DNA of 64,000 bases from an uncultured Bacilli bacterium (GTDB lineage: Bacteria > Bacillota_I > Bacilli_A > RFN20 > CAG-449), in the NCBI GenBank assembly GCA_947632435.1, contig CANRPC010000009.1, forward strand, positions 1 to 64,000. Reading direction: 5' to 3'. Under the pieces are notes generated by a model. The model did not search any database, was not told the DNA's origin, and saw only the letters and a program-made list of their open reading frames with translations. Each line of letters begins with the position of its first letter. Position 1 is the stretch's first letter. Position numbers and translations under genes: made by a program. Below are positions 1-64,000 of the stretch, one piece after another.

Positions 1-2
1 TG

Positions 3-149
3 ATTGAGAAAATCGTCGTGCATGAGTGCAGCTATGACGAGAACGGCACCCGCAGGCAGGACATTGAGATTTATTACGGCAAAATTTTTTACACTTCTAT
101 TACTTCTTTATCGCACATTAGCATATGGTCGTGGTATAAAACACAATAA
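3..149 (+). CDS. Serine recombinase, C-terminal tail only (left-truncated)
   Basis: The frame opens at the window edge and reads IEKIVVHECSYDENGTRRQ followed by DIEIYYGKI. This matches the usual C-terminal end of large serine recombinases of integrative elements (DUF4368-type tails ending in a '..R.Q.IEI.Y' motif). The first ~85 bases are clearly GC-rich and use codons such as GGC, ACC and CGC. The composition then falls abruptly to the AT-rich state of the rest of the window, and the frame runs on into AT-rich DNA before stopping at 149. I infer that the end of a mobile element lies at about 80-95 and that the last ~20 residues are read out of flanking DNA. Catalytic domains are outside the window. 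Confidence 0.6.
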   Translation: MEKIVVHECSYDENGTRRQDIEIYYGKIFYTSITSLSHISIWSWYKTQ

Positions 150-171
150 AAAAATAATGATTAGTAATTTT

Positions 172-225
172 TATATCGTATTTCGATATATTAATATTGA
201 CAAACGATATAATTTTTTATATTTT
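172..225 (+). promoter_or_regulatory. Promoter with overlapping palindromic operator for the DUF2975/HTH operon
   Basis: A perfect dyad TATATCG-N5-CGATATA lies at 172-190. A third copy of the half site, ACGATAT, lies at 204-210, in inverted orientation to ATATCGT at 173-179. TTGACA at 197-202 is a consensus -35 box, followed by -10-like TATATT (218-223, short 15-base spacer) or TATTTT (220-225, 17-base spacer). A ribosome binding site, AAAGGAG, follows at about 232-238. Half sites on both sides of the -35 box suggest repression, plausibly by the HTH protein encoded third in the operon. Confidence 0.5.
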
Positions 226-248
226 AAAATTAAAGGAGAGATTGTTAG

Positions 249-749
249 ATGCAGAAAAAAAATAATTATATGCTTTTAAATTTTGCTATTATAATATCAT
301 CTGTTTTCGCAATATTTATTCATTTTATAATAGTTCCATTGTTTTTATCACTTGATCTATTTGGATTGCAAGATGCAACATTCGAAAGCACATTGCAAAC
401 AAGATATTATTTAGAATTATCATTTTTTGCAGTATTTGGAATTTTATTTCTTTGTCAAATGATAATGATATTATTAATAAATATAAAAACACATAGACAG
501 ATTTTGGAAACGAAATCCGCAAAAAAGAGAATGAAAGTTATATCGATTGTCTTTTTGATTTCTACTATTATTTATGGGATTGGAACTTTAGTTATCAAAT
601 ACCTTAATGAAAACAGAAGTAATCTAACGTGTATTATGGCATTATTACCAATAATTTTGTATTTAATAATTAGTATTTATACCATTTTTGCATGCTGGTT
701 AAGAACATCTAATAACGAGTTAAAAGATATTGAGGATAATACCATATGA
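249..749 (+). CDS. DUF2975-like four-helix membrane protein (first of pair)
   Basis: This 166-residue protein has four hydrophobic segments, at about residues 8-33, 57-78, 97-117 and 128-150, with a Lys/Arg-rich cytoplasmic loop at about 80-96. Size, topology and position just upstream of a small YozG-like HTH gene fit the DUF2975 family, as in the yoaS/yozG pair of Bacillus. No catalytic residues are evident and the biochemical role of the family is unknown. AAAGGAG about 10 bases upstream supports the start. The stop overlaps the next start by 4 bases. Family assignment rests on topology and context rather than a conserved motif. Confidence 0.6.
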   Translation: MQKKNNYMLLNFAIIISSVFAIFIHFIIVPLFLSLDLFGLQDATFESTLQTRYYLELSFFAVFGILFLCQMIMILLINIKTHRQILETKSAKKRMKVISIVFLISTIIYGIGTLVIKYLNENRSNLTCIMALLPIILYLIISIYTIFACWLRTSNNELKDIEDNTI

Positions 750-1240
750 AAGGTGATTATAAATTTAAAAAAAATGAAGCAATCTTTATTTTCATATGTA
801 TTATAGAATTGTTGTTCTTCTCATCTATTATTGTATATTTTGGTTATTTTAAGCCATTTGTTATAATTTCAAATGGCTTGATAGGACTCTTGAATAATAA
901 TCCTGCATTAGAGATGGCTTTGGTAATAACTGCTTATATTCAGTTAATATTTATTTTATCGTATAGTATCTTATTTATTTGTAAATTAATTTCTAATAAA
1001 AAAGATAAACTTAAGTTAAATATATTTTTTAAAATGATATATGCCTTTATTATAGCGATAAACATTGGATTAATCTTTTTAAATATGATTATCGATTTTA
1101 TAAATTGTAAGTCTATTAATATGCTATACAACATTATAGAATTAACTATGATAGCTAGTTTGTTTGCTGTCGCATCCGCTTTTGAATATGAATTTAGGAA
1201 GCATAGTTTATTAAAAAGGACGATGAAAGATTATATATGA
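746..1240 (+). CDS. DUF2975-like four-helix membrane protein (second of pair)
   Basis: This 164-residue protein has hydrophobic segments at about 11-33, 57-81, 92-118 and 126-147. Its architecture is that of the preceding gene, but the sequence is strongly diverged. It overlaps the upstream gene (ATGA at 746-749) and the downstream HTH gene (ATGA at 1237-1240), so all three are probably translationally coupled. Two tandem DUF2975-like genes in place of the usual one suggest an old duplication, perhaps forming a heteromeric membrane partner for the regulator. Function unknown. Confidence 0.55.
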   Translation: MKGDYKFKKNEAIFIFICIIELLFFSSIIVYFGYFKPFVIISNGLIGLLNNNPALEMALVITAYIQLIFILSYSILFICKLISNKKDKLKLNIFFKMIYAFIIAINIGLIFLNMIIDFINCKSINMLYNIIELTMIASLFAVASAFEYEFRKHSLLKRTMKDYI

Positions 1241-1464
1241 TTAGAATTAATTTGAATGTTGTTTTAGCAAAAAAAAAGATGAAAGTAACTGAATTAGCAG
1301 AGAAAGTAGGACTTACTTATGCTAATGTATCCACAATTAAAAATGAGAGAATAAAAGCAATTAAAATTTCCACCTTAGATAAAATTTGTGAAATTCTAGA
1401 ATGTCAACCAGGAGACATTTTTGAATATTTTAATGAAAAAAATAATAATGATTTAAAGAAGTAA
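1237..1464 (+). CDS. YozG-like small XRE/Cro-type transcriptional regulator
   Basis: A 75-residue stand-alone helix-turn-helix protein. The N-terminus (MIRINLNVVLAKKKMKVTEL), the central LAEKVGLTYANVSTIKN recognition region and the ending CEILECQPGDIFEY closely follow the YozG type of Cro/C1 repressor, which typically ends in CQPGDI. It is the last gene of a coupled three-gene operon with two membrane proteins. The family pairing suggests that the membrane proteins modulate the repressor or are its targets. Autoregulation through the dyad at 172-190 is my inference. Confidence 0.8.
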   Translation: MIRINLNVVLAKKKMKVTELAEKVGLTYANVSTIKNERIKAIKISTLDKICEILECQPGDIFEYFNEKNNNDLKK

Positions 1465-1861
1465 ATTATATAAAAAAATTTTATTAGTAACGTCTATATT
1501 TGCCGTTTTTAGTTTTATAAGTTCTAATTAATTACAGTAAAAAATTCTTACTACAATGCCACATCGATTTATAAAATAAATAATGATCAATAAAAATATT
1601 TTATAATTGTTTAAGTAACTTATTTATCAATAATAAAAAAAATATATATAAACCGATATGAATACGATTTATTTTTTTAATTTTATATTTGAAGGACATA
1701 AACTATCTTTGTTTAAAAATATATAAAAAGTACCTAATTATGCTTATTTAACAAAATTTTTTTAATTGTTAAGAAAAAAATTAACATTTTATTTGCAAAA
1801 TTAACATTCGAATTGAAAATATATGAATTATAATTTGATTGAAATTGGGGATGATATTTAA
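1465..1861 (+). promoter_or_regulatory. AT-rich intergenic region with repeated TTAACATT sites upstream of the membrane XRE regulator
   Basis: I see no gene in this 397-base stretch. Near its end are two direct TTAACATT copies 20 bases apart (1781-1788 and 1801-1808), preceded by an inverted TGTTAA at about 1768-1773. A perfect TATAAT lies at 1829-1834. The best -35 candidate, TTCGAA at 1807-1812 with a 16-base spacer, is weak, which would fit a regulated promoter. A scattered CGATAT motif at about 1650 resembles the half site at 172-210 but is not a dyad. Confidence 0.35.
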
Positions 1862-2581
1862 ATGAAGTTTAATGAAAAGTTAAAATCATTAAGAAAAGAG
1901 CATGGTTTAACACAAGTTGAACTGGCAGATCGCCTATATGTCAGTCGTTCACTAGTTGCAAGATGGGAATATGGCGATATTTATCCAACAATTGCTAATC
2001 TTAATAAAATATCTGATTTTTTTAACGTTCCCTTGAGCGATCTTTTGAGTGAAGATGAAAAGACCGAAATAATAGTTCGGCAAGCAAACTTCGAGAAAAA
2101 AATAAAAAATGGATTACGAATCACTTTGAATTTTGTTAATTTCGCTTTATCTTTACTTATTTTATCAATCTTTTTTCCATTATTACCGATATGGGGATAC
2201 GTTCATCCATTAATTACGAACTCGGAACCTTTATTAACGGTTACAATTACTCAACAAGATTTATTTAGGGTTTTAAATGATACTTTTTATAATACTAGAT
2301 TAAAAATAATATATGTCTTTATCATGATTTTAGAAATTATTTCATTAATAATATCTTTATTTTCATTAGTAGTTTCATTCTTAAGAAAGAAACAAAAATT
2401 AAGTTTGTGTATATTAATGATAAGTTGTTCCATTAACATTATTCTTTCTTTGCTTATTTTTTCAAGTTTTGTTGCAGTAATGCCTTTAAATATTATCGGT
2501 GGTTTTTTTCTATTCTTATCAGTGTTATTAACAATCTTATCATTTATTTTTATTGCAAAACAAAGGAAAGAAAATTTATAA
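1862..2581 (+). CDS. Membrane-anchored XRE-family transcriptional regulator
   Basis: A 239-residue protein. Residues 5-62 form a classic XRE helix-turn-helix (LTQVELADRLYVSRSLVARW, ending in FFNVPLSDLL). A linker leads to four membrane segments at about 86-110, 147-174, 180-205 and 211-232. A DNA-binding domain fused to a membrane sensor suggests a one-component regulator acting at the membrane, possibly responding to envelope stress or a peptide. The nearby ABC-FtsX genes are candidate targets, but nothing in the sequence proves this. GGGGA about 12 bases upstream and the lack of an earlier in-frame start support ATG 1862. Confidence 0.8.
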   Translation: MKFNEKLKSLRKEHGLTQVELADRLYVSRSLVARWEYGDIYPTIANLNKISDFFNVPLSDLLSEDEKTEIIVRQANFEKKIKNGLRITLNFVNFALSLLILSIFFPLLPIWGYVHPLITNSEPLLTVTITQQDLFRVLNDTFYNTRLKIIYVFIMILEIISLIISLFSLVVSFLRKKQKLSLCILMISCSINIILSLLIFSSFVAVMPLNIIGGFFLFLSVLLTILSFIFIAKQRKENL

Positions 2582-2926
2582 AAGAATGCATAAAACAAAT
2601 TTTTGTAAACTAATAATTTTGTAAAATGTATTAAAAGCGTTTTGAATGGTGTATTATTCGCATTCTTGTAAGTCATGAAAGAGAATCTCTTTCAATTATC
2701 AAAATAATAGAATGATTTTTTTCTAAAGGGGAAGGTGTAAATTTTTACCTATACTAATATTTCTATGATTTTGATAATACTTTTGACGATGATAAATTTG
2801 AAAAAGTCAGAAAACAAAAGTTTCACATAGAAGTGCATTTTAAATGGATGAAAAATTTGAAATAATGGAACTTCTTCAAAAAAAACAATTACAAGAAAAA
2901 AATTAGATTCTATAATTTATGGGTAG
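2582..2926. other. Intergenic region with palindrome and short broken reading frames
   Basis: No intact gene of normal size. A perfect 19-base palindrome lies at 2676-2694. Downstream, short frames are interrupted by stops: one giving YDFDNTFDDDKFEKV (about 2770-2815) and a 20-codon frame at 2844-2906 starting MDEKFEIMELLQKKQ. These may be remnants of a gene that once preceded the Fic-like gene, for example an antitoxin, but they are too short to identify. Confidence 0.3.
2676..2694. repeat. Perfect palindrome (9-base arms, 1-base centre)
   Basis: TGAAAGAGA-A-TCTCTTTCA reads identically on both strands around one central base. It lies 95 bases after the stop of the membrane XRE gene and has no T-run, so it looks more like a protein-binding operator than a terminator. 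The binding protein is unknown. Confidence 0.5.
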
Positions 2927-3052
2927 GTGGAAATAAGAAAAAAGGATAATAAAAAGTACATTTATGTTCATTATAGAGATGACGGAATATTACTTACTAA
3001 ATATGTAGGGGAATATTCAGAAGAATTACATAATTTAATTTTAAATTATTGA
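2927..3052 (+). CDS. Small hypothetical protein upstream of Fic-like gene
   Basis: A 41-codon frame with a GTG start directly after an in-frame TAG (2924-2926). It encodes a charged peptide beginning VEIRKKDNKKYIYVHYRDDG and ending EELHNLILNY. It ends 19 bases before the Fic-like start. Its regular alternation of charged and hydrophobic residues looks protein-like. It could be a small antitoxin, or the C-terminal remnant of a larger decayed antitoxin whose 5' part is in the broken frames just upstream. No family recognised. Confidence 0.35.
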   Translation: MEIRKKDNKKYIYVHYRDDGILLTKYVGEYSEELHNLILNY

Positions 3053-3071
3053 AGGTGGTAAAGTTAATAAT

Positions 3072-3575
3072 ATGACATCTGAAGATGTTATGAAAATTGT
3101 TAATTTAAAACATGCTTGGGAATTTATACTAAATATGTACGTTATTCAATCACAAACAAATTTTGTTTTACTTTGTGAAATAAATAGACTTGTGCAAGAA
3201 GGATTCTATTATAATGCAGGAAAAATTAGAAGTACACCACTATTCATTACAGGAACTAATTACAAACCTGATTTACCAATTGAAAGTGTAATCAAAGAAG
3301 ATCTTGATGATATAGTTAATAGTGATTTAAATGATCTAGATAGAGCAGTAGAATTATTGCTTTATGTTATGAGACAGCAAATATTTATTGATGGCAATAA
3401 AAGAACCGCATTAATTTTTGCAAATCATTATTTGATTTCTAAAGGTAAAGGTATAATTGTTATTCCTGAAGAACAAGTAGATGAATATAAAAACTTATTA
3501 ATTAAATATTATGAAAGAAAAGATAATAAAAAAATAAAAGAATTTTTAAAAGAAAAATGTTATTTGCATATATAG
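3072..3575 (+). CDS. Fic/Doc-family protein with Gln in place of the catalytic His
   Basis: A 167-residue Fic-fold protein. Residues 49-68 hold the Fic flap (AGKIRSTPLFITGTNY). Residues 103-111 hold the active-site loop QIFIDGNKR, which corresponds to the family motif HxFx(D/E)GN(G/K)R but has Gln103 where the catalytic base His is expected. All other loop residues, Phe105, Asp107, Gly108, Asn109 and Arg111, are present. Fic enzymes modify proteins by AMPylation, and Doc phosphorylates EF-Tu; both depend on that His. The protein may therefore be inactive as a canonical transferase, or belong to a Gln-variant subfamily. GAAGGTGG at 3051-3058 is a plausible but distant ribosome binding site. 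Confidence 0.8.
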   Translation: MTSEDVMKIVNLKHAWEFILNMYVIQSQTNFVLLCEINRLVQEGFYYNAGKIRSTPLFITGTNYKPDLPIESVIKEDLDDIVNSDLNDLDRAVELLLYVMRQQIFIDGNKRTALIFANHYLISKGKGIIVIPEEQVDEYKNLLIKYYERKDNKKIKEFLKEKCYLHI

Positions 3576-3644
3576 TTTTTTTTCTTTAGTTAAATGACAA
3601 AGTAAATTCAGTTTATATGAGGAGAAATGACTTTTGATAAAGAA

Positions 3645-3683
3645 AAGTCCAAAAAATAAATGATTTAATTCAATTTTGGACTT
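3645..3683. repeat. Inverted repeat between Fic-like and ATPase genes
   Basis: AAGTCCAAAA (3645-3654) and TTTTGGACTT (3674-3683) form perfect 10-base arms around a 19-base loop. No T-run follows directly, so this may be a weak terminator for the Fic-like gene or a binding site. A consensus TATAAT at 3764-3769, farther downstream, may serve the ATPase gene, but I find no -35 box at good spacing. Confidence 0.4.
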
Positions 3684-3795
3684 AAAGTGGATATTTTTCC
3701 CACAAAGGAATATAATAATGGTAAAGTAAAAAAACTTCGGACATATTGTAATTTTTTTACGGATATAATTGAAACATAAGAAAGTGAGGCAAGTG

Positions 3796-4899
3796 ATGTT
3801 AAAGAAATTCAGTGTAGTAAACTTTAAGAATTTTAAATCAAAAGTAGTTTTTGATTTGGAGAATGCTTGTAATTATGAGTTTAGTGAAGATGCAATCAAT
3901 AATGGTACCATAACAAAGGGAATTATCTACGGAAAAAATAGCAGTGGAAAATCAAATTTGGCTTTGGCTTTATTTGATATTATCCTTCACTTAACCGACA
4001 AAGAAAAGTTATTTGTTAAGTATGAACCTTATTTAAATCTAAATTCCAAAAAAACGACTGCCGAATTTGAGTATGTTTTTGAATTTAATGGAAAGAGAAT
4101 TACTTATAAATATAGTAAGCGTAACTCGCTTACTTTAGTTTATGAAACTCTACTAATTGATGATGAAGAGGTGATTCATTACGATTTTTCGACAAATGAA
4201 GGATATACTACTCTTAAAGGTGCGGAAACATTAAATTTGGTTTCTCGTAATCCAATTTCAAGAGTGAAATACATTCGTAGCAATGCATTGCTCGTTGAAA
4301 CGGATGCCAATAATATTGCATTTCTTCAATTTATGTCCTTTGTCGACAATATGTTAATGTTTTATTCGTTGGACAACAAGGGCTATCAAGGACTAATAGT
4401 GGGTCCTGATAGTTTTACGCAGGGAATTGTAAGAGCTGGAAAAACAAAAGATTTTGAAAAATTTTTAAATGCTCAGGGAATTGAGTGCAAACTGGTAGAA
4501 AGAGAGATAAATGGTGTGAAAGATTTATTTTACCATTTTGATAAGGCAGATATTGCTTTTACAGCAATATCATCTACTGGTACCATTTCGTTAGCGTTGT
4601 TTTATTACTGGTACTTACTGATGAATAAAGCATCATTAATATTTATTGATGAGTTCGATGCGTTTTATCATTATGAGTTATCCGAAGAAATAATAAAAAT
4701 TGTCAAAGGATTTAAAGATAAACAAATTTTTGTATCAACGCATAATACTGATTTATTAACAAATGATTTATTGCGTCCAGATTGCTATTTCTTGCTCCAA
4801 GATGGAAAGCTGAACAGTCTCAATAAATTAACCGATAAAGATTTACGTAAAGCCCATAATATTCAAAAAATGTACAAGGCGGGTTCATTTAATGCATGA
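3796..4899 (+). CDS. AAA_15/OLD-type ATPase (SMC-like ABC ATPase), possible anti-phage module
   Basis: A 367-residue protein. The N-terminal FSVVNFKNFKS strand is typical of SMC/RecF-like ATPases. Walker A is GKNSSGKS at about 46-53, a serine-rich signature region (SSTGTISLALFYY) lies at about 256-269, Walker B is LIFIDEFD at about 280-287, and a His switch (STHNTDLL) is near 312. The compact AAA_15 class includes the ATPase partners of PARIS- and AbiL-type defence systems. ATG 3796 is preferred over an in-frame TTG at 3769 because AAGTGAGG sits just upstream at the right spacing. The stop overlaps the next gene by 8 bases, implying coupled expression. The defence role is inferred from family and context. 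Confidence 0.75.
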   Translation: MLKKFSVVNFKNFKSKVVFDLENACNYEFSEDAINNGTITKGIIYGKNSSGKSNLALALFDIILHLTDKEKLFVKYEPYLNLNSKKTTAEFEYVFEFNGKRITYKYSKRNSLTLVYETLLIDDEEVIHYDFSTNEGYTTLKGAETLNLVSRNPISRVKYIRSNALLVETDANNIAFLQFMSFVDNMLMFYSLDNKGYQGLIVGPDSFTQGIVRAGKTKDFEKFLNAQGIECKLVEREINGVKDLFYHFDKADIAFTAISSTGTISLALFYYWYLLMNKASLIFIDEFDAFYHYELSEEIIKIVKGFKDKQIFVSTHNTDLLTNDLLRPDCYFLLQDGKLNSLNKLTDKDLRKAHNIQKMYKAGSFNA

Positions 4900-5092
4900 T
4901 GGTGGACTTAAATTGATCATTGTTGAGGGTGAGGTTAGAGAATATAATATTTTTGAAAATTATATAAAAAATTTCTTTTTTAAGCCATTTAAGATGAAAT
5001 TTATTACTCTTCCTGTCGGAGGTAATATATATGCGCTTTGGAATCAATTAAAAGCTGATGATTTGTTTATGAATAGATTTATAAATGATTAA
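4892..5092 (+). pseudogene. Toprim-like partner of the ATPase, truncated
   Basis: A 66-residue frame overlapping the ATPase. It opens with LKLIIVEGEVREYNIFENYI and continues LPVGGNIYALWNQLKADD, a beta-strand/acidic/helix pattern like the start of the Toprim-type effector subunits that pair with AAA_15 ATPases (AriB/DUF4435 or AbiLii-like). Those partners are usually 200 residues or more. This one stops with TAA at 5090-5092, directly against the convergent LRR gene. I read it as a 3'-truncated effector, so the module is probably dead or ATPase-only. A genuine short protein is possible but less likely. Confidence 0.5.
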
Positions 5093-6106
5093 TTATTCTT
5101 TTTTTTGAGGTATTCCATCTTTTATTTCCCATTCATTTTTCCAATATACAGGGCATAATTTTTTATTTTTTATTTCATTCCATGATGATTTAATATTTAT
5201 ATCATCTTTATTTTTGTCTATAAAAAGTGTAAGTTTTTCACAAAAAAGAAAACAATAGGTATCAATTATTTCTATTGAAGATGGTAATATTAACCATTTT
5301 AAAGAAGAACAGCCCATAAATGCATAATCACGAATATAATATACTTTATTTGGTATTTCTAAATATTCAAGTGAACTACAACTTTCAAACATTGAGTCTT
5401 TAATGCTTAATAAATTTTTAGGTAAATGTACTTTTTTTAAAGAAGAACAACCTAAAAATAATAATTGATCAAGATCTACATCATCGTTAAGAAAAGTAAC
5501 TTCTTTTAATGCAATACATCTTATAAATGCACCAAACTTAACTTGGTTTATATTATTTGGAATTGTTATTTTTTCTATAAATTTGCAGTTTAAAAAAGCA
5601 TATTCTCCAATGCTAGTTACTTTATATTGTTTTTTATTTTGTTCAATATATAAAGGAATATTATATTCTTTTTGCTCTCCTAAATATAAAGATAAGATTG
5701 CTTCTTCATTTTTTAAAACAAAATATGCTTCATTTTGAATATATAATTGATTATCATCATCAAGATAATAAATTTGCCCTGAATTAGTCCAATATTCGTT
5801 CCAATCATAAGGTAAACTTTTACTTAATCTAGTTATATAAATATTCATATGTTCATTTAATTCTAAAAAAATTGCCCAATGTTCCATTATTTTATAATTT
5901 GGAATTATTAATAAACGTAAAGTTGGACATTTAATGAAAGCTTCAGATTTAATTCCAATAACTGGATATGAAATAGAATCAATAATTATGAATTTAGGTA
6001 ATTCTAAAGTTATATCATTTCCTTCATATTTTTCAATCATTGCTTCTTTGTCATCATAAATATATATTAATCCTTTAGAATCTTTATATTTTTTCATTTC
6101 TTTCAT
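5093..6106 (-). CDS. BspA-type leucine-rich repeat (LRR_5) protein, cytoplasmic
   Basis: 337 residues. From about residue 165 to 300 there are at least five ~23-residue repeats of the BspA/TpLRR form, with the pattern 'aF..C..L..i.iP..i..i' (for example YAFMGCSSLKWLILPSSIEI). A more diverged repeat lies near residues 45-75. There is no signal peptide, lipobox or membrane segment, so unlike most BspA proteins it seems to stay in the cell. The start is set by AAGGAG nine bases upstream of ATG. It converges on the truncated Toprim-like gene with no gap. Proteins of this type often occur as variable families in gut Bacillota. The partner is unknown. Confidence 0.8.
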   Translation of the reverse strand: MKEMKKYKDSKGLIYIYDDKEAMIEKYEGNDITLELPKFIIIDSISYPVIGIKSEAFIKCPTLRLLIIPNYKIMEHWAIFLELNEHMNIYITRLSKSLPYDWNEYWTNSGQIYYLDDDNQLYIQNEAYFVLKNEEAILSLYLGEQKEYNIPLYIEQNKKQYKVTSIGEYAFLNCKFIEKITIPNNINQVKFGAFIRCIALKEVTFLNDDVDLDQLLFLGCSSLKKVHLPKNLLSIKDSMFESCSSLEYLEIPNKVYYIRDYAFMGCSSLKWLILPSSIEIIDTYCFLFCEKLTLFIDKNKDDINIKSSWNEIKNKKLCPVYWKNEWEIKDGIPQKKE

Positions 6107-6247
6107 TTTAATTTACTCCTTATAAGTAGCATTAAAAAGTCTTGATAATTATATTAAAAAGAAAAAATAAAAGTTATTCAAATATAAATAGTGATTATAA
6201 TTAAAATTTTTTAATTTTATTAGGGGATTTAATTAGAAAATATTTTG

Positions 6248-8299
6248 CTAATAAGAATTTATTTGTTTTAACTTTGCAACTTCATATCTTAATTTTAAAG
6301 AAATAAATAATAAAATTGTTAAAGAGATAATAATTAAACCCAGTAAGTAACTTATCAATATTGTCAAAGGGTTTATTAAAAATGCTGCTTTTGTTTGAAT
6401 ATTAAATTTTTGTAAGTAAAGTCCTAAAAATAATCCTAAAAATAAACCTAAAATAATACTTCCCATCGTTTTTTTAATTATCTGTAAGTAATAATGTTTA
6501 ATTAAATATTTTTTAGAAACACCTAAACTTCGAAGTGTAATAATATAATCTTTATCTTTATTGAATAATTCACTAATATCAAAACTAAAAAAGAATAAAG
6601 TTAAACTAAATGCAATAAAAGCAATGATCAAAATAATAAAATAAAGCGTACTAGCGTTATTATAATTTTCTTTGTTAATTTGTCTATAAACATTGCTATA
6701 TTCAATATTTTTTGCTTTTAATGTGTTTTCTAATTCATTAATGTCATTATTATAAATTAAATTTAAATTATAAATTTTATAAAATAAATAATCATCAACT
6801 ACCGCGCGTAAACTAATATTTTGAACTTCATATTTATAATATTCATCAAATAAGAATTCTCCATCTTTCAAATTATTGTCTTTATCATAAAAATCTAAAA
6901 AAGATTTGTTGATATATATAACATGATCCTTTTTTTCCAATTTAGAGGATTCAGAGGCATAATTTTTATTGTAATAACTTAAAGGATAATAATAATCATA
7001 TGGTTTATTAAAATTAGTCATTAAATAAGTAGTTATTATATCATCATAATTTAAAAAATAAGTATAAGCATTAACATCACAAATGCCCACGATTTCAAAT
7101 TCATTTATTTTAAGGCCAATTAAATCATTTAAAGTAACAATATTTGTATATTCAATTTTTAAATTATCTATAGAGGCATTTTTTAAAATATAGTTAGCAA
7201 GTTTTTCACTTAAAACAATATCATTAAATTTAGAAATTTTTTGACCTAAAATTAAATTATAATCTTGTTGGTTATAAGATTTTATAAAACTTGGATAAAA
7301 GTTATTATTAACATAATAGTAATTGTTATAACCTAAAAATGTTTTATTTTCTTTAACAAGAAGATTAATTGTACGAGGAATATATGAATTGACAAAAATA
7401 TATTTTTCACTTAATTCATAATATTCATCCTCGCTAATAAGGTTTTTTAATTGTACATAATTATTTGTAACATAGTTTAATTTTTTAAAATTATTTGTTG
7501 CTAAAGAAGAAAATACAAAATTTAAAATACAAATAAACATTAATAAAAATGCAAAAATGAAATTTGTTTTTTTCTTAAAAGTAAATAAAGTATCTAAAAG
7601 CTTAATTTTTTTTGGCTTAGAAACAATTTCTAAGTTAGTAATTTTTTTATTATTATCTTGATTTATAATTTCATCAGAAACAATTTTTCCATCTTCCATA
7701 TAGATGATTCTATTACTGTATTCTTTAACTAATTCTTTATTATGACTAACTACAATAATTAGATACTTTTTTGATAAAATTTTTAAAATATCCATGACAA
7801 TTTTGCTATTATTTTTATCAAGATTTCCTGTTGGTTCATCACAAATTATAAATTTTGGTTTTTTTAAAATTGCTCTTGCAATACTAACTCTTTGTTTTTC
7901 ACCACCAGAAAGATGAGAAACTTTTCTTTCTTTTAAATTATTAATTTTTAACTCTTTTAAGATAGTTTCAATCTCTTCATCTTTTAAATCATTATCTATC
8001 ATTTTAAGATTATCAAGAACTGATATTTTTTCCACTAAAACAAAATCTTGAAAAACTAAGCCAATATTATTTAAACGAAATTCATCACTTGGCTTTTTTC
8101 CATCAATTAAAACTTCTCCAGATGTCGGTTTATCTATTCCTGAAATAATATTTAATAAAGTTGTTTTTCCACATCCAGAAGGTCCAAATATTGATACAAT
8201 ACCTAAGTGATCTATTGATAAATTAATATTTTTTAAAACATGATTTTCTTTTATAGATTTTTGATCATATATTTTATTAACATTTTTTAATGAAATCAT
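6248..8299 (-). CDS. ABC transporter fusion: ATPase plus FtsX/MacB-type permease
   Basis: A 683-residue single-chain transporter. ABC domain, residues 1-220: Walker A GPSGCGKT at 39-46, Q-loop Gln84, signature LSGGE at 130-134, Walker B IICDE at 151-155, switch His186. One membrane helix follows at about 246-268, then a ~270-residue extracytoplasmic region rich in Tyr and Asn, then three C-terminal helices with the FtsX pattern. This is the MacB/LolCDE-like mechanotransmission architecture, usually concerned with peptide or antibiotic export or with envelope signalling. The start overlaps the stop of the upstream XRE-ABC-FtsX gene by 4 bases, so the two are probably co-translated and may form a heterodimer. 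Confidence 0.85.
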   Translation of the reverse strand: MISLKNVNKIYDQKSIKENHVLKNINLSIDHLGIVSIFGPSGCGKTTLLNIISGIDKPTSGEVLIDGKKPSDEFRLNNIGLVFQDFVLVEKISVLDNLKMIDNDLKDEEIETILKELKINNLKERKVSHLSGGEKQRVSIARAILKKPKFIICDEPTGNLDKNNSKIVMDILKILSKKYLIIVVSHNKELVKEYSNRIIYMEDGKIVSDEIINQDNNKKITNLEIVSKPKKIKLLDTLFTFKKKTNFIFAFLLMFICILNFVFSSLATNNFKKLNYVTNNYVQLKNLISEDEYYELSEKYIFVNSYIPRTINLLVKENKTFLGYNNYYYVNNNFYPSFIKSYNQQDYNLILGQKISKFNDIVLSEKLANYILKNASIDNLKIEYTNIVTLNDLIGLKINEFEIVGICDVNAYTYFLNYDDIITTYLMTNFNKPYDYYYPLSYYNKNYASESSKLEKKDHVIYINKSFLDFYDKDNNLKDGEFLFDEYYKYEVQNISLRAVVDDYLFYKIYNLNLIYNNDINELENTLKAKNIEYSNVYRQINKENYNNASTLYFIILIIAFIAFSLTLFFFSFDISELFNKDKDYIITLRSLGVSKKYLIKHYYLQIIKKTMGSIILGLFLGLFLGLYLQKFNIQTKAAFLINPLTILISYLLGLIIISLTILLFISLKLRYEVAKLKQINSY

Positions 8300-10461
8300 T
8301 TTTCTTTCTCCTTAAGTATGAGTTCTAATTTGGTATTTAAGTTTTTCAAAATAAAATATGAAAAAATAAATTCTTCAAATAGCATTAACAATAATAAATC
8401 AATTAATAAAAATTTTTTTAGTAATATAAATATGCTCATAAAAATCAAAAAGAATAATAAAGTAAGCACTACAGGGATGAGTACTGCTTTTAAAATTGTA
8501 TCTTTGCTAAAACCAATTTTTCTTAATAAACATAATTCTTTTTTACGATTTTTGACAAATTCATATAGAGTTTTATTGGTTAAAAAAATCATTGCTAGAA
8601 ATGGAATAATAGATAATACAATAAAAACAAATTCATTTACAAATAACATTTCACTACTTTGTAATTTTTTTCCAATTACATCATTATCAATATATAAATA
8701 TTTATTATCCTTTAAATAATTAATGAATTTCTTTTTTTGTTTTATATCATATTCTATACGAGCACCATAAGTGATTATGTCATAAGGTTTCAAAATACTT
8801 TCTAAATAATTTAAAGATCCATATAAATCTCTATCAACATCATTACAAAAATTTTCTAGATTTAATTCTTGATTTGCAAAAATTAGTTTAAAATTATCAT
8901 CAAGTGATGTTTTAAACGTGTTTTCATGATTATTTAAATCTAATTCAAGGAAAATATTTGTTTTTGTAATATTATATTTTTTGTTTTCTAAGCTAAAACG
9001 TGAACCATTATAATTTGCTGTGGCAAATTTATGTAATAGAAGATAATTTTTATAATTTAAATAATACTTATGATCTTCTTCATCTTCATTTTCAATATAA
9101 TTTCCTGTAATTATAACATCATCGTAATATAAATCAGCATAAAAATAACTTTCTGTCTTTTTAGGCCCTTTTATTTCATTATCTTTTAAATCATTATTAA
9201 TCCATATTTCATTTAAAGAAGGTGAGATAGAAAAAAGTCGTAAACTTTTTATTTCTTTTAAAGCTAATAATTCATCAATTTTAGATTTTGTCAATCCTTC
9301 TTTATAAAGAATTTCTACTTCATTTTCTTGATAAACTTCATCATTTGAAACATATTTAATGCTTTCGTATCCATAATCACAAGTATAATTAACACCTAAA
9401 ATTGTAAATGAAGCGATTAAAACAACTAATATCATTAAAAAACTTTTCCAGATGTTTGTTTTAAAATATTTAAAAGAAAGAATAAATGGTAAAGAAAATT
9501 TTTCCTTAAATGATATTTTGTTTATTTTTAAAGGTTGTTTTTTAACATCTTTTAAAATTATATCTTCAATAATTCTTCCATCCTCTAAAGAAATTTTTCT
9601 AGTAACGTATTCTTCAATTTCTTGAAAATTATGAGTAACTAGAATTATTAATTTATTTTTGGCATGATCCATTAATAGTTTTAATATTTCTTTTGCTTGC
9701 TTACTATCTAAATTTGATGTTATTTCATCGCCTAAAAGAATTGGAGCATCTTTAATTATTGCTCTAGCTACCGATAATTTTTGTTTTTGACCACCTGAAA
9801 GTTTACTTGCTTTTTTGTTTTTAAATTTATATAAATTAATTTCTTTAAGTATATTATTTGCTTTTAAAAGAGCAATATCATAACTATCGCCCATTAATAA
9901 ACGAATAATTAAAAGATTATCTAAAATAGTATAATTTTCTAAAATTCCATAATCTTGGAAAATATAAGAAATATAGCTTTTTCGATATTCTTCAAAATCA
10001 AGTTCATCATAACGAGAAATACCTTCTTTTTGTAAATATATTTCTCCACTTTCAATCGTATCTAAACCGCCTATTGTTTTTATTAAAGTTGTTTTACCAG
10101 AACCAGAGACTCCACATATAGCAACAATTTCACCTAAATTAAAAGAAAGATTAATATCATAAAGTCCTATTTCTATTCTTGAATCATTATTGTAATATTT
10201 AAATACATGTTCAAATTCAGTTAAATTTGTTTCTTTTTCATCTATTTCATTCCTTTTTCCATTTAACAGTTCATTAAGACTAACATCTAATATCTCACAT
10301 AATTTCGTCATTAATTTCGTATTAGGTAAGGATTTTCCATTTTCCCATTTAGAAACAGCTTTATTAGAAACACCAAGCAGTTCACCAAGTTTACTTTGAG
10401 TCATTTTCTTTTCTTCACGGCATTGAGTGATGAAATTACCTATTTGATATTTCTTTTCCAT
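8296..10461 (-). CDS. XRE DNA-binding domain fused to ABC ATPase and FtsX permease
   Basis: A 721-residue three-part protein. Residues 5-66 form a canonical XRE helix-turn-helix (MTQSKLGELLGVSNKAVSKW). Residues about 80-305 are an ABC ATPase: Walker A GVSGSGKT at 117-124, Q-loop Gln169, signature LSGGQ at 221-225, Walker B ILLGDE at 241-246, switch His277. The usual DEP after Walker B is DEI here. A membrane helix lies at about 338-358, then a large extracytoplasmic part and C-terminal FtsX-like helices. One polypeptide thus joins DNA binding, ATP hydrolysis and a membrane domain, suggesting a transporter that also regulates its own operon. It is first in a two-gene operon. The start is supported by AGAGGT about 10 bases upstream. 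Confidence 0.85.
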   Translation of the reverse strand: MEKKYQIGNFITQCREEKKMTQSKLGELLGVSNKAVSKWENGKSLPNTKLMTKLCEILDVSLNELLNGKRNEIDEKETNLTEFEHVFKYYNNDSRIEIGLYDINLSFNLGEIVAICGVSGSGKTTLIKTIGGLDTIESGEIYLQKEGISRYDELDFEEYRKSYISYIFQDYGILENYTILDNLLIIRLLMGDSYDIALLKANNILKEINLYKFKNKKASKLSGGQKQKLSVARAIIKDAPILLGDEITSNLDSKQAKEILKLLMDHAKNKLIILVTHNFQEIEEYVTRKISLEDGRIIEDIILKDVKKQPLKINKISFKEKFSLPFILSFKYFKTNIWKSFLMILVVLIASFTILGVNYTCDYGYESIKYVSNDEVYQENEVEILYKEGLTKSKIDELLALKEIKSLRLFSISPSLNEIWINNDLKDNEIKGPKKTESYFYADLYYDDVIITGNYIENEDEEDHKYYLNYKNYLLLHKFATANYNGSRFSLENKKYNITKTNIFLELDLNNHENTFKTSLDDNFKLIFANQELNLENFCNDVDRDLYGSLNYLESILKPYDIITYGARIEYDIKQKKKFINYLKDNKYLYIDNDVIGKKLQSSEMLFVNEFVFIVLSIIPFLAMIFLTNKTLYEFVKNRKKELCLLRKIGFSKDTILKAVLIPVVLTLLFFLIFMSIFILLKKFLLIDLLLLMLFEEFIFSYFILKNLNTKLELILKEKEK

Positions 10462-10738
10462 TTTATTTACCTCTTACATTAATTTTATTATTTGATAATG
10501 TAACAAAATCAATAATTCTTTCTAATTTAGTATCTACTTTTGGTAGAAATTAATTATAATCACTAATTATTAATCTAAATGAATAAATTTAATGATTTTA
10601 AAGCATTGATTAAAAGTAAAATAATTTAAAGGTTAAATGGAATTTAACTTAACAAATATTTTAAAGATATTCTTGCAAAAAGGGTTAAAATATTTAATTT
10701 TGTAATTAAATAAATTTTTATTAAATTATATTATTTTC
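10462..10738 (-). promoter_or_regulatory. Upstream region of the ABC-FtsX operon
   Basis: 277 bases without a gene. Close to the start, on the minus strand, TTGATT and ATCAA form an imperfect spaced dyad over about 10491-10511, overlapping TAATAA/ATAATA elements that could be a -10 box. This is a plausible autoregulatory site for the XRE domain of the first gene, but the match is weak. The rest is plain AT-rich DNA. Confidence 0.25.
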
Positions 10739-13700
10739 TTAATTATTTTTATAATTTTTACCATTGAAAATATCAATAACAAATACTATTAAAGCAATAA
10801 ATAAAATAGAGGAAATAAAAATTATAATTATTGTTTTTAAATTATTATTGCTTTGATTTATTTGTCCATCTAAAATAATTTCAAAATAAATTTCTTTTGT
10901 TTTATAACTATTAGCATCTTCACCTATATAAATTGCTTTTGCAACTAATTTATTTGATGTAATTTCCATGTTTTCATCTTCCCAAACAAAATCATTAGGT
11001 AAAGGAATATCAGACAATTTTGTGGCTTTCTTGTCAAAATGAATAATGGTATCTACATTTGGTTGTTCAGCTTTTGAAATTGTAAAAGGAAGTTCAATTG
11101 TTCCTTTATAATCATTTTTAAAAGTAACAATTGCTTTAGCTTGGCCAGCAAATTTATTGTTTTGATATTCTACATCATAATCTAATCCAAGAGAAAGTGT
11201 TAAATTTTCATCTTTTGCAATGATATTAGGTGTTTTTATCTTCCCATCATAAACAAATGTTGATTCTTTAAGATTGACATCTAATTGAGAAATATCTTTT
11301 GGTGCTTGTTTTGATATTGTAATGGCGATGCGATAATTTTCATAATTTTTTTGATCAAAATATAAAGCATAGGCAATAATAGATTCTTTATCAATTTTTA
11401 TATTTTCATCTTCCCAAGACCAACCATCAATTAAATCAACTTCTTTTAAAGTTTTAATTTTTCTATTAATTATAATATTTGAATTTGGAACTTTTTCAGG
11501 AGATGAAGCTTTTTTAATCGTAAATGAAGATATTGCAATTGCTTTATTACAATTTGTTGAATCATCAATAATGGCTTTTATCCAATATGTTCCAGCCTCT
11601 ACAGGCCTAGTCTCTTCATAAATACCATTTTCTTCATTTGAATATAAATAAGTAACATGAGCATTTTCAATTTCACCTTCAATAATTGGATTTGGTATAT
11701 TTTCATCTTTATATGTCCATCCTTCTTGAATAACTTTAAAATTATTTCTATCAGCTTTGATAATTGTAAAATTAAGAGTTTTTGAACCAGAATAATTATT
11801 AATGCCTTTAATAATAACACTTGCTTGACCAACAAAAGTATTATTTATATATTCAACTTCAAAATCGACACCAATTACAAGATTTAAATCTTCATCTTTA
11901 GCAATAATGTTTGGCATTATTGCTGATCCATTAAAAACAAATAAATCTTTTTCAAGTTTTAATTCGGAAATTAAGGAAATGTCTTTTGGTGATTCACGAA
12001 TTATTGTAATTTGCATGGAAGTATTAACATAATTATCTTTGTCTTCACCTATATAAATTGCTTCTGCAACAAAATTATCATTTGTTATATCGAGATTTGC
12101 TGTTTTCCATATCCAATTACTAACATTAAGTGAAATTTGATTTAAGTTTGTAATTTTTCGATTAATTTTAATGATATTATCAGGTTTTTCTTTAGGCCAA
12201 AGAGCTTGTTTAATTTCAAACTCTTTAATTAATTGACCATAATAACGCCCTTTTCCATTAATTAATATAGTTGCTTTTCCTGCATTTATGTTATCTTGAA
12301 ATGTCAAAGTATAATCAGTATCTAAACGTAATTCTTTGTTTTCATAAATGACTTTTACTTTTGGATTTATCATTTGCCCTGTGTAAAAATATTCATCTTC
12401 AATTATTACATCTGCCTTTTCAATATCAAATTCCGCAGGAGGATCTTGATTGATTTTGTTAATATAGATATTATTAGTTAAATTTTGATAAAAATCTTTA
12501 TCTTTACCAACATAAACTATTGTAACTAAATTACTACCTTCCTCAAGTACTTGGTTTTCATTATTAAATTTCCAATCATCAGGAAGTAAAATATCACGTA
12601 ATGATATTGTGTCGTTATAAACAATAATAGGGTCATTTATCATTTCTGGAGGGAATTTTGCTTTAGCAATTTCAAAAGAAGTAATTCTATTCCCTTGATA
12701 ATTTCCAATACCTGAAATTGTTATTTTTTTCATTCCTGGTGAAGATTTTTCTTCAATAGTTACATTATAATCTTGATTTTGTTTAAGTAATTCATCATCA
12801 AAATAAACTTTTATTTCAGGAATTATTTCTTCATCCTTTTTGTAATACATAAGTCTATTAGAAATTTCCACTCGAGCATATTTTAAATCATTACCTAAAT
12901 TATTTTCTCTTTTAACTACATTAGTTATAGCTCTAATTTTAGCTGATCTATTATCCGTTGAACTATCAGCATAAAAATTGCTATTTTTAAAGCTAATCCA
13001 TTTTCCATCTTGAAGATAATAAGTCATATCATTTGTGGAAGCACTGCTATCAAGTGCGCAGTTAACTGAAACAGGAACATTATATTTTGTTTTACATCTG
13101 ACAACAATTGAAAAATATTCACCTTGTTCAAGATTTATTGGTTCATTTAAATCTATGGTGTGCATACCTATGCGGTCAATATGTTTTTGAACTTCTGCAA
13201 CAGGCATTTTTTGAACAGGTATATTCATCTTGTCATTAACATTACCTGGATTAACAGTTAAATTTTTGTAAATTTTAACATCTACATCTAAATCATCCTG
13301 TCTTACGTAAATCATAACTGCTTTTAATTGTTCTTGCTTGGTAGGACTTGAAAGTTTAGCTTCATATATCGCGGCTTGAGCTTCACCAGCATTTTTATTT
13401 AAACTAATTGTTACATCGCCATCATAATGATATATATTTTGATAATCTTCTCTCATTGCTAAATCAACAGTATATAAAGCGCCAATCGGTAATTCATATG
13501 ATATTTCGTAACAATATGTGCCATTAATTGAGTTATATCCCCTATAATTTCCCCAACTGTTTTTAATAATCCATGCACCATCATTATTTGGTTTTAATGG
13601 TGAAAATTCAGAACTTTTTACATTGTCATCCCAACCGATAATAATAGAAGTATGGTTTGCAGCTTTTAAACTATAAAATCTATTACTAGTTGGAGCGCAA

Positions 13701-14392
13701 TAATTAAATGCCACTGCTCCATACTTTAAAATAGCACGTTTAATCTCATTTCTTTCATTTGAAATGCTTTGATAGCTTTGAACGTAATATTTGGATTGTT
13801 CAAGCTTACTTTTAATTTCATCTTCAGAAACATAAGAAGAAAATGAATTTTCTTTTAAAAGCGTGTAGCCTTGTGTCATAATTGAAAAAGCATTTGCCGC
13901 ACCACTATCGCCTTGATTCCATGTTCCATAATTATACGTATCATTCGTGGTAAGTAAAAGTGGATCTTGATTACCATCACGAGTGTGGCGATTATATGCT
14001 GTTATTGTTTCATCAAGATCAAGGTTTTCTCTCGTAGCATTTTCATCTATTCCTTTACGTAAGATATTTGCTTCAGCTGCTCCAACTGCTGCAAATGCCC
14101 AGCAAGTATTTTTTGAAAATTGATCTCTTGCAGGAGTTATATATCCGAATTGTCTTCCATCAAAACTAGAAAGATGCTCAGCCCAATAATTTAGTTGCCC
14201 ATCCCCTGCATTTTGAAGATCATCCAAACTTTCAGGATCATTTTGAGATATGATTTCATCTTCTTGTGCTAATGCAAATGCATTAGTATTACAAGTGTTT
14301 TTTCTAGCAGAAAAAGCATTTACATTAAGTGAGAGAAAAATTGCTTGAAACAATGTTGTAATAAAAAATAGGTACTTTTTTGTGTATTTCAT
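10739..14392 (-). CDS. Surface papain-like cysteine protease with Ig/MBG-like repeats and C-terminal anchor
   Basis: 1217 residues. A signal peptide covers residues 1-26 (hydrophobic FITTLFQAIFLSLNV). Residues about 80-310 are a C1A peptidase: Gln91 (oxyanion hole), Cys97 in NTCWAFA, His247 in NHTSIIIGWDDN, and Asn278 in WIIKNSWG, so the catalytic set is complete. A C1A-associated lectin-like region follows to about 490. From about 490 to 1170 there are about six to eight beta-sandwich repeats of alternating kinds, marked by 'YNG/YTG..I.P.i...d..L..g.DY.v.Y.NN..AG.A.i...G...Y.G' and 'F.I.KA'. A helix at about 1183-1205 followed by a basic tail anchors it to the membrane. There is no LPXTG motif. 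It probably degrades host or dietary protein at the cell surface and may be linked to the Opp importer. Confidence 0.85.
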   Translation of the reverse strand: MKYTKKYLFFITTLFQAIFLSLNVNAFSARKNTCNTNAFALAQEDEIISQNDPESLDDLQNAGDGQLNYWAEHLSSFDGRQFGYITPARDQFSKNTCWAFAAVGAAEANILRKGIDENATRENLDLDETITAYNRHTRDGNQDPLLLTTNDTYNYGTWNQGDSGAANAFSIMTQGYTLLKENSFSSYVSEDEIKSKLEQSKYYVQSYQSISNERNEIKRAILKYGAVAFNYCAPTSNRFYSLKAANHTSIIIGWDDNVKSSEFSPLKPNNDGAWIIKNSWGNYRGYNSINGTYCYEISYELPIGALYTVDLAMREDYQNIYHYDGDVTISLNKNAGEAQAAIYEAKLSSPTKQEQLKAVMIYVRQDDLDVDVKIYKNLTVNPGNVNDKMNIPVQKMPVAEVQKHIDRIGMHTIDLNEPINLEQGEYFSIVVRCKTKYNVPVSVNCALDSSASTNDMTYYLQDGKWISFKNSNFYADSSTDNRSAKIRAITNVVKRENNLGNDLKYARVEISNRLMYYKKDEEIIPEIKVYFDDELLKQNQDYNVTIEEKSSPGMKKITISGIGNYQGNRITSFEIAKAKFPPEMINDPIIVYNDTISLRDILLPDDWKFNNENQVLEEGSNLVTIVYVGKDKDFYQNLTNNIYINKINQDPPAEFDIEKADVIIEDEYFYTGQMINPKVKVIYENKELRLDTDYTLTFQDNINAGKATILINGKGRYYGQLIKEFEIKQALWPKEKPDNIIKINRKITNLNQISLNVSNWIWKTANLDITNDNFVAEAIYIGEDKDNYVNTSMQITIIRESPKDISLISELKLEKDLFVFNGSAIMPNIIAKDEDLNLVIGVDFEVEYINNTFVGQASVIIKGINNYSGSKTLNFTIIKADRNNFKVIQEGWTYKDENIPNPIIEGEIENAHVTYLYSNEENGIYEETRPVEAGTYWIKAIIDDSTNCNKAIAISSFTIKKASSPEKVPNSNIIINRKIKTLKEVDLIDGWSWEDENIKIDKESIIAYALYFDQKNYENYRIAITISKQAPKDISQLDVNLKESTFVYDGKIKTPNIIAKDENLTLSLGLDYDVEYQNNKFAGQAKAIVTFKNDYKGTIELPFTISKAEQPNVDTIIHFDKKATKLSDIPLPNDFVWEDENMEITSNKLVAKAIYIGEDANSYKTKEIYFEIILDGQINQSNNNLKTIIIIFISSILFIALIVFVIDIFNGKNYKNN

Positions 14393-14498
14393 AGTGCTTT
14401 AATTTTATAAATAAATTAATTAAAAGTCAAATTTATCTCTAATTGCAATATAGTAAATCATAATTTGTCAGTTTTTTACAAATTGTCTTGTAAAAATT

Positions 14499-14528
14499 AA
14501 AAAACAGACTGAATTTTATATCAATCTG
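14499..14528 (-). terminator. Rho-independent terminator of tmRNA
   Basis: On the minus strand CAGATTGA and TCAGTCTG pair (one G-U) around a short AT loop and are followed by TTTTTT (complement of 14499-14504). It lies 14 bases beyond the encoded CCA end of the tmRNA. Confidence 0.75.
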
Positions 14529-14542
14529 ATATTTTTTACAAA

Positions 14543-14908
14543 TGGTGGAGACGACGAGAGTCGAACTCGCGTCCGAGGATCACCAATATGAAGCACTACA
14601 GTTTGTTTTACCTTAAGTTTTTATCTTAATCAAACTTGGTAAACGAATTTAATTAAGACTAGTCTATATTATTTTCGTATATTACTTATAGACATTGTAA
14701 TATCTTATTCTCTATATATTAAGCTCTTAAAAAACCTAAAGACGAAATTAATTAAGAACTGCTTGCTTCCCTATTGGGACAATGGCTTAATTAAGCAGCG
14801 TAAGCGTAATTTGAATGTCTGTTGCCAGATATTTTTTGTTGATCGATAACGAGATCAGGCGACTGCACTTCATACACAGCATATCCCCGTCGAAACCAAA
14901 ACGTCCCC
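14543..14908 (-). ncRNA. ssrA: tmRNA (transfer-messenger RNA)
   Basis: The minus-strand 5' end GGGGACG pairs with CGTCTCC before the encoded ACCA 3' end, giving the tRNA-like acceptor stem. GAGTTCGACTCTCG near the 3' end forms the T arm. The ~366-nt length is typical of the one-piece form. The tag frame is at 14826-14791 (minus strand): GGC resume codon, peptide GNRHSNYAYAA, then TAA. The ending YAYAA replaces the common (Y/V)ALAA degron. The RNA rescues stalled ribosomes together with SmpB (encoded at 39095-39550) and RNase R (37012-39129). The proposed resume codon is inferred from the Staphylococcus-like GKSNNNFAVAA pattern. Confidence 0.95.
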
Positions 14909-14931
14909 ATAGATATGCTAAAAGCTTTATT

Positions 14932-14959
14932 AGTATAGCACAATTATAAATAATTACAA
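14932..14959 (-). promoter_or_regulatory. ssrA: tmRNA promoter
   Basis: On the minus strand, -35 TTGTAA (complement of 14954-14959) and -10 TATACT (complement of 14932-14937) are separated by 16 bases. They lie about 23 bases upstream of the mature 5' end, which leaves a short leader for RNase P to remove. Confidence 0.6.
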
Positions 14960-15030
14960 TATTTTGCATAAATTTAAAACTTTAAAAGAATACTAATTTT
15001 GAAGATAATTCTTCAGAAAGGATGCAAATT

Positions 15031-15231
15031 ATGCAAGAAAGAAAAAATAATACTAAAGTAACATGTAGACCATGTAAAGAAGAAGGAAATTGGGAAATTG
15101 AAGCCCCAAATGGAAAAGTATTAAAAAAACATTATGCAACAAAAGAAGCATGTGTAAAAGCAGGTAAACAATATGCTCAAGAATGTGGCGCAGAATTATA
15201 TATCTGTGATTTTGATTCTGACGAGCGTTAA
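15031..15231 (+). CDS. DUF2188-like small protein
   Basis: 66 residues from ATG 15031. The sequence has WEIEAPNGKVLKKHYATKEA followed by KAGKQYAQECGAELYICD, matching the DUF2188 layout: a beta hairpin, then a helix beginning 'TKeeA' and a final 'gaeLiI' strand. There are three to four Cys (CRPC, C, C), unusual for the family. AAAGGA at 15015-15020 is well spaced for ATG 15031 and too close to the in-frame ATG at 15022. Function unknown. Confidence 0.6.
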   Translation: MQERKNNTKVTCRPCKEEGNWEIEAPNGKVLKKHYATKEACVKAGKQYAQECGAELYICDFDSDER

Positions 15232-15278
15232 TTAAAATTAGCTAATATAAAATAGCTTTTTAAAAATTATAATTTTAT

Positions 15279-15322
15279 TTGTGATATTTTAACCTCTTGA
15301 TTTATAATAAAATTAAGAGGTT
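15279..15322 (+). promoter_or_regulatory. Promoter and inverted repeat covering the nnrD ribosome binding site
   Basis: TTGTGA (15279-15284) and TATAAT (15303-15308) with an 18-base spacer make a plausible promoter. AACCTCTT (15291-15298) and AAGAGGTT (15315-15322) are perfect 8-base arms, and the GAGG of the second arm is the only Shine-Dalgarno sequence of nnrD. If transcription starts upstream, the hairpin would hide the ribosome binding site. If it starts at this promoter, the repeat could only act as DNA. Confidence 0.4.
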
Positions 15323-15327
15323 TTAAT

Positions 15328-16158
15328 ATGGAAATCTTAAAAAAAAGAGATGAAAAAGCTAATAAAGGAACGTATGGAAAAGTAATTATTATAGGTGGTT
15401 CTTTGCCTTATATAGGATCTGTTCTTTTAGCTAGTTTAGGTGCAAGTAAAAGTGGAGTTGGTTATGTTGCATTAGGAATTGAAAAAAAACTTTATCCATA
15501 TGTGGCAGGTAAAATTTATGAAACAATATATGAAATACTATCTTCGTTTTCTGATATTAAAACTTTAAAAAAAATTGTTAATAAATATAATTCTATTGTG
15601 TTTGGTAATGGTATTGAAAACAATAAAAAAACTAAAAAAGCCTTGGAATTTATATTAAATAATTATGATAAAAAATTATTAATAGATGCTACGGGATTAA
15701 GCATTTTAAAATCATTAAACATAAATATTTTACTTAAAACAAAAGCTAAAGTTATTTTAACTCCGCATTTGAAAGAATTTTCTTCTTTATTTGACATTGA
15801 TATTACTAATAAAAATGCACTTGATTTAACAAATGAAGCAAAAAAAATAGCTAGAAAGTATCACATAACATTAGTTTTAAAAGATTTTAATAGTTATATA
15901 ACAAATGGTGATAAATTTTATGTTGTTACTTCAGGGAATGCGGGTTTAGCACATGCTGGAAGCGGTGATGTTCTTGCTGGATTTATTGGAGGTCTTTTGG
16001 CGTTTTGCGATAGTGATAATGTTGATATAGCATTTTTTGGACATCATATTTTTTCATTAAGTGCTAAATATTTAGCAAAAGATATATCATTACATTCTAT
16101 GAGTCCTGTTGAAGTATGCAATCAAATCGGTTATGTTTTAAAAAAGGAGAAATTGTAA
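15328..16158 (+). CDS. nnrD: ADP-dependent NAD(P)H-hydrate dehydratase (YjeF C-terminal/ribokinase fold)
   Basis: 276 residues, the usual size of the stand-alone dehydratase. It has the N-terminal KGTYGKVIIIGGS motif, the Gly-rich VFGNGIENNKKT segment, ILTPHLKEFSSLF, and the nucleotide/catalytic motif GNAGLAHAGSGDVLAGFIGG. It repairs hydrated NAD(P)H. The epimerase half (YjeF N-domain) seen in many bacterial fusions is absent here. Its stop shares a base with the rdgB start (TAATG), so the two repair genes form an operon of metabolite housekeeping. Confidence 0.9.
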   Translation: MEILKKRDEKANKGTYGKVIIIGGSLPYIGSVLLASLGASKSGVGYVALGIEKKLYPYVAGKIYETIYEILSSFSDIKTLKKIVNKYNSIVFGNGIENNKKTKKALEFILNNYDKKLLIDATGLSILKSLNINILLKTKAKVILTPHLKEFSSLFDIDITNKNALDLTNEAKKIARKYHITLVLKDFNSYITNGDKFYVVTSGNAGLAHAGSGDVLAGFIGGLLAFCDSDNVDIAFFGHHIFSLSAKYLAKDISLHSMSPVEVCNQIGYVLKKEKL

Positions 16159-16754
16159 TGTTAAAAAAAATAATTGTTGCCTCAAATAATCAACATAAAA
16201 TTGAGGAAATAAAAAAAATTTTTTCACCATATAATGTTGAAGTTTTATCTTTAAATGAAGCAAATCTTAAGTCTAATCCTGAAGAAAATGGTCTAACATT
16301 TCAAGATAATGCTTTTATTAAAGCAAAAGCCATAAAAGAACAAACTAATGATGTTATTTTAAGTGATGATTCAGGACTTTGTGTACATGCTTTAAATAAT
16401 TTCCCTGCAACATATTCTTCACGTTTTATGGAGGGAAGACCATATAGTGAAAAATGGCAATATATAAATGACAAATTAAAGGAAAAAGATGATAAAAGTG
16501 CTCATTTTTCTTGTGTAATTTGTGTTTTAAATTTAGAAGATAAACCACTTTTTTTTGAAGGTAAAGTTTATGGAGAAATTGTTTTACCAAAAGGAAATTC
16601 AGGGTTTGGATATGACCCAATTTTTTATGTCAAAGAAAAAAATAAAACATTTGGTGAAATGTTAGAAAAAGAAAAAAATGACATTTCACATCGTGGTAAA
16701 GCTTTAAATTTATTAATTGATTATTTATTAAAAAATGAATACATTAAAAAGTAA
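16158..16754 (+). CDS. rdgB: Non-canonical purine NTP pyrophosphatase (RdgB/HAM1)
   Basis: 198 residues from ATG 16158, the family length. Motifs: IIVASNNQHKIEEIKKIF at the N-terminus, DDSGLCVHALNNFPATYSSR in the active site, GFGYDPIFYV, and SHRGKAL at the C-terminus. It hydrolyses dITP, ITP and XTP to keep them out of DNA and RNA. AAAGGAG just upstream fixes the start at 16158; an earlier in-frame ATG at 16116 lies inside nnrD. Its stop lies shortly before the RpiB-family gene. Confidence 0.93.
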   Translation: MLKKIIVASNNQHKIEEIKKIFSPYNVEVLSLNEANLKSNPEENGLTFQDNAFIKAKAIKEQTNDVILSDDSGLCVHALNNFPATYSSRFMEGRPYSEKWQYINDKLKEKDDKSAHFSCVICVLNLEDKPLFFEGKVYGEIVLPKGNSGFGYDPIFYVKEKNKTFGEMLEKEKNDISHRGKALNLLIDYLLKNEYIKK

Positions 16755-16779
16755 TTTTATAAAGGAAAAGGAGGAGAAA

Positions 16780-17415
16780 ATGAAAATTGCATTAATGATG
16801 GAAAATTCACAAGCTCAAAAAAATGAGCTAGTTTATCAAACATTAAAAAAGGTTGTAGAACCTTTAGGACACGAGGTTGTAAATTATGGTATGTATGGTA
16901 AGCAACAAGAAGAACAATTGACATATGTTCAATTAGGTTTAATGGCTAGTTTAGTCCTATCCACTCATGCCGCAGATTATGTTATTACAGGATGTGGAAC
17001 AGGCGAAGGAGCTATGCTTGCTTGTAATTCATTCCCTAATGTATTATGTGGTCATATTGTTGATCCTTCAGATGCATATCTTTTTGCGCAAGTTAATAAT
17101 GGAAATGCAATAGCACTTCCTTTTGCTAAAGGATTCGGATGGGGAGGAGAGATTAATTTAGAATACATATTTGAAAAATTATTTTCTTCTGAAGGTGGAA
17201 TGGGATATCCAAAAGAAAGAGCTATTCCTGAACAAAAGAATAAAAAAATTTTAGATGAAGTTAAAAAAATTACTTATAGGCCTTTAAAAGAGATACTACA
17301 AAACATAGATAAATCTTTATTACAAGGTATTTTAAATTGTGAAGGATTTAAAAAGAATTTTTATAAAGATTGTAAAGATTTAGAATTATTAGAATTTTTA
17401 AAAATAATTAAATAA
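16780..17415 (+). CDS. RpiB/LacA/LacB-family sugar-phosphate isomerase
   Basis: 211 residues from ATG 16780, chosen because AAAGGAAAAGGAGGAG lies directly upstream. The core has the family fold marks: MENSQAQKNELVYQTLKK near the N-terminus and ADYVITGCGTGEGAMLACN, where the Cys and Gly-Thr-Gly loop form the active site. It is longer than ribose-5-phosphate isomerase B (~150 residues), with a 60-residue C-terminal extension. The substrate could be ribose-5-phosphate or another sugar phosphate; I cannot tell. It is in the same direction as rdgB, 25 bases downstream. Confidence 0.85.
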   Translation: MKIALMMENSQAQKNELVYQTLKKVVEPLGHEVVNYGMYGKQQEEQLTYVQLGLMASLVLSTHAADYVITGCGTGEGAMLACNSFPNVLCGHIVDPSDAYLFAQVNNGNAIALPFAKGFGWGGEINLEYIFEKLFSSEGGMGYPKERAIPEQKNKKILDEVKKITYRPLKEILQNIDKSLLQGILNCEGFKKNFYKDCKDLELLEFLKIIK

Positions 17416-17417
17416 GC

Positions 17418-17756
17418 ATGAAAATTATAAGAAGTATAATATTTTTCTTTAGTGAAATTGATAAAGAAAAATCTCTTGAAATTGCTAAAAATTTAAAAGG
17501 ATATGTTGATGTTGAAGATGGAAAAAAAGAAAATCCACATATTGATATTAAACAATTTCAAAATATCATTATTGTTTCAAAACATGATTACGAATTTACA
17601 AGAATTATTAATAAATATTTTTTAAATAATTCGGAAGCAAAAATATATGTTATTTCTAATATAAATAAAATTACTAGTAATTATTTTGCTAATTTTTTCT
17701 TATATGATATTTCTTCTTTTCATATAGCAGAAATTATAAATGAAGATAATCAGTAA
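17418..17756 (+). CDS. Hypothetical protein
   Basis: 112 residues, starting two bases after the RpiB-family stop and so in the same operon. It is hydrophobic at the N-terminus (MKIIRSIIFFFSEI), with an alternating beta/alpha pattern afterwards, including IIIVSKHDYEF and IYVISNINKI. It resembles a small Rossmann-like or receiver-like fold without known active-site residues. It has no clear membrane helix. I do not recognise the family. Confidence 0.5.
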   Translation: MKIIRSIIFFFSEIDKEKSLEIAKNLKGYVDVEDGKKENPHIDIKQFQNIIIVSKHDYEFTRIINKYFLNNSEAKIYVISNINKITSNYFANFFLYDISSFHIAEIINEDNQ

Positions 17757-17815
17757 TTAATTATAAATTGAGAAATATTTTAGCATTTTAATGAATATTA
17801 ATTAAGGAAATTTTT

Positions 17816-17969
17816 ATGAATCGATGCTTATATAACAGCAACTTTGCTATTTAAAAATTATTTTTCAGCATTCATTGCATCTATTTTAGTTTTTATACTT
17901 TTGAAAATCTTTTATACCATTAGCTGAATTTATCTTGTTCATTCCAATAATATATTTCTGAGTATGTAA
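17816..17969 (+). pseudogene. Decayed small membrane protein remnant
   Basis: AAGGA precedes ATG 17816, but that frame stops after 12 codons. One base out of frame from about 17832 runs a hydrophobic stretch beginning ITATLLFKNYFSAF and continuing IASILVFILLKIFYTIS, then an in-frame TGA and a further IYLVHSNNIFLSM to 17969. A frameshift and a nonsense codon in a membrane-like frame suggest a dead gene. The family cannot be identified. Apart from the terminator at 18084, I see nothing else in the 429-base gap (17757-18185). Confidence 0.3.
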
Positions 17970-18083
17970 AGATATTTTATTAGAATAATTTATAAAAAGA
18001 AAAATGCAAAAAATTTGTTTTAAGAAAAATTTTAATTTTGTATAAAAATAAATATTAAAGATAATTGATATTAGTTTGGTATT

Positions 18084-18135
18084 AGTAGAGTAAATAAAGT
18101 TAAATTTATTAATAACTCTACTTTTATTTTTTAAT
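18084..18135 (+). terminator. Rho-independent terminator upstream of the nitroreductase
   Basis: AGTAGAGT (18084-18091) and ACTCTACT (18115-18122) pair perfectly around an AT-rich loop and are followed by a T-rich run (TTTATTTTTT). It would end transcripts from the rdgB/RpiB-family operon or from the decayed gene. Confidence 0.6.
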
Positions 18136-18185
18136 AGTAAACTTTATAATTATATTGTAGTTAATAATTCAAGGGGAAAGCATAT

Positions 18186-18698
18186 ATGAATGAAACTTTA
18201 AAAACTATTGCTAATCGCCGTAGCTGTCGCTGTTATAATGAAAAAAAAGTACCATTAGAAATTGTTAAGGAAATTCTCATTGCAGGTACTAAAGCTCCTA
18301 GTGCGTTAAATAAACAATCAGCAAGTATAATTTGTTTACAAGAAGAAAGTGTAGTCGAAAATTTAAGGAAGAGATTAACTGATTTTAAGGGTAAAGATCC
18401 TTTATATGGGGCAAAAACTGTAGTAATTGTTTATGCAGATAAAAATTCTCGTTTTGCCGTTCAAGATGCTAGTTGCATTTTGGAAAATATGTTCTTAGCG
18501 GCAACGTCTTTAGGTATAGCTTCTTGTTGGATTAATTGTTTGCATGATTATTTTGCTACAGAAGAAGGCAATCAATTCAAAAAAGAAATTTTGAATCTTG
18601 ATGATGAAAAAATTACTGTTGGAACTTGCATTTTAGGTTATAGTGTAGAAGAAATTCCTGAAAAAGAAAAAAAATCGGATTATATTAAAATTATTTAA
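18186..18698 (+). CDS. Nitroreductase-family flavoprotein
   Basis: 170 residues. The N-terminal IANRRSCRCYNEKKVPLEIV and the APSALNKQ motif are the FMN-binding signature of the nitroreductase fold. GIASCWINCLHDYF and VGTCILGYSVEEIP match the C-terminal half. It is likely an FMN- and NAD(P)H-dependent oxidoreductase of the short type that acts on quinones, nitro compounds or flavins. The substrate cannot be read from sequence. Ribosome binding site AAGGGGAAAG. It is followed without a gap by a membrane protein gene. Confidence 0.88.
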   Translation: MNETLKTIANRRSCRCYNEKKVPLEIVKEILIAGTKAPSALNKQSASIICLQEESVVENLRKRLTDFKGKDPLYGAKTVVIVYADKNSRFAVQDASCILENMFLAATSLGIASCWINCLHDYFATEEGNQFKKEILNLDDEKITVGTCILGYSVEEIPEKEKKSDYIKII

Positions 18699-19217
18699 AT
18701 GCAAAAAACAAAAAAAATTTTTCATTATAATATATTCATATTTATTCTTGCAGTTGCAGTTTTTATAATGTACTTTCTTGATAATTCGAAAACTTGGAAA
18801 ATAAAAACCGCATTTTATTTAGCTATTATTGCTTGTTTTTTTGGCTTATTAACGCTTATTTTATGTTATTTTATTGAACGTAAGACCTTAAGAGAATATA
18901 AAATTAATAATTATTTGTTTGTTCCATTAGAAATAGATCATTATCAAGATTTACGTATTTTGATGGAACAAAAAAATTTAAGTAATACCTTAGAAGAAAA
19001 AGAATTATTGGAAAAATATAAATTATTAACTCATGATTTAGCTAAACAGAATAATCATTATATTGTTTATTTTAATGAAAATCCTTTTGCTTTAATTAAA
19101 TTTAAAAAGGATTTGAAGTCCAAAACTTGTGAAGTAAAAATAATTTATACTGATGGTTACAATTTTGAAAAAGAAATTGAAATCATAATGAAAAAAGAAG
19201 GTTTGCATAGAATATAA
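18699..19217 (+). CDS. Membrane protein of unknown function
   Basis: 172 residues, with ATG directly after the nitroreductase stop. Two membrane segments near residues 10-29 and 37-61 form an N-terminal hairpin, followed by a ~110-residue soluble, charged domain with a beta-rich second half (HYIVYFNENPFALIKFK). The layout resembles small membrane-tethered domains of unknown role. The tight spacing to the nitroreductase suggests co-expression. I do not recognise the family. Confidence 0.55.
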   Translation: MQKTKKIFHYNIFIFILAVAVFIMYFLDNSKTWKIKTAFYLAIIACFFGLLTLILCYFIERKTLREYKINNYLFVPLEIDHYQDLRILMEQKNLSNTLEEKELLEKYKLLTHDLAKQNNHYIVYFNENPFALIKFKKDLKSKTCEVKIIYTDGYNFEKEIEIIMKKEGLHRI

Positions 19218-19242
19218 TTTTAAAAAGATAGGGGGTAAATAA

Positions 19243-20805
19243 ATGTTAAAATTAATTTTTATTAAATTAAAAGAAGCTTTAATCAGTGTTTTACCAATAA
19301 CTATCATGATACTTTTGTTAAATTTTACATTAGTAAAAATGCCTTTGATAAATGTCTTTGCATTTATAATAGGTTTTGTTTTTTTGGTTTTAGGAATAAC
19401 TCTTTTTTCTTTAGGAGCCGATATTTCCATGATTCAAATGGGAAGTAAATTAGGAAATAAATTAATTACAAAGAAAAAATTATGGCTTCTTTTATTAACA
19501 TCTTTTCTTATTGGTTTTTTAATTACAATTGCAGAACCAGATTTAATGGTTTTAGCTAATAAATTTACCTCTATTAATAAATGGATATTAATTTGTTCTG
19601 TTGGTGCAGGAGTTGGCTTATTTTTAATGATAGCAACTTTAAGAGTTGTTTATAATATTCGTTTAAAATGGCTTTTAATAATAGGATATAGTTTAGTTTT
19701 TTTATTAGCTTTTCTTGTTGGAATTATTGATAATTCTTTTGTTCCAATTGCTTTTGATTCAGGTGGTGTAACAACAGGACCTATAACTGTACCTTTTATA
19801 TTGGCATTTGGATTAGGCTTAGCAAGTAATACAAAAAATGTTGAAAAAGATTCCGATAATTCTTTTGGAGCAGTTTCCATTTGTTCAATTGGTCCCATTT
19901 TAGCAGTTTTATTACTTCGAGTTATTCTGAAACTTTTTAACAATTCACCAACTTCAGCAAGCAGCAGTAATTTATATAATTTTACTAATATTAATGATGT
20001 TTTTCATCATTTAAATATTTGCTTAATTAAACAAATTCAAGATGTTAGTATACCGATAATTTTAATTATTTTAATTTTTTTAATATTTCAGTTTTATTTA
20101 CTAAAAATTGATAAAAAATCACTTACGCAAATTTTCTTAGGATTATTTATTACTTTTGTAGGCTTAGTATTATTTTTAACAGGTGCCGAAATTGGATTTA
20201 TGAATGTTGGTGATTATTTTGGACGAACTATTGCAAATCTTTCATATAAATGGATATTGATTCCTTTAGGAGCACTAATTGGCTTTTTTGTAGTCTTGGC
20301 TGAGCCTTCAGTTCATGTTTTAACTAAACAAGTTGAAACAATAACAAATGAATCAATTTCCAAAAAAACGATATTGTTTTCTTTAGCAATTGGTGTTGGA
20401 ATTTCTATATCTTTAGCGATGATAAGAATTCTCTTTAATGTTTCTTTATGGTGGTTTATACTTCCTACTTATTTAATTTCAATTGTTTTAATATTTTTTG
20501 TACCAGAATTTTTTACTTCTATTGCCTTTGATTCAGGTGGTGTTGCTTCTGGGCCTTTAACATCGACTTTTATTTTACCCTTAACAATGGGAGCATGTTC
20601 TATTATTTACCAAAATAATCCATCGTTAAATATTTTAAATTCATTTGGAGTGGTTGCTTTAGTTGCGATGACTCCACTTATTACTATTCAATTGTTGGGT
20701 TTAAATTATAAGATTAAAATGACTCGCTTTAATAAAGCAATGCAAGAAATTGCTATTAATGCAGAATTAGATGATGAAATTATTACATTTAAAAATAAAA
20801 AATAA
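19243..20805 (+). CDS. DUF1538 multi-pass membrane protein (internally duplicated)
   Basis: 520 residues with about 12 hydrophobic segments. It consists of two homologous halves, marked by ITLFSLGADISMIQMG / LFLTGAEIGFMNVG, by IAEPDLMVLANK / LAEPSVHVLTKQ, and by AFDSGGVTTGP / AFDSGGVASGP. This is the DUF1538 family, an inverted or tandem repeat transporter type of unknown substrate. Two P-II-like genes follow within 12 bases, so it is probably a channel or transporter gated by P-II signalling, as AmtB is by GlnK. The conserved D-S-G-G-V and E-P motifs in each half may line the transport path. Ribosome binding site AGGGGG. Confidence 0.85.
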   Translation: MLKLIFIKLKEALISVLPITIMILLLNFTLVKMPLINVFAFIIGFVFLVLGITLFSLGADISMIQMGSKLGNKLITKKKLWLLLLTSFLIGFLITIAEPDLMVLANKFTSINKWILICSVGAGVGLFLMIATLRVVYNIRLKWLLIIGYSLVFLLAFLVGIIDNSFVPIAFDSGGVTTGPITVPFILAFGLGLASNTKNVEKDSDNSFGAVSICSIGPILAVLLLRVILKLFNNSPTSASSSNLYNFTNINDVFHHLNICLIKQIQDVSIPIILIILIFLIFQFYLLKIDKKSLTQIFLGLFITFVGLVLFLTGAEIGFMNVGDYFGRTIANLSYKWILIPLGALIGFFVVLAEPSVHVLTKQVETITNESISKKTILFSLAIGVGISISLAMIRILFNVSLWWFILPTYLISIVLIFFVPEFFTSIAFDSGGVASGPLTSTFILPLTMGACSIIYQNNPSLNILNSFGVVALVAMTPLITIQLLGLNYKIKMTRFNKAMQEIAINAELDDEIITFKNKK

Positions 20806-20816
20806 GGTGATAAATT

Positions 20817-21179
20817 ATGAAAAAACACGCACAGAAAAAAGTTGAATATATGCCTAATGGTATAAAAGTTTTAATGATAATTACAAATAGCATGAAATCA
20901 AATAAATTAATTTCAATTTTAAATGAACATGGTGTTTATTATTGTAATTGCATTCGTGGTAAAGGCACTGCGAATAAAGAAGTATTAGACTTTTTAGGTA
21001 TTGGAGAAATTGATAAAGATATTTTATTTTGCTTATTAGATGAAAGTAGAGTAAATGAGGTTATGAATTTTCTCAAGGAAGATCGTGAATTTGTTGGAGG
21101 AAGAAAAGGTATAGCTTTTACAATGTCACTTGATTCTATTGCTTCGCGAAAGGCAATTCATGAAATTGTTCGTAAATAA
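20817..21179 (+). CDS. P-II-like regulatory protein (first of two)
   Basis: 120 residues with the ferredoxin-like pattern of P-II proteins: an N-terminal KVLMIITNSMKSNKLISIL strand-helix, then CIRGKGTANKEVLDFLGIG and FCLLDESRVNEVMNFL. It is shorter and more diverged than GlnB, and the T-loop Tyr uridylylation site is not recognisable. It starts 12 bases after the DUF1538 gene. In this family context it probably senses a nucleotide or metabolite and controls the DUF1538 protein. Confidence 0.7.
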   Translation: MKKHAQKKVEYMPNGIKVLMIITNSMKSNKLISILNEHGVYYCNCIRGKGTANKEVLDFLGIGEIDKDILFCLLDESRVNEVMNFLKEDREFVGGRKGIAFTMSLDSIASRKAIHEIVRK

Positions 21180-21197
21180 TTTAAAGGAGAAGAAATA

Positions 21198-21506
21198 ATG
21201 GAAAAACAATTTGCTATTTTTACAATATGTATACGTGGTACTGGTGATAAAATTATGGAAGTCGCGCGTAAAGCTGGAGCTAGAGGAGGAACGGTCTTTA
21301 AAGCAAAAGGTACAGCACCAGAAGAAATATCACAATTTAAAAATATTCAAGTTCAACCAGAAAAAGAAATTATCTTAATTTTAGTTTCTGAAACTGATAA
21401 AGATAAAATTATGAAAGCTATTGCTATAAATTATGGTGTTAGTTCAGAAGCTAACGCTATAACATTTGCAATACCAGTTGATGAAAGTGTAGGTGTCAAT
21501 ATTTAA
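21198..21506 (+). CDS. P-II-like regulatory protein (second of two)
   Basis: 102 residues. FAIFTICIRGTGDKIMEVAR, then AGARGGTVFKAKGTAPEEI and KEIILILVSETDKDKIMKAI follow the P-II fold, with a short T-loop region. The G-A-R-G-G-T segment matches the P-II nucleotide-binding turn. It is a distinct paralogue of the preceding protein, which suggests a hetero-oligomeric sensor. Ribosome binding site AAAGGAGAAG. Its stop overlaps the cysS start by one base (TAATG). Confidence 0.75.
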   Translation: MEKQFAIFTICIRGTGDKIMEVARKAGARGGTVFKAKGTAPEEISQFKNIQVQPEKEIILILVSETDKDKIMKAIAINYGVSSEANAITFAIPVDESVGVNI

Positions 21507-22858
21507 TGCAAGTTAAGATTTATAATAGTTTAACAAATAAAATTGAGGATTTTCATCCTCTTCATGAAAATAAAGTAACCATGTATGTATGTGGACCTAC
21601 AGTTTATAATTACGTACATATTGGTAATATGCGCCCAGTAGTTGTTTTTGATATTTTAAGAAGACTTTTTTCCTTTTTAGGGTATGAAGTAACATTTATA
21701 TCTAATTATACTGATATAGATGATAAAATTATTAAACAAGCAAAAATTGAAAATTTAAGTGAAAAGGAAATTGCTGAAAAATATATTAAAGCATTTGAAG
21801 AAGCTCGCGAAGGTATTCATTCTTTAAAACCAACATATCAACCTCGAGTAACAGAAAATATGGATAAAATAATTTCTTTTGTCAAAGAATTAGTTGATAA
21901 AGGTTATGCCTATGTTACTAAAAATCATGATGTATATTTTAGAGTGAATAAGATAAAGGATTATGGATGTTTATCTAATATGAAAATAGAGGATCTAATG
22001 GTTGGTGCTCGCATTGATGAAAGTGAAGATAAAGAAAGTCCTTTAGATTTTGCATTATGGAAAAATACAAACGATGGAGGTATTAAATTTCCTTCTTTTT
22101 GGGGTGAAGGAAGACCTGGTTGGCATTCAGAATGTGTTGTAATGATTAATTCTTTATGTGAAGGAGGCAAAATTGATATTCATGGGGGAGGTTTTGATTT
22201 AAAATTTCCTCATCATGAAAATGAAATTACGCAAGAAGAAGCTATGTATGGACATAAAATTGCTACATATTGGATGCACAACGGATTCATTAATGTTGAT
22301 AATGTAAAAATGTCTAAGTCCTTGGGAAATGTTATTCTCGCAAATGATTATATTAATTTATATGGTGGTAATGTTGTAAGATATTTGCTTATTAATACAC
22401 ATTATCGTTTACCAGTTAATTTTTCTAATGAATTAGTAGAAAGAGCATCAAAAGAATTAGATAAAATATTTTCCGCGGTTAATCGTCTATCAATTATTTT
22501 ACAAAGAAACAATTTAATTAATGATACTTTATTAACTTATAAAGATGAAGAAATGAATAATTTTATTCTTGCACTAAGTGATGATTTAAATACTGCGAAT
22601 GCTTTAAGTGAATTATATAAAGAAGTTAAAGAAATAAATATTTTAATGCGCGAAAAAACAAAAAACTTTGTCAAATTATCTAAAAAATATCAAGTTATAA
22701 ATACAATGTTATATTTATTAGGATTAGAATTTGATTTTGTTAAATTAACAAAGGATGACTTAAATTTATTAGATGAATATGAAAATGCAAAATTACAAGG
22801 TGATTTTAAAAAATCTGATGATTTAAGACAAACTTTAATAAGTAAAAAATTAATTTGA
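21506..22858 (+). CDS. cysS: Cysteinyl-tRNA synthetase
   Basis: 450 residues, near the usual ~465. Class I motifs: MYVCGPTVYNYVHIGNMRPV (the Cys is a zinc ligand and HIGN is the HIGH motif), zinc ligands in HSECVVM and HHENE, and KMSKSLGN. The DALR-type C-terminal helical domain is present but ends early (SKKLI). It charges tRNA-Cys. The stop is TGA at 22856-22858, which shows that TGA is not read as Trp here. Placement upstream of rlmB follows the Bacillus order; the mini-RNase III gene usually found between them is missing. Confidence 0.96.
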   Translation: MQVKIYNSLTNKIEDFHPLHENKVTMYVCGPTVYNYVHIGNMRPVVVFDILRRLFSFLGYEVTFISNYTDIDDKIIKQAKIENLSEKEIAEKYIKAFEEAREGIHSLKPTYQPRVTENMDKIISFVKELVDKGYAYVTKNHDVYFRVNKIKDYGCLSNMKIEDLMVGARIDESEDKESPLDFALWKNTNDGGIKFPSFWGEGRPGWHSECVVMINSLCEGGKIDIHGGGFDLKFPHHENEITQEEAMYGHKIATYWMHNGFINVDNVKMSKSLGNVILANDYINLYGGNVVRYLLINTHYRLPVNFSNELVERASKELDKIFSAVNRLSIILQRNNLINDTLLTYKDEEMNNFILALSDDLNTANALSELYKEVKEINILMREKTKNFVKLSKKYQVINTMLYLLGLEFDFVKLTKDDLNLLDEYENAKLQGDFKKSDDLRQTLISKKLI

Positions 22859-22892
22859 TATTCTTTACAAATTATTGATGATGAATTATTAT

Positions 22893-22920
22893 AAAAGTGC
22901 TAAAAAATAGCACTTTTTTT
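22893..22920 (+). terminator. Rho-independent terminator after cysS
   Basis: AAAAGTGCTA and TAGCACTTTT form a perfect 10-base stem around a short A loop, ending in a run of T. It lies between cysS and rlmB. Confidence 0.85.
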
Positions 22921-22955
22921 AAAAAAAAATAAAATGACACAAAGGTGAAAAAATA

Positions 22956-23684
22956 ATGCAAGAAAAAGAATACATTTATGGGAAAAATGCTGTTAAATCC
23001 TCATTGAGTCTAGATAGTAAAATTAAATTTTGTTATTTACAGGAAAATTTTTCGGATAAAGAAATTTTGAACTTATTAAAAGATAAAAAAATTAATATAA
23101 AAAAAGTTAGTAAAGTATATCTAGATAAACTTTTTCATAATGGAGTTCATCAAGGAATAGCTTTAGAAGTAGAACCATATGAATACATTTCTTTAGATGA
23201 AGTTTTAAAAATTTGTGAAAATAAAAAAGATGCTTTGCTTGTTTTGCTTGATGGATTAGAAGATCCACATAATTTAGGTGCAATAATTAGAACATGTGAT
23301 GCATTTAAAGTTGATGCAGTTATAATACCTTCTTCAAAAAGCGTATCAGTAACTCCGACAGTGAGAAAAATTGCAACGGGAGCTTTAGATTATGTTCCTG
23401 TTTGTCGTGTGAGTAATTTAAATTACACAATTGATACTTTAAAAAAACGTAATTTTTGGATAGTTGCTAGTGATGGAGAAGCTCAAACAAATTATAGTGA
23501 TTTAGATTATAAAATGAATGTTGCTTTAATCATTGGGTCAGAAGGATTTGGCATTTCTAAATTAACGTTAAAAAAATCCGATTTTGTAGTTAAAATAAAT
23601 ATGCTTGGCCATGTTAACTCATTAAATGCATCTGTTGCAGCAGGAGTTATTCTTGCAATGATTAATTATAAGAGGACACAATAA
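22956..23684 (+). CDS. rlmB: 23S rRNA 2'-O-methyltransferase, TrmH/SpoU family
   Basis: 242 residues, the standard length. An N-terminal substrate-binding domain begins EKEYIYGKNAVKSSL. SPOUT motifs follow: LLDGLEDPHNLGAIIRTCDA (motif 1), ALIIGSEGFGIS (motif 2) and NSLNASVAAGVIL (motif 3, knotted SAM site). It methylates the ribose of G2251 in 23S rRNA in the known enzyme. Its stop overlaps the sigma-like gene by one base (TAATG), and the gene order is that of Bacillus yacO-sigH. Confidence 0.92.
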   Translation: MQEKEYIYGKNAVKSSLSLDSKIKFCYLQENFSDKEILNLLKDKKINIKKVSKVYLDKLFHNGVHQGIALEVEPYEYISLDEVLKICENKKDALLVLLDGLEDPHNLGAIIRTCDAFKVDAVIIPSSKSVSVTPTVRKIATGALDYVPVCRVSNLNYTIDTLKKRNFWIVASDGEAQTNYSDLDYKMNVALIIGSEGFGISKLTLKKSDFVVKINMLGHVNSLNASVAAGVILAMINYKRTQ

Positions 23685-24235
23685 TGAAATTTCATATAGA
23701 AGATGAATTAGTATTACTTATAGCTAAAAATAATCAAGAAGCGTTCGCGCTTCTTTTTTCAATTTATGAGAAAAAAATGAGTTTTGAAGCTAAAGAATTT
23801 AAGAAAAAAATAAATGATTATCAAGAATGGGAAGATTTTGAACAAGAGATAAGACTTAATTTTTATAAAATGCTAGCTACTTATGATTATAAAAAAGGTA
23901 AATTTTATTCATTTTTCCAATCTAGTTTTCTTTTCATGAATTATCATTACATTAATAATGAATCTAATGTTTTAATGATGTGTGATAGTGAAAAAGAATT
24001 AGAATATATGGCTTATATGAATGACAAAAATCAAAATAATTCTTTATATATAGATTTAAATGAGTCATTAGAGAATTTGAAAGATAACGATTTATTAATA
24101 TATCAAATTGTCGTCGCATGGTCACATGGCTATAAATATGAAGAAATTGCTAAAAAGTTTAATATAAAATTATCAACAGTTAACTACTATTTAAAAAAAG
24201 GAATTGAATATTTAAAAAACTTATTAAATAAGTAG
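23684..24235 (+). CDS. sigH: Sigma-70-like factor, SigH-type by position
   Basis: 183 residues, somewhat shorter than Bacillus SigH (~218). Region 2 is weakly conserved: a helical N-terminal part with NQEAFALLFSIYEKK and a YDYKKGKFYSFF segment. Region 4 is clear near residues 148-182: YEEIAKKFNIKLSTVNYYLK, a helix-turn-helix. Position between rlmB and rpmG-secE-nusG matches sigH. In Bacillus, SigH controls early sporulation and competence; many non-sporing relatives keep a diverged copy of uncertain role. The rae1/yacP gene normally just before it is absent. The start overlaps the rlmB stop. Confidence 0.65.
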   Translation: MKFHIEDELVLLIAKNNQEAFALLFSIYEKKMSFEAKEFKKKINDYQEWEDFEQEIRLNFYKMLATYDYKKGKFYSFFQSSFLFMNYHYINNESNVLMMCDSEKELEYMAYMNDKNQNNSLYIDLNESLENLKDNDLLIYQIVVAWSHGYKYEEIAKKFNIKLSTVNYYLKKGIEYLKNLLNK

Positions 24236-24277
24236 TAATTAAAAAAAATTTATTTTCAGCTTTTTGTTTAATAATTA

Positions 24278-24307
24278 TTGACAAGTTATCTTAATTTATT
24301 TTATATT
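24278..24307 (+). promoter_or_regulatory. Promoter of rpmG-secE-nusG
   Basis: A perfect -35 TTGACA (24278-24283) and -10 TATATT (24302-24307) are separated by 18 bases, about 80 bases upstream of rpmG. Confidence 0.65.
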
Positions 24308-24386
24308 TATGTTGCTTGTTAGATCCAAAAAATAGACTAACATTTTTTTATTTTGAAATCAGATTTTATATAGTTGGAGGCAATTT

Positions 24387-24542
24387 ATGAGTGAAAGAAT
24401 TAAGGTGTTATTGATTTGCACTAAATGTTTGTCACGTAATTATGTAACAACTAAACGTAAAATTGATGCATCAAAACGTATGGAATTGAAAAAATTTTGT
24501 CCAAAATGCAATGCACATACATTGCATAAAGAATCAAAATAA
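24387..24542 (+). CDS. rpmG: 50S ribosomal protein L33
   Basis: 51 codons, below the size limit of most ORF scans. It reads [20 protein letters not shown] and ends [15 protein letters not shown]. It is the zinc-binding (four-Cys) form of L33: CxxC at residues 11-14 and CPKC at 38-41. TTGGAGG five to ten bases upstream sets the start. It lies directly before secE-nusG, the usual place for the L33 paralogue in Bacillota. Confidence 0.95.
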
Positions 24543-24554
24543 AGGAGACTAATT

Positions 24555-24803
24555 ATGTATAAAATTCGTAGATACTTTCAAGGTGTAATTAAACAAGCTA
24601 AAATGGTTAGATGGCCAAAAAAGATTGAATTACTTCAAGCGTTTTCTGTGGTCATGGTTATTTTAATTATTTCGGCAGTGGCATTATCTTTAGATGATTT
24701 TATTATAGCAAATCTTCTTAAAACATTAGATAAACAATTAGGTACAACTTCTTCTGAAGCAACTTCTGTTGCAATGAAATATATTATGAATTTATTTAAA
24801 TAA
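24555..24803 (+). CDS. secE: Preprotein translocase subunit SecE
   Basis: 82 residues. An amphipathic N-terminal part with VIKQAKMVRWPKKIELLQAF, carrying the typical 'WP.k.e....' motif, is followed by one membrane helix at about 31-48 and a longer than usual polar C-terminus. It clamps the SecY channel. Coupled between rpmG and nusG. AAAGGAG precedes the start. Confidence 0.95.
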   Translation: MYKIRRYFQGVIKQAKMVRWPKKIELLQAFSVVMVILIISAVALSLDDFIIANLLKTLDKQLGTTSSEATSVAMKYIMNLFK

Positions 24804-24820
24804 TTTAGGAGCTGATTAGA

Positions 24821-25372
24821 ATGGAAACTACTATCGATAAACAATGGTATATTGTTACAACGTATTCTTCACACGAGAATAAAGTTAAAGAAAATTTAAT
24901 GAGACGTATCGAATCGTGGAATTTACAAGATTATATCTTTCGTATTATTGTTGCTGAACATGAAGTACCTATTTTAAAAAATGGACAACCAACAGGTAAG
25001 ACAAAAATGAAAAATCTTTATCCAGGTTACGTTTTTGTAGAAATGATTATGACAGATGCTGCTTGGTATGTTGTACGTAACACTCCAGGTGTAACAGGAT
25101 TTATAGGATCTTCAGGTGGAGGAGCAAAACCATTTATTGTTACACGTGATCAAATGGAACCAGTTTTGAAAAGAATGGGTATGGTTGATGATGAAATGTA
25201 TAACAACTATAAAATTGGCGACACTGTAAGAATTTTAACAGGATCATTTGAAGGTGGAGAAGGAACAATTGAATCAATAAATGTAGAAACTGGTGAAGTA
25301 CAGATTTCCACAATTCTTTTTGGTAGACCTACTCCTGTAACAGTTAAATTTTCAGAAATTGAAAAAATATAA
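24821..25372 (+). CDS. nusG: Transcription termination/antitermination protein NusG
   Basis: 183 residues, standard size. The NGN domain begins WYIVTTYSSHENKVKENL, with NLYPGYVFVEM and TPGVTGFIG. The C-terminal KOW domain is at about 130-183 (IGDTVRILTGSFEGGEGTI). It binds RNA polymerase and links it to ribosomes or Rho. RBS AGGAG at about 24807-24811. It is followed by a terminator that separates it from the L11 operon. Confidence 0.97.
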   Translation: METTIDKQWYIVTTYSSHENKVKENLMRRIESWNLQDYIFRIIVAEHEVPILKNGQPTGKTKMKNLYPGYVFVEMIMTDAAWYVVRNTPGVTGFIGSSGGGAKPFIVTRDQMEPVLKRMGMVDDEMYNNYKIGDTVRILTGSFEGGEGTIESINVETGEVQISTILFGRPTPVTVKFSEIEKI

Positions 25373-25377
25373 ATATT

Positions 25378-25414
25378 AAAAAAGGCTTTGAAATAAATTT
25401 TTAAAGCTTTTTTT
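25378..25414 (+). terminator. Rho-independent terminator after nusG
   Basis: AAAAAGGCTTT and AAAGCTTTTTT pair with one bulged G around an AT-rich loop, ending in a T-run. It lies just after the nusG stop. Confidence 0.65.
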
Positions 25415-25461
25415 AGTAAAAAAACAAAAAATTATTTTTTTCTTGAAAAGCAAAAAAATTC

Positions 25462-25490
25462 TTGTTATTTGGCTTTTGCTATTGTAAGAT
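25462..25490 (+). promoter_or_regulatory. Promoter of the rplK operon
   Basis: TTGTTA (25462-25467) and TAAGAT (25485-25490) with a 17-base spacer. It is placed between the nusG terminator and the structured rplK leader. Confidence 0.55.
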
Positions 25491-25497
25491 TAAATAG

Positions 25498-25571
25498 CAT
25501 GGTGTTTTGCACCTGATTTTCAAAGTGCCATGTAAATTGCGCAGTGGAAGGATTTAAAATCCGTTTACCAC
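25498..25571 (+). promoter_or_regulatory. Structured rplK leader with candidate L1-binding hairpin
   Basis: Two stem-loops. The first is a compound hairpin at about 25498-25532 with outer CATGG/CCATG and inner GGTG/CACC stems. The second runs from GTGG at 25544 to CCAC at 25571, with inner arms GGATTTT/AAAATCC and an asymmetric internal loop (AA opposite GTTTA). The second is nearly repeated before rplA. L1 is known in several bacteria to repress its own L11-L1 mRNA by binding a mimic of its 23S site. These are candidates by position and duplication only. Confidence 0.45.
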
Positions 25572-25606
25572 AGCACGGACAAAAACTAAATTAGGAGGTG
25601 TGTCAC

Positions 25607-26020
25607 GTGAGTAAAAAAATCGCAAAAGTTGTAAAATTAGAATTGGTTGGTGGACAAGCAAAACCAGGACCTAAACTTGCTTCAGCAGGTATCTTAATGC
25701 CTAAATTTTGCACTGAATTCAATGCAAAAACAAGTGATCGTATTGGTGATGTTATACCAGTCATTATTACAGCTTATGAAGACAAATCTTTTGACTTCAT
25801 CATCAAAACCACACCAGTTACTATTCTTTTAAAGAAAGAAGCTGGAATTAGCAAAGGATCAAGCAATGCTAAGACAACAAAAGTTGGTCATATTAATAAG
25901 GAGCAATTAAGAAAAATTGCTGAATACAAAATGCCTGATTTAAATGCAAATGATGTAGAAGCTGCGATGAAAATCGTAGAAGGCTCAGCCCGTAACATGG
26001 GTATTACTATTGATGATTAA
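25607..26020 (+). CDS. rplK: 50S ribosomal protein L11
   Basis: 137 residues from GTG 25607, chosen because AGGAGG (25592-25597) is correctly spaced. The GTG at 25598 is too close to it. Motifs: KLELVGGQAKPGPKLASAGI and KTTPVTILLKKEAGI (N-terminal domain, thiostrepton region), and the C-terminal RNA-binding part with KMPDLNANDVEAAMKIVEGS. Part of the GTPase-associated centre. A few residues shorter than the usual 141. Confidence 0.96.
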   Translation: MSKKIAKVVKLELVGGQAKPGPKLASAGILMPKFCTEFNAKTSDRIGDVIPVIITAYEDKSFDFIIKTTPVTILLKKEAGISKGSSNAKTTKVGHINKEQLRKIAEYKMPDLNANDVEAAMKIVEGSARNMGITIDD

Positions 26021-26024
26021 TTAA

Positions 26025-26051
26025 GTGGAAGGGAAATCCCGTTAGCACCAC
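26025..26051 (+). promoter_or_regulatory. Second copy of the rplK-leader hairpin, before rplA
   Basis: GTGG (26025-26028) through CCAC (26048-26051) with inner arms GGGA/TCCC and an internal loop AA opposite GTTAGCA. Shape and bases match the hairpin at 25544-25571. It ends just before the rplA ribosome binding site AAGGAGG, so protein binding here could block L1 translation. Confidence 0.45.
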
Positions 26052-26063
26052 AAGGAGGAAAAA

Positions 26064-26753
26064 ATGAAAAAGAAAGGTAAAAAGTATCAAGCTGCTTTAA
26101 GTAAGATTGAACAAGGAAAAATATATAGTCTTGAAGAAGCTTGTGCATTAATTAAAGAAACATCTACAGTTAAATTTGATTCAACAATAGATGTTTCATT
26201 CCGTTTAAATGTTGATCCAAGACAAGCAGATCAACAAATTAGAGGTACATTAACTTTACCTCATGGAAATGGTAAAACAAAAAGAATATTAGCTATTACC
26301 CATAAAGAAGAAGAAGCAAAACAAGCTGGAGCTGATTATGTAGGCGGAAAAGAAATGTTGGAAAAAATCCAAGTTCAAAACTGGTTTGATTTTGATATAA
26401 TTGTTGCTACACCAGATATGATGGGCGAATTAGGAAAAATGGGTAGATTATTGGGACCTAAAGGATTAATGCCTAATCCAAAAACTGGGACAGTTACTAT
26501 GGATATAGCTAAAGCAATTCAAGAAATTAAAAAAGGTAAAGTTGAATATCGTGTTGATAAAGAAGGCAATTTACATTTAACAGTAGGTAAAGCATCTTTT
26601 GATAACGAGAAATTAGTTGATAATTTAAAAGTTGTTTGTGACACAATTGTAAAAGTTCGTCCTGCATCAGTTAAAGGCGTTTATATTAAAAACGTTGCTT
26701 TACATACTGTAATGGGACCTGCAATTCATTTTACATTTGAAGGTCGTAATTAA
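26064..26753 (+). CDS. rplA: 50S ribosomal protein L1
   Basis: 229 residues, standard length. Motifs: the N-terminal [40 protein letters not shown], and [18 protein letters not shown] at the C-terminus. It forms the mobile L1 stalk of the 50S subunit and is a known translational repressor of its own operon. AAGGAGG is placed 6 bases before the start. The hairpin pair around rplK is the likely target. Confidence 0.97.
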
Positions 26754-26768
26754 TTATTTTTGTTAGCT

Positions 26769-26880
26769 CCAATATACCAAAGACAGTAACGGCGAAAGCT
26801 TAATAATGTTACCGAGGTACTATTCATGAAAATACGAAAGTCACAATGAGTAGAACTTTGTATATTGTTGCCTATATATT
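26769..26880 (+). promoter_or_regulatory. L10 ribosomal protein leader RNA
   Basis: A closing stem pairs CAATATA-C-CAAAG with CTTTG-TATATTG. Inside are the conserved AGACAGTAAC and GTTACCGAGGTACT segments with a GGCGAAAGCT loop, the hallmark of the L10(L12)4 binding leader of Bacillota. It lies directly before rplJ and would allow L10-L12 to repress their own synthesis. Confidence 0.8.
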
Positions 26881-26901
26881 TTATTTTAAGGAGGTGCCAA
26901 T

Positions 26902-27390
26902 ATGAACGAAGAAGTTTTAAAATCTAAGCAAGAGATGGTTGAAGAAATTAAACATTCTTTTGAAAATAATTCAACGGTTATAGTCGCAGAATATCGTGGC
27001 TTATCTGTTTCTGAAATTTCAGAATTAAGAAGAACTCTTGCTAAAGATGGTGCAAGATTATCTGTTTATAAAAATTCTTTAGTTTCACGTGCCGCGGAAA
27101 GTTTAGGCCATGAAGGATTAAAAGAATATTTAGTCGGACCAAATGCTATTATTTTTTCTAACGATGTAATTAAAGGTCCAAAAACAGTTTCATCTTTCGC
27201 TAAAAAACATGAGCACTTAGTTATTAAAGGCGGTTTGGCTGAAGGCAAAGTCGTTTCTAAAACTGAAGTACTTACACTCGCAAAATTACCAGGCAAAGAA
27301 GGATTGTTATCTATGCTTTGTTCGGTCTTGCAAGCTCCAATTCGCAACTTTGCTTATGCGATTAAGAGCATTGCAGAAAAAGAGAATTAA
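26902..27390 (+). CDS. rplJ: 50S ribosomal protein L10
   Basis: 162 residues. N-terminal rRNA-binding domain: KSKQEMVEEIKHSFENNSTV, VAEYRGLSVSEISELRR and YKNSLVSRAAE. The C-terminal helix that carries L12 dimers is present (SMLCSVLQAPIRNFAYAI). AAGGAGG lies upstream of ATG. It follows its own L10 leader and precedes rplL. Confidence 0.97.
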   Translation: MNEEVLKSKQEMVEEIKHSFENNSTVIVAEYRGLSVSEISELRRTLAKDGARLSVYKNSLVSRAAESLGHEGLKEYLVGPNAIIFSNDVIKGPKTVSSFAKKHEHLVIKGGLAEGKVVSKTEVLTLAKLPGKEGLLSMLCSVLQAPIRNFAYAIKSIAEKEN

Positions 27391-27421
27391 CCATTGTACA
27401 AATAATATAGGAGGATAAAAA

Positions 27422-27808
27422 ATGGCAAATTTATCAAAAGAAGAAATCATTGAAGCAGTCAAACAAATGTCTGTTATTGAATTAAATGATTTAGTTAAAG
27501 CAATTGAAGAAGAATTCGGTGTTACAGCTGCAGCACCTGTAGCTGGTGGAGCAGCAACACCTGCTGAAGAAGAAGAAACAGCAAAAGGACCAACAGAAGT
27601 TACATTAGTCTTAAAAGGATTAGCAGAAGGAGCTTCTAAAGTTAAAGTTATTAAAGCTGTTCAAGCTATTACTGGCTTAGGATTAGTCGATGCTAAAAAA
27701 CTCGTTGACAATGTTCCAAGCAATATTAAAGAGAAAATTTCTCCAGCTGAAGCTGAAGGACATAAAGCAACTCTTGTCGAATCTGGTGCTGAAGTCGAAA
27801 TTAAATAA
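27422..27808 (+). CDS. rplL: 50S ribosomal protein L7/L12
   Basis: 128 residues, of which the last 70 or so are the conserved C-terminal domain ([20 protein letters not shown], then [20 protein letters not shown]). An Ala-rich acidic hinge lies near residues 37-58 and an N-terminal dimerisation region precedes it. It recruits translation factors. The KEKIS segment replaces the usual 'k.gv'. Ribosome binding site TAGGAGG. Confidence 0.96.
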
Positions 27809-27828
27809 TTTTAATTAAGCTATTATTT

Positions 27829-27867
27829 GGCAAAACCTGCCTCTTTTTTTGGAGGTGGGTTTTTGCC
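27829..27867 (+). terminator. Strong hairpin between rplL and rsmC-like gene
   Basis: GGCAAAACCTGCCTC and GAGGTGGGTTTTTGCC pair into a long stem with a T-rich loop. No T-run follows the 3' arm, and the next gene starts 22 bases later. It may be a partial terminator or an RNA-processing/attenuation site that lowers expression from rplL into rpoB. Confidence 0.5.
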
Positions 27868-27888
27868 GCTTTATAAGGAGTGGTCAAA

Positions 27889-28512
27889 TTGGGACAATAT
27901 TTTACAAATGATCCTAATATTCGCAGCCATGAAAGAATAATTTCATGCTATTTTAATGAAACAAAATTTGACTTTATCTCTGATAATGGAGTTTTTTCTA
28001 AATCGGAAATTGACCAAGGTAGTCTTGTTTTTTTGAAAACAGTTACTAAATTTTACAATTTTCAAGGAAATATACTTGATTTGGGTTCTGGTTATGGAAC
28101 CATTGGACTAATTTTAGCTCATTTTTATAAAAGAGCAAAATTCTTGCTTGCAGATGTTAATACGCGCGCATGTGCTCTTGCACGCGAAAATGCTAAGAGA
28201 TTCAACTTATCAAACGTTGAAATTAGAGAAACAGATTGTTTTTCAAACATAACGGAGAAATTTGATTATATTTTAATTAATCCTCCAATTAGAGCTGGAA
28301 AAAAAATCATTTATGAAATGTTTTCTCAAGCGTATTCACATTTAACAGCTGATGGTAAACTTCTTATTGTTATCCGTAAGAACCAAGGCGCAGAAACTGC
28401 ATCAAAATTTATTCAAAGTGTATTTAATAATTGTACACTTATTGATAGAAACAAAGGTTATTATATTTACGAAGCAAAGAAAGAATTATCAAAAGCAATT
28501 ACCGAAAATTAA
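27889..28512 (+). CDS. Class I SAM-dependent methyltransferase, RsmC-like (ybxB position)
   Basis: 207 residues from TTG 27889, where AAGGAG (27875-27880) is properly spaced; GTG 27880 overlaps that site. It has FDFISDNGVFSKSEIDQGSL, motif I ILDLGSGYGTIGL, and the catalytic YILINPPIRAG (NPP motif of N2-guanine methylases). It is likely to methylate a guanine of 16S rRNA. Its place between rplL and rpoB is the one seen in Bacillus (ybxB). Twelve bases separate it from rpoB. Confidence 0.88.
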   Translation: MGQYFTNDPNIRSHERIISCYFNETKFDFISDNGVFSKSEIDQGSLVFLKTVTKFYNFQGNILDLGSGYGTIGLILAHFYKRAKFLLADVNTRACALARENAKRFNLSNVEIRETDCFSNITEKFDYILINPPIRAGKKIIYEMFSQAYSHLTADGKLLIVIRKNQGAETASKFIQSVFNNCTLIDRNKGYYIYEAKKELSKAITEN

Positions 28513-28524
28513 GGAGGGCTTTTA

Positions 28525-31500
28525 ATGAAAAAAACTGAAGCAAACAAAGAAATCAAATATCTTCATAACAATCGAATTGATTATTCAAAGATTTCAGGAA
28601 AATTACCTCTTCCTAATCTTGTTGAAATTCAAACAAAATCTTTTCAGTGGTTAGTTAACGAAGGTTTGGATGAAGTATTTAGAGATGTTTATCCAATTAA
28701 AAATCCATCAGAAACACTTATTATTGATTATGTAAGCTGCCGCTTAGAGGAGCCTAAATATGATGTTGCTGAATGTAAAACTAGAGATTTAACATATTAT
28801 TCACGTCTTAACGTTGTTTTACGTTTAAGAAATCTTGAAACAGGTGTGGCTCAAGATAGTGAAGTTTTTATGGGTGAATTTCCTATAATGACTGATTCTG
28901 GAACGTTTATTATTAATGGTGCTGAAAGAACTATTGTTTCGCAAATAGTTCGTTCTCCAGGCGCATATTTAGCTTCAGCATTTGATAATAAATCTGGTAA
29001 ATATTCTTATAGTGCGGATTTAATTCCTGCTAGAGGAACATGGCTTCAATTTGAAGCTGATTTAAAAGATCAACTTTCTGTACGTGTAGATCGTACTAGA
29101 AAAATGCCTGCTACAATTTTATTACGTGCACTAGGTTTTGTTAATTATGATGAAATAATTAATTTATTTGGTGATGAGGCTTGTTTGGTTAATACAATTG
29201 CTAAAGAAAAAGAAAGTCATACTCCTGAAAGACTTACAACTTCGGAAGCTTTAAAAGAAATTTATGATCGTTTGCGTCCAGGTGAACCATCAACCGCGGA
29301 AGGTGCTTCTTCATTTTTTAAAGCGAAATTTTTTGAAGAGCGACATAAACAATATGATTTAGGCCCTGCTGGACGTTTTAAATTTAATCGTAAACTTGGC
29401 ATATATAATCGTTTGCCAGGTCGTATAATTGCTGAACCTTTGATTTCAAGTGAAGGTGAAGTAATTTATGAAGAAGGAACATTACTTACAAAAGAAATTG
29501 TTAATGAACTTCAAGAAAAGAAATTTTTTGAAAATGGTGCACATAATGTTGAGTTAACTGTTAATACTGATTTAGATTCACATAATGTTGTTAATATTTT
29601 AAAAGTTTATACTTCTGAAAAGAAAGAAAAAGTAGTTAATATTATTGGTACTGATTTAAACATTGATTCAGATCATGTTACGATCCCAGATATTGTTGCT
29701 ACACTTTCTTATTTCATGAATGTTATTGAAGGTTTTGGAGAAACCGATGATATCGATCATTTAGGAAATCGTCGTATTCGTTGTGTTGGTGAATTAATTC
29801 AAAATCAATTTAGAATTGGTTTATCAAGAATGGAAAGAACAGTACGTGATAAGATGTCAATTGCTACAGAGGGCGCAATAACTCCTAAAACTGTTACAAA
29901 TATTAGACCATTAACTGCGGCAATTAAAGAGTTCTTTAATTCATCTCAGTTATCACAATATATGGATCAAACTAATCCTTTAGCGGAACTTGCCAATAAA
30001 CGTAGGTTATCCGCTCTTGGACCTGGTGGCTTAACTCGTGATCGTGCTTCTTTTGCTGTTAGAGATGTTCACTCTTCTCATTATGGAAGAATTTGTCCAA
30101 TTGAAACACCTGAAGGTCAAAATATTGGACTTATTAATAATTTAGCTTGTTATGCTAAAGTTAACGAGTATGGATTTATTGAAACACCATATCGAAAAGT
30201 AATTAAAGGTACGGGTGTTGTTACTGAAGAAACAGAATATTTATCTGCTGATAAAGAAAGTAATCATGTTATTGCTCAAGCAAATGTACGCTTAAATGAA
30301 AATCATGAAATTATCGAAGATAAAGTTGTTGCCCGTTATAATGGTGAAAATATTATTGCTAAAAAGGAAGATGTTGATTATATCGATGTTTCTCCAAAGC
30401 AAATTGTTTCAATTGCCGCGGCTTGTATTCCTTTCCTTGAAAACGATGATAATACACGTGCTTTGATGGGTGCAAACATGCAACGTCAAGCGTTACCTTT
30501 ATTAAAACCACATGCTCCATATGTGGGAACAGGTCTTGAATATAATATTGCACACGATTCAGGCTCTAGTGTTGTTGCTAAAGAAGATGGAATCGTAAAA
30601 GATGTTGATTCAAAACATATTGTTGTTACAAATAATAAAGGTGAAGATAGAGTTTATCGTTTACAAAAATTCTGCCGTAGTAATGGAGGAACTTGTATAA
30701 ATCAAACTCCAATTGTTAAAAGAGGACAAAAAGTTTCAAGTAGTGAAATAATCGCAGATGGTCCTGCTATGGATCATGGTGATTTAGCTCTTGGTCAAAA
30801 TGTAACAATTGCTTTCATGACTTGGAATGGTTACAACTATGAAGATGCTGTTATCATGTCTGAAAGATTAGTTAAAGATGATGTTTATACTTCTATTCAT
30901 ATTGAAGAATATAGTATTGAATGTCGTAGTACCAAACTTGGTGATGAAGAAATTACAAGAGATATTCCATCTGTAGGTGAAGATGCTAAAGCAAATCTTG
31001 ATGAAAATGGTATTATCATTCCTGGCGCAGAAGTCAAAGAAGGAGATATTTTGGTTGGTAAAATCACACCAAAAGGGCAAACTGATCCAACTCCTGAAGA
31101 AAAGCTTTTGCAAGCAATCTTTTCAGAAAAAACAAAAGATGTTAAGGATTCTTCATTAGTTGTTCCTCATGGTGGTTCTGGTATTGTATTAGACGTTAAA
31201 AGATTTACAAGACAAGATGATGCTGAACTTCAACCATCTGTAAATGAAGTTATTAAAGTTTATATTGCTCAAAAAAGAAAAATTTCCGAAGGTGATAAAA
31301 TGTCTGGAAGACATGGTAACAAGGGTGTTATTTCTCGTATTTTACCTGTTGAAGACATGCCATTTTTACCTGATGGAACGCCTATTGATATTATGTTAAA
31401 TCCTCTTGGTGTTCCTTCTCGTATGAATATTGGTCAAGTTTTGGAAATTCATTTAGGCATGGCATTAAAAAAACTAGGTTTAAAAATTGCTACACCAGTT

Positions 31501-32100
31501 TTTGATGGTATGACCAATGAAGAAATATATGAATTAATGGATAAAGCTGGTATGGATCGCGATGGTAAAACAATACTTTATGATGGACGTACTGGTGAAA
31601 GATTTGATGAAAGAATTTCCGTTGGTGTCATGTATATGATTAAGTTAGTACACATGGTTGATGATAAATTACATGCTCGTGCTACTGGTCCATATTCACT
31701 TGTTACTCAACAACCTTTAGGAGGTAAGGCTCAAAAGGGTGGTCAACGTTTTGGTGAAATGGAAGTTTGGGCTCTTGAAGCATATGGAGCTGCCCACATT
31801 TTACAAGAAATTCTTACTATTAAATCTGATGATATGGTTGGTAGAGCAAAAACTTATCAAGCAATTATTAAGGGAACTCCAATTCCTAAACCTGGATTAC
31901 CAGAATCATTTAGAGTTTTACAAAAAGAATTACAATCACTTGCTTTGGATGTAAAGATTTTGGATAAAGATGGTAATGAAATTTCTACAGATAATTTAGC
32001 AGAAGAAAATGCTAATGAAGCGAGAAAAATTTCTTCAGCAATTCGTGAAATGACAAGCGATGTTCGCGTTGTAAGTGCTGAAGAAGAAAATATAGATTAA
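28525..32100 (+). CDS. rpoB: DNA-directed RNA polymerase subunit beta
   Basis: 1191 residues, typical of Bacilli. It has the fork and rifampicin region ([20 protein letters not shown], then HKRR-type [20 protein letters not shown]), [39 protein letters not shown], and the C-terminal [20 protein letters not shown]. The rifampicin-pocket residues look wild type (Ser, Gln, Asp and His or Asn at the usual positions cannot be fully assigned by eye). RBS AAGGAGGG. Confidence 0.98.
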
Positions 32101-32116
32101 GGAGGGTAGAAATTAC

Positions 32117-35100
32117 ATGTTTGATGTTAATCGATTAAATGCAATTCAAATAGGTTTAGCTTCTCCAGAAAAGATTAGAAGTTGGTCACATGGAGAGGTT
32201 AAAAAACCTGAAACTATTAACTACCGTTCTCAAAAACCTGAGCCAGATGGCTTATTCTGTGAACGCATCTTTGGCCCTGCTAAAGATTATGAATGTCATT
32301 GTGGAAAATATAAAAAAATTCGTTATAAAAATGTTGTTTGTGATAAATGTGGAGTTTTAGTAACAACTAAAGCCGTTAGACGTGAAAGAATGGGACATAT
32401 AGAACTTGCATCTCCATGTGCTCATATTTGGTATTTAAAAGGCATTCCAAGCAAAATGGGACTTGTTTTAGATATATTTCCAAAACAATTAGAGGATGTT
32501 ATTTATTTTAAATCTCATATTTGCTTAAATACTGGTCGTTCTAAAGTTTTACATAAAAATGATATTATCGATGAAAGAAATGGTCGTATTCTTTTCCATG
32601 AAGTAATCGCAGAAATTCAAGAAGAACTTACTGATAAAGAAAGTTATGATTATCAATTATCAGTTGATTTATTAAATCGATTAGATAATTATGCAGATAC
32701 ATTTAATTTTTTCGCTACAAGTGAATTTATTACTAAGCATTTAGGCGCTGAATTTGGAATTGGCGCTGAAGCTATTAAACGTTTGCTTTCGGAAATAGAT
32801 GTTGATGCTGAATTTGAAAAAGTACAAAGTGAATTAAATAAAACACAAGGTCAAAAATCACAAAAAAGATCCAAATTAATTAAACGTTTGGAAACATTAG
32901 AGGCTTTTAAAAATTCTAATAATAAACCTGAATGGATGATTTTAGATGTTTTACCTGTAATACCACCAGATTTAAGACCAATGCTTCCACTTGATGGAGG
33001 ACGTTTTGCAACTAGTGATTTAAATGATTTATATCGAAGAGTTATTAATCGTAATAATCGTCTAAAAAAACTTATAGAAATTAATTCTCCTTCGGTTATT
33101 TTAATTAATGAAAAACGTATGCTTCAAGAAGCTGTTGATTCTTTAATCGATAATGGTAGAAAAGGTAAACCAGTTCTTGGTCCATCGGGAAAACCATATA
33201 AATCATTATCTTCCTCATTAAAAGGAAAACAAGGTCGTTTTCGTCAAAATTTATTAGGAAAACGTGTTGATTTTTCTGGACGTTCTGTTATTGCAGTTGG
33301 TCCAAGTTTAAAAATGTATCAATGCGGATTACCTCGTGAAATGGCAGTACAATTATTCCGTCCTTTTATTGCTTCTATTTTATTAAAAGAAGGAATAGTT
33401 ACTGCACATAAAAATGCTAATAAAATGATAGACAGATACGATGAAAAAGTTTGGGATATTGTTGAAAAAATTGTTCAAGAGCATCCTGTATTATTAAATC
33501 GTGCTCCTACTTTGCATCGTTTAGGTATTCAAGCATTCCGTCCTATTTTAGTTGAAGGACATGCAATACGTTTGCACCCATTAGTTTGTACTGCATTTAA
33601 TGCTGACTTTGATGGTGACCAAATGGCAGTTCATGTACCTTTATCAAAAGAAGCTCAAAAAGAAGCAATTGATTTAATGCTTGCTTCTAATAATATTCTT
33701 GGTCCAAAAGATGGTAAGCCTATTGTTACTCCTTCTCAAGATATGATTTTAGGTAATTACTATTTAACTCTTGAATTATCTAAACAAGATTTTTTAGATA
33801 AAGCCAAGAAACTACGTGAATTAAATGATGAAGAAGAAGCTCAAAAATATGAACTATTTGCTGAATGTGAAGGTAAAGTCTTTAAAGATATTGATGAAGC
33901 GATGACTGCTTATCAAACTCATCAAATTCATATTCATAATCGTATAGCTTTACGTGGATCATCTTTACATAAAGATGGATTTAGTGATGAGATGAATAAG
34001 TCATACTTAATTACTACAGTTGGTAAATTAATTTTTAACAGCATTTTCCCATCTGATTTCCCATATCTAAATGAAAATCCAGTAGAATGTAAAGAAAATT
34101 TATTATGCGATCAAATTAAATTTTTTGCGCCACGTGGTACTGATATAAAAGCATTTATTGCCGCTATGCCACTTAAAGCACCATTTGCTAAGAAACATAT
34201 TTCAATGATGATTGATGAAGTATTCCATCGTTATCAATCTGTACAAACATCTGATATTCTTGATAAATTAAAAGATCAAGGATTCCAGTATTCAACAGTT
34301 TCAGGAATTACAGTTTCTTTATCTGATGTTGTTACTATTGATGGTAAGGCAGAACTTTTAAAACAAGGTGATCAAGAAGTTGATAGAATTCAACGTTTTT
34401 ATCAACGAGGTGTTTTAACAGATCAAGAACGTTATAAAAAAGTTTGTGATATTTGGAATAATATTAAAGATAAGGTTCAAGATATTCTTCTTGATGAATT
34501 TAAAAAGGATAAACGTAACCCTATCTATATGATGTTTGATTCTGGAGCTAGAGGTAATAAATCTAACATGTTACAATTAGCGGGTATGCGTGGATTAATG
34601 GGAAATACATCTGGTGAAACTATTGAAATTCCTGTTAAATCATGTTTCCGTGAAGGACTTTCTGTTTCTGAATTCTTTATTGCTACTCATGGTGCTAGAA
34701 AAGGTGGTGCTGATACAGCATTAAAAACTGCTGACTCTGGTTATTTAACAAGAAGATTAGTTGATGTTTCTCATGATGTAATTGTTAGAGAAGTTGACTG
34801 TGGAACTGATCATGGATTTGAAGTTGAAGAAATTAAAAATAAAGAAGGCAAACCAGTAGTATCTTTAGCAGATAGATTAGTCGGACGTTATTCACTATTT
34901 GATATTGTTGATCCAAACACTAAAGAAGTTATTGTTCCAGGAAATACTTTAATGGATGAAGAAATGGCTAAAGCGATTGTCGCAGCAGGCATTAAAAAAG
35001 TAACTATTCGTAATTTGTTTGGTTGTGAAACTAAAGATGGTGTCTGTATCCACTGCTACGGAAGAAATTTAGCAACTGGAAAAGTTGTTGAACTTGGCGA

Positions 35101-36001
35101 AGCTGTTGGTATTATGGCTGCTCAATCAATTGGTGAACCAGGTACTCAATTAACTATGCGTACATTCCATACTGGTGGTGTTGCAGGAAGCGATATTACT
35201 CAAGGTCTTCCAAGAGTTCAAGAATTATTTGAAGCTAGAAAACCTAAAGGTGAAGCAGTTATTTCTCAAATTAAAGGTAAAGTTACATCAATTAAAGTTG
35301 ATGAGAAAAATAAATCGACAATCACTATTTCTAATAGCTTAGAAAGTAAATCATACACTACAGTTATTGGAGCTCATGTAATTGTTAAAGAAGGCGATGA
35401 AATTGTTAATGGACAAGAATTAACTCAGGGTTCAATAAATCCAAAAGATTTATTAAATGTCGCAGATGTGTCAGCTGTACAAAAATATATTATTCAAGAA
35501 GTTCAAATTGTTTATCGTGCTCAAGATATTGAAATTTCTGATAAACATATTGAAGTTATTGTTCACCAAATGTTACGCAAAATTGTAATAATTGATTCTG
35601 GTGATACAAATATGTTAGCAGGAACAAGAGTTTCAATCTTAAGATTTACTCAAGAAAATGAAAAAGCACTTCAAGAAGGTAAACGTCCAGCTGTTGGAAC
35701 ACCAATAATTTTAGGTATTACTAAGGCTGCACTTGATACAGATTCTTTTTTATCATCTGCTTCTTTCCAAGAAACAACTAAAGTGTTAACTGATGCTGCT
35801 TGTAAAGGAAAAATTGATTACTTACATGGGTTAAAAGAAAATGTTATGATAGGAAAATTAATTCCAGCAGGTGCTCAATTCTCTCATAAAGATGAAGTTG
35901 AAGAAGAAGTAAATGAAGAAGATGAAAATATTTTCTTAGATGAAAATAGTGAATCTAAACAAGCTAATGTTATTAGTTTCTTCGCAAGAGAAGAAGAATA
36001 A
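32117..36001 (+). CDS. rpoC: DNA-directed RNA polymerase subunit beta'
   Basis: 1294 residues, longer than the ~1200 of Bacillus. Zinc site one is Cys60, Cys62, Cys75 and Cys78. The catalytic NADFDGD loop is near 493-499. Zinc site two is at about residues 960-990 ([12 protein letters not shown], then [17 protein letters not shown]). The C-terminus carries an acidic extension ([20 protein letters not shown]) after the last conserved block. Coupled to rpoB with a 16-base gap and RBS AAGGAGGG. A strong terminator follows. Confidence 0.98.
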
Positions 36002-36012
36002 TTAAAACAATT

Positions 36013-36048
36013 AACTGCTAAGGAAATAATAATCTTTAGCAGTTTTTA
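36013..36048 (+). terminator. Rho-independent terminator after rpoC
   Basis: AACTGCTAAG and CTTTAGCAGTT form a ~10-base stem followed by TTTTATT. It ends the long ribosomal/RNA polymerase transcript. Confidence 0.8.
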
Positions 36049-36092
36049 TTATTTGTTTTATTTAATAATTTTTATGGAGAAAGGGATTTTTT

Positions 36093-36686
36093 ATGATACC
36101 AGAATATAATCAAAAAGACGGTTGGATTGAAGTTATATGCGGACCAATGTTCGCTGGCAAGAGTGAAGAACTTATTCGTAGAGTTAAAAGAATGGAATAT
36201 GCTCATCAAAAATTTATTTGTTTTAAACCAAAAATTGATAATCGATATTCGGAAAATGAAATTGTTTCGCATTCAATGCGAAAAACAAAATCTATCAATA
36301 TTTCTAAAACAGAAGATATAAAACAATATTTAAAAGATGATATAAAAATTATTGTAATTGATGAAGTTCAATTTCTTGATGATGAAATTGTCCCTTTTTG
36401 TATAGATTTAGCCGATAAAGGTTATAGAGTTGTTGTTGCAGGATTAGATATGGATTTCAGAGGAATTCCTTTTAAAAATATGGCTTTATTATTAGCGGCA
36501 AGTGAATATATTACAAAACTTTCTGCTATATGTGTTAAATGTGGTTCACCTGCTACTAGAACGCAAAGAATAGTTAATAATATTCCAGCCGATTATGATG
36601 ATCCAATTATTATTGTGGGTGCTAGTCAAACTTATGAACCAAGATGCAGACATTGCCATGAAGTACCACATAAATTAAAAAATTAA
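36093..36686 (+). CDS. tdk: Thymidine kinase
   Basis: 197 residues, type II. P-loop GPMFAGKSEELIRRVKR near 18-34, Walker B-like IIVIDEVQFLDD, lid and substrate loop GLDMDFRGIPF, and zinc Cys pairs CVKCG and CRHC. It phosphorylates thymidine in the salvage pathway. It stands alone between the rpoC terminator and the secG promoter. Confidence 0.95.
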   Translation: MIPEYNQKDGWIEVICGPMFAGKSEELIRRVKRMEYAHQKFICFKPKIDNRYSENEIVSHSMRKTKSINISKTEDIKQYLKDDIKIIVIDEVQFLDDEIVPFCIDLADKGYRVVVAGLDMDFRGIPFKNMALLLAASEYITKLSAICVKCGSPATRTQRIVNNIPADYDDPIIIVGASQTYEPRCRHCHEVPHKLKN

Positions 36687-36698
36687 ACACTTTATTAT

Positions 36699-36726
36699 TT
36701 GTTTTTTTCTTGGAATAGTGTATTAT
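36699..36726 (+). promoter_or_regulatory. Promoter of secG-rnr-smpB
   Basis: TTGTTT (36699-36704) and TATTAT (36721-36726) with a 16-base spacer, 32 bases before the secG start. Confidence 0.5.
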
Positions 36727-36757
36727 ATTATAGCAATAAGGAGGTCGTGTATCAAAA

Positions 36758-36976
36758 ATGGATATTGTATTACTGATTATTTCAATTATGCTGATTATTT
36801 TGACACTCCTTCAAGGTGGTAAAACCGATGGTGCATCTGGAGCAATTACAGGTGGTAGCAAGATGAATATCTTTGCTAGAACTAAAGAAAGAGGTTCTGA
36901 GAAAGTAGTATCTTATTTGACTTTAGCGATGGGAATATTATTCTTTATTGTTACGTTATTAGTTAAGTATTATTAA
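36758..36976 (+). CDS. secG: Preprotein translocase subunit SecG
   Basis: 72 residues with two membrane helices (1-20 and about 52-70) and the conserved loop LLQGGKTDGASGAITGGS. It is the accessory channel subunit of the Sec translocon. RBS AAGGAGG at about 36740. It is first in the classic secG-rnr-smpB operon. Confidence 0.94.
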   Translation: MDIVLLIISIMLIILTLLQGGKTDGASGAITGGSKMNIFARTKERGSEKVVSYLTLAMGILFFIVTLLVKYY

Positions 36977-37011
36977 GGAGTCAGCAATGACTCTTTTTTT
37001 TAGGAGAAAAA

Positions 37012-39129
37012 ATGGAAGAAGAAATTTTAAAATTATTAGAAAAGCATTCTTATGAAGAAAAAGAACTCAAAGAAATTTTAAAAAATGATGTTAATGAAGA
37101 AATAAAACATCTTCTTTCTTGTGGAAAAATTCTTCTTCAAAAAAATAAATTAATTTTGCCTAAAAAAATAAATGCTTTTAAAGCAAAAATAATTTCAGTT
37201 AAAGATTTTTTTGCTTTTGCAAAAACTGAAAATGATGAAGATTGTTATATTTCTAAAGATGATCTTCATGGTGCATTATTAGATGATGAAGTATTTTTAA
37301 AAAAAGTTAATGGAAGAAGTAAATTAAGTTATGAAGTAATTTCTATAATTAAAAGAAATAAATTAAACGTTGTTGGTGAAGTAAAAAATATTAAAGGTCT
37401 TTTAATTTTAGATGTTAAAGGGATAAGTATAAAAAATCATGACTTTATTATAAAAAATTCCACAGTTGAAATTTTACCACATCAAATCGTTTTGGCTCAT
37501 ATTATTAAATGGCAAGAAAATTTTACTTTTGTCGAGGTGTTTGAAGTTTTAGGATATAAAAACGATCCTGGAATTGACATTTTAAAAATTGTCTATGAAC
37601 ACGATGCAGATGTAAAGTTTAGTGAACAAACTTTAGAAGAAGTAAAACATTTACCTTTAGAAGTTCAAGAGGAAGATTTAAAGAATCGTACATCTTTTTT
37701 AGACCATGTAATTGTGACAATTGATGGCGAAGATGCTAAGGATTTTGATGATGCTGTAGAGGTTAAAAAAGATGCAAAAGGCTATCATGTAGGTGTTCAT
37801 ATTGCTGATGTTTCTTTTTACGTAAAAGAAGGAACATTTTTAGATAAAGATGCGAGGAACCGTTCAACATCGATTTATTGTGTTAATAAAGTTATTCCTA
37901 TGTTACCTATTGAATTATCTAATGGAATTTGCTCTTTAAATCCGCATGTTTTACGATTAGTTCAATCAGTTTTATTTGATATGGATTTAAATGGTAATAT
38001 AGTTTCTTATTCTTTGCATAAAGGGTATATTAGATCAAGTGCAAGATTAACATATAGTTATGTTAACCAAGTTTTAAAAGAACACAAAATAGACAATTTA
38101 TTACCTAAAGAAGTTAATGAAATGTTACCTATATTAAATGAAGTTGCAACACTTATAAGAAAAAGAAGAGAAAAAGAAGGGTGTTTAGAATTATCATCTA
38201 CAGAGCTTGTTTTTGAAATTAATAAAGAACAGGAAATTGAAAACGTTTATAAAAGGAAACAAGATGTTGGTGAAAAATTAATCGAGGATTTAATGATTCA
38301 AGCAAATGAACTTGTTGCAAAAAAAGCTCAAGAGTTAGCTATGCCTTTTATATATCGTATTCATGAATATCCAAAAATAAAGCGAATGCAGGAATTTATT
38401 CATTTAAGTAAAGTGTTAAATTATCCATGCGATTTTGATGCCTTTAATATAAATCCAAAAATATTACAAAAACATATTAAACAAGTAAAAGAAGATAAAA
38501 ATAAAGAAATATTATCGTATTATCTTTTACGGGCTCTTGCTAAAGCAAGATATTCGAATACTAACAAAGGACATTTTGGTTTAGCGTTACAGAATTATAC
38601 ACATTTTACTTCACCAATAAGAAGATATCCAGATTTAATTGTTCATCGGATTTTAGATTCTTATGTGTTTAATATTCAAGAAAAATATAATAAAAAAGAA
38701 TTAGATAAAGAACTATTATATTTATCTGAATTAACATCATCAAAAGAACGTAATGCTCAAAATATTGAACGAGAAGTTGATGATTTATACGCGGCAAAAT
38801 ATATGTCACAATTTATAGGACAGACATTTATAGCTAAAGTTGTTTCTTTAAATGCTTCACAAATATATGTCGAATTAGAAAATGGTATCGAAGGAATGAT
38901 TCCTTGTGATTTTTTAAATGAACGTTTTTATTATGATGAAAATAATTACACGCTTGTCTTTCATAATCATATAGTTAAACTTGGTGATGAAATTAAAGTT
39001 TTATTAGAGGCTACGCATATAGATGAAGGGCAAATTATTTTTTCTTTGCCATTAATAAAAAAAAGTCATACAATAAAAAAGGAGAGTAAAAAAAGTGGAA
39101 GAAAAAATAAAAAATATAAGCATAAATAA
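37012..39129 (+). CDS. rnr: Ribonuclease R
   Basis: 705 residues. Cold-shock OB domains precede the RNB catalytic domain, which begins with VTIDGEDAKDFDDAVEVKKD; its Asp residues bind Mg2+. HFTSPIRRYPDLIVHRIL ends the RNB domain. A C-terminal S1 domain is at about 605-690 (FIAKVVSLNASQIYVELENG), followed by a Lys-rich tail. It degrades structured RNA 3'-5' and, with tmRNA-SmpB, removes mRNAs of stalled ribosomes. Its 3' end overlaps smpB by 35 bases. Confidence 0.95.
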   Translation: MEEEILKLLEKHSYEEKELKEILKNDVNEEIKHLLSCGKILLQKNKLILPKKINAFKAKIISVKDFFAFAKTENDEDCYISKDDLHGALLDDEVFLKKVNGRSKLSYEVISIIKRNKLNVVGEVKNIKGLLILDVKGISIKNHDFIIKNSTVEILPHQIVLAHIIKWQENFTFVEVFEVLGYKNDPGIDILKIVYEHDADVKFSEQTLEEVKHLPLEVQEEDLKNRTSFLDHVIVTIDGEDAKDFDDAVEVKKDAKGYHVGVHIADVSFYVKEGTFLDKDARNRSTSIYCVNKVIPMLPIELSNGICSLNPHVLRLVQSVLFDMDLNGNIVSYSLHKGYIRSSARLTYSYVNQVLKEHKIDNLLPKEVNEMLPILNEVATLIRKRREKEGCLELSSTELVFEINKEQEIENVYKRKQDVGEKLIEDLMIQANELVAKKAQELAMPFIYRIHEYPKIKRMQEFIHLSKVLNYPCDFDAFNINPKILQKHIKQVKEDKNKEILSYYLLRALAKARYSNTNKGHFGLALQNYTHFTSPIRRYPDLIVHRILDSYVFNIQEKYNKKELDKELLYLSELTSSKERNAQNIEREVDDLYAAKYMSQFIGQTFIAKVVSLNASQIYVELENGIEGMIPCDFLNERFYYDENNYTLVFHNHIVKLGDEIKVLLEATHIDEGQIIFSLPLIKKSHTIKKESKKSGRKNKKYKHK

Positions 39130-39550
39130 AAAAGCACATTTTGAATACTTTCTTTCTGACTTTCTTGAAGTTGGCATTGTTTTAACTGGGAGTGAAATAA
39201 AATCTTTACGCTTAAATAACTGCTCTTTGCAAGATTCATACATTTTAATAAAAAATTTAGAAGCTTATATTTTAGGTATGAATATAGCTCCATATAAAGA
39301 TGGAAATATTTTTAATCATGAAGCTACTCGAACAAGAAAACTTTTGATGCATAAAAAAGAAATTATTAAATATCAACAAAAAGTTAAAGAAAAAGGTTTC
39401 ACAATTTTATGTACCCGTGTTTATTTTAGAAAAAATAGAGTAAAATTGGAAATTGCCTTAGGAAAAGGAAAAAAACTTTATGATAAAAAAGAGGTACAAA
39501 AGGAAAAAGATATTTTAAGAGAAAATCAAAAATTAGGAAAATTAAAATGA
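39095..39550 (+). CDS. smpB: SsrA-binding protein SmpB
   Basis: 151 residues from GTG 39095, inside the end of rnr, with AAAGGAG at about 39079-39085. Motifs: NKKAHFEYFLSDFLEVGIVL, TGSEIKSLRLNNCSLQDSY and EATRTRKLLMHKKEI. The basic C-terminal tail enters the decoding centre. It delivers tmRNA to stalled ribosomes. The ssrA gene is 24 kb away on the other strand rather than next door. The stop overlaps the next start by 4 bases. Confidence 0.96.
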   Translation: MEEKIKNISINKKAHFEYFLSDFLEVGIVLTGSEIKSLRLNNCSLQDSYILIKNLEAYILGMNIAPYKDGNIFNHEATRTRKLLMHKKEIIKYQQKVKEKGFTILCTRVYFRKNRVKLEIALGKGKKLYDKKEVQKEKDILRENQKLGKLK

Positions 39551-40221
39551 AACTTGATAGTGAACAAATTCGTAAATTAAATTTATTTTCTTATAATCCT
39601 TATTTTTTAAAATTAAGTCAAGAAATATTGTGTGATTATATTTATGCTTCTTTAGCTTGTTCTTTTATTTCATTAACTAATTTTGAATTAGATATTTTAT
39701 TAAATTATTCTTCAAATCGTATTTCTAAACGTAAGGTTGGAAAACTTATTTTTGAAGAAAAAGGGAATAAGACAAATATTGAATTTGATGATTTTTTAAA
39801 TTTAGGTCGCCTTTTAAATGAAATGTATAAATTTAGTGATGGAATATTTATTAAAAATCAAATTTATAAGCAAAAAAAAATTTATACTTTATATCATCGT
39901 TATCAAGAAGTATTAGATTTTAATGTTTTTCGTGATTTAACTTTTTTAAATAATGTTATTAGCAATAAAAAAATAATTTATGTTTATTTTGATGATATAA
40001 AAGTAACTAAATTACCTTTTAAAAATGTCAATGAAATTATAATTAATAAAGATGAATTAAAAAGCTATAATTCATGGTTAGAATGGTTTGATGTTATTAA
40101 AATGCGTATAATGATTCAAAATTTTGATATTGCATTTATTTCTTTAGGTATATATTCGAATTTGTTAAATTATTTTATTGCTCAAACACTTCACAAAATT
40201 GCGATAACAAAAGGAGAATAA
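39547..40221 (+). CDS. Hypothetical protein downstream of smpB
   Basis: 224 residues. ATGA overlap with smpB implies translational coupling. It is a soluble, Leu/Ile/Asn-rich protein with no signal or membrane helix. A mixed alpha/beta second half includes KIIYVYFDDIKVTKLPF and DIAFISLGIYSNL. No catalytic motif is visible and I do not recognise a family. Confidence 0.5.
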   Translation: MKLDSEQIRKLNLFSYNPYFLKLSQEILCDYIYASLACSFISLTNFELDILLNYSSNRISKRKVGKLIFEEKGNKTNIEFDDFLNLGRLLNEMYKFSDGIFIKNQIYKQKKIYTLYHRYQEVLDFNVFRDLTFLNNVISNKKIIYVYFDDIKVTKLPFKNVNEIIINKDELKSYNSWLEWFDVIKMRIMIQNFDIAFISLGIYSNLLNYFIAQTLHKIAITKGE

Positions 40222-40222
40222 T

Positions 40223-40552
40223 ATGCTAAAACGTGTTAAAAAAGGCCAATGGATATACATTATTATTTCTACTTTATTTAATGTTATTTTAATGTTAATT
40301 TTTTATTTTATAGATTTAAAAAAATCTTTAAACTTTGATTATTATTATCTAAGTGCATTAATTGGTGCGATTAATTTGCTTTTAGGATGGATGATACCTA
40401 ATCATTTTGATTTTGAATATCGAAGGAAAAATGCATTTTATAAAGGAAAATTACCAATTGATATTAGAAATAAAATGTTTTCATATCGTTTTCCTTTAAT
40501 GATTTCAGGAATTATTGCTTTAATCATTTCTTGTATTTTTTCTGTTATTTAA
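40223..40552 (+). CDS. Small membrane protein (possibly DUF3899)
   Basis: 109 residues with three to four hydrophobic segments, at about 9-29, 39-58 and 88-108. A conserved-looking GWMIPNHFDFEYRRK loop lies in the middle. Length and topology resemble the DUF3899 family of Bacillota, but I am not sure. It starts one base after the previous stop and is preceded by AAAGGAG, so it belongs to the smpB operon. Confidence 0.45.
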   Translation: MLKRVKKGQWIYIIISTLFNVILMLIFYFIDLKKSLNFDYYYLSALIGAINLLLGWMIPNHFDFEYRRKNAFYKGKLPIDIRNKMFSYRFPLMISGIIALIISCIFSVI

Positions 40553-40663
40553 AATTAATTTAAATAGGAAATAAAAAAAATAATTTCAAAAGATAATTCT
40601 TGCATAATAATATATTAAATAGTAAACTTTGTTATAACCGTTTAAAAAAGGAGGGTTATTTTT

Positions 40664-42907
40664 ATGAAAAAAAGTAAGTTATTTTTGCTTTTAGGCACTC
40701 TAATAGCTATGTCATCTTGCTCTAGTAATAGGCATCAATGGAATGATTTTACTTGCCCAAGTGATTTTGTAGGTTATAGTTCTTTAGCAGATGTTCAAAG
40801 AAAAAGTACATATAAATCATTTTTAAGTTATATGCCTGCAACATTAAATTACACTACCACAATGCAATCAGAGAATGCATCTCATATTGCAAATTTTGTT
40901 GATGGTTTAGTAGAACATGATAGATTTGGTAATCTTGTACCTTGTTTAGCTACAACTACAGGTGAACATAATGAAGATTATACTGAATGGACATTTAAGG
41001 TTAAAGATGGCATTAAATGGGTCACCGCGAAAGGTGAAGTTTATAAAAATGAAGATGGCACAGATTCTCTTGTTAAAGCTGAAGATTTTAAATCAATTTT
41101 AAAAGTTGTTTTAAATTCTGCGACTGCTTCTGAATCTAGTTATTTACCAATGTTAATTATTAAAGGAGCGGAACAATATTTTACTGCAACATCAGCTTAT
41201 GAATTAAATAAAAATCTTAGCGAACAAGCAAGAAATACTGCAATTTTTAACACATTAAGAAGTGCAAATTTATTGGATGGATGCACTATTAATGATATTC
41301 CTGCAATTTTAAATTTTGAAAAAGTTGGTGTTGAAATAGATGAAACCACTAATTCTATTAAATATATTTTATCTCAACCAGCTGATTATTTCCCAACAAT
41401 GTTAACATATTTACCATTTTTACCATTAAATTATGAATATTATAACAAAGTGGGAGCTCAAAGATTTGGAGCAACAACTGAAATTTTATTCTGTGGAGCA
41501 TATATTCTTTCTGAAAGAAGTGAAATGAAAGTTGTTTATGAAAAAAATCCTTATTATTGGGATATTTCATCTGTTAAAACAGAAAGAATTGAATATTCGA
41601 AATTAAGTGATAATGTTCCTGATGATTTTGCAAGAAATGAATTTTTAGCAGGTAATATTGATGGATTTACTTTGAATTCTCGAGATGAAGAAGGTTGGAA
41701 AGAATACGTTTTAGGCGAAGATGGTAAAGGCACAATTGTTGATCCACATAATTCTTTAACATATTCTCAAGAAGGACAAGGAGATAAGTCATCTTTCTTC
41801 TTCTATATTAATTTAAATCGTGAAGCTAAAAACTCAACATTGTCAGATGTTAATGAAAAGCAAATATCTAATTTAAATAAAGCTTTAAAATATTCTTATT
41901 TTAGAAAAGCGTTATTTAATTCTTTGGATTTAGAAGTATATAATGCTAGAAATGGTATTGATGAAACTGAACAAAGACAATATCAAATAAATACTTATAC
42001 ACCTAAATATTTTGTAACTGATAATGAAGGAAAAGATTATTTTGAATATTTATTAGATGCTTATGAGAAAAAACATAATGTAGGTCGTAGTGAAGCTGAA
42101 AAAGCTTTAAATCCTGGACAAGTTAATCAAATTAGCATGGATCAATCAGTTCAAGATACAACTTCCGCAATAGAGAAATTAAAAGTAGATGATCCATCTA
42201 TTGAATACCCAATAGTGGTTGAATATTCTTCTTTATATGGTGATGCTACTGAAAAACGTTATGATAATTTATTTATTGAATATTCAAATGAAAGATTAAA
42301 TGGATGTATTGTTGATACAGATTATGCTGATCCAAAATCTCCATTAAAAGTATGTAAAGCAGAAGATATTAAAGTTAAAATTATACCAAATACAAAAATT
42401 CAAAGTTCCACAAACTATATTAAAGTTTCTAATGATAAAACATATTCCTTATTTGTAGCAGGTTGGGGACCAGACTATGGTGATCCAATGACATATGCTC
42501 ATACTATGGTTAAAGGTGGGGATATGGCTGATAGTTTAGGTATTGGTAATCGTCAATTTTTATCTGATGAATCCGAAGAATTACTTGCTACATATGGAGA
42601 AATGGTAAGTAATGCCAATAAGATTGTTTCTAAAACAAGTGAAGAAAAAAGACAAAGATATTCAGCTTTTGCTGATGCAGAAATTTTCTTACTTGAAGAA
42701 CTTGGTTTATTTAGACCACTTTATCAAAGAGGACAAGGATATTCATGTTCTGTTTCAAAATTTATTCCTTATCGTTCTCCTAGATCTGGTTATGGATTAT
42801 CAGGTGATAAATTGAAAGGTATGGAAATTCTTGATAGAGCACTTTATGCTTGTGAAAGAAAAATCCTTAAAGATGAATGGGATAAAGAAAAATCTCAATC
42901 AATTTAA
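40664..42907 (+). CDS. oppA: Oligopeptide ABC transporter substrate-binding lipoprotein
   Basis: 747 residues, longer than typical OppA (540-600). Signal with lipobox: KLFLLLGTLIAMSSC, Cys20. Family-5 solute-binding features: FVDGLVEHDRFGNLVPCLAT, EWTFKVKDGIKWVTAKGEVY, and VAGWGPDYGDPMTYAHTMVK near the C-terminus. It captures peptides for the OppBCDF permease encoded downstream. RBS AAGGAGGG. Its own terminator gives it higher expression than the permease genes. Confidence 0.92.
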   Translation: MKKSKLFLLLGTLIAMSSCSSNRHQWNDFTCPSDFVGYSSLADVQRKSTYKSFLSYMPATLNYTTTMQSENASHIANFVDGLVEHDRFGNLVPCLATTTGEHNEDYTEWTFKVKDGIKWVTAKGEVYKNEDGTDSLVKAEDFKSILKVVLNSATASESSYLPMLIIKGAEQYFTATSAYELNKNLSEQARNTAIFNTLRSANLLDGCTINDIPAILNFEKVGVEIDETTNSIKYILSQPADYFPTMLTYLPFLPLNYEYYNKVGAQRFGATTEILFCGAYILSERSEMKVVYEKNPYYWDISSVKTERIEYSKLSDNVPDDFARNEFLAGNIDGFTLNSRDEEGWKEYVLGEDGKGTIVDPHNSLTYSQEGQGDKSSFFFYINLNREAKNSTLSDVNEKQISNLNKALKYSYFRKALFNSLDLEVYNARNGIDETEQRQYQINTYTPKYFVTDNEGKDYFEYLLDAYEKKHNVGRSEAEKALNPGQVNQISMDQSVQDTTSAIEKLKVDDPSIEYPIVVEYSSLYGDATEKRYDNLFIEYSNERLNGCIVDTDYADPKSPLKVCKAEDIKVKIIPNTKIQSSTNYIKVSNDKTYSLFVAGWGPDYGDPMTYAHTMVKGGDMADSLGIGNRQFLSDESEELLATYGEMVSNANKIVSKTSEEKRQRYSAFADAEIFLLEELGLFRPLYQRGQGYSCSVSKFIPYRSPRSGYGLSGDKLKGMEILDRALYACERKILKDEWDKEKSQSI

Positions 42908-42932
42908 TGATATTAAAAAACTTTAACAAAGG

Positions 42933-42966
42933 GATAGTATGATGAATTTCATGCTATCTTTTTTTT
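42933..42966 (+). terminator. Rho-independent terminator after oppA
   Basis: GATAGTATGA and TCATGCTATC pair (one G-U) around a short loop, followed by TTTTTTTT. It separates the abundant binding protein from the permease genes. Confidence 0.8.
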
Positions 42967-43151
42967 GACTTTATTTATTTTAAATCTTTAAGATGAATTA
43001 AATTTTTTTCATTATATTTGTTGCACTTAGATTAATAATTAACTAAAAATTTATTTCATACTTTTAACATTGAAAAATTAATGGTCATATATTAAAATAT
43101 TATGGTACTTTTTATAAGTAAGAATTTTTTGCATGAAAGGAGTGTTGAAAA

Positions 43152-44372
43152 ATGAATTTTAAAGATTTAAGTTCATTTTTTATGAGTGAAAAAAATTATC
43201 AAACACAAATTATCATTTCTTATGTTGTAATTGCTCTTATTGCATTAGCTATTATTTTTATTGTATTAGTTAATAAAAATGTTATCATGAAAAAAAATAA
43301 TGCATTTAGAAGATTTATCACTCATCCATTATTTTATTATTCCTTAAAGCGAATAGGCAGTGCTTTGATTTCTGTTTTTTTAGCCCTTGCTATAACTTTC
43401 TTTTTACTGAGAATGCAGGATTTAGAAGCCACATATTGCGACTCAGGATTAAAAAGTAAATTACCATCAATAGAAGCTTGGAATAATTATTGTGCCAGTG
43501 TAAAAAGATCATTAGGATTTGGAGGTAATCCTATTGTTGAATTTTTACAATATCTATATAATATTATTCCTATTCCTAAAAAAATTTGTACTTCCATTAA
43601 TCCAACTACTGCACAATGTGCGGAAGAAGGTTGGGGATTTTATTTAATGTATCTAGGCTATCCTGCAGCATCCGATAATTCTTCTGGTGATATTGCTTCG
43701 ACAATTTTTGCTAGACTTCCAAATTCTTTTAGATGGGGTGCTTTAGCAACAATAATTCAAATTGTAATAGGATATCCTTTAGGTGTTTTAATGGCAAAAT
43801 ATCAAGATAAGTTTATAGATAAACTTGGTAAAGGGTATATTATTCTAGTAGATGCTATTCCTGGCCTTTTGTATTATTATATTTTCTTTACTTTATTTAC
43901 TCAATTAACATACAATCATATTAATTTATTTCCTATTAATTTCGATCCTAATAATGTTCAAACTTGGCTGGCCCCAGCGATTACATCAGCATTTGCTGGA
44001 GTTGCAGGTATTGCATATTGGGTAAGAAGATATATGCTTAACGAAATAAATTCTGATTATGTAAAATTTGCAAGAGCTAAAGGATTATCCGAAAATAAAA
44101 TAATGTTTAAACATGTCTTAAGAAATGCAATTGTTCCATTATCAAGATCGCTATCAACAGCATTTATAAGTTGCCTTTTTGGCTCATTCTTTATTGAATC
44201 AATGTATAGTATTGAAGGTTTTGGTTCTTATTTAACTGTAGCAGTACAAAAAAAGGAATTTATGATTGTACAAGGTGTAGTTGTTTTTAGCGCTATTATC
44301 TCTGTTATATCATATTTAATCGCGGATATTGCTATGGCTATTGCTGATCCTCGAATCAGTTTCTCGGATTAG
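43152..44372 (+). CDS. oppB: Oligopeptide ABC transporter permease
   Basis: 406 residues. N-terminal helix at about 20-42, a second at about 68-86, an unusually long extracytoplasmic insert with four Cys at about 95-165, then five helices. The EAA loop is YVKFARAKGLSENKIMFKHVLRNA near 310-333, the contact point with OppD/F. The C-terminus ends with AMAIADPRISFSD, typical of the family. RBS AAAGGAG. Confidence 0.93.
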   Translation: MNFKDLSSFFMSEKNYQTQIIISYVVIALIALAIIFIVLVNKNVIMKKNNAFRRFITHPLFYYSLKRIGSALISVFLALAITFFLLRMQDLEATYCDSGLKSKLPSIEAWNNYCASVKRSLGFGGNPIVEFLQYLYNIIPIPKKICTSINPTTAQCAEEGWGFYLMYLGYPAASDNSSGDIASTIFARLPNSFRWGALATIIQIVIGYPLGVLMAKYQDKFIDKLGKGYIILVDAIPGLLYYYIFFTLFTQLTYNHINLFPINFDPNNVQTWLAPAITSAFAGVAGIAYWVRRYMLNEINSDYVKFARAKGLSENKIMFKHVLRNAIVPLSRSLSTAFISCLFGSFFIESMYSIEGFGSYLTVAVQKKEFMIVQGVVVFSAIISVISYLIADIAMAIADPRISFSD

Positions 44373-44386
44373 GAGGGTAATTAGTT

Positions 44387-45382
44387 ATGTGTGATGATTT
44401 AAGAAAATTACCAGAAATGCAAGATACATTAGAATTTGATGAAAGTCTTTATGAACTAGTTGGTTATCGTGAAGAAAACACGGAAAAGCTTACTACTGCA
44501 CCATATTCTTATTGGAAATCTGTTTGGAAACAATTATTTAAAAATAAAGTAGCAATATTTTGTATTGTATTATTATTAATTTTATTATTCTTTACTTTTT
44601 TTGGACCACTTATTCATTCCAATAATATTACATATACGACTGATGGTACTTGGATTGGAAAAGCAACATTTTGCACACCAAATTCAGATTATTGGTTTGG
44701 TGCTGATATAAATGGAGAAGATATTTGGACTAACATATGGAAAGGTGCACAATTTTCCTTAAAACTTGCAGTTGTTGTTAGTTTGATTGATGTTGTATTA
44801 GGTTTAATTATTGGAGGATTTTGGGGCTATATTAGATGGCTTGATCCGATAATGATTGAAATTTCTAATGTTATATCTAATATTCCTACCTTATTAATTT
44901 ATATTTTAGTATTAGAATTATTACCTAAGGATGAAGCTTGGGCTTTCTGGAATGCAGTTATTGTTATGACTATGTTTGGTTGGATGGGTCTTGCTTCAAC
45001 TATGCGTAATCAAATTATAATAATTAGAAACCGTGAGTTTAATATTGCTTCTGAAACTTTAGGAAGTAAACCAACGACAATTATTATTCACAATTTATTA
45101 CCAAATTTAGTTTCTATTATTGCCCAAGTCGTTATAGATTATATACCTGCGACAATTTCTTCAGAAGTTAGCCTTATTTACTTTGGTGTCTTCCCAGTAA
45201 ATTTAGACTCTTTAGGAAGAGAGTTAGAGACTTCGTTTAAATCTCAAAGTATTGCAAATGGACTATCTCGTGCTCCAAATATTATTATATTTCCAGCACT
45301 TATTATGATTTTACTTACTATTTCTTTTTTCTATTTTGGTTTAGCTGTTGCAGATGCTACAGACCCAAAACGTCATCGTTAA
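44387..45382 (+). CDS. oppC: Oligopeptide ABC transporter permease
   Basis: 331 residues. OppC-type N-terminal cytoplasmic segment with SYWKSVWKQLFKNKVAIFCI, then six helices. PNSDYWFGADINGEDIWTNI is the classic OppC pre-TM2 motif, and EFNIASETLGSKPTTIIIHNLLPN is the EAA loop. The C-terminal AVADATDPKRHR is the family ending. It pairs with oppB. AGGAGGG precedes it, with a 14-base gap to oppB. Confidence 0.94.
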   Translation: MCDDLRKLPEMQDTLEFDESLYELVGYREENTEKLTTAPYSYWKSVWKQLFKNKVAIFCIVLLLILLFFTFFGPLIHSNNITYTTDGTWIGKATFCTPNSDYWFGADINGEDIWTNIWKGAQFSLKLAVVVSLIDVVLGLIIGGFWGYIRWLDPIMIEISNVISNIPTLLIYILVLELLPKDEAWAFWNAVIVMTMFGWMGLASTMRNQIIIIRNREFNIASETLGSKPTTIIIHNLLPNLVSIIAQVVIDYIPATISSEVSLIYFGVFPVNLDSLGRELETSFKSQSIANGLSRAPNIIIFPALIMILLTISFFYFGLAVADATDPKRHR

Positions 45383-45398
45383 AAGGGGGATTTTAGTT

Positions 45399-46505
45399 AT
45401 GCAAGAAAATGATATAAATGTAAAAACTGAAAATGAAAGAGAAATTGAAATTTCTGTTAAAGATTTATCTGTTTGCTTTTTATCACATGGTAATAAATTG
45501 CATGTAATTCGCAATGTCAGCCTAGATATATATAAAGGTGAAACTATTGCTATTGTTGGTGAATCTGGAAGTGGTAAATCTGTTTTTACCAAAACTTTTA
45601 CAGGAATGCTAGAGTCTAATGGTTATATTTCATCTGGCACTATAATGTTTCAAAATGAAGATTTAGCAAAATTAAAAACATCTAAGGATTGGTTGCATAT
45701 TCGTGGTAAAAAAATTGCTACTATATTTCAAGATCCAATGACTTCTTTAAACCCTTTATTAAGAATTGGAAGCCAAATTATTGAAGTATTACGTTTACAT
45801 CGTGGTATGAATAAAGAGGAAGCTGAAAAAGAAGCAATAGAATTACTTAGAAGAGTACGTATTCCTGAGCCAGAAAAAAGAATTCATGATTTTCCTTTTA
45901 TGTATTCAGGTGGTATGCGACAAAGAGTTGTCATTGCAATAGCACTTGCTTGCAATCCTGATGTTTTAATATGCGACGAACCAACAACGGCACTTGATGT
46001 AACGGTTCAAACACAAATACTTGAGCTTATTAAAGATTTACAAAAAGAATATAATTTTACAACAATTTTTATTACTCATGATCTAGGGGTAGTCGCAGGC
46101 ATTGCTGATAGAGTTGCAGTAATGTATGGAGGTCAAATTGTTGAATATGGTTCGGTAGAAGATATTTTCTATCGACCTGCACATCCTTATACTTGGGCTT
46201 TATTATCTTCATTACCTCAACTTGCAGATGATGGTGAAGCGTTATCATATATTCATGGTAATCCTCCATCATTTAATGAAGAAATTGTTGGTGATGCTTT
46301 TGCACCAAGAAATAAATATGCTTTGAAAATAGATTATATTCAAGAACCTCCAATGTTTAAAATTAGTGATAGCCATTATGCTAAAACTTGGCTTCTAGAC
46401 AAAAGAGCTCCTAAAGTTGAACCACCAAAAATTGTTCAAAATTTATCGAAAAAACTTAATTCTATGGTTATAGATAATAAAAAAGTAGGTGATAATAGTG
46501 ATTAA
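45399..46505 (+). CDS. oppD: Oligopeptide ABC transporter ATP-binding protein
   Basis: 368 residues from ATG 45399 (RBS AAAAGGGGGA). Walker A GESGSGKS, Q-loop IFQDPMTSLNPLL, signature YSGGMRQRVVIA, Walker B VLICDEPTTALD, and switch THDLGVVAGIADR. The C-terminal oligopeptide domain (RPAHPYTWALLSSLPQLADD) is present but lacks the usual Fe-S-type four-Cys motif near the end. It energises peptide import with OppF. Confidence 0.94.
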   Translation: MQENDINVKTENEREIEISVKDLSVCFLSHGNKLHVIRNVSLDIYKGETIAIVGESGSGKSVFTKTFTGMLESNGYISSGTIMFQNEDLAKLKTSKDWLHIRGKKIATIFQDPMTSLNPLLRIGSQIIEVLRLHRGMNKEEAEKEAIELLRRVRIPEPEKRIHDFPFMYSGGMRQRVVIAIALACNPDVLICDEPTTALDVTVQTQILELIKDLQKEYNFTTIFITHDLGVVAGIADRVAVMYGGQIVEYGSVEDIFYRPAHPYTWALLSSLPQLADDGEALSYIHGNPPSFNEEIVGDAFAPRNKYALKIDYIQEPPMFKISDSHYAKTWLLDKRAPKVEPPKIVQNLSKKLNSMVIDNKKVGDNSD

Positions 46506-47568
46506 GCATGATGAAGTTCTTAATGAAAATATTGACAATAAAAAAACTGTTGAATTTAATGTTAATATTCCAATTGATAATTTAAAAAAGGACAATCAAA
46601 AAAGTTCAGAAGAGCATGATATTATTCCAATGAGCAAAAACTCTGATAAAAAGGTTCTTGTTGCATTTCGTGATGTAAAAATTGGATTTTATAATCATAA
46701 TCAACTTGCTGTAATTGTTCCTAAATTAAATTTAGATATTTATGAAGGAGAAGTTTTAGGACTTGTTGGTGAATCTGGAAGTGGAAAAACAACAATTGGA
46801 CGTGCTTTATTAAGAATTATCCCTACTCAAGGTGGAACAATTTATTATCGTAATAAAAGAATTTCAGGGAAACTACCGCATGGAGAAAAAAGAGAATTAA
46901 AAAAGAAAATTCAAATGATTTTCCAAGATCCATCAGCTTGTTTAAATGATCGTAGTAATGTTGATTATATTATTTCTGAGGGTTTAAGAGCATTTCATCT
47001 TTATGAGAATGAACAAGATAGATTGCATAAAGTTTCAAATTCTATTGCAGAAGTTGGTTTAAGACCTGAACACTTATCACGTTTCCCTCACGAATTTTCA
47101 GGTGGACAAAGACAAAGAATAGGTATAGCCCGTTCAGTAATTATGAATCCTGAATTAATCGTTGCTGATGAACCAATAAGTGCTTTAGATGTATCAATTA
47201 GAGCACAAGTTTTAAATCTTATCCGTAAGTTCCAACAAGAAAAGAAAATGACATTCTTATTTATTGCCCATGATTTATCAGTTGTAAAATACATTTCTGA
47301 TCGTATCGCAGTTATTTATCATGGAAAGATTGTTGAACTTGCATCTGCAAAAAGATTATTTGAAAAACCATTACATCCATATACAAAAGCTTTATTGACT
47401 GCAGTTCCAATTCCTGATCCACGACTTGAAAAAAATAAGAAAATTGAAATTTATGATGGAAGTTGCCATGATTATTCTGTTGATAAACCAGAATTCGTGG
47501 AAATTGAAGAAAATCATTTTGTTCTAGCAAATAAAAAAGAATTAGAGGAATATAGAAAACTTCTTTAA
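46498..47568 (+). CDS. oppF: Oligopeptide ABC transporter ATP-binding protein
   Basis: 356 residues from GTG 46498, which overlaps the oppD stop by 8 bases and has AGTAGGTG upstream; a GTG at 46489 is also possible. Walker A GESGSGKT, Q-loop IFQDPSACLNDR, signature FSGGQRQRIGIA, Walker B LIVADEPISALD, switch AHDLSVVKYISDR. An unusual ~50-residue polar N-terminal extension precedes the ABC domain. It is last in the oppBCDF operon. Confidence 0.92.
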   Translation: MIKHDEVLNENIDNKKTVEFNVNIPIDNLKKDNQKSSEEHDIIPMSKNSDKKVLVAFRDVKIGFYNHNQLAVIVPKLNLDIYEGEVLGLVGESGSGKTTIGRALLRIIPTQGGTIYYRNKRISGKLPHGEKRELKKKIQMIFQDPSACLNDRSNVDYIISEGLRAFHLYENEQDRLHKVSNSIAEVGLRPEHLSRFPHEFSGGQRQRIGIARSVIMNPELIVADEPISALDVSIRAQVLNLIRKFQQEKKMTFLFIAHDLSVVKYISDRIAVIYHGKIVELASAKRLFEKPLHPYTKALLTAVPIPDPRLEKNKKIEIYDGSCHDYSVDKPEFVEIEENHFVLANKKELEEYRKLL

Positions 47569-47580
47569 TTTATAATTTAT

Positions 47581-47622
47581 ATAGCTGTTTATAGAAATTA
47601 ATTATATAAACAGCTATTTTTA
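47581..47622 (+). terminator. Rho-independent terminator after oppF
   Basis: ATAGCTGTTTATA and TATAAACAGCTAT are perfect 13-base arms, followed by TTTTTAT. Ends the opp operon. Confidence 0.85.
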
Positions 47623-47674
47623 TAAAAACAACTTTTATTTAATTATTAGATTGTATCTTTGAATAAAAGTTTTA

Positions 47675-47704
47675 TTGTTAAGTTTATAATTATTATGATA
47701 TAAT
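47675..47704 (+). promoter_or_regulatory. Promoter of the charged-tail membrane protein gene
   Basis: TTGTTA (47675-47680) and a perfect TATAAT (47699-47704) with an 18-base spacer, 78 bases before the start. Confidence 0.55.
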
Positions 47705-47782
47705 TTAAAAAGACAAAAATATTATATTTTGTCTTGTCCTTATTGATTTTTTATTAAATTTAAAAGGAGTAATAATAAAAAA

Positions 47783-49543
47783 ATGAAAAAAAATATTGCT
47801 TTGATACTAATGCTTTTGTTGGAATTTCTTTTAGTTGTTTTTCTTACAATACCTCAGTTAAAAAGTATTTCACTAGATATATTTCCTTTTTTAAGCAATT
47901 TATGGAACGCTTTAAAAATAAGTGCGAATAATTTTGCTTCTTTAATAAGATTAAATAATTTACTTTCTATGTTTCCTCATAGATTGACTTTAGCGGTTTC
48001 ATTAATTATTTTAAATTTAATTTTTATTATAATTTATGAAATTATAGCTTCTATAATTGTTTTTGTTATTCGTCGAAATCATAAGAAAAATTTAATTGCT
48101 AATAAATTGGATACTTATGAATTGACCGAAGAAGAAAAAGCACGTTTTTCTTGGAAATTATATCAAAAAAAGTTTTCGTGGTTAGGACTTTTTTCTTTTA
48201 TAATTCCATCACTTTTAATTTTATTTTTTATTATTGTAAGATTTGATAAAAAAGTTTGTTTACAAGATGAATATAATATAGGATTTACTTCTTTTTACAC
48301 AAATAATTTAGAACCATTTATAAATTCTCTTGTTCCTCAATTTAATAATTTAATATTAAGATTTATAAATAAATATATTTCACTTATGGAAGGTGTTACA
48401 AGAGTACTTTCTGTGAAATGGGTTGAATATATTTTTATTGGTATTGCAATTACTGTTTTTTATTTTATTTGGTTTTTCATTGTTTGGATTTTGAAAAAAA
48501 TATTCCATAAATCAAGTGCTAAAAGAAGAGCAAGAAGAAGCAAAAAGAAATATATTGCTAAAATGGAAAAGAGTGAATTAAAGGCCAGAAAAGCTGCAGG
48601 TGAACGAATATCTTCCAAAAATGATGCTAAAAATATTTCTTCTTTAGGTGATTATTATCAAGATGCTTCAGTTATTTCTTTAAGAGGTAATTCGAATTTA
48701 ATTTCATATTCAGATGTAAAAAGTTTTGATTACATTGAAGATATTTCTTCTGGTGTTATTGATTTAGGAATAGCCTCGACAGGTGAAGAAGAGGATAAAG
48801 ATCCAATCGAAAAGAAAATACCTGTATTTGTTGGTGAAGAAGATATTGATATTATTCTTGAAAAAGAACCTATAATTGAAACAATTGAAGAAGAAAATGA
48901 AGATGCTATTGATGAAATGGAACCATTTTTTGAAAAATATATTCCTGAAAGAATTGATTTTGCAAGTTTAGATGATTCTTTATTAATTAAACAAATAAAT
49001 GTCGTGGATGAGCAAGGATATTATAAAGAAAAAGATGTAATTGCCATTAAAGATTTTAAAGAAGAAATTATTCCTCATGAAAAAGAAGAACCTGAAGAAA
49101 TAAAAGAAGAAACTAAAGTAGAAAAAGAAGAACCTTTGATTGAGGAAAAAAATGAAGAAAATAAAAAAGAATCTCAAGAGATCATTGATATTGAAGAAAA
49201 TCCCCAAAATATTGTAAAAGAGGAAATAAAAAGTGATTCTAAAGATAAACCTAAAACAATTAAATTAGTTCAACCAATTAATGAAAAAGAAACAGTAAAT
49301 AACTTAGAAGAAATAAAAGAAGAAAAAATTATTAATTTAAAAGAATTTACTCCAAAAAAAATAAAAAAGAAACCGATAAAACCAATTTCTATTAATTCAA
49401 ATTATAATAATGAAGATAGATTTAAAGATCCAAGAAGTAAATATTTTGTTTTTGAAAAAAAAGATATTAATAAAGAAAAAAAAGAAAAAGAAACTCTTAA
49501 AAAAAGACAATTAATAAAAAGAAAAAAGAGTATTAAAAAATAA
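47783..49543 (+). CDS. Membrane protein with long acidic/Lys-rich cytoplasmic tail
   Basis: 586 residues. Four membrane segments are at about 4-27, 70-94, 132-153 and 212-236, followed by a strongly basic stretch (SSAKRRARRSKKKYIAKM). A middle part to about 400 is acidic, then a ~170-residue low-complexity region is rich in Glu, Lys and Ile (EEPEEIKEETKVEKEEP). The tail ends in a Lys-rich stretch. The layout suggests a membrane scaffold or a disordered linker, perhaps for cell shape, division or nucleic-acid contact; no known domain is visible. AAAGGAG precedes the start. Confidence 0.6.
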   Translation: MKKNIALILMLLLEFLLVVFLTIPQLKSISLDIFPFLSNLWNALKISANNFASLIRLNNLLSMFPHRLTLAVSLIILNLIFIIIYEIIASIIVFVIRRNHKKNLIANKLDTYELTEEEKARFSWKLYQKKFSWLGLFSFIIPSLLILFFIIVRFDKKVCLQDEYNIGFTSFYTNNLEPFINSLVPQFNNLILRFINKYISLMEGVTRVLSVKWVEYIFIGIAITVFYFIWFFIVWILKKIFHKSSAKRRARRSKKKYIAKMEKSELKARKAAGERISSKNDAKNISSLGDYYQDASVISLRGNSNLISYSDVKSFDYIEDISSGVIDLGIASTGEEEDKDPIEKKIPVFVGEEDIDIILEKEPIIETIEEENEDAIDEMEPFFEKYIPERIDFASLDDSLLIKQINVVDEQGYYKEKDVIAIKDFKEEIIPHEKEEPEEIKEETKVEKEEPLIEEKNEENKKESQEIIDIEENPQNIVKEEIKSDSKDKPKTIKLVQPINEKETVNNLEEIKEEKIINLKEFTPKKIKKKPIKPISINSNYNNEDRFKDPRSKYFVFEKKDINKEKKEKETLKKRQLIKRKKSIKK

Positions 49544-49555
49544 AAAACAATATAA

Positions 49556-49626
49556 AAAAGGGTTGTAAGAGCAGTTTTTATCATAGTTAACTATGTAAAA
49601 CTTTATCTTTACAGCCCTTTATTTTT
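49556..49626. terminator. Bidirectional terminator with perfect central palindrome
   Basis: Outer arms AAAGGGTTGTAAGA and TCTTTACAGCCCTTT pair with G-U. Inside, AGTTTT pairs with AAAACT, and the tip is the perfect palindrome CATAGTTAACTATG (49582-49595). T-runs on both strands (TTATTTTTT, and A-rich 49549-49558) fit termination of the converging genes on either side. Confidence 0.75.
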
Positions 49627-50078
49627 TACTTTTCAAATAGTTCCATATATATGACATATACTGATGCAATAATAACAAATTTATTTGTTTCTGATTCTTT
49701 AACTAATAAATAGTTATCTGCCGCGGCTAATAATATTCCATCAAATACTTTATCATGCCATAATGATGAATCGGTGAAGGCACAGTAAACTTTAACACGG
49801 GTTCCAATTTTTTCAGATATTAAATTTTTAAAATTTTCATAAAATTTTTTAACTCCTGCTATACCTTCTTCAATGCGAATGTAACTATCTGGTACATAAC
49901 CATCTTGAACTGAAGTATCACTATCTTTTGCTACTTTAAATGCAGATGAATTTTCTTCAGTGAATGGAGGTGGACTAGTCATATTGTTGCCATTCTGAAA
50001 TGGGGAATTATTCATTGGAGTATTCTGATTAGGATACATTGCTCCATAATAATTTGGTGGGGGATTCATTCTATCCAT
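49626..50078 (-). CDS. gerQ: GerQ-like protein
   Basis: 150 residues. The first ~45 are Pro/Asn/Met-rich and look disordered (PPPNYYGAMYPNQNTPMNNS). Residues ~60-150 follow the GerQ pattern: GYVPDSYIRIEEGI, then a strand-loop LWHDKVFDGILLAAADNYLL and IIASVYVIYMELFE, matching 'W..KiF.G.i..A..d.iil.....g....l.m.yldYi.fee'. In Bacillus, GerQ is a spore coat protein needed for germination and cross-linked by transglutaminase. Here the spore role is uncertain. GAAAGGAAAGG lies about 12 bases upstream. Confidence 0.6.
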   Translation of the reverse strand: MDRMNPPPNYYGAMYPNQNTPMNNSPFQNGNNMTSPPPFTEENSSAFKVAKDSDTSVQDGYVPDSYIRIEEGIAGVKKFYENFKNLISEKIGTRVKVYCAFTDSSLWHDKVFDGILLAAADNYLLVKESETNKFVIIASVYVIYMELFEK

Positions 50079-50154
50079 ATAAGTTTGTTTTCCTTTCCTT
50101 TCTTTTCAAACTATTATATGTATAAAAAAATAAAAAAATGCTTTGAATTGATAA

Positions 50155-50190
50155 ATAAAAAAATCCTTCTATAAAAAGAAGGACTTTTTT
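50155..50190 (-). terminator. Rho-independent terminator of the pckA-oad-birA operon
   Basis: On the minus strand, GTCCTTCT and AGAAGGAT pair around TTTTAT and are followed by TTTTTTT. It directly follows the stop of bioY-birA. Confidence 0.8.
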
Positions 50191-51463
50191 AAGATAAATG
50201 GAAAGTTATTTCTCCAGAATAGATATTTTTTTCTTGATTGTTTAATAAGACCTTTAAAGAATTATCACTATTTATTTGTAAAACTTTCACTAATACTTTA
50301 ATACCTAGATATTCGGCGTATACAGTTTTATTTTTCAAATAATTATATTCATTTGCAATTTGTAAATAATTAATATTATTATTTTTTATTTGAGTTAATA
50401 TATTATTTAGTTCTTTATAAACATAACGTTTAACTCTATTTATTGAAATTTTTTTATTTGTTTCTTCAAAATAAGAAGTAGCAATATCTTTTAAAGAATT
50501 ATCAATTTTAGTGTTTATATTGATTCCTATTCCAACTACAAGACATAATATTTCTTTTTCTGAAATACTTTCAAGAAGTATACCACATATTTTTTTATTT
50601 CCTACATAAACATCATTTGGCCATTTAATTGATACGTTTTTTAATTTCAATTTAATTAATGATTTATAAACTGCGACTGCGGAAGCAAGAGAAATAGAGG
50701 TGTATTTTTCTATTAATTCTTTATCTTTGATAAGAACAGAAAACATTAAATTTTCTTTTTCATTGCTTTCCCATTTGCGATTCATTCTACCATGACCATT
50801 TGTTTGATAGTCAGCGGAAACAAATGTTAAATTTTTTAGATTTTGATAGTTATTTTTCAAATATGTTGATGTAGAATCAATATTTTTAAAGTGTAAATTT
50901 ATTGTCTCTTTATCAAGATATTTTGCAATCTTTTTATAAAGTAAAATAGCTAAGAAAATTTTAATAATATCAAAAGGTATGTATGGTACAATAAATAACC
51001 ATAATAAAGTTAAACTATCATAAGACTTATTGCTTAAAATATTTAAGGAAATATATCCATGTATATATCCTATTAAGTATAATAATATTAAACTAATAAA
51101 ACTAAATAAAATAGTATAAATATATTGAAAATTTGGTTTCTTTTTTATTAAGAATTGATTTAATTTTAACATTAAGAGCACTATATAAAATCCATATACG
51201 AATCCAAATGTTGGACTTAATAAATAAGAAAATCCTCCTCCAAAAGAAGCAAAGACAGGAATTCCAATTAATCCCATTAATATATAAGTAGTTAAAATCA
51301 GTAAACTGTGTTTTAAATTACATACATATCCAATAATATAAATTAATATTAATTGAAGGGTAAATTTAGTTAATCCAATGGTTATTGAAATTTGAGCACT
51401 AATAATTAATAACGCTAATAAAAGGGCATCTAAAGTAAGTGATTTTAAATGCTTTTTTGACAT
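50189..51463 (-). CDS. BioY biotin transporter fused to BirA biotin-protein ligase
   Basis: 424 residues in two parts. Residues 1-185 are a BioY-type ECF S-component with six membrane segments and the motifs GIPVFASFGGGFSYLLSPTF, GFVYGF and YIPFDIIK. Residues about 190-424 are a group I (no HTH) biotin-protein ligase: DSTSTYLKNN, the biotinyl-AMP loop TNGHGRMNRKW (cf. GRGRxGR), KWPNDVYVGNKKICGILLE, and the C-terminal SH3-like domain. It would import biotin and attach it to the carrier protein encoded two genes upstream. It is the last gene of the pckA-oad operon, with a 3-base gap after oadB. BirA domain recognition is firm; BioY rests on motif and topology. Confidence 0.88.
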   Translation of the reverse strand: MSKKHLKSLTLDALLLALLIISAQISITIGLTKFTLQLILIYIIGYVCNLKHSLLILTTYILMGLIGIPVFASFGGGFSYLLSPTFGFVYGFYIVLLMLKLNQFLIKKKPNFQYIYTILFSFISLILLYLIGYIHGYISLNILSNKSYDSLTLLWLFIVPYIPFDIIKIFLAILLYKKIAKYLDKETINLHFKNIDSTSTYLKNNYQNLKNLTFVSADYQTNGHGRMNRKWESNEKENLMFSVLIKDKELIEKYTSISLASAVAVYKSLIKLKLKNVSIKWPNDVYVGNKKICGILLESISEKEILCLVVGIGININTKIDNSLKDIATSYFEETNKKISINRVKRYVYKELNNILTQIKNNNINYLQIANEYNYLKNKTVYAEYLGIKVLVKVLQINSDNSLKVLLNNQEKNIYSGEITFHLS

Positions 51464-51466
51464 TTT

Positions 51467-52639
51467 TTATCCAATCATTGATAAAAGAATACCAGCAGCA
51501 ACAGCACTACCTATAACACCAGCAACATTTGGTCCCATAGCGTGCATTAATAAATAGTTATCTGGATCCTCTTTTTGACCCATTTTGTGAACTACTCTAG
51601 CTGCCATAGGAACTGCAGATACTCCAGCAGCACCAATCATTGGATTGACTTTTCCTTTTGTGACTTTACACATGATTTTACCACCCATTAATCCACTTAT
51701 CGCGGCAATAATAAATGCGAAAATTCCTAAACCAAAAATCATTAATGTTTCAGGTTGTAAAAATTTAGTACCAATTGCAGTAGCACCGACTGATAATCCT
51801 AATAAAATAGTACAAATGTATAAAAGAGCATTAGATGCTGTTTGTACAAGATTTGGAACCACTCCTGTTTCTTTGATTAAGTTACCAAACATTAAGCATC
51901 CAATTAATGGAGTACATGAAGGAACTAATACAGTACAAACTACCATAACAATGATTGGAAATAAAATTTTTTGTTTTTTGGTAACTTGTTTTGATTCTTC
52001 CATCCTAATTAAACGTTCTTTTTTAGTAGTGCATAATTTGATAATTGGAGGGAAAATAACAGGCACTAAAGCCATATAAGAATATGCAGCTAAAGCAATA
52101 CCTGCTGTTAAGTCAGGACTTGCAAGTTTATTAGAAACTAAGATTGCTGTAGGACCATCAGCACCACCAATAATACCTATACCAGCAGCATCACCAACAG
52201 TATAATTCATACCTAATTTTGCTAAGGCAAGAGTTCCTAGAAATGCAGCAAAGATTCCAATTTGAGCTGCAGCTCCTAAAATCATAGTTTTTTTATTGGA
52301 AATTAATGGTCCAAAATCGGTAGTCGCGCCTATACCGATAAATATAAGACATGGATATAATTCACATTCTACACCCAAATGAAGATATCCTAATAATCCT
52401 CTACTTAAAATTGTTCCATCTTCAGCATAAGTAATATAAATTTCAGGAAATATATTTACTAATATGATTCCAATGGCAATAGGAATTAATAAATAAGGTT
52501 CATATCCTTTTTTAATGGCTAAGAATAAGAATATACATCCAATAATAATCATAACAAGATTCATCCATCCACTTCCATTAAAGAAAGAAACGATGCCTGT
52601 TTGATTAAAAAAATCTTCAATTAAATCTAAAAAATTCAT
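51467..52639 (-). CDS. oadB: Oxaloacetate decarboxylase, Na+-pumping beta subunit
   Basis: 390 residues with about nine to eleven membrane segments. It has the family motifs LLGYLHLGVECELYPCLIFI, IGATTDFGPLI and GIGIIGGADGPTAILVSNKL; the Asp in GGADGPT corresponds to the Na+-binding site of OadB. It couples decarboxylation of carboxybiotin to export of Na+. It lies between the biotin carrier and bioY-birA genes with gaps of 2-3 bases. Confidence 0.95.
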   Translation of the reverse strand: MNFLDLIEDFFNQTGIVSFFNGSGWMNLVMIIIGCIFLFLAIKKGYEPYLLIPIAIGIILVNIFPEIYITYAEDGTILSRGLLGYLHLGVECELYPCLIFIGIGATTDFGPLISNKKTMILGAAAQIGIFAAFLGTLALAKLGMNYTVGDAAGIGIIGGADGPTAILVSNKLASPDLTAGIALAAYSYMALVPVIFPPIIKLCTTKKERLIRMEESKQVTKKQKILFPIIVMVVCTVLVPSCTPLIGCLMFGNLIKETGVVPNLVQTASNALLYICTILLGLSVGATAIGTKFLQPETLMIFGLGIFAFIIAAISGLMGGKIMCKVTKGKVNPMIGAAGVSAVPMAARVVHKMGQKEDPDNYLLMHAMGPNVAGVIGSAVAAGILLSMIG

Positions 52640-52641
52640 AA

Positions 52642-52986
52642 TTACCCAATGATAATTAAAGGATCTTTATTAGCAACTTGGGCGCCTTTGCTAACTTTAA
52701 TTTCTTTAACAACTCCAGATGCGGAAGCATTTACTTCATTTTCTAATTTCATTGCTTCAATAATACAAATAACATCACCTTTATTAACTTTTTGACCAAC
52801 ATTGACTTTAATATCAAGTACTTTTCCACCAATTGGAGCAAGAACTACTGTTTCATTTCCACTTTGATTATTTGTATTAGATTGTTGAGTTGCAACTGGT
52901 GTTTCAATTGACCCTTTTGTTTCCTCTACAGCTTCTAATTCAACTTCGTAAACTTTTCCGTTTACTTTTACTTTATATTTCTTCAT
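52642..52986 (-). CDS. Biotin carboxyl carrier protein of the decarboxylase
   Basis: 114 residues. The N-terminal strand (KKYKVKVNGKVYEVELEAVE) is followed by a Gln/Asn/Thr-rich linker at about 30-45 and a biotinyl domain with IIEAMKLENEV, whose Lys carries biotin (family EAMKM/L). It shuttles CO2 from the carboxyltransferase (oadA) to the membrane subunit. In many species this domain is fused to OadA; here it is separate. RBS AAGGAG. Confidence 0.92.
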   Translation of the reverse strand: MKKYKVKVNGKVYEVELEAVEETKGSIETPVATQQSNTNNQSGNETVVLAPIGGKVLDIKVNVGQKVNKGDVICIIEAMKLENEVNASASGVVKEIKVSKGAQVANKDPLIIIG

Positions 52987-53004
52987 TATTTTAATCTCCT
53001 TAAT

Positions 53005-53355
53005 TTATTTAATTTCTTTAATGCTTATAACTCTAACATCTTTTTTTATTTCTTGACGATAATCTATAGTAGCTACTAAAACAGCAGTTAACATATCATC
53101 ATCTTTGATTTCTACTAAGTTAGAATCTTCTTTTTTTTCAAATGCAGAAACTTTTTGATTTTGCTCCTGCTTTTTTGCGGCATCAATTTCAGCCTTCATT
53201 TCAAATAAGCCATTTAGTTTAAAAATTAATGTTGTTATGCCGATTATAAGAATTAAAACCGCAAATACCATTAAAATAGATACAATCGCATATAAAGCTC
53301 CATTTTTGAGCCCCATTTTTTCAGTTTTATCGACAGCAAAAAATAATAATTGCAT
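53005..53355 (-). CDS. oadG: Oxaloacetate decarboxylase gamma subunit
   Basis: 116 residues with a single membrane helix near 23-45 and a soluble C-terminal tail rich in Lys/Glu with DDMLTAVLVATIDYRQEI, typical of OadG/MmdD. It holds the OadA and OadB parts together. It is placed 2 bases after oadA and 18 bases before the carrier gene. Confidence 0.8.
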   Translation of the reverse strand: MQLLFFAVDKTEKMGLKNGALYAIVSILMVFAVLILIIGITTLIFKLNGLFEMKAEIDAAKKQEQNQKVSAFEKKEDSNLVEIKDDDMLTAVLVATIDYRQEIKKDVRVISIKEIK

Positions 53356-53357
53356 GA

Positions 53358-54752
53358 TTATTTACCTCCCAAAATGACATTGAATTCTTCAACTTCATCT
53401 TCTTCAATTGGTTTTGGATTATATTTTTTTGTTAAAAATTCTGTAGCAACTTTTTCAAATAAAGCAAGTGATAAAACATCTTCATCAGAACGTGCAATAT
53501 CTTTATATTTTTCTTTCAAATCTTCAAATTCAGGTTTTAATAAATCTGCAGGCCTACATGTGATAATTTCATCATCACCAACAATTTGTTTTAAAATTTT
53601 TTCATCTATTGGTGCAGGAGCTTTACCATATTTTCCATGACAATAATCTCTAATTTCATTTGGTACCATTTTATATCTAACACCAGTTAAGACATTAAAC
53701 ACTGCTTGAGTTCCAACCATTTGTGATAAAGGTGTAACAAGAGGAGGATATCCTAAATCCTTTCTTACTGCTGGAACTTCTTTTAAAACTTCATCATATT
53801 TATCCATAGCACCTTGTGCTTTTAATTGACTCATAAGATTTGATAGCATTCCACCAGGTACTTGATATGTCAAAATATTTGGATTTGTAGATAATGCTTT
53901 AGGATTTAATAAACCATTTGCTAAATATTTATTTTTAATAGCATCCATTATTGGTTCAGCTTCGTGTAAAGCATCAATGTTTAAATTTGGATCGTATTTT
54001 GTTCCTTTTAAAGCTACATTAAATGCTTGTGTTGAAGGTTGTGCTGTTCCTCCACATAGTGGAGCAAGTGATGTATCGATAATATCACATCCAGCTTCAA
54101 TAGCTGCCATATATGTCATTTCACATATTCCACCAGTACAATGTGAATGTAATTCAATCGGTAATTTAATGCTTTGTTTTAATGCAGAAATTAATTTTTT
54201 TGCATCTTCGGGAGTTAAAACACCAGCCATATCTTTAATGCAAAGAGAATCAGCACCTAGTTTTTCAACTTCTTTTGCAAGATTAACATAATATTCAATT
54301 GTATGAATAGGTGAAGTCGTATAACTTAATGCAATTTGACATTCACCACCATATTTTTTAGTTGATATTACTGCTTGTTTTAAGTTTCGAATATCATTTA
54401 ATGCATCAAAAACTCTAATTATATCAATACCATTTTCGATTGATTTTTGACAAAATTTATCAACGACATCATCAGAATAATGACGATATCCTAGAATATT
54501 CTGTCCTCTAAATAACATTTGTAGTTTGGTATGTTTACAAACCGCTCTTACTTTTCTTAATCTTTCCCAAGGATCTTCATTTAAAAATCTGAGGCAAGCA
54601 TCAAAAGTTGCTCCGCCCCAAACTTCTAAAGCATGATAACCAGCTTTGTCTAATTTCTCTGCTAAAGAAACGACTTCATCGGTTGTCATACGAGTAGCAA
54701 AGAGAGATTGGTGTCCATCGCGCAAACCAGTTTCAACGATTTTAACGCCCAT
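53358..54752 (-). CDS. oadA: Oxaloacetate decarboxylase alpha subunit, carboxyltransferase
   Basis: 464 residues. TIM-barrel motifs ETGLRDGHQSLFATRM (metal Asp), GATFDACLRFLNEDPWERLR, the conserved Lys in SLCIKDMAGVL (carbamate-forming) and HSHCTGG (metal His pair). The conserved PYC_OADA domain follows. No C-terminal biotinyl domain, which is encoded separately. It moves the carboxyl group from oxaloacetate to biotin. Second in the operon after pckA. Confidence 0.94.
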   Translation of the reverse strand: MGVKIVETGLRDGHQSLFATRMTTDEVVSLAEKLDKAGYHALEVWGGATFDACLRFLNEDPWERLRKVRAVCKHTKLQMLFRGQNILGYRHYSDDVVDKFCQKSIENGIDIIRVFDALNDIRNLKQAVISTKKYGGECQIALSYTTSPIHTIEYYVNLAKEVEKLGADSLCIKDMAGVLTPEDAKKLISALKQSIKLPIELHSHCTGGICEMTYMAAIEAGCDIIDTSLAPLCGGTAQPSTQAFNVALKGTKYDPNLNIDALHEAEPIMDAIKNKYLANGLLNPKALSTNPNILTYQVPGGMLSNLMSQLKAQGAMDKYDEVLKEVPAVRKDLGYPPLVTPLSQMVGTQAVFNVLTGVRYKMVPNEIRDYCHGKYGKAPAPIDEKILKQIVGDDEIITCRPADLLKPEFEDLKEKYKDIARSDEDVLSLALFEKVATEFLTKKYNPKPIEEDEVEEFNVILGGK

Positions 54753-54778
54753 ATTTTCTCCTTAATTATATTTATTAT

Positions 54779-56467
54779 TTATGCTTTTAAAGAATTTGCT
54801 TCAGCAACAACCTTTTCAATTGCTTCTAGAGCATCATCAGGTAATTTGTCATAACCACCTTTTTCGATAGCACATTTTTTAACAAAGTTAACTCTATCTT
54901 GCATACGTGCTTTTAATTGTTCAACGTAATTTGCATCTTTTAAATTTGGTTCAAAACCTTCCCATTTTAAGATTTCTATATCGGAGAATGGTCCCCATTT
55001 TTCAAATTTTGCTGTGCCATCTACAACGGCTTCAATAACACCTAAAGTATCTTCTTTTTGAACTTTTTTACCCATAAAGTCACCAGTGTTAATGATGTAG
55101 CAAGCAACGTTTTTCTCCGCAACTAATTTTTTAAATTTGCTGTAATCATTTGCTAAAGGATAAGTTCTAAATGGGTTAGCATATGGTTCAACAACTAAAG
55201 CATTTGGATCAACTCCTGGAGCTAATCTTTCAGCAGAAGAACGTTTTGTAGCAAGTGTAGCACCCATAACTGCTGCTAATGAAGCACCTTTTAGTTTAAC
55301 AATTGGAGGAATTGTAGGATCTTTCATAATCCAGAAAATAGCATTTACTGGAGATTCTAATTTATCTACTCTATTAGGTGACCATAATTTTGATTTAATA
55401 GCACGACCATTGCCATTTCTAATATCTTCAGTAACTAAAACGATATTACCATTTTCATCTTGTGTACAAGAACAATTTTGAACTGTTAATAAGTATTTGT
55501 TATCTGGACATCCAGTTGGATAATCATTTGTTTTATCAAAGTAAGATGGTTCAAGTGCTACAGAAGCACAAGTATCTGTATTAATAACGAATGCATCATC
55601 ATGTAAAACTAAAATATCGTATTTTCCACCATGTTTAGCATGAGTAATCGTGGATTTACCACTTCCTGATAATCCATATACTGAGGCAACGAATTTTCTT
55701 CCATCTTTAAGAGTATATTCTTTTTGTCCTCCATGACAAGAAGCGTAACCATTTCTATTAGCTATAGCCCAAGCAATAGTTAAAGTTCCTTTTTTATGTT
55801 CTCCGAAATATCTCATACCAAGAATTGCTGCACAATTTGTTTCGGTAGAAAAATAAGCTAAGCATTTTCCATCACAAACATCTGTTTGATTTGTACCAAC
55901 CCAATCTGGATCAGAGAAAATATAAATATCAGGTTCTTTTCCGTTTCCAATTGGTTTAGAATTTTTGTACATATTTAAATATGTGTCATTAATATATTGG
56001 AAATTTAACAACCAGTTATAAAGAATATTTTCTTGTCCTTCTGGTATCAATAAATGAGCTTTAACCATAAATTCAGGATCAAGACCAATATAAGCTTCTG
56101 CATGATACATTTTTTTATAACGTGTATCGTAGACTGCATCCATTAAAATTTTGTCTAATCTATCTTGATTAACTCCAGGTTGTCCTTGAATTCTTCTAGC
56201 TGCTGCGTAACGTCCTGTAATAGATCCATCATTAAATAATAAGACTTTTGCATCTCTATCAAGACCGACAGCCTCAGGATTATAAACTGGCATATCAGTT
56301 ACTACTGTTCCTGGAGAATTTTTTGCTAAATTATAAGCTTCTTTTAATGAATTTACTTTGACAACATTGTTTCCATAAAATGCTGCTTCAATAATTGAAC
56401 GAGTTTTAGCAAAACCAGGTTTTCCTTTCCCAATTTCATTAATTGGATAAAATGCTTTTGTAGACAT
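54779..56467 (-). CDS. pckA: Phosphoenolpyruvate carboxykinase (ATP)
   Basis: 562 residues. Kinase-1a P-loop YGLSGSGKSTITHAKHGG near 266-283, the metal/ATP motif LHDDAFVIN, and RSSAERLAPGV further on. It interconverts PEP plus CO2 plus ADP with oxaloacetate plus ATP. As first gene of an operon with oxaloacetate decarboxylase, it probably works in the PEP-to-oxaloacetate direction in this organism, making ATP. AAGGAGG sits 7 bases before ATG. The promoter is at about 56586-56614. Confidence 0.92.
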   Translation of the reverse strand: MSTKAFYPINEIGKGKPGFAKTRSIIEAAFYGNNVVKVNSLKEAYNLAKNSPGTVVTDMPVYNPEAVGLDRDAKVLLFNDGSITGRYAAARRIQGQPGVNQDRLDKILMDAVYDTRYKKMYHAEAYIGLDPEFMVKAHLLIPEGQENILYNWLLNFQYINDTYLNMYKNSKPIGNGKEPDIYIFSDPDWVGTNQTDVCDGKCLAYFSTETNCAAILGMRYFGEHKKGTLTIAWAIANRNGYASCHGGQKEYTLKDGRKFVASVYGLSGSGKSTITHAKHGGKYDILVLHDDAFVINTDTCASVALEPSYFDKTNDYPTGCPDNKYLLTVQNCSCTQDENGNIVLVTEDIRNGNGRAIKSKLWSPNRVDKLESPVNAIFWIMKDPTIPPIVKLKGASLAAVMGATLATKRSSAERLAPGVDPNALVVEPYANPFRTYPLANDYSKFKKLVAEKNVACYIINTGDFMGKKVQKEDTLGVIEAVVDGTAKFEKWGPFSDIEILKWEGFEPNLKDANYVEQLKARMQDRVNFVKKCAIEKGGYDKLPDDALEAIEKVVAEANSLKA

Positions 56468-56783
56468 AAAATTCCTCCTTATAAAAAAGCATAATTAGGC
56501 ATTAATAATTACATTATTATTTTTATAGATAATTAATTATTATTTATGCCATTTTTAGAAATTTAAAATTTCCAAAATCAAAAAAATAATAGCATATGTA
56601 AAAGATAATCTCAATTAAACTTAATCAAATTTGTTAAAAATTTAGGGCAATAATTAATTGACTATTAAATTGTGTTTAAATAATTTATACAAGTTTTAAA
56701 CATTGTAGTTTAATAGTTAATCAACAATTTATTTTTTTTAAACTTTTTATTATAATAATGAAAAAGGTAAGGCGAACAATTTA
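56468..56783. promoter_or_regulatory. Divergent regulatory region between pckA and the pseudouridine synthase gene
   Basis: No gene in 316 bases. On the minus strand -35 TTGAGA (complement of 56609-56614) and -10 TATTAT (complement of 56586-56591) with a 17-base spacer form a good promoter for pckA. On the plus strand TATAAT at 56751-56756 may serve the synthase gene. Between them ACTATTAAA (56661-56669) and TTTAATAGT (56709-56717) are inverted 9-base arms 39 bases apart, a possible operator. Confidence 0.5.
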
Positions 56784-57746
56784 ATGAAAGAAATTACAAT
56801 TAGCAAATTTGATGAAGGCAAACGTGTTGATAAATATGTTCGTAGTTTTTTAAATAAAGCTCCTTTAAGCTTTATTTATAAATTATTCCGAAAAAAGGAT
56901 ATTAAAATTAACAACAAACCTATAGATATTTCATACATTTTAAAAGAAAATGACATTTTAAGAATATATGTTAACGATGAACAATTAAAAGAATTTAATA
57001 AGCCTAAGAATATCGAAAAAATCAAATCGGATTTAGATATTATTTATGAAGATGAAAATATATTAGTGATAAATAAACCAAGAGGAATATTAATTCATGG
57101 TGATGAAGATGAAAAACGTATAACTCTTACTAATAAAGTTTTAAATTATTTATATAATAAAAAAGAATTTAATCCAGCTAATAATAGTTTTACGCCATCT
57201 CCTGCACATCGTTTAGATCGTAATACATCTGGTATAGTTATTTTTGGAAAAAAGGTAACTATTTTACAGGAGCTTTTCAAACTATTTCAAAAAAAAGATT
57301 CTCTTAGTAAACATTATTATCTTTTAGTAGAAGGAGTAATTAAAAAAGATGGTGTTTTAGATTTTCCTTTATCAAAAGATGAAACTAAAGGAATAGTTAA
57401 AGTATCAGAAAGTGGAAAAACAGCAATTACAAAATATTGTGTTAAAGAAAATTTTCTTGATAAAACATTAATAGATGCTGAACTTATTACTGGAAGAACA
57501 CATCAATTACGCGTACATTTTGCATATTTTAAGCACCCCATTTGTGGGGATAGCAAATATGGTGATTTTGCCAAAAATAAAAAATTTAAAAAAGAATTTG
57601 CTTTTGATGATCAATTTTTACATGCTTATTCTTTAGAATTTAAAGAGCTAAATGGTCAATTAAAATATTTAAGCGGTAAAAAATTTATTGCAAAATTGCC
57701 TTATAATGAAGAAGAAATCTTAAATAAATTACGAGGTACAAAATAA
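56784..57746 (+). CDS. RluA-family pseudouridine synthase
   Basis: 320 residues. N-terminal S4-like RNA-binding domain (KRVDKYVRSFLNKAPLSFIY), catalytic core with AHRLDRNTSGIVIFGK (the Asp is the nucleophile), and GRTHQLRVHFAYFKHPICGD. It belongs to the RluC/RluD group of 23S rRNA enzymes; the exact target is not deducible. Its stop shares one base with the next gene's start (TAATG). Confidence 0.92.
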   Translation: MKEITISKFDEGKRVDKYVRSFLNKAPLSFIYKLFRKKDIKINNKPIDISYILKENDILRIYVNDEQLKEFNKPKNIEKIKSDLDIIYEDENILVINKPRGILIHGDEDEKRITLTNKVLNYLYNKKEFNPANNSFTPSPAHRLDRNTSGIVIFGKKVTILQELFKLFQKKDSLSKHYYLLVEGVIKKDGVLDFPLSKDETKGIVKVSESGKTAITKYCVKENFLDKTLIDAELITGRTHQLRVHFAYFKHPICGDSKYGDFAKNKKFKKEFAFDDQFLHAYSLEFKELNGQLKYLSGKKFIAKLPYNEEEILNKLRGTK

Positions 57747-58264
57747 TGCATTTAAGCTTTTTATTTATCGTGGTTTTATTAATCTTTGCATTATTTCCTT
57801 TAATTGGAAAATTAAAATATAATATATGCTATTTTTTTTCCGCTATTTTTAGTTTTTCTTTTGTAAGTATTCTATATACTTTAATATTAAAAAAGTCTAA
57901 TTTTTTTCTTAGTTTTCATAATTTATATCTTAAATGTTATAAATATTTTTCTTTGCTTAAAATAAACCAAGATGAATGTGTGCATTTTTTGCAAGTAATT
58001 TTTTTGATTTTACTTTATTTAACATTTTTTTATATATTATTAATAATTTTTAGAACAATTTTTAAAGATACTCCATTTAAAGATAATCAAGACAAAGACA
58101 TAATTAATTTTATTTTTACTATTTTTTTCCGTAGTATGAACTTAATTATTTTAGCCTTATTAATATTAACAATTTGTGTAACATTAAATCAATTTATGGA
58201 ATTAGAAAATGGTATTATGAACCGTATTTTTGAATTAATATTAAAGTGGGTAATGAAAATATGA
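57746..58264 (+). CDS. Small multi-pass membrane protein of unknown function
   Basis: 172 residues with hydrophobic segments at about 3-21, 26-48, 86-106 and 127-150. Very Phe/Leu/Ile-rich. It starts on the shared base of the synthase stop and overlaps the next gene by 4 bases. Position after an RluA-family gene and size loosely recall CvpA-like proteins, but no motif confirms this. Confidence 0.5.
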   Translation: MHLSFLFIVVLLIFALFPLIGKLKYNICYFFSAIFSFSFVSILYTLILKKSNFFLSFHNLYLKCYKYFSLLKINQDECVHFLQVIFLILLYLTFFYILLIIFRTIFKDTPFKDNQDKDIINFIFTIFFRSMNLIILALLILTICVTLNQFMELENGIMNRIFELILKWVMKI

Positions 58265-59322
58265 AAGAAGAAGATAAATTATTATTGCTTATCGAATTAG
58301 TTGATGGCAATGTAAAAGAATTTCTTAAAGAAAAAAATAAAGAATTTCATAATAGTGAAACCTTATTAAAAATCGATGATTTGATTAAAAAAAATCATCA
58401 TAGTAAGTCTCCAAAGTATTTAATTGCTCAACGAGAATATGAAAAAATTAAAGAAGTTAAAATTACTTCTATGGAAACATATTTTATTAATATTGCACGA
58501 GCGGAAAGAATTTTATCTTCCTTACTGAATAAGGAATTTGTTAATCCATTAATGTGTTCTAAAGAAGAAGGTAATATATCTCTTGCTTCATTAGTTGTAA
58601 ACTTTAATGGAAAAAATGCTTATTTAGGTGATATTATTATGAGCGATGTTTATTTAGATAATCGCAAAATTGATTTAGTAAAAGAGTATATTATTACGTG
58701 GAGAAAAGAAGTAGATGAGACATTTATTCGTCCTCTTCAACTTTTATTGACATATCCCAAAAATTTACCTAAAAAAAGACGTTTACCATTAAATAAATTA
58801 TTTATTGGTTTATTTTTAATCATTTTAAACTTTCTTTTTGCTTTTTCTTTCTTTTTGAAAGGCAATTATATTCGCCCAATTTTGAAATTTGATTACACAA
58901 ATTATTTTATATCAATACCATATTTTCTATTATTTGCATTGCTTTGTATTTTTGATTTTAGTTACATTTTTTTACTTTTAAAAAGAAATAATGAGCATAT
59001 AGATTATTTTTATGCTCAAGAAAAATTGCTATTTAATAGTAAACAAATAATGGATGAGGTAAGAAATAATACGGAACATCTTTATCAAAAAATGCTAAAT
59101 TGTATTATTTATAAGCAAGAATTAAATGGAAAAGCAAGCCAGTATTCAATTTCTGAAAATAAAATTACAGCATTAAGTTATTTGCAAGAAGAAAATGAAA
59201 GACCAGAATTAGATGAAGACCATATTTCTAATTATGAAATTGTTTTAATTGAATTAATTGTTGTTCTTGTTGTGTATTTTATTGCATTAATTAGTTTATA
59301 TCAAATGGGGTTAATAAAATGA
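58261..59322 (+). CDS. Membrane protein with N-terminal cytoplasmic domain, unknown
   Basis: 353 residues from ATG 58261 (ATGA overlap with the previous gene; a GTG at 58246 is an alternative). A ~180-residue charged soluble domain is followed by two helices at about 185-205 and 222-242, a second soluble part, and a final helix at about 325-347. No known motif. Coupled to the next gene by another ATGA overlap. Confidence 0.5.
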   Translation: MKEEDKLLLLIELVDGNVKEFLKEKNKEFHNSETLLKIDDLIKKNHHSKSPKYLIAQREYEKIKEVKITSMETYFINIARAERILSSLLNKEFVNPLMCSKEEGNISLASLVVNFNGKNAYLGDIIMSDVYLDNRKIDLVKEYIITWRKEVDETFIRPLQLLLTYPKNLPKKRRLPLNKLFIGLFLIILNFLFAFSFFLKGNYIRPILKFDYTNYFISIPYFLLFALLCIFDFSYIFLLLKRNNEHIDYFYAQEKLLFNSKQIMDEVRNNTEHLYQKMLNCIIYKQELNGKASQYSISENKITALSYLQEENERPELDEDHISNYEIVLIELIVVLVVYFIALISLYQMGLIK

Positions 59323-60023
59323 GTATTATCATAAAAATTAAGAATGAGGAATATACATCTTTTGAAGAATTTGGTAAGAATATTTATAAATATTTTGATG
59401 AAGCTTATAAACTTGTCAATACTTCTAAATTTTTAAAATTATTAAAGCAAGAAAACATAGAATATTATGATGCCATAATTAAACTAAGAAAAGAAGAAAC
59501 TGATGAAGATGCTTTTATTTTTAAAGTACAATATGTCTTTTGTCCTTTGATGGAATTAAAATTCCGCAACTACAAATTTACTTCTTTAAAAATTTTAGGA
59601 CGGAAAATATTATTAGGAGCACCAAAAATTGATATATATATAAAAGAAGCCATAAAAAATAAATTATTTTCTTATTATTTAAAACTTCAAGGATATGATG
59701 TTTTAGAAAAAAAACTTTATGAAAGTGTCAAAAATCTTGAAAATAATTACTTGGAAAATCCCAATCGTTGCTATTTTAAAATGGGTTTTTTACTTGCTGG
59801 AACTCAAAAAATAGTATATCGTAGAAAATGGTATGATAGTGTATCAACTTTTTTTCAAGAAATTTTAAAACCTACGATGATTCATGATTTTTGTAAAGAT
59901 TTTGAAAAAAGTCAGTATGTCTTTGCTTGGCTTGAACTTCTTGGATATCAAGATAAATTAAATAAATATTTTTCACTTACGGAAACAGAAAAAAATTGGG
60001 AGGATGATAATAATGTTAGTTGA
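59319..60023 (+). CDS. Hypothetical soluble protein, third gene of coupled set
   Basis: 234 residues, overlapping the previous gene by 4 bases and the next by 11. Mostly helical and charged, with EEYTSFEEFGKNIYKYFDEA at the N-terminus and no membrane helix. Conserved-looking features include FCPLMELKFRNYKFTSLK and MGFLLAGTQKIVYR. It may be a cytoplasmic partner of the two preceding membrane proteins. Family unknown. Confidence 0.5.
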   Translation: MSIIIKIKNEEYTSFEEFGKNIYKYFDEAYKLVNTSKFLKLLKQENIEYYDAIIKLRKEETDEDAFIFKVQYVFCPLMELKFRNYKFTSLKILGRKILLGAPKIDIYIKEAIKNKLFSYYLKLQGYDVLEKKLYESVKNLENNYLENPNRCYFKMGFLLAGTQKIVYRRKWYDSVSTFFQEILKPTMIHDFCKDFEKSQYVFAWLELLGYQDKLNKYFSLTETEKNWEDDNNVS

Positions 60024-61704
60024 AGAAAAATTTAATCGCTGGTTGAATGATGAAGGTGTTTCTTTAGAAGAAAAAAAGATTCTAAAATCATTAAATAAAG
60101 AGGAAATAAATGATGCTTTTTATCGTGATTTAGAATTTGGTACTGCTGGAATAAGAGGAATTCTTGGACCAGGAAGTAATAGACTAAATAAACAAATTGT
60201 AAAAAAGGCAACCGTTGGTTTTGCACTTTATTTATTAGAAACTTATAAAAACGCTAAAGAAGCAGGTGTTTGTATATCACATGATAACCGTTTATATTCT
60301 CGTGAATTTACTTTAGAAACCGCGCGTGTTCTTGCTTCTTTTGGTATAAAATCATACATTTTTGATAGTTTAAGACCAACTCCAGAATTATCATTTGCTG
60401 TAAGATATAAACATGCTGTTGGAGGTGTCATGATAACAGCTTCACATAATCCAAAAGAATACAATGGGTATAAAGTTTATGATGAAAATGGTTGTCAATT
60501 AGTTCCTAGCAAAATCAAAAGATTGGTAGAAATTATTAATAATTTAGGATTTGAACTTGATGTAAAAGAAGGTAATGAAAATGCCGAAATTATTACGTTA
60601 GAAAAAGAAGTTGATGAAAAATATTGTGAAGAAGTTATTTCTATTTCATTAAATAAAGATTTAGAAAAAAAAGTTAAAATTGTTTTTTCACCTCAACATG
60701 GAACAAGTTATGTTAACGCAATGAAAATATTTCATAAATTGCAATATGATGTTATTGAAGTTAAAGAACAATGTACACCAGATCCTTTATTTTCTAATAC
60801 TAAATCTCCAAATCCAGAAAATAAAGAAGCATATGAATTAGCTTTAGATTATGCTAAAAAATATGATGCTGATTTAATTTTAACTACAGATCCTGATGCC
60901 GATAGAGTGGGAATTGCCTTTAAAAATTCACATGGTGAATATCAATTGTATACAGGAAATCAAACTGGTGCTTTATTAATTAATTATGTTTTATCTCAAA
61001 GAAAAGCTAAGAATGAATTATCAAGCAATGGAGTTTTATTTGATACAATTGTTACCTCTTCTTTAGGTGAAAAAATTGCTAAAGATTATGGTTTAACTGT
61101 GGAATCTTTATTGACTGGATTTAAATTTATTGGCGATAGAATACATCATTATGAAATAACAAAAGAAAAAACATTTGAATTTGGTTATGAAGAAAGTTAT
61201 GGATATTTGATAAAACCTTTTGTACGTGATAAAGATTCATTGCAAGCTCTTGTCATGATTTCGGAAATGACAAATTATTATTTATTACAAAATAAGCGCC
61301 TTGATGAAATTATGGATGAAATTCAAAGAAAATATGGCTATCACCATGATGAATTATATTCAATTTATTTTGAAGGTCAACAAGGTGGTGAAACGATGCA
61401 AAAAATCATGCAAGAAGTTAGAGAAAATCCATTTAAAGAAATCGCAGGTCATAAAGTAGAATATTATGAAGATTATTTAAAATTAATTCGTTATAAAAAG
61501 CAAGAAGAAAAAATTGTTGGAATAGAAAAATCTAATGTTTTAAAATACTACTTAGATGATGGATCAACTGTTGCAATAAGACCTTCAGGAACAGAACCAA
61601 AATGTAAATTCTACTATGGAGCGGTTGGTAAAGATACAACAGTTATTGAAAAACCAAAATTATTACATAAAGCTATTTTAAAATCTTTAAAATTAGATAA
61701 ATAA
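60013..61704 (+). CDS. pgcA: Phosphoglucomutase/phosphomannomutase
   Basis: 563 residues from ATG 60013; GGGAGG at about 59998-60003 is too close to an in-frame ATG at 60004. Alpha-D-phosphohexomutase motifs: FGTAGIRGILG, the phosphoserine loop MITASHNPKEYNGYKVY, the metal site TTDPDADRVGIA, the sugar-binding loop GYEESYGYL and the phosphate-binding RPSGTEPKCKFYY. It interconverts glucose-1-P and glucose-6-P for polysaccharide or glycolipid synthesis. It is last in the operon and followed by a terminator. Confidence 0.94.
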   Translation: MLVEEKFNRWLNDEGVSLEEKKILKSLNKEEINDAFYRDLEFGTAGIRGILGPGSNRLNKQIVKKATVGFALYLLETYKNAKEAGVCISHDNRLYSREFTLETARVLASFGIKSYIFDSLRPTPELSFAVRYKHAVGGVMITASHNPKEYNGYKVYDENGCQLVPSKIKRLVEIINNLGFELDVKEGNENAEIITLEKEVDEKYCEEVISISLNKDLEKKVKIVFSPQHGTSYVNAMKIFHKLQYDVIEVKEQCTPDPLFSNTKSPNPENKEAYELALDYAKKYDADLILTTDPDADRVGIAFKNSHGEYQLYTGNQTGALLINYVLSQRKAKNELSSNGVLFDTIVTSSLGEKIAKDYGLTVESLLTGFKFIGDRIHHYEITKEKTFEFGYEESYGYLIKPFVRDKDSLQALVMISEMTNYYLLQNKRLDEIMDEIQRKYGYHHDELYSIYFEGQQGGETMQKIMQEVRENPFKEIAGHKVEYYEDYLKLIRYKKQEEKIVGIEKSNVLKYYLDDGSTVAIRPSGTEPKCKFYYGAVGKDTTVIEKPKLLHKAILKSLKLDK

Positions 61705-61775
61705 AAAATATAAAGAAAATGGACTTTTCATAAGAATATTAAAAAATCAAGTGAAAAGCCGATTTAGATTAAATC

Positions 61776-61815
61776 GAAAAATCTATCATAGAGGAAAATT
61801 TGTGATGGATTTTTC
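61776..61815 (+). terminator. Rho-independent terminator after pgcA
   Basis: AAAAATCTATCA and TGATGGATTTTT pair (one G-U) and continue into a T-rich run. The remainder of the 344-base gap (61705-62048) shows nothing else I can identify. Confidence 0.7.
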
Positions 61816-62048
61816 TTTTTCTTTTTAAAATTTGTTATAAATAAAACAAAGAACACCTGAACAAAAATTTATTTGTATTTTCAAAATGGTCTTTATTTTT
61901 ATCTCTTACGTGAAATTTTTTGTGTTAATATTGGCTGACCTATGAAAAATATAATCAGAAAATTATAGTATATAAACACAATTTCTTAAGAAAATGTCAA
62001 ATAAATCTCAAGAAATAGAATCCATTGGATATCTTTAATTTCACATGT

Positions 62049-62904
62049 TTACAGGAGGTCTTTTACCTTTCTAGCAAGATACAAAGGAATGTTGGTAAAA
62101 ACGCCATCTTTGCAATATCCGCGTTTTGAAAAGCGAATGGCATTTGTTAGATGATGCTCAGCAATATATTTTTTAAAAGATGGTGCGGATTTGTCATCGC
62201 CGCCTTTTACTTCCATGGGAATAATTTCCATTCCCTGCTGCAATACGAAGTCTAGTTCTAATGATTTATCACCATAATAACGCAGCTCAACAGGAAACTG
62301 TCCGCGGAGCTGTTGCAGAACATAATTCTCTGTCAGCGGCCCCTTGAATTGGTAGTTGCTTTTTAAGAGAATCGCTTTGTTGTCGATCCCCCATGTATTT
62401 CAGTAGCCCTGTGTCAAATACAAACAATTTGAACTGCCCCAGCTTATCAAATGCCGAAAGCGGATGTTCCAACTTGGAAACATTGTAGACTCTGTTTAGT
62501 ATTCCAGCGGAAACAAGCCACTCAATAGCTTCTTCAAAATCTCGCGCTCTGCCACCTTCTTTAACAGCGCCATACATGAACTTCTCATTCGGCTTAGCAA
62601 GTTGAGAAACTATACTGCGAAACACCATCAGAATATGTCCGCTATTAACCTTTCCGTTGTGTTTGGAAAAATCGTTTTCGTAAATTTCTACTAGTTCCTG
62701 CTGTATCTTTGATAGCTTCGCTGGATCTTTATATTTGACCCATGATGCTACGCACTCTGGCATTCCACCGATAATAAGATAATAGTTGTAAGCATCAATC
62801 AGTCGATTGTGGAAAATCTCTTCAATTTGTTGCCCTTTTTCTATGCTCTTGTAAAAGGAATAGAGAGCAGAATCTGTGGCGTTTAAATATTCATCAAAAG
62901 TCAA
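62049..62904 (-). pseudogene. DUF4143-type ATPase remnant, truncated and frameshifted
   Basis: On the minus strand, one frame runs from 62904 with LTFDEYLNATDSALYSFYKS, FRSIVSQLAKPNEKFMYGAV and FKLFVFDTGLLKYMGD. It matches the DUF4143 C-terminal half of AAA_14-type ATPases. At a run of five C (62388-62392; G on the coding strand) the sense frame shifts. The other frame then carries the expected ending LDFVLQQGMEIIPMEVKGGD and stops at 62049. One extra G would restore it. The N-terminal ATPase domain is absent. GC content is clearly higher than its surroundings, so this is a transferred, decaying gene. Confidence 0.8.
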
Positions 62905-62911
62905 CGGATTA

Positions 62912-62965
62912 ACACATTTTTCTGAAAATTATTAATGATAAAACACACATTTTTCTAAAAATTAA
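62912..62965. repeat. Short direct repeat at the truncated end of the DUF4143 gene
   Basis: ACACATTTTTCTGAAAATTA (from 62912) and ACACATTTTTCTAAAAATTA (from about 62946) differ at one base and lie about 34 bases apart. They sit where the GC-richer remnant meets AT-rich DNA and may mark the deletion or insertion event that removed the ATPase domain. Confidence 0.45.
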
Positions 62966-63042
62966 ACGACTTAGTATTAATATTTCAAAACATAAAATAT
63001 GTGGAGTGAACTATACGTCTTAAAGATTTATGAAGCTTATTT

Positions 63043-63855
63043 TTAAATATTTACAATTTTGTTGAAAAACTCATTTAAATAATGAGCAATACCATCATTA
63101 TCATTATCAAATTTAGTAACATTTTTAGCAATTAGTAATAATTCTTCCGCGGAGTTTTTCATTGCAATACCATATTTTAATTCTTTGATAAGTTCGATAT
63201 CATTTCCAGCATCACCAAATGCAATAATATGATTTTTATCAATATTATAATAACTTGCAATATTTTCTACGGCATGCAGTTTATTATATTTTGGATAATA
63301 AACTTCAGCAAATTTGCCTCCTGACCACATTCTCATTTTTGCATCATTTTTTAAATGCTTTGTTTGTTTCATTAAAAGAGACATATTTTTATCTTCAAGA
63401 TAAAAAATCATCGATAAAGGGTCTTCTTTTAATGTATTATTTAAATCACCTTCGACAATTGTTAATCCTTCACGTAAGAACCATTTATCAAAAGTTTTAT
63501 CATCTTTTAATAGATAAACATGTGTGGATGTCTCACACATCACATTTAAAAGATTTTCTTTACCTAATTTATTATAACAATACAAAACATCTTCTAAATC
63601 ATAAGTTTGTTCATAAGTTTTAAAATTAGTATTCATTCCATATATTGCTCCTCCATTATAAGCAATAATTGGAGTATCTAATTCAAGAAGCTCATAATAT
63701 TCTAAAATTGATTTTAAAGGTCTACCAGATGCCAAAATAATTTTGTGACCAATCTTTTTTAAATTTTTTAGACATTTTAAAGTATCTGAAGTTATTTTTT
63801 GATTTGAATTTAATAAAGTACCATCTAAATCTAAAACGATTAAATATTTTTCCAT
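63043..63855 (-). CDS. Cof-type HAD-IIB phosphatase
   Basis: 270 residues. Motif I VLDLDGTLLNSN (nucleophile Asp), motif II ILASGRP, a C2B-type cap with MIFYLEDKNMS, motif III Lys in the KYNKLHAVEN region, and motif IV IAFGDAGNDIELIKELKYGI. It probably dephosphorylates sugar phosphates, flavin or PLP intermediates; the substrate is unknown. It lies 8 bases downstream of nadE on the same strand. Confidence 0.92.
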   Translation of the reverse strand: MEKYLIVLDLDGTLLNSNQKITSDTLKCLKNLKKIGHKIILASGRPLKSILEYYELLELDTPIIAYNGGAIYGMNTNFKTYEQTYDLEDVLYCYNKLGKENLLNVMCETSTHVYLLKDDKTFDKWFLREGLTIVEGDLNNTLKEDPLSMIFYLEDKNMSLLMKQTKHLKNDAKMRMWSGGKFAEVYYPKYNKLHAVENIASYYNIDKNHIIAFGDAGNDIELIKELKYGIAMKNSAEELLLIAKNVTKFDNDNDGIAHYLNEFFNKIVNI

Positions 63856-63863
63856 TTTACACC

Positions 63864-64000
63864 TTAAATTTCTTTCAATTCTTCTAAATAAGTTTCACAA
63901 GTCGCATCAGAAGGCATGCGCCAATCACCTCTTGGAGATAAAGAAACAGAGCCAATTTTAATTCCATCTGGCATACATGATCTTTTAAATTGTTGGCTAA
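63864..64000 (-). CDS. nadE: NAD+ synthetase, C-terminal end (cut by window edge)
   Basis: The minus-strand frame entering from the right edge reads [20 protein letters not shown], then [20 protein letters not shown] and stops at 63864. The KRS-(C/A)[21 protein letters not shown] motif is the conserved C-terminus of glutamine-dependent NAD+ synthetase. About 45 codons are visible. The catalytic parts are outside the window. Confidence 0.8.

Follow-up and report, generated by a model that had tools for sequence, protein, structure and literature searches.

The last gene of a predicted Na+-pumping oxaloacetate decarboxylase (oad) operon in the window (the whole 64,000-nucleotide stretch of DNA analysed here) joins a BioY biotin S-component and a biotin protein ligase (BPL) in one reading frame, and its product is probably a bifunctional membrane protein, biotin importer and ligase in a single chain, that is energised by an ECF module and serves one carrier protein. 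The sequence basis for this reading consists of the fusion itself, its conservation in other species, the motifs of both halves, the single client domain, the presence of an ECF module and the absence of BioB; from these we infer ECF-dependent transport, both activities, and any benefit of a fixed stoichiometry or place. The fusion gene and its parts are as follows.

50189..51463, minus strand: bioY::bpl fusion gene, 424 codons from an ATG start, a single open frame without an internal stop
50900..51463, minus strand: BioY S-component part, residues 1-188 (PF02632, phmmer to the BioY structure 4dve, AlphaFold2 helices)
50192..50899, minus strand: biotin protein ligase part, residues 189-424, without an HTH (TIGR00121, Foldseek)
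50879..50935, minus strand: junction, residues 177-195, where the helix-6 extension ends and passes into ligase strand 1 (AlphaFold2); its codons are read

Both halves match their families well above the cut-offs. Pfam places BioY (PF02632) at residues 32-180 (E 1.6e-24; 86.9 bits, cut-off 25) and BPL (PF03099) at residues 193-315 (E 3.1e-22), and the NCBIfam model TIGR00121 (birA_ligase) is matched over its full length at residues 191-420 (144 bits, cut-off 83), giving domain extents of approximately 1-188 for BioY and 189-422 for the ligase. The C-terminus of the BioY part is expected to lie in the cytoplasm. No HTH family was found in the protein at E 0.001 in Pfam or NCBIfam; BioY occupies its place, and the ligase is of the group I type.

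Relatives were sought in 279 genomes of the same order. Full-length fusions (residues 2-422, open frame, no stop) are encoded in nine further species, all of one genus (g29) in another family, at 43-47% identity, so that ten species including that of the window carry bioY::bpl. A separate contig scan, which gave no match with the single protein as query, matched named records of these relatives with an alignment as query; they are metagenome-assembled genomes (MAGs), mainly from rumen and one from horse faeces, labelled Bacilli, Bacillales or Erysipelotrichaceae. Across the fusions, the spacing between the helix-6 aspartate and the S-T motif of the ligase is constant to one residue. In eight of the nine g29 fusion species, junction residues 171-192 have a pS of 0.43, a pN of 0.07 and a dN/dS of 0.11, similar to the dN/dS of the two domains (0.075 and 0.096), which indicates that the junction codons are read as protein and are under purifying selection. 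A sequencing or assembly error that joined two genes, with a hidden stop near residue 185, as the first-pass annotation had allowed, is refuted by the nine other fused assemblies, each from a different species, together with the conserved length and selected codons of the junction, and its probability is negligible, even though such artefacts do occur, as in a ligase-BioY frame of 548 aa (L110) whose usual ligase end, GEVTIRW and stop, lies in another frame, probably through a frameshift, and which was excluded from the count. Another apparent fusion ('open frame 458', G528/L167) has stops between the genes and is no fusion.

The fusion gene closes a six-gene operon on the minus strand, in the order PEPCK, oadA, oadG, biotin carrier, oadB, bioY::bpl.

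54779..56467, minus strand: divergent phosphoenolpyruvate carboxykinase (PEPCK), first gene of the operon (PF01293, 67.9 bits, Pfam cut-off 26.5); conserved in sister operons
53358..54752, minus strand: oadA/pycB carboxyltransferase without a carrier domain (PF00682, PF02436; PRK12331 above cut-off)
53005..53355, minus strand: oadG-like small membrane subunit (PF04277, E 6.5e-10)
52642..52986, minus strand: biotin carrier protein, the client (PF00364, E 2.8e-18)
52747..52749, minus strand: lysine of the EAMKL biotinylation motif, K80 of the carrier in translation, assigned by the established motif
51467..52639, minus strand: oadB, membrane carboxybiotin decarboxylase, the Na+ pump subunit (PF03977, E 2.7e-143; TIGR01109 above cut-off)
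50164..50183, no strand assigned: terminator-like hairpin and T run (on the minus strand) just past the fusion stop; such sites occur in the region at chance number

Three bases separate the oadB stop from the start codon of the fusion, and the same six-gene operon is present in the nine g29 fusion species wherever the contig is long enough. A search of the whole window against Rfam returned only tmRNA and the L10 leader, with no riboswitch or RNA control at the operon. The arrangement agrees with what the first-pass annotation had described: BioY and ligase in a single chain (both domains matched in one 424-aa frame, and in nine further fusions), a ligase without an HTH, and a position within the operon of its client, an oad operon with the carrier gene two genes upstream and oadB as the sole gene between them. 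The operon shares oadA, oadG, the carrier and oadB with known operons for Na+-pumping oxaloacetate decarboxylase and differs from them in ending with a gene for biotin import and ligation and in beginning with the divergent PEPCK. Together, PEPCK and the Na+-pumping decarboxylase could convert PEP to pyruvate with a yield of ATP and export of Na+, bypassing pyruvate kinase. The PEPCK itself falls far under the NCBIfam cut-offs. Downstream of the operon, the window encodes a GerQ-like spore coat protein (49626-50078; PF09671; the genome is of 1.7 Mb and its lineage one of small genomes) and a 586-aa protein (47783-49543) that has hydrophobic segments near its N-terminus, a long tail rich in charge and no match in Pfam or NCBIfam.

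The genome (1.68 Mb in 42 contigs, 98% complete) contains one BioY/ligase and one biotin-carrier domain, that of the oad operon, as its only PF00364 match, a count from a 42-contig assembly that could miss a second carrier or ligase; no biotin synthase BioB was found above cut-off. That no other biotin-carrier domain was found in the genome strengthens the earlier proposal that this carrier is the client of the fusion. Each of the other fusion genomes also has one biotin-carrier domain. Neither carrier nor BioY/ligase is found in the two genomes of the same genus or in the nearest genera. Of the 279 genomes in the order, 73 have both carrier and BioY/ligase, six have BioY/ligase alone, five the carrier domain alone and 195 neither, an odds ratio for co-occurrence of 474 that is uncorrected for relatedness and comes from a carrier profile that also matches lipoyl domains. 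The plain pattern in these counts is of biotin genes gained and lost as one module. The oad operon thus appears to be a biotin module that is complete in itself and has a single client, the Na+-pumping oxaloacetate decarboxylase, which looks like the only biotin-using enzyme of the cell. Such a biotin economy would be minimal, with one client, one ligase, one importer and one operon, in an organism whose nearest relatives lack all three.

Residues characteristic of both families are retained in the fusion.

51413..51427, minus strand: AxxxA motif, A13-LLL-A17, in helix 1, the EcfT docking motif (fusion alignment; common among BioY relatives)
50960..50971, minus strand: D165-IIK168 in helix 6, aligned with the D-x-x-K of 4dve
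50612..50626, minus strand: KWPND motif of the ligase, residues 280-284 (K, W, N and D in 58 of 58 ligase rows)

In the alignment of the ten fusions, A13, A17, D165 and K168 are invariant. Of the 47 aligned BioY rows, all have D165 and 33 have K168, in an alignment whose BioY-only rows are misaligned beyond residue ~172. We take these two positions to be the biotin-site Asp and Lys of helix 6. The BioY loop at residues ~74-92 is unlike that of the Lactococcus structure in the alignment to 4dve, and some contacts of that structure are not kept. The ligase part keeps the G-x-GR, KWPND and GIGxNxN stretches. These features are the ground for predicting that the BioY part binds and transports biotin and that the ligase part biotinylates the carrier. 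An AlphaFold2 model of the fusion, built from a 95-row alignment, has a mean pLDDT of 93.8 and a pTM of 0.75; in it helix 6 (residues 159-188) runs directly into ligase strand 1 (189-195), where the weakest block has a pLDDT of 72, and enters the ligase without a flexible linker. Foldseek aligns the ligase part of the model with solved group I BPLs of Aquifex and Pyrococcus at TM scores of 0.84-0.90 by target length.

With regard to the energy source, the first-pass annotation had noted that ECF genes are lacking nearby and had left a choice between a shared and a solitary BioY. The operon indeed contains no ECF genes, and a genome search revealed one complete ecfA-ecfA'-ecfT set (contig C2 of G000, 15095-17433), away from the fusion, adjoining truA and without an S-component beside the ecfA-ecfA'-ecfT-truA cluster. 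Nine of the ten fusion genomes encode a single EcfT; the remaining one is an assembly of 78% completeness. Given this cluster without its own S-component, the single EcfT and the AxxxA motif kept in all ten fusions, the shared (group II) mode of energising is the most likely one. The genome does not fit the solitary mode, defined by the lack of an ECF module, as the module is present, and solitary transport need not be invoked. The AxxxA motif has a documented role in EcfT docking (PMC11109136).

In the mechanism that we favour, the BioY part would bind extracellular biotin, dock via helix 1 on the single shared EcfA-EcfA'-EcfT module, topple and release biotin into the cell. Tethered to the membrane through the helix-6 extension, the ligase part would make biotinyl-AMP and biotinylate the sole carrier, encoded in the same operon, for use by the Na+-pumping oxaloacetate decarboxylase. 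The operon would be an autonomous biotin module that lineages acquire and lose whole, and bioY and bpl would have fused where they already adjoined or overlapped. The prevailing view is that S-components topple within the membrane. For related receptors with the S-component fold, it has been proposed that a soluble extension at the C-terminus limits this motion (PMC11109136), and it should not be taken for granted that a BioY fused rigidly to an enzyme supports ECF-driven transport. The presence of a folded enzyme on helix 6 of an apparently ECF-docking S-component in ten species bears on the toppling model, and the recurrent fusion offers a test of how vitamin importers move.

The strongest alternative, a serious contender that falls somewhat short of even chances, is that overlapping neighbours in an operon merged neutrally and that the halves act as if apart, with no gain from hand-off or localisation. 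Among sister lineages with the same operon, bioY and bpl are separate genes whose order varies and which may overlap or have a single in-frame stop between them. The position of the fusion is taken by a ligase alone in G408, G555 and G036, by a ligase followed by BioY in G235, G244 and G079, by a ligase with a convergent BioY in G029, and by BioY followed by a ligase, one in-frame TAA apart, in G452 and G564, where an apparent readthrough was set aside as two separate genes since the ligase ATG follows the stop. Two g29 species are unfused, and a fusion in the reverse order in G364 also fits a neutral merger. Against this reading stand the junction length, constant to one residue despite 45% identity, and the low junction dN/dS, although the latter would also be expected if the halves were useful. 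Furthermore, the window gene has no ATG, GTG or TTG near the junction that is accompanied by a ribosome-binding site, which makes separate production of the ligase half unlikely.

The probable bifunctional protein has a plausible precursor state in G149 (L057, 7008-8298): there the same oad operon ends in a bioY and a bpl that overlap out of frame with each other. The BioY tree places the fused sequences in one clade (90/71) with G149 alongside (93/90); the ligase tree neither supports nor rejects such a clade (AU p 0.42) and so does not discriminate between one and two origins of the forward fusion. The identities within the window operon form a mosaic, with PEPCK (85%) and OadA (80%) closest to G408, from another family (f26), and OadB closest to the g29 fusion operons, at mostly 83-85% identity, a pattern that points to exchange between lineages. 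The reverse-order fusion in G364 (L184, 2388-3440) is an open ligase-BioY frame of ~350 aa; its ligase is short at the C-terminus, and the BioY start and a ribosome-binding site remain; the sibling G319 has two stops at the ligase-BioY junction.

Biotin ligases bind biotin tightly enough to work without channelling. Direct channelling, as proposed in the first-pass annotation, in which the toppled BioY would pass biotin to the ligase site of the same chain before it mixes with the cytosol, is for that reason unlikely, the more so as relatives manage with separate proteins; the short rigid connection in the AlphaFold2 model, the scarcity of the vitamin and the single client are in its favour. 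Less probable still is transport by BioY alone, with adenylation by the attached ligase trapping biotin and the ATP spent by the ligase driving uptake: some solitary BioY proteins and S-components do transport without an ECF module (PMC4820897; PMC11109136) and here biotin would be trapped by an enzyme of the very same chain, yet the genome has a complete ECF module and the fusions conserve AxxxA. We give equally little credence to a variant in which the fused ligase would pull biotin inward in addition to the ECF ATPases, the S-component either toppling with a 27-kDa enzyme attached or transporting without full toppling; if true, the substrate of an importer would be captured by covalent use within the same chain. 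Finally, it is very doubtful that BioY has given up transport and serves the ligase as a membrane anchor or as a sensor of biotin. S-component-like folds with soluble C-terminal domains do act as receptors (PMC11109136), and the helix-6 extension would suit that role, but the fusion keeps AxxxA and the D/K residues whereas receptors lose AxxxA (PMC11109136), and its BioY is the only one found in a genome without BioB and with no other known biotin importer.

Several known systems resemble parts of the probable importer-ligase. Like the BioY S-component of 4dve, it has the PF02632 match, the S-component fold, AxxxA, the helix-6 D-x-x-K and a shared ECF module in the genome, and it differs in bearing a complete enzyme C-terminally via an extended helix 6. 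With the HTH-less group I BPLs (TIGR00121; Aquifex 2eay/3efr, Pyrococcus 1wnl) it shares the full-length match, the motifs, the lack of an HTH and the fold, whereas its ligase would be membrane-bound, with BioY at the N-terminal spot that the DNA-binding domain fills in group II enzymes. In the PycA-biotin ligase fusion of the archaeon Methanocella (PMC11237513) the ligase likewise has a biotin-pathway protein as its fusion partner, and the genes are often together, but the partner there is the client carboxylase subunit and here it is the importer. Sensors of the S-component fold with cytosolic domains (5TMR, PMC11109136) also carry a soluble C-terminal domain via helix 6; in contrast to the fusion, which keeps AxxxA and bears a metabolic enzyme, they are signalling proteins without AxxxA. 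A search of open-licence papers returned no report of a BioY-ligase fusion; 'BioY-BirA' in PMC4877710 denotes a pathway and no fusion. The halves and the operon appear to be of known kinds and their fused arrangement to be recurrent and new, a term that we use short of a firm claim that it is unreported. A different BioY fusion was seen in an uncultured Clostridia MAG (CAMQSU010000006.1; L121, 7905-9605), where a 567-aa frame joins BioY (PF02632, residues 54-199) to the biotin synthase BioB (TIGR00433, 346.9 bits) with its BATS domain.
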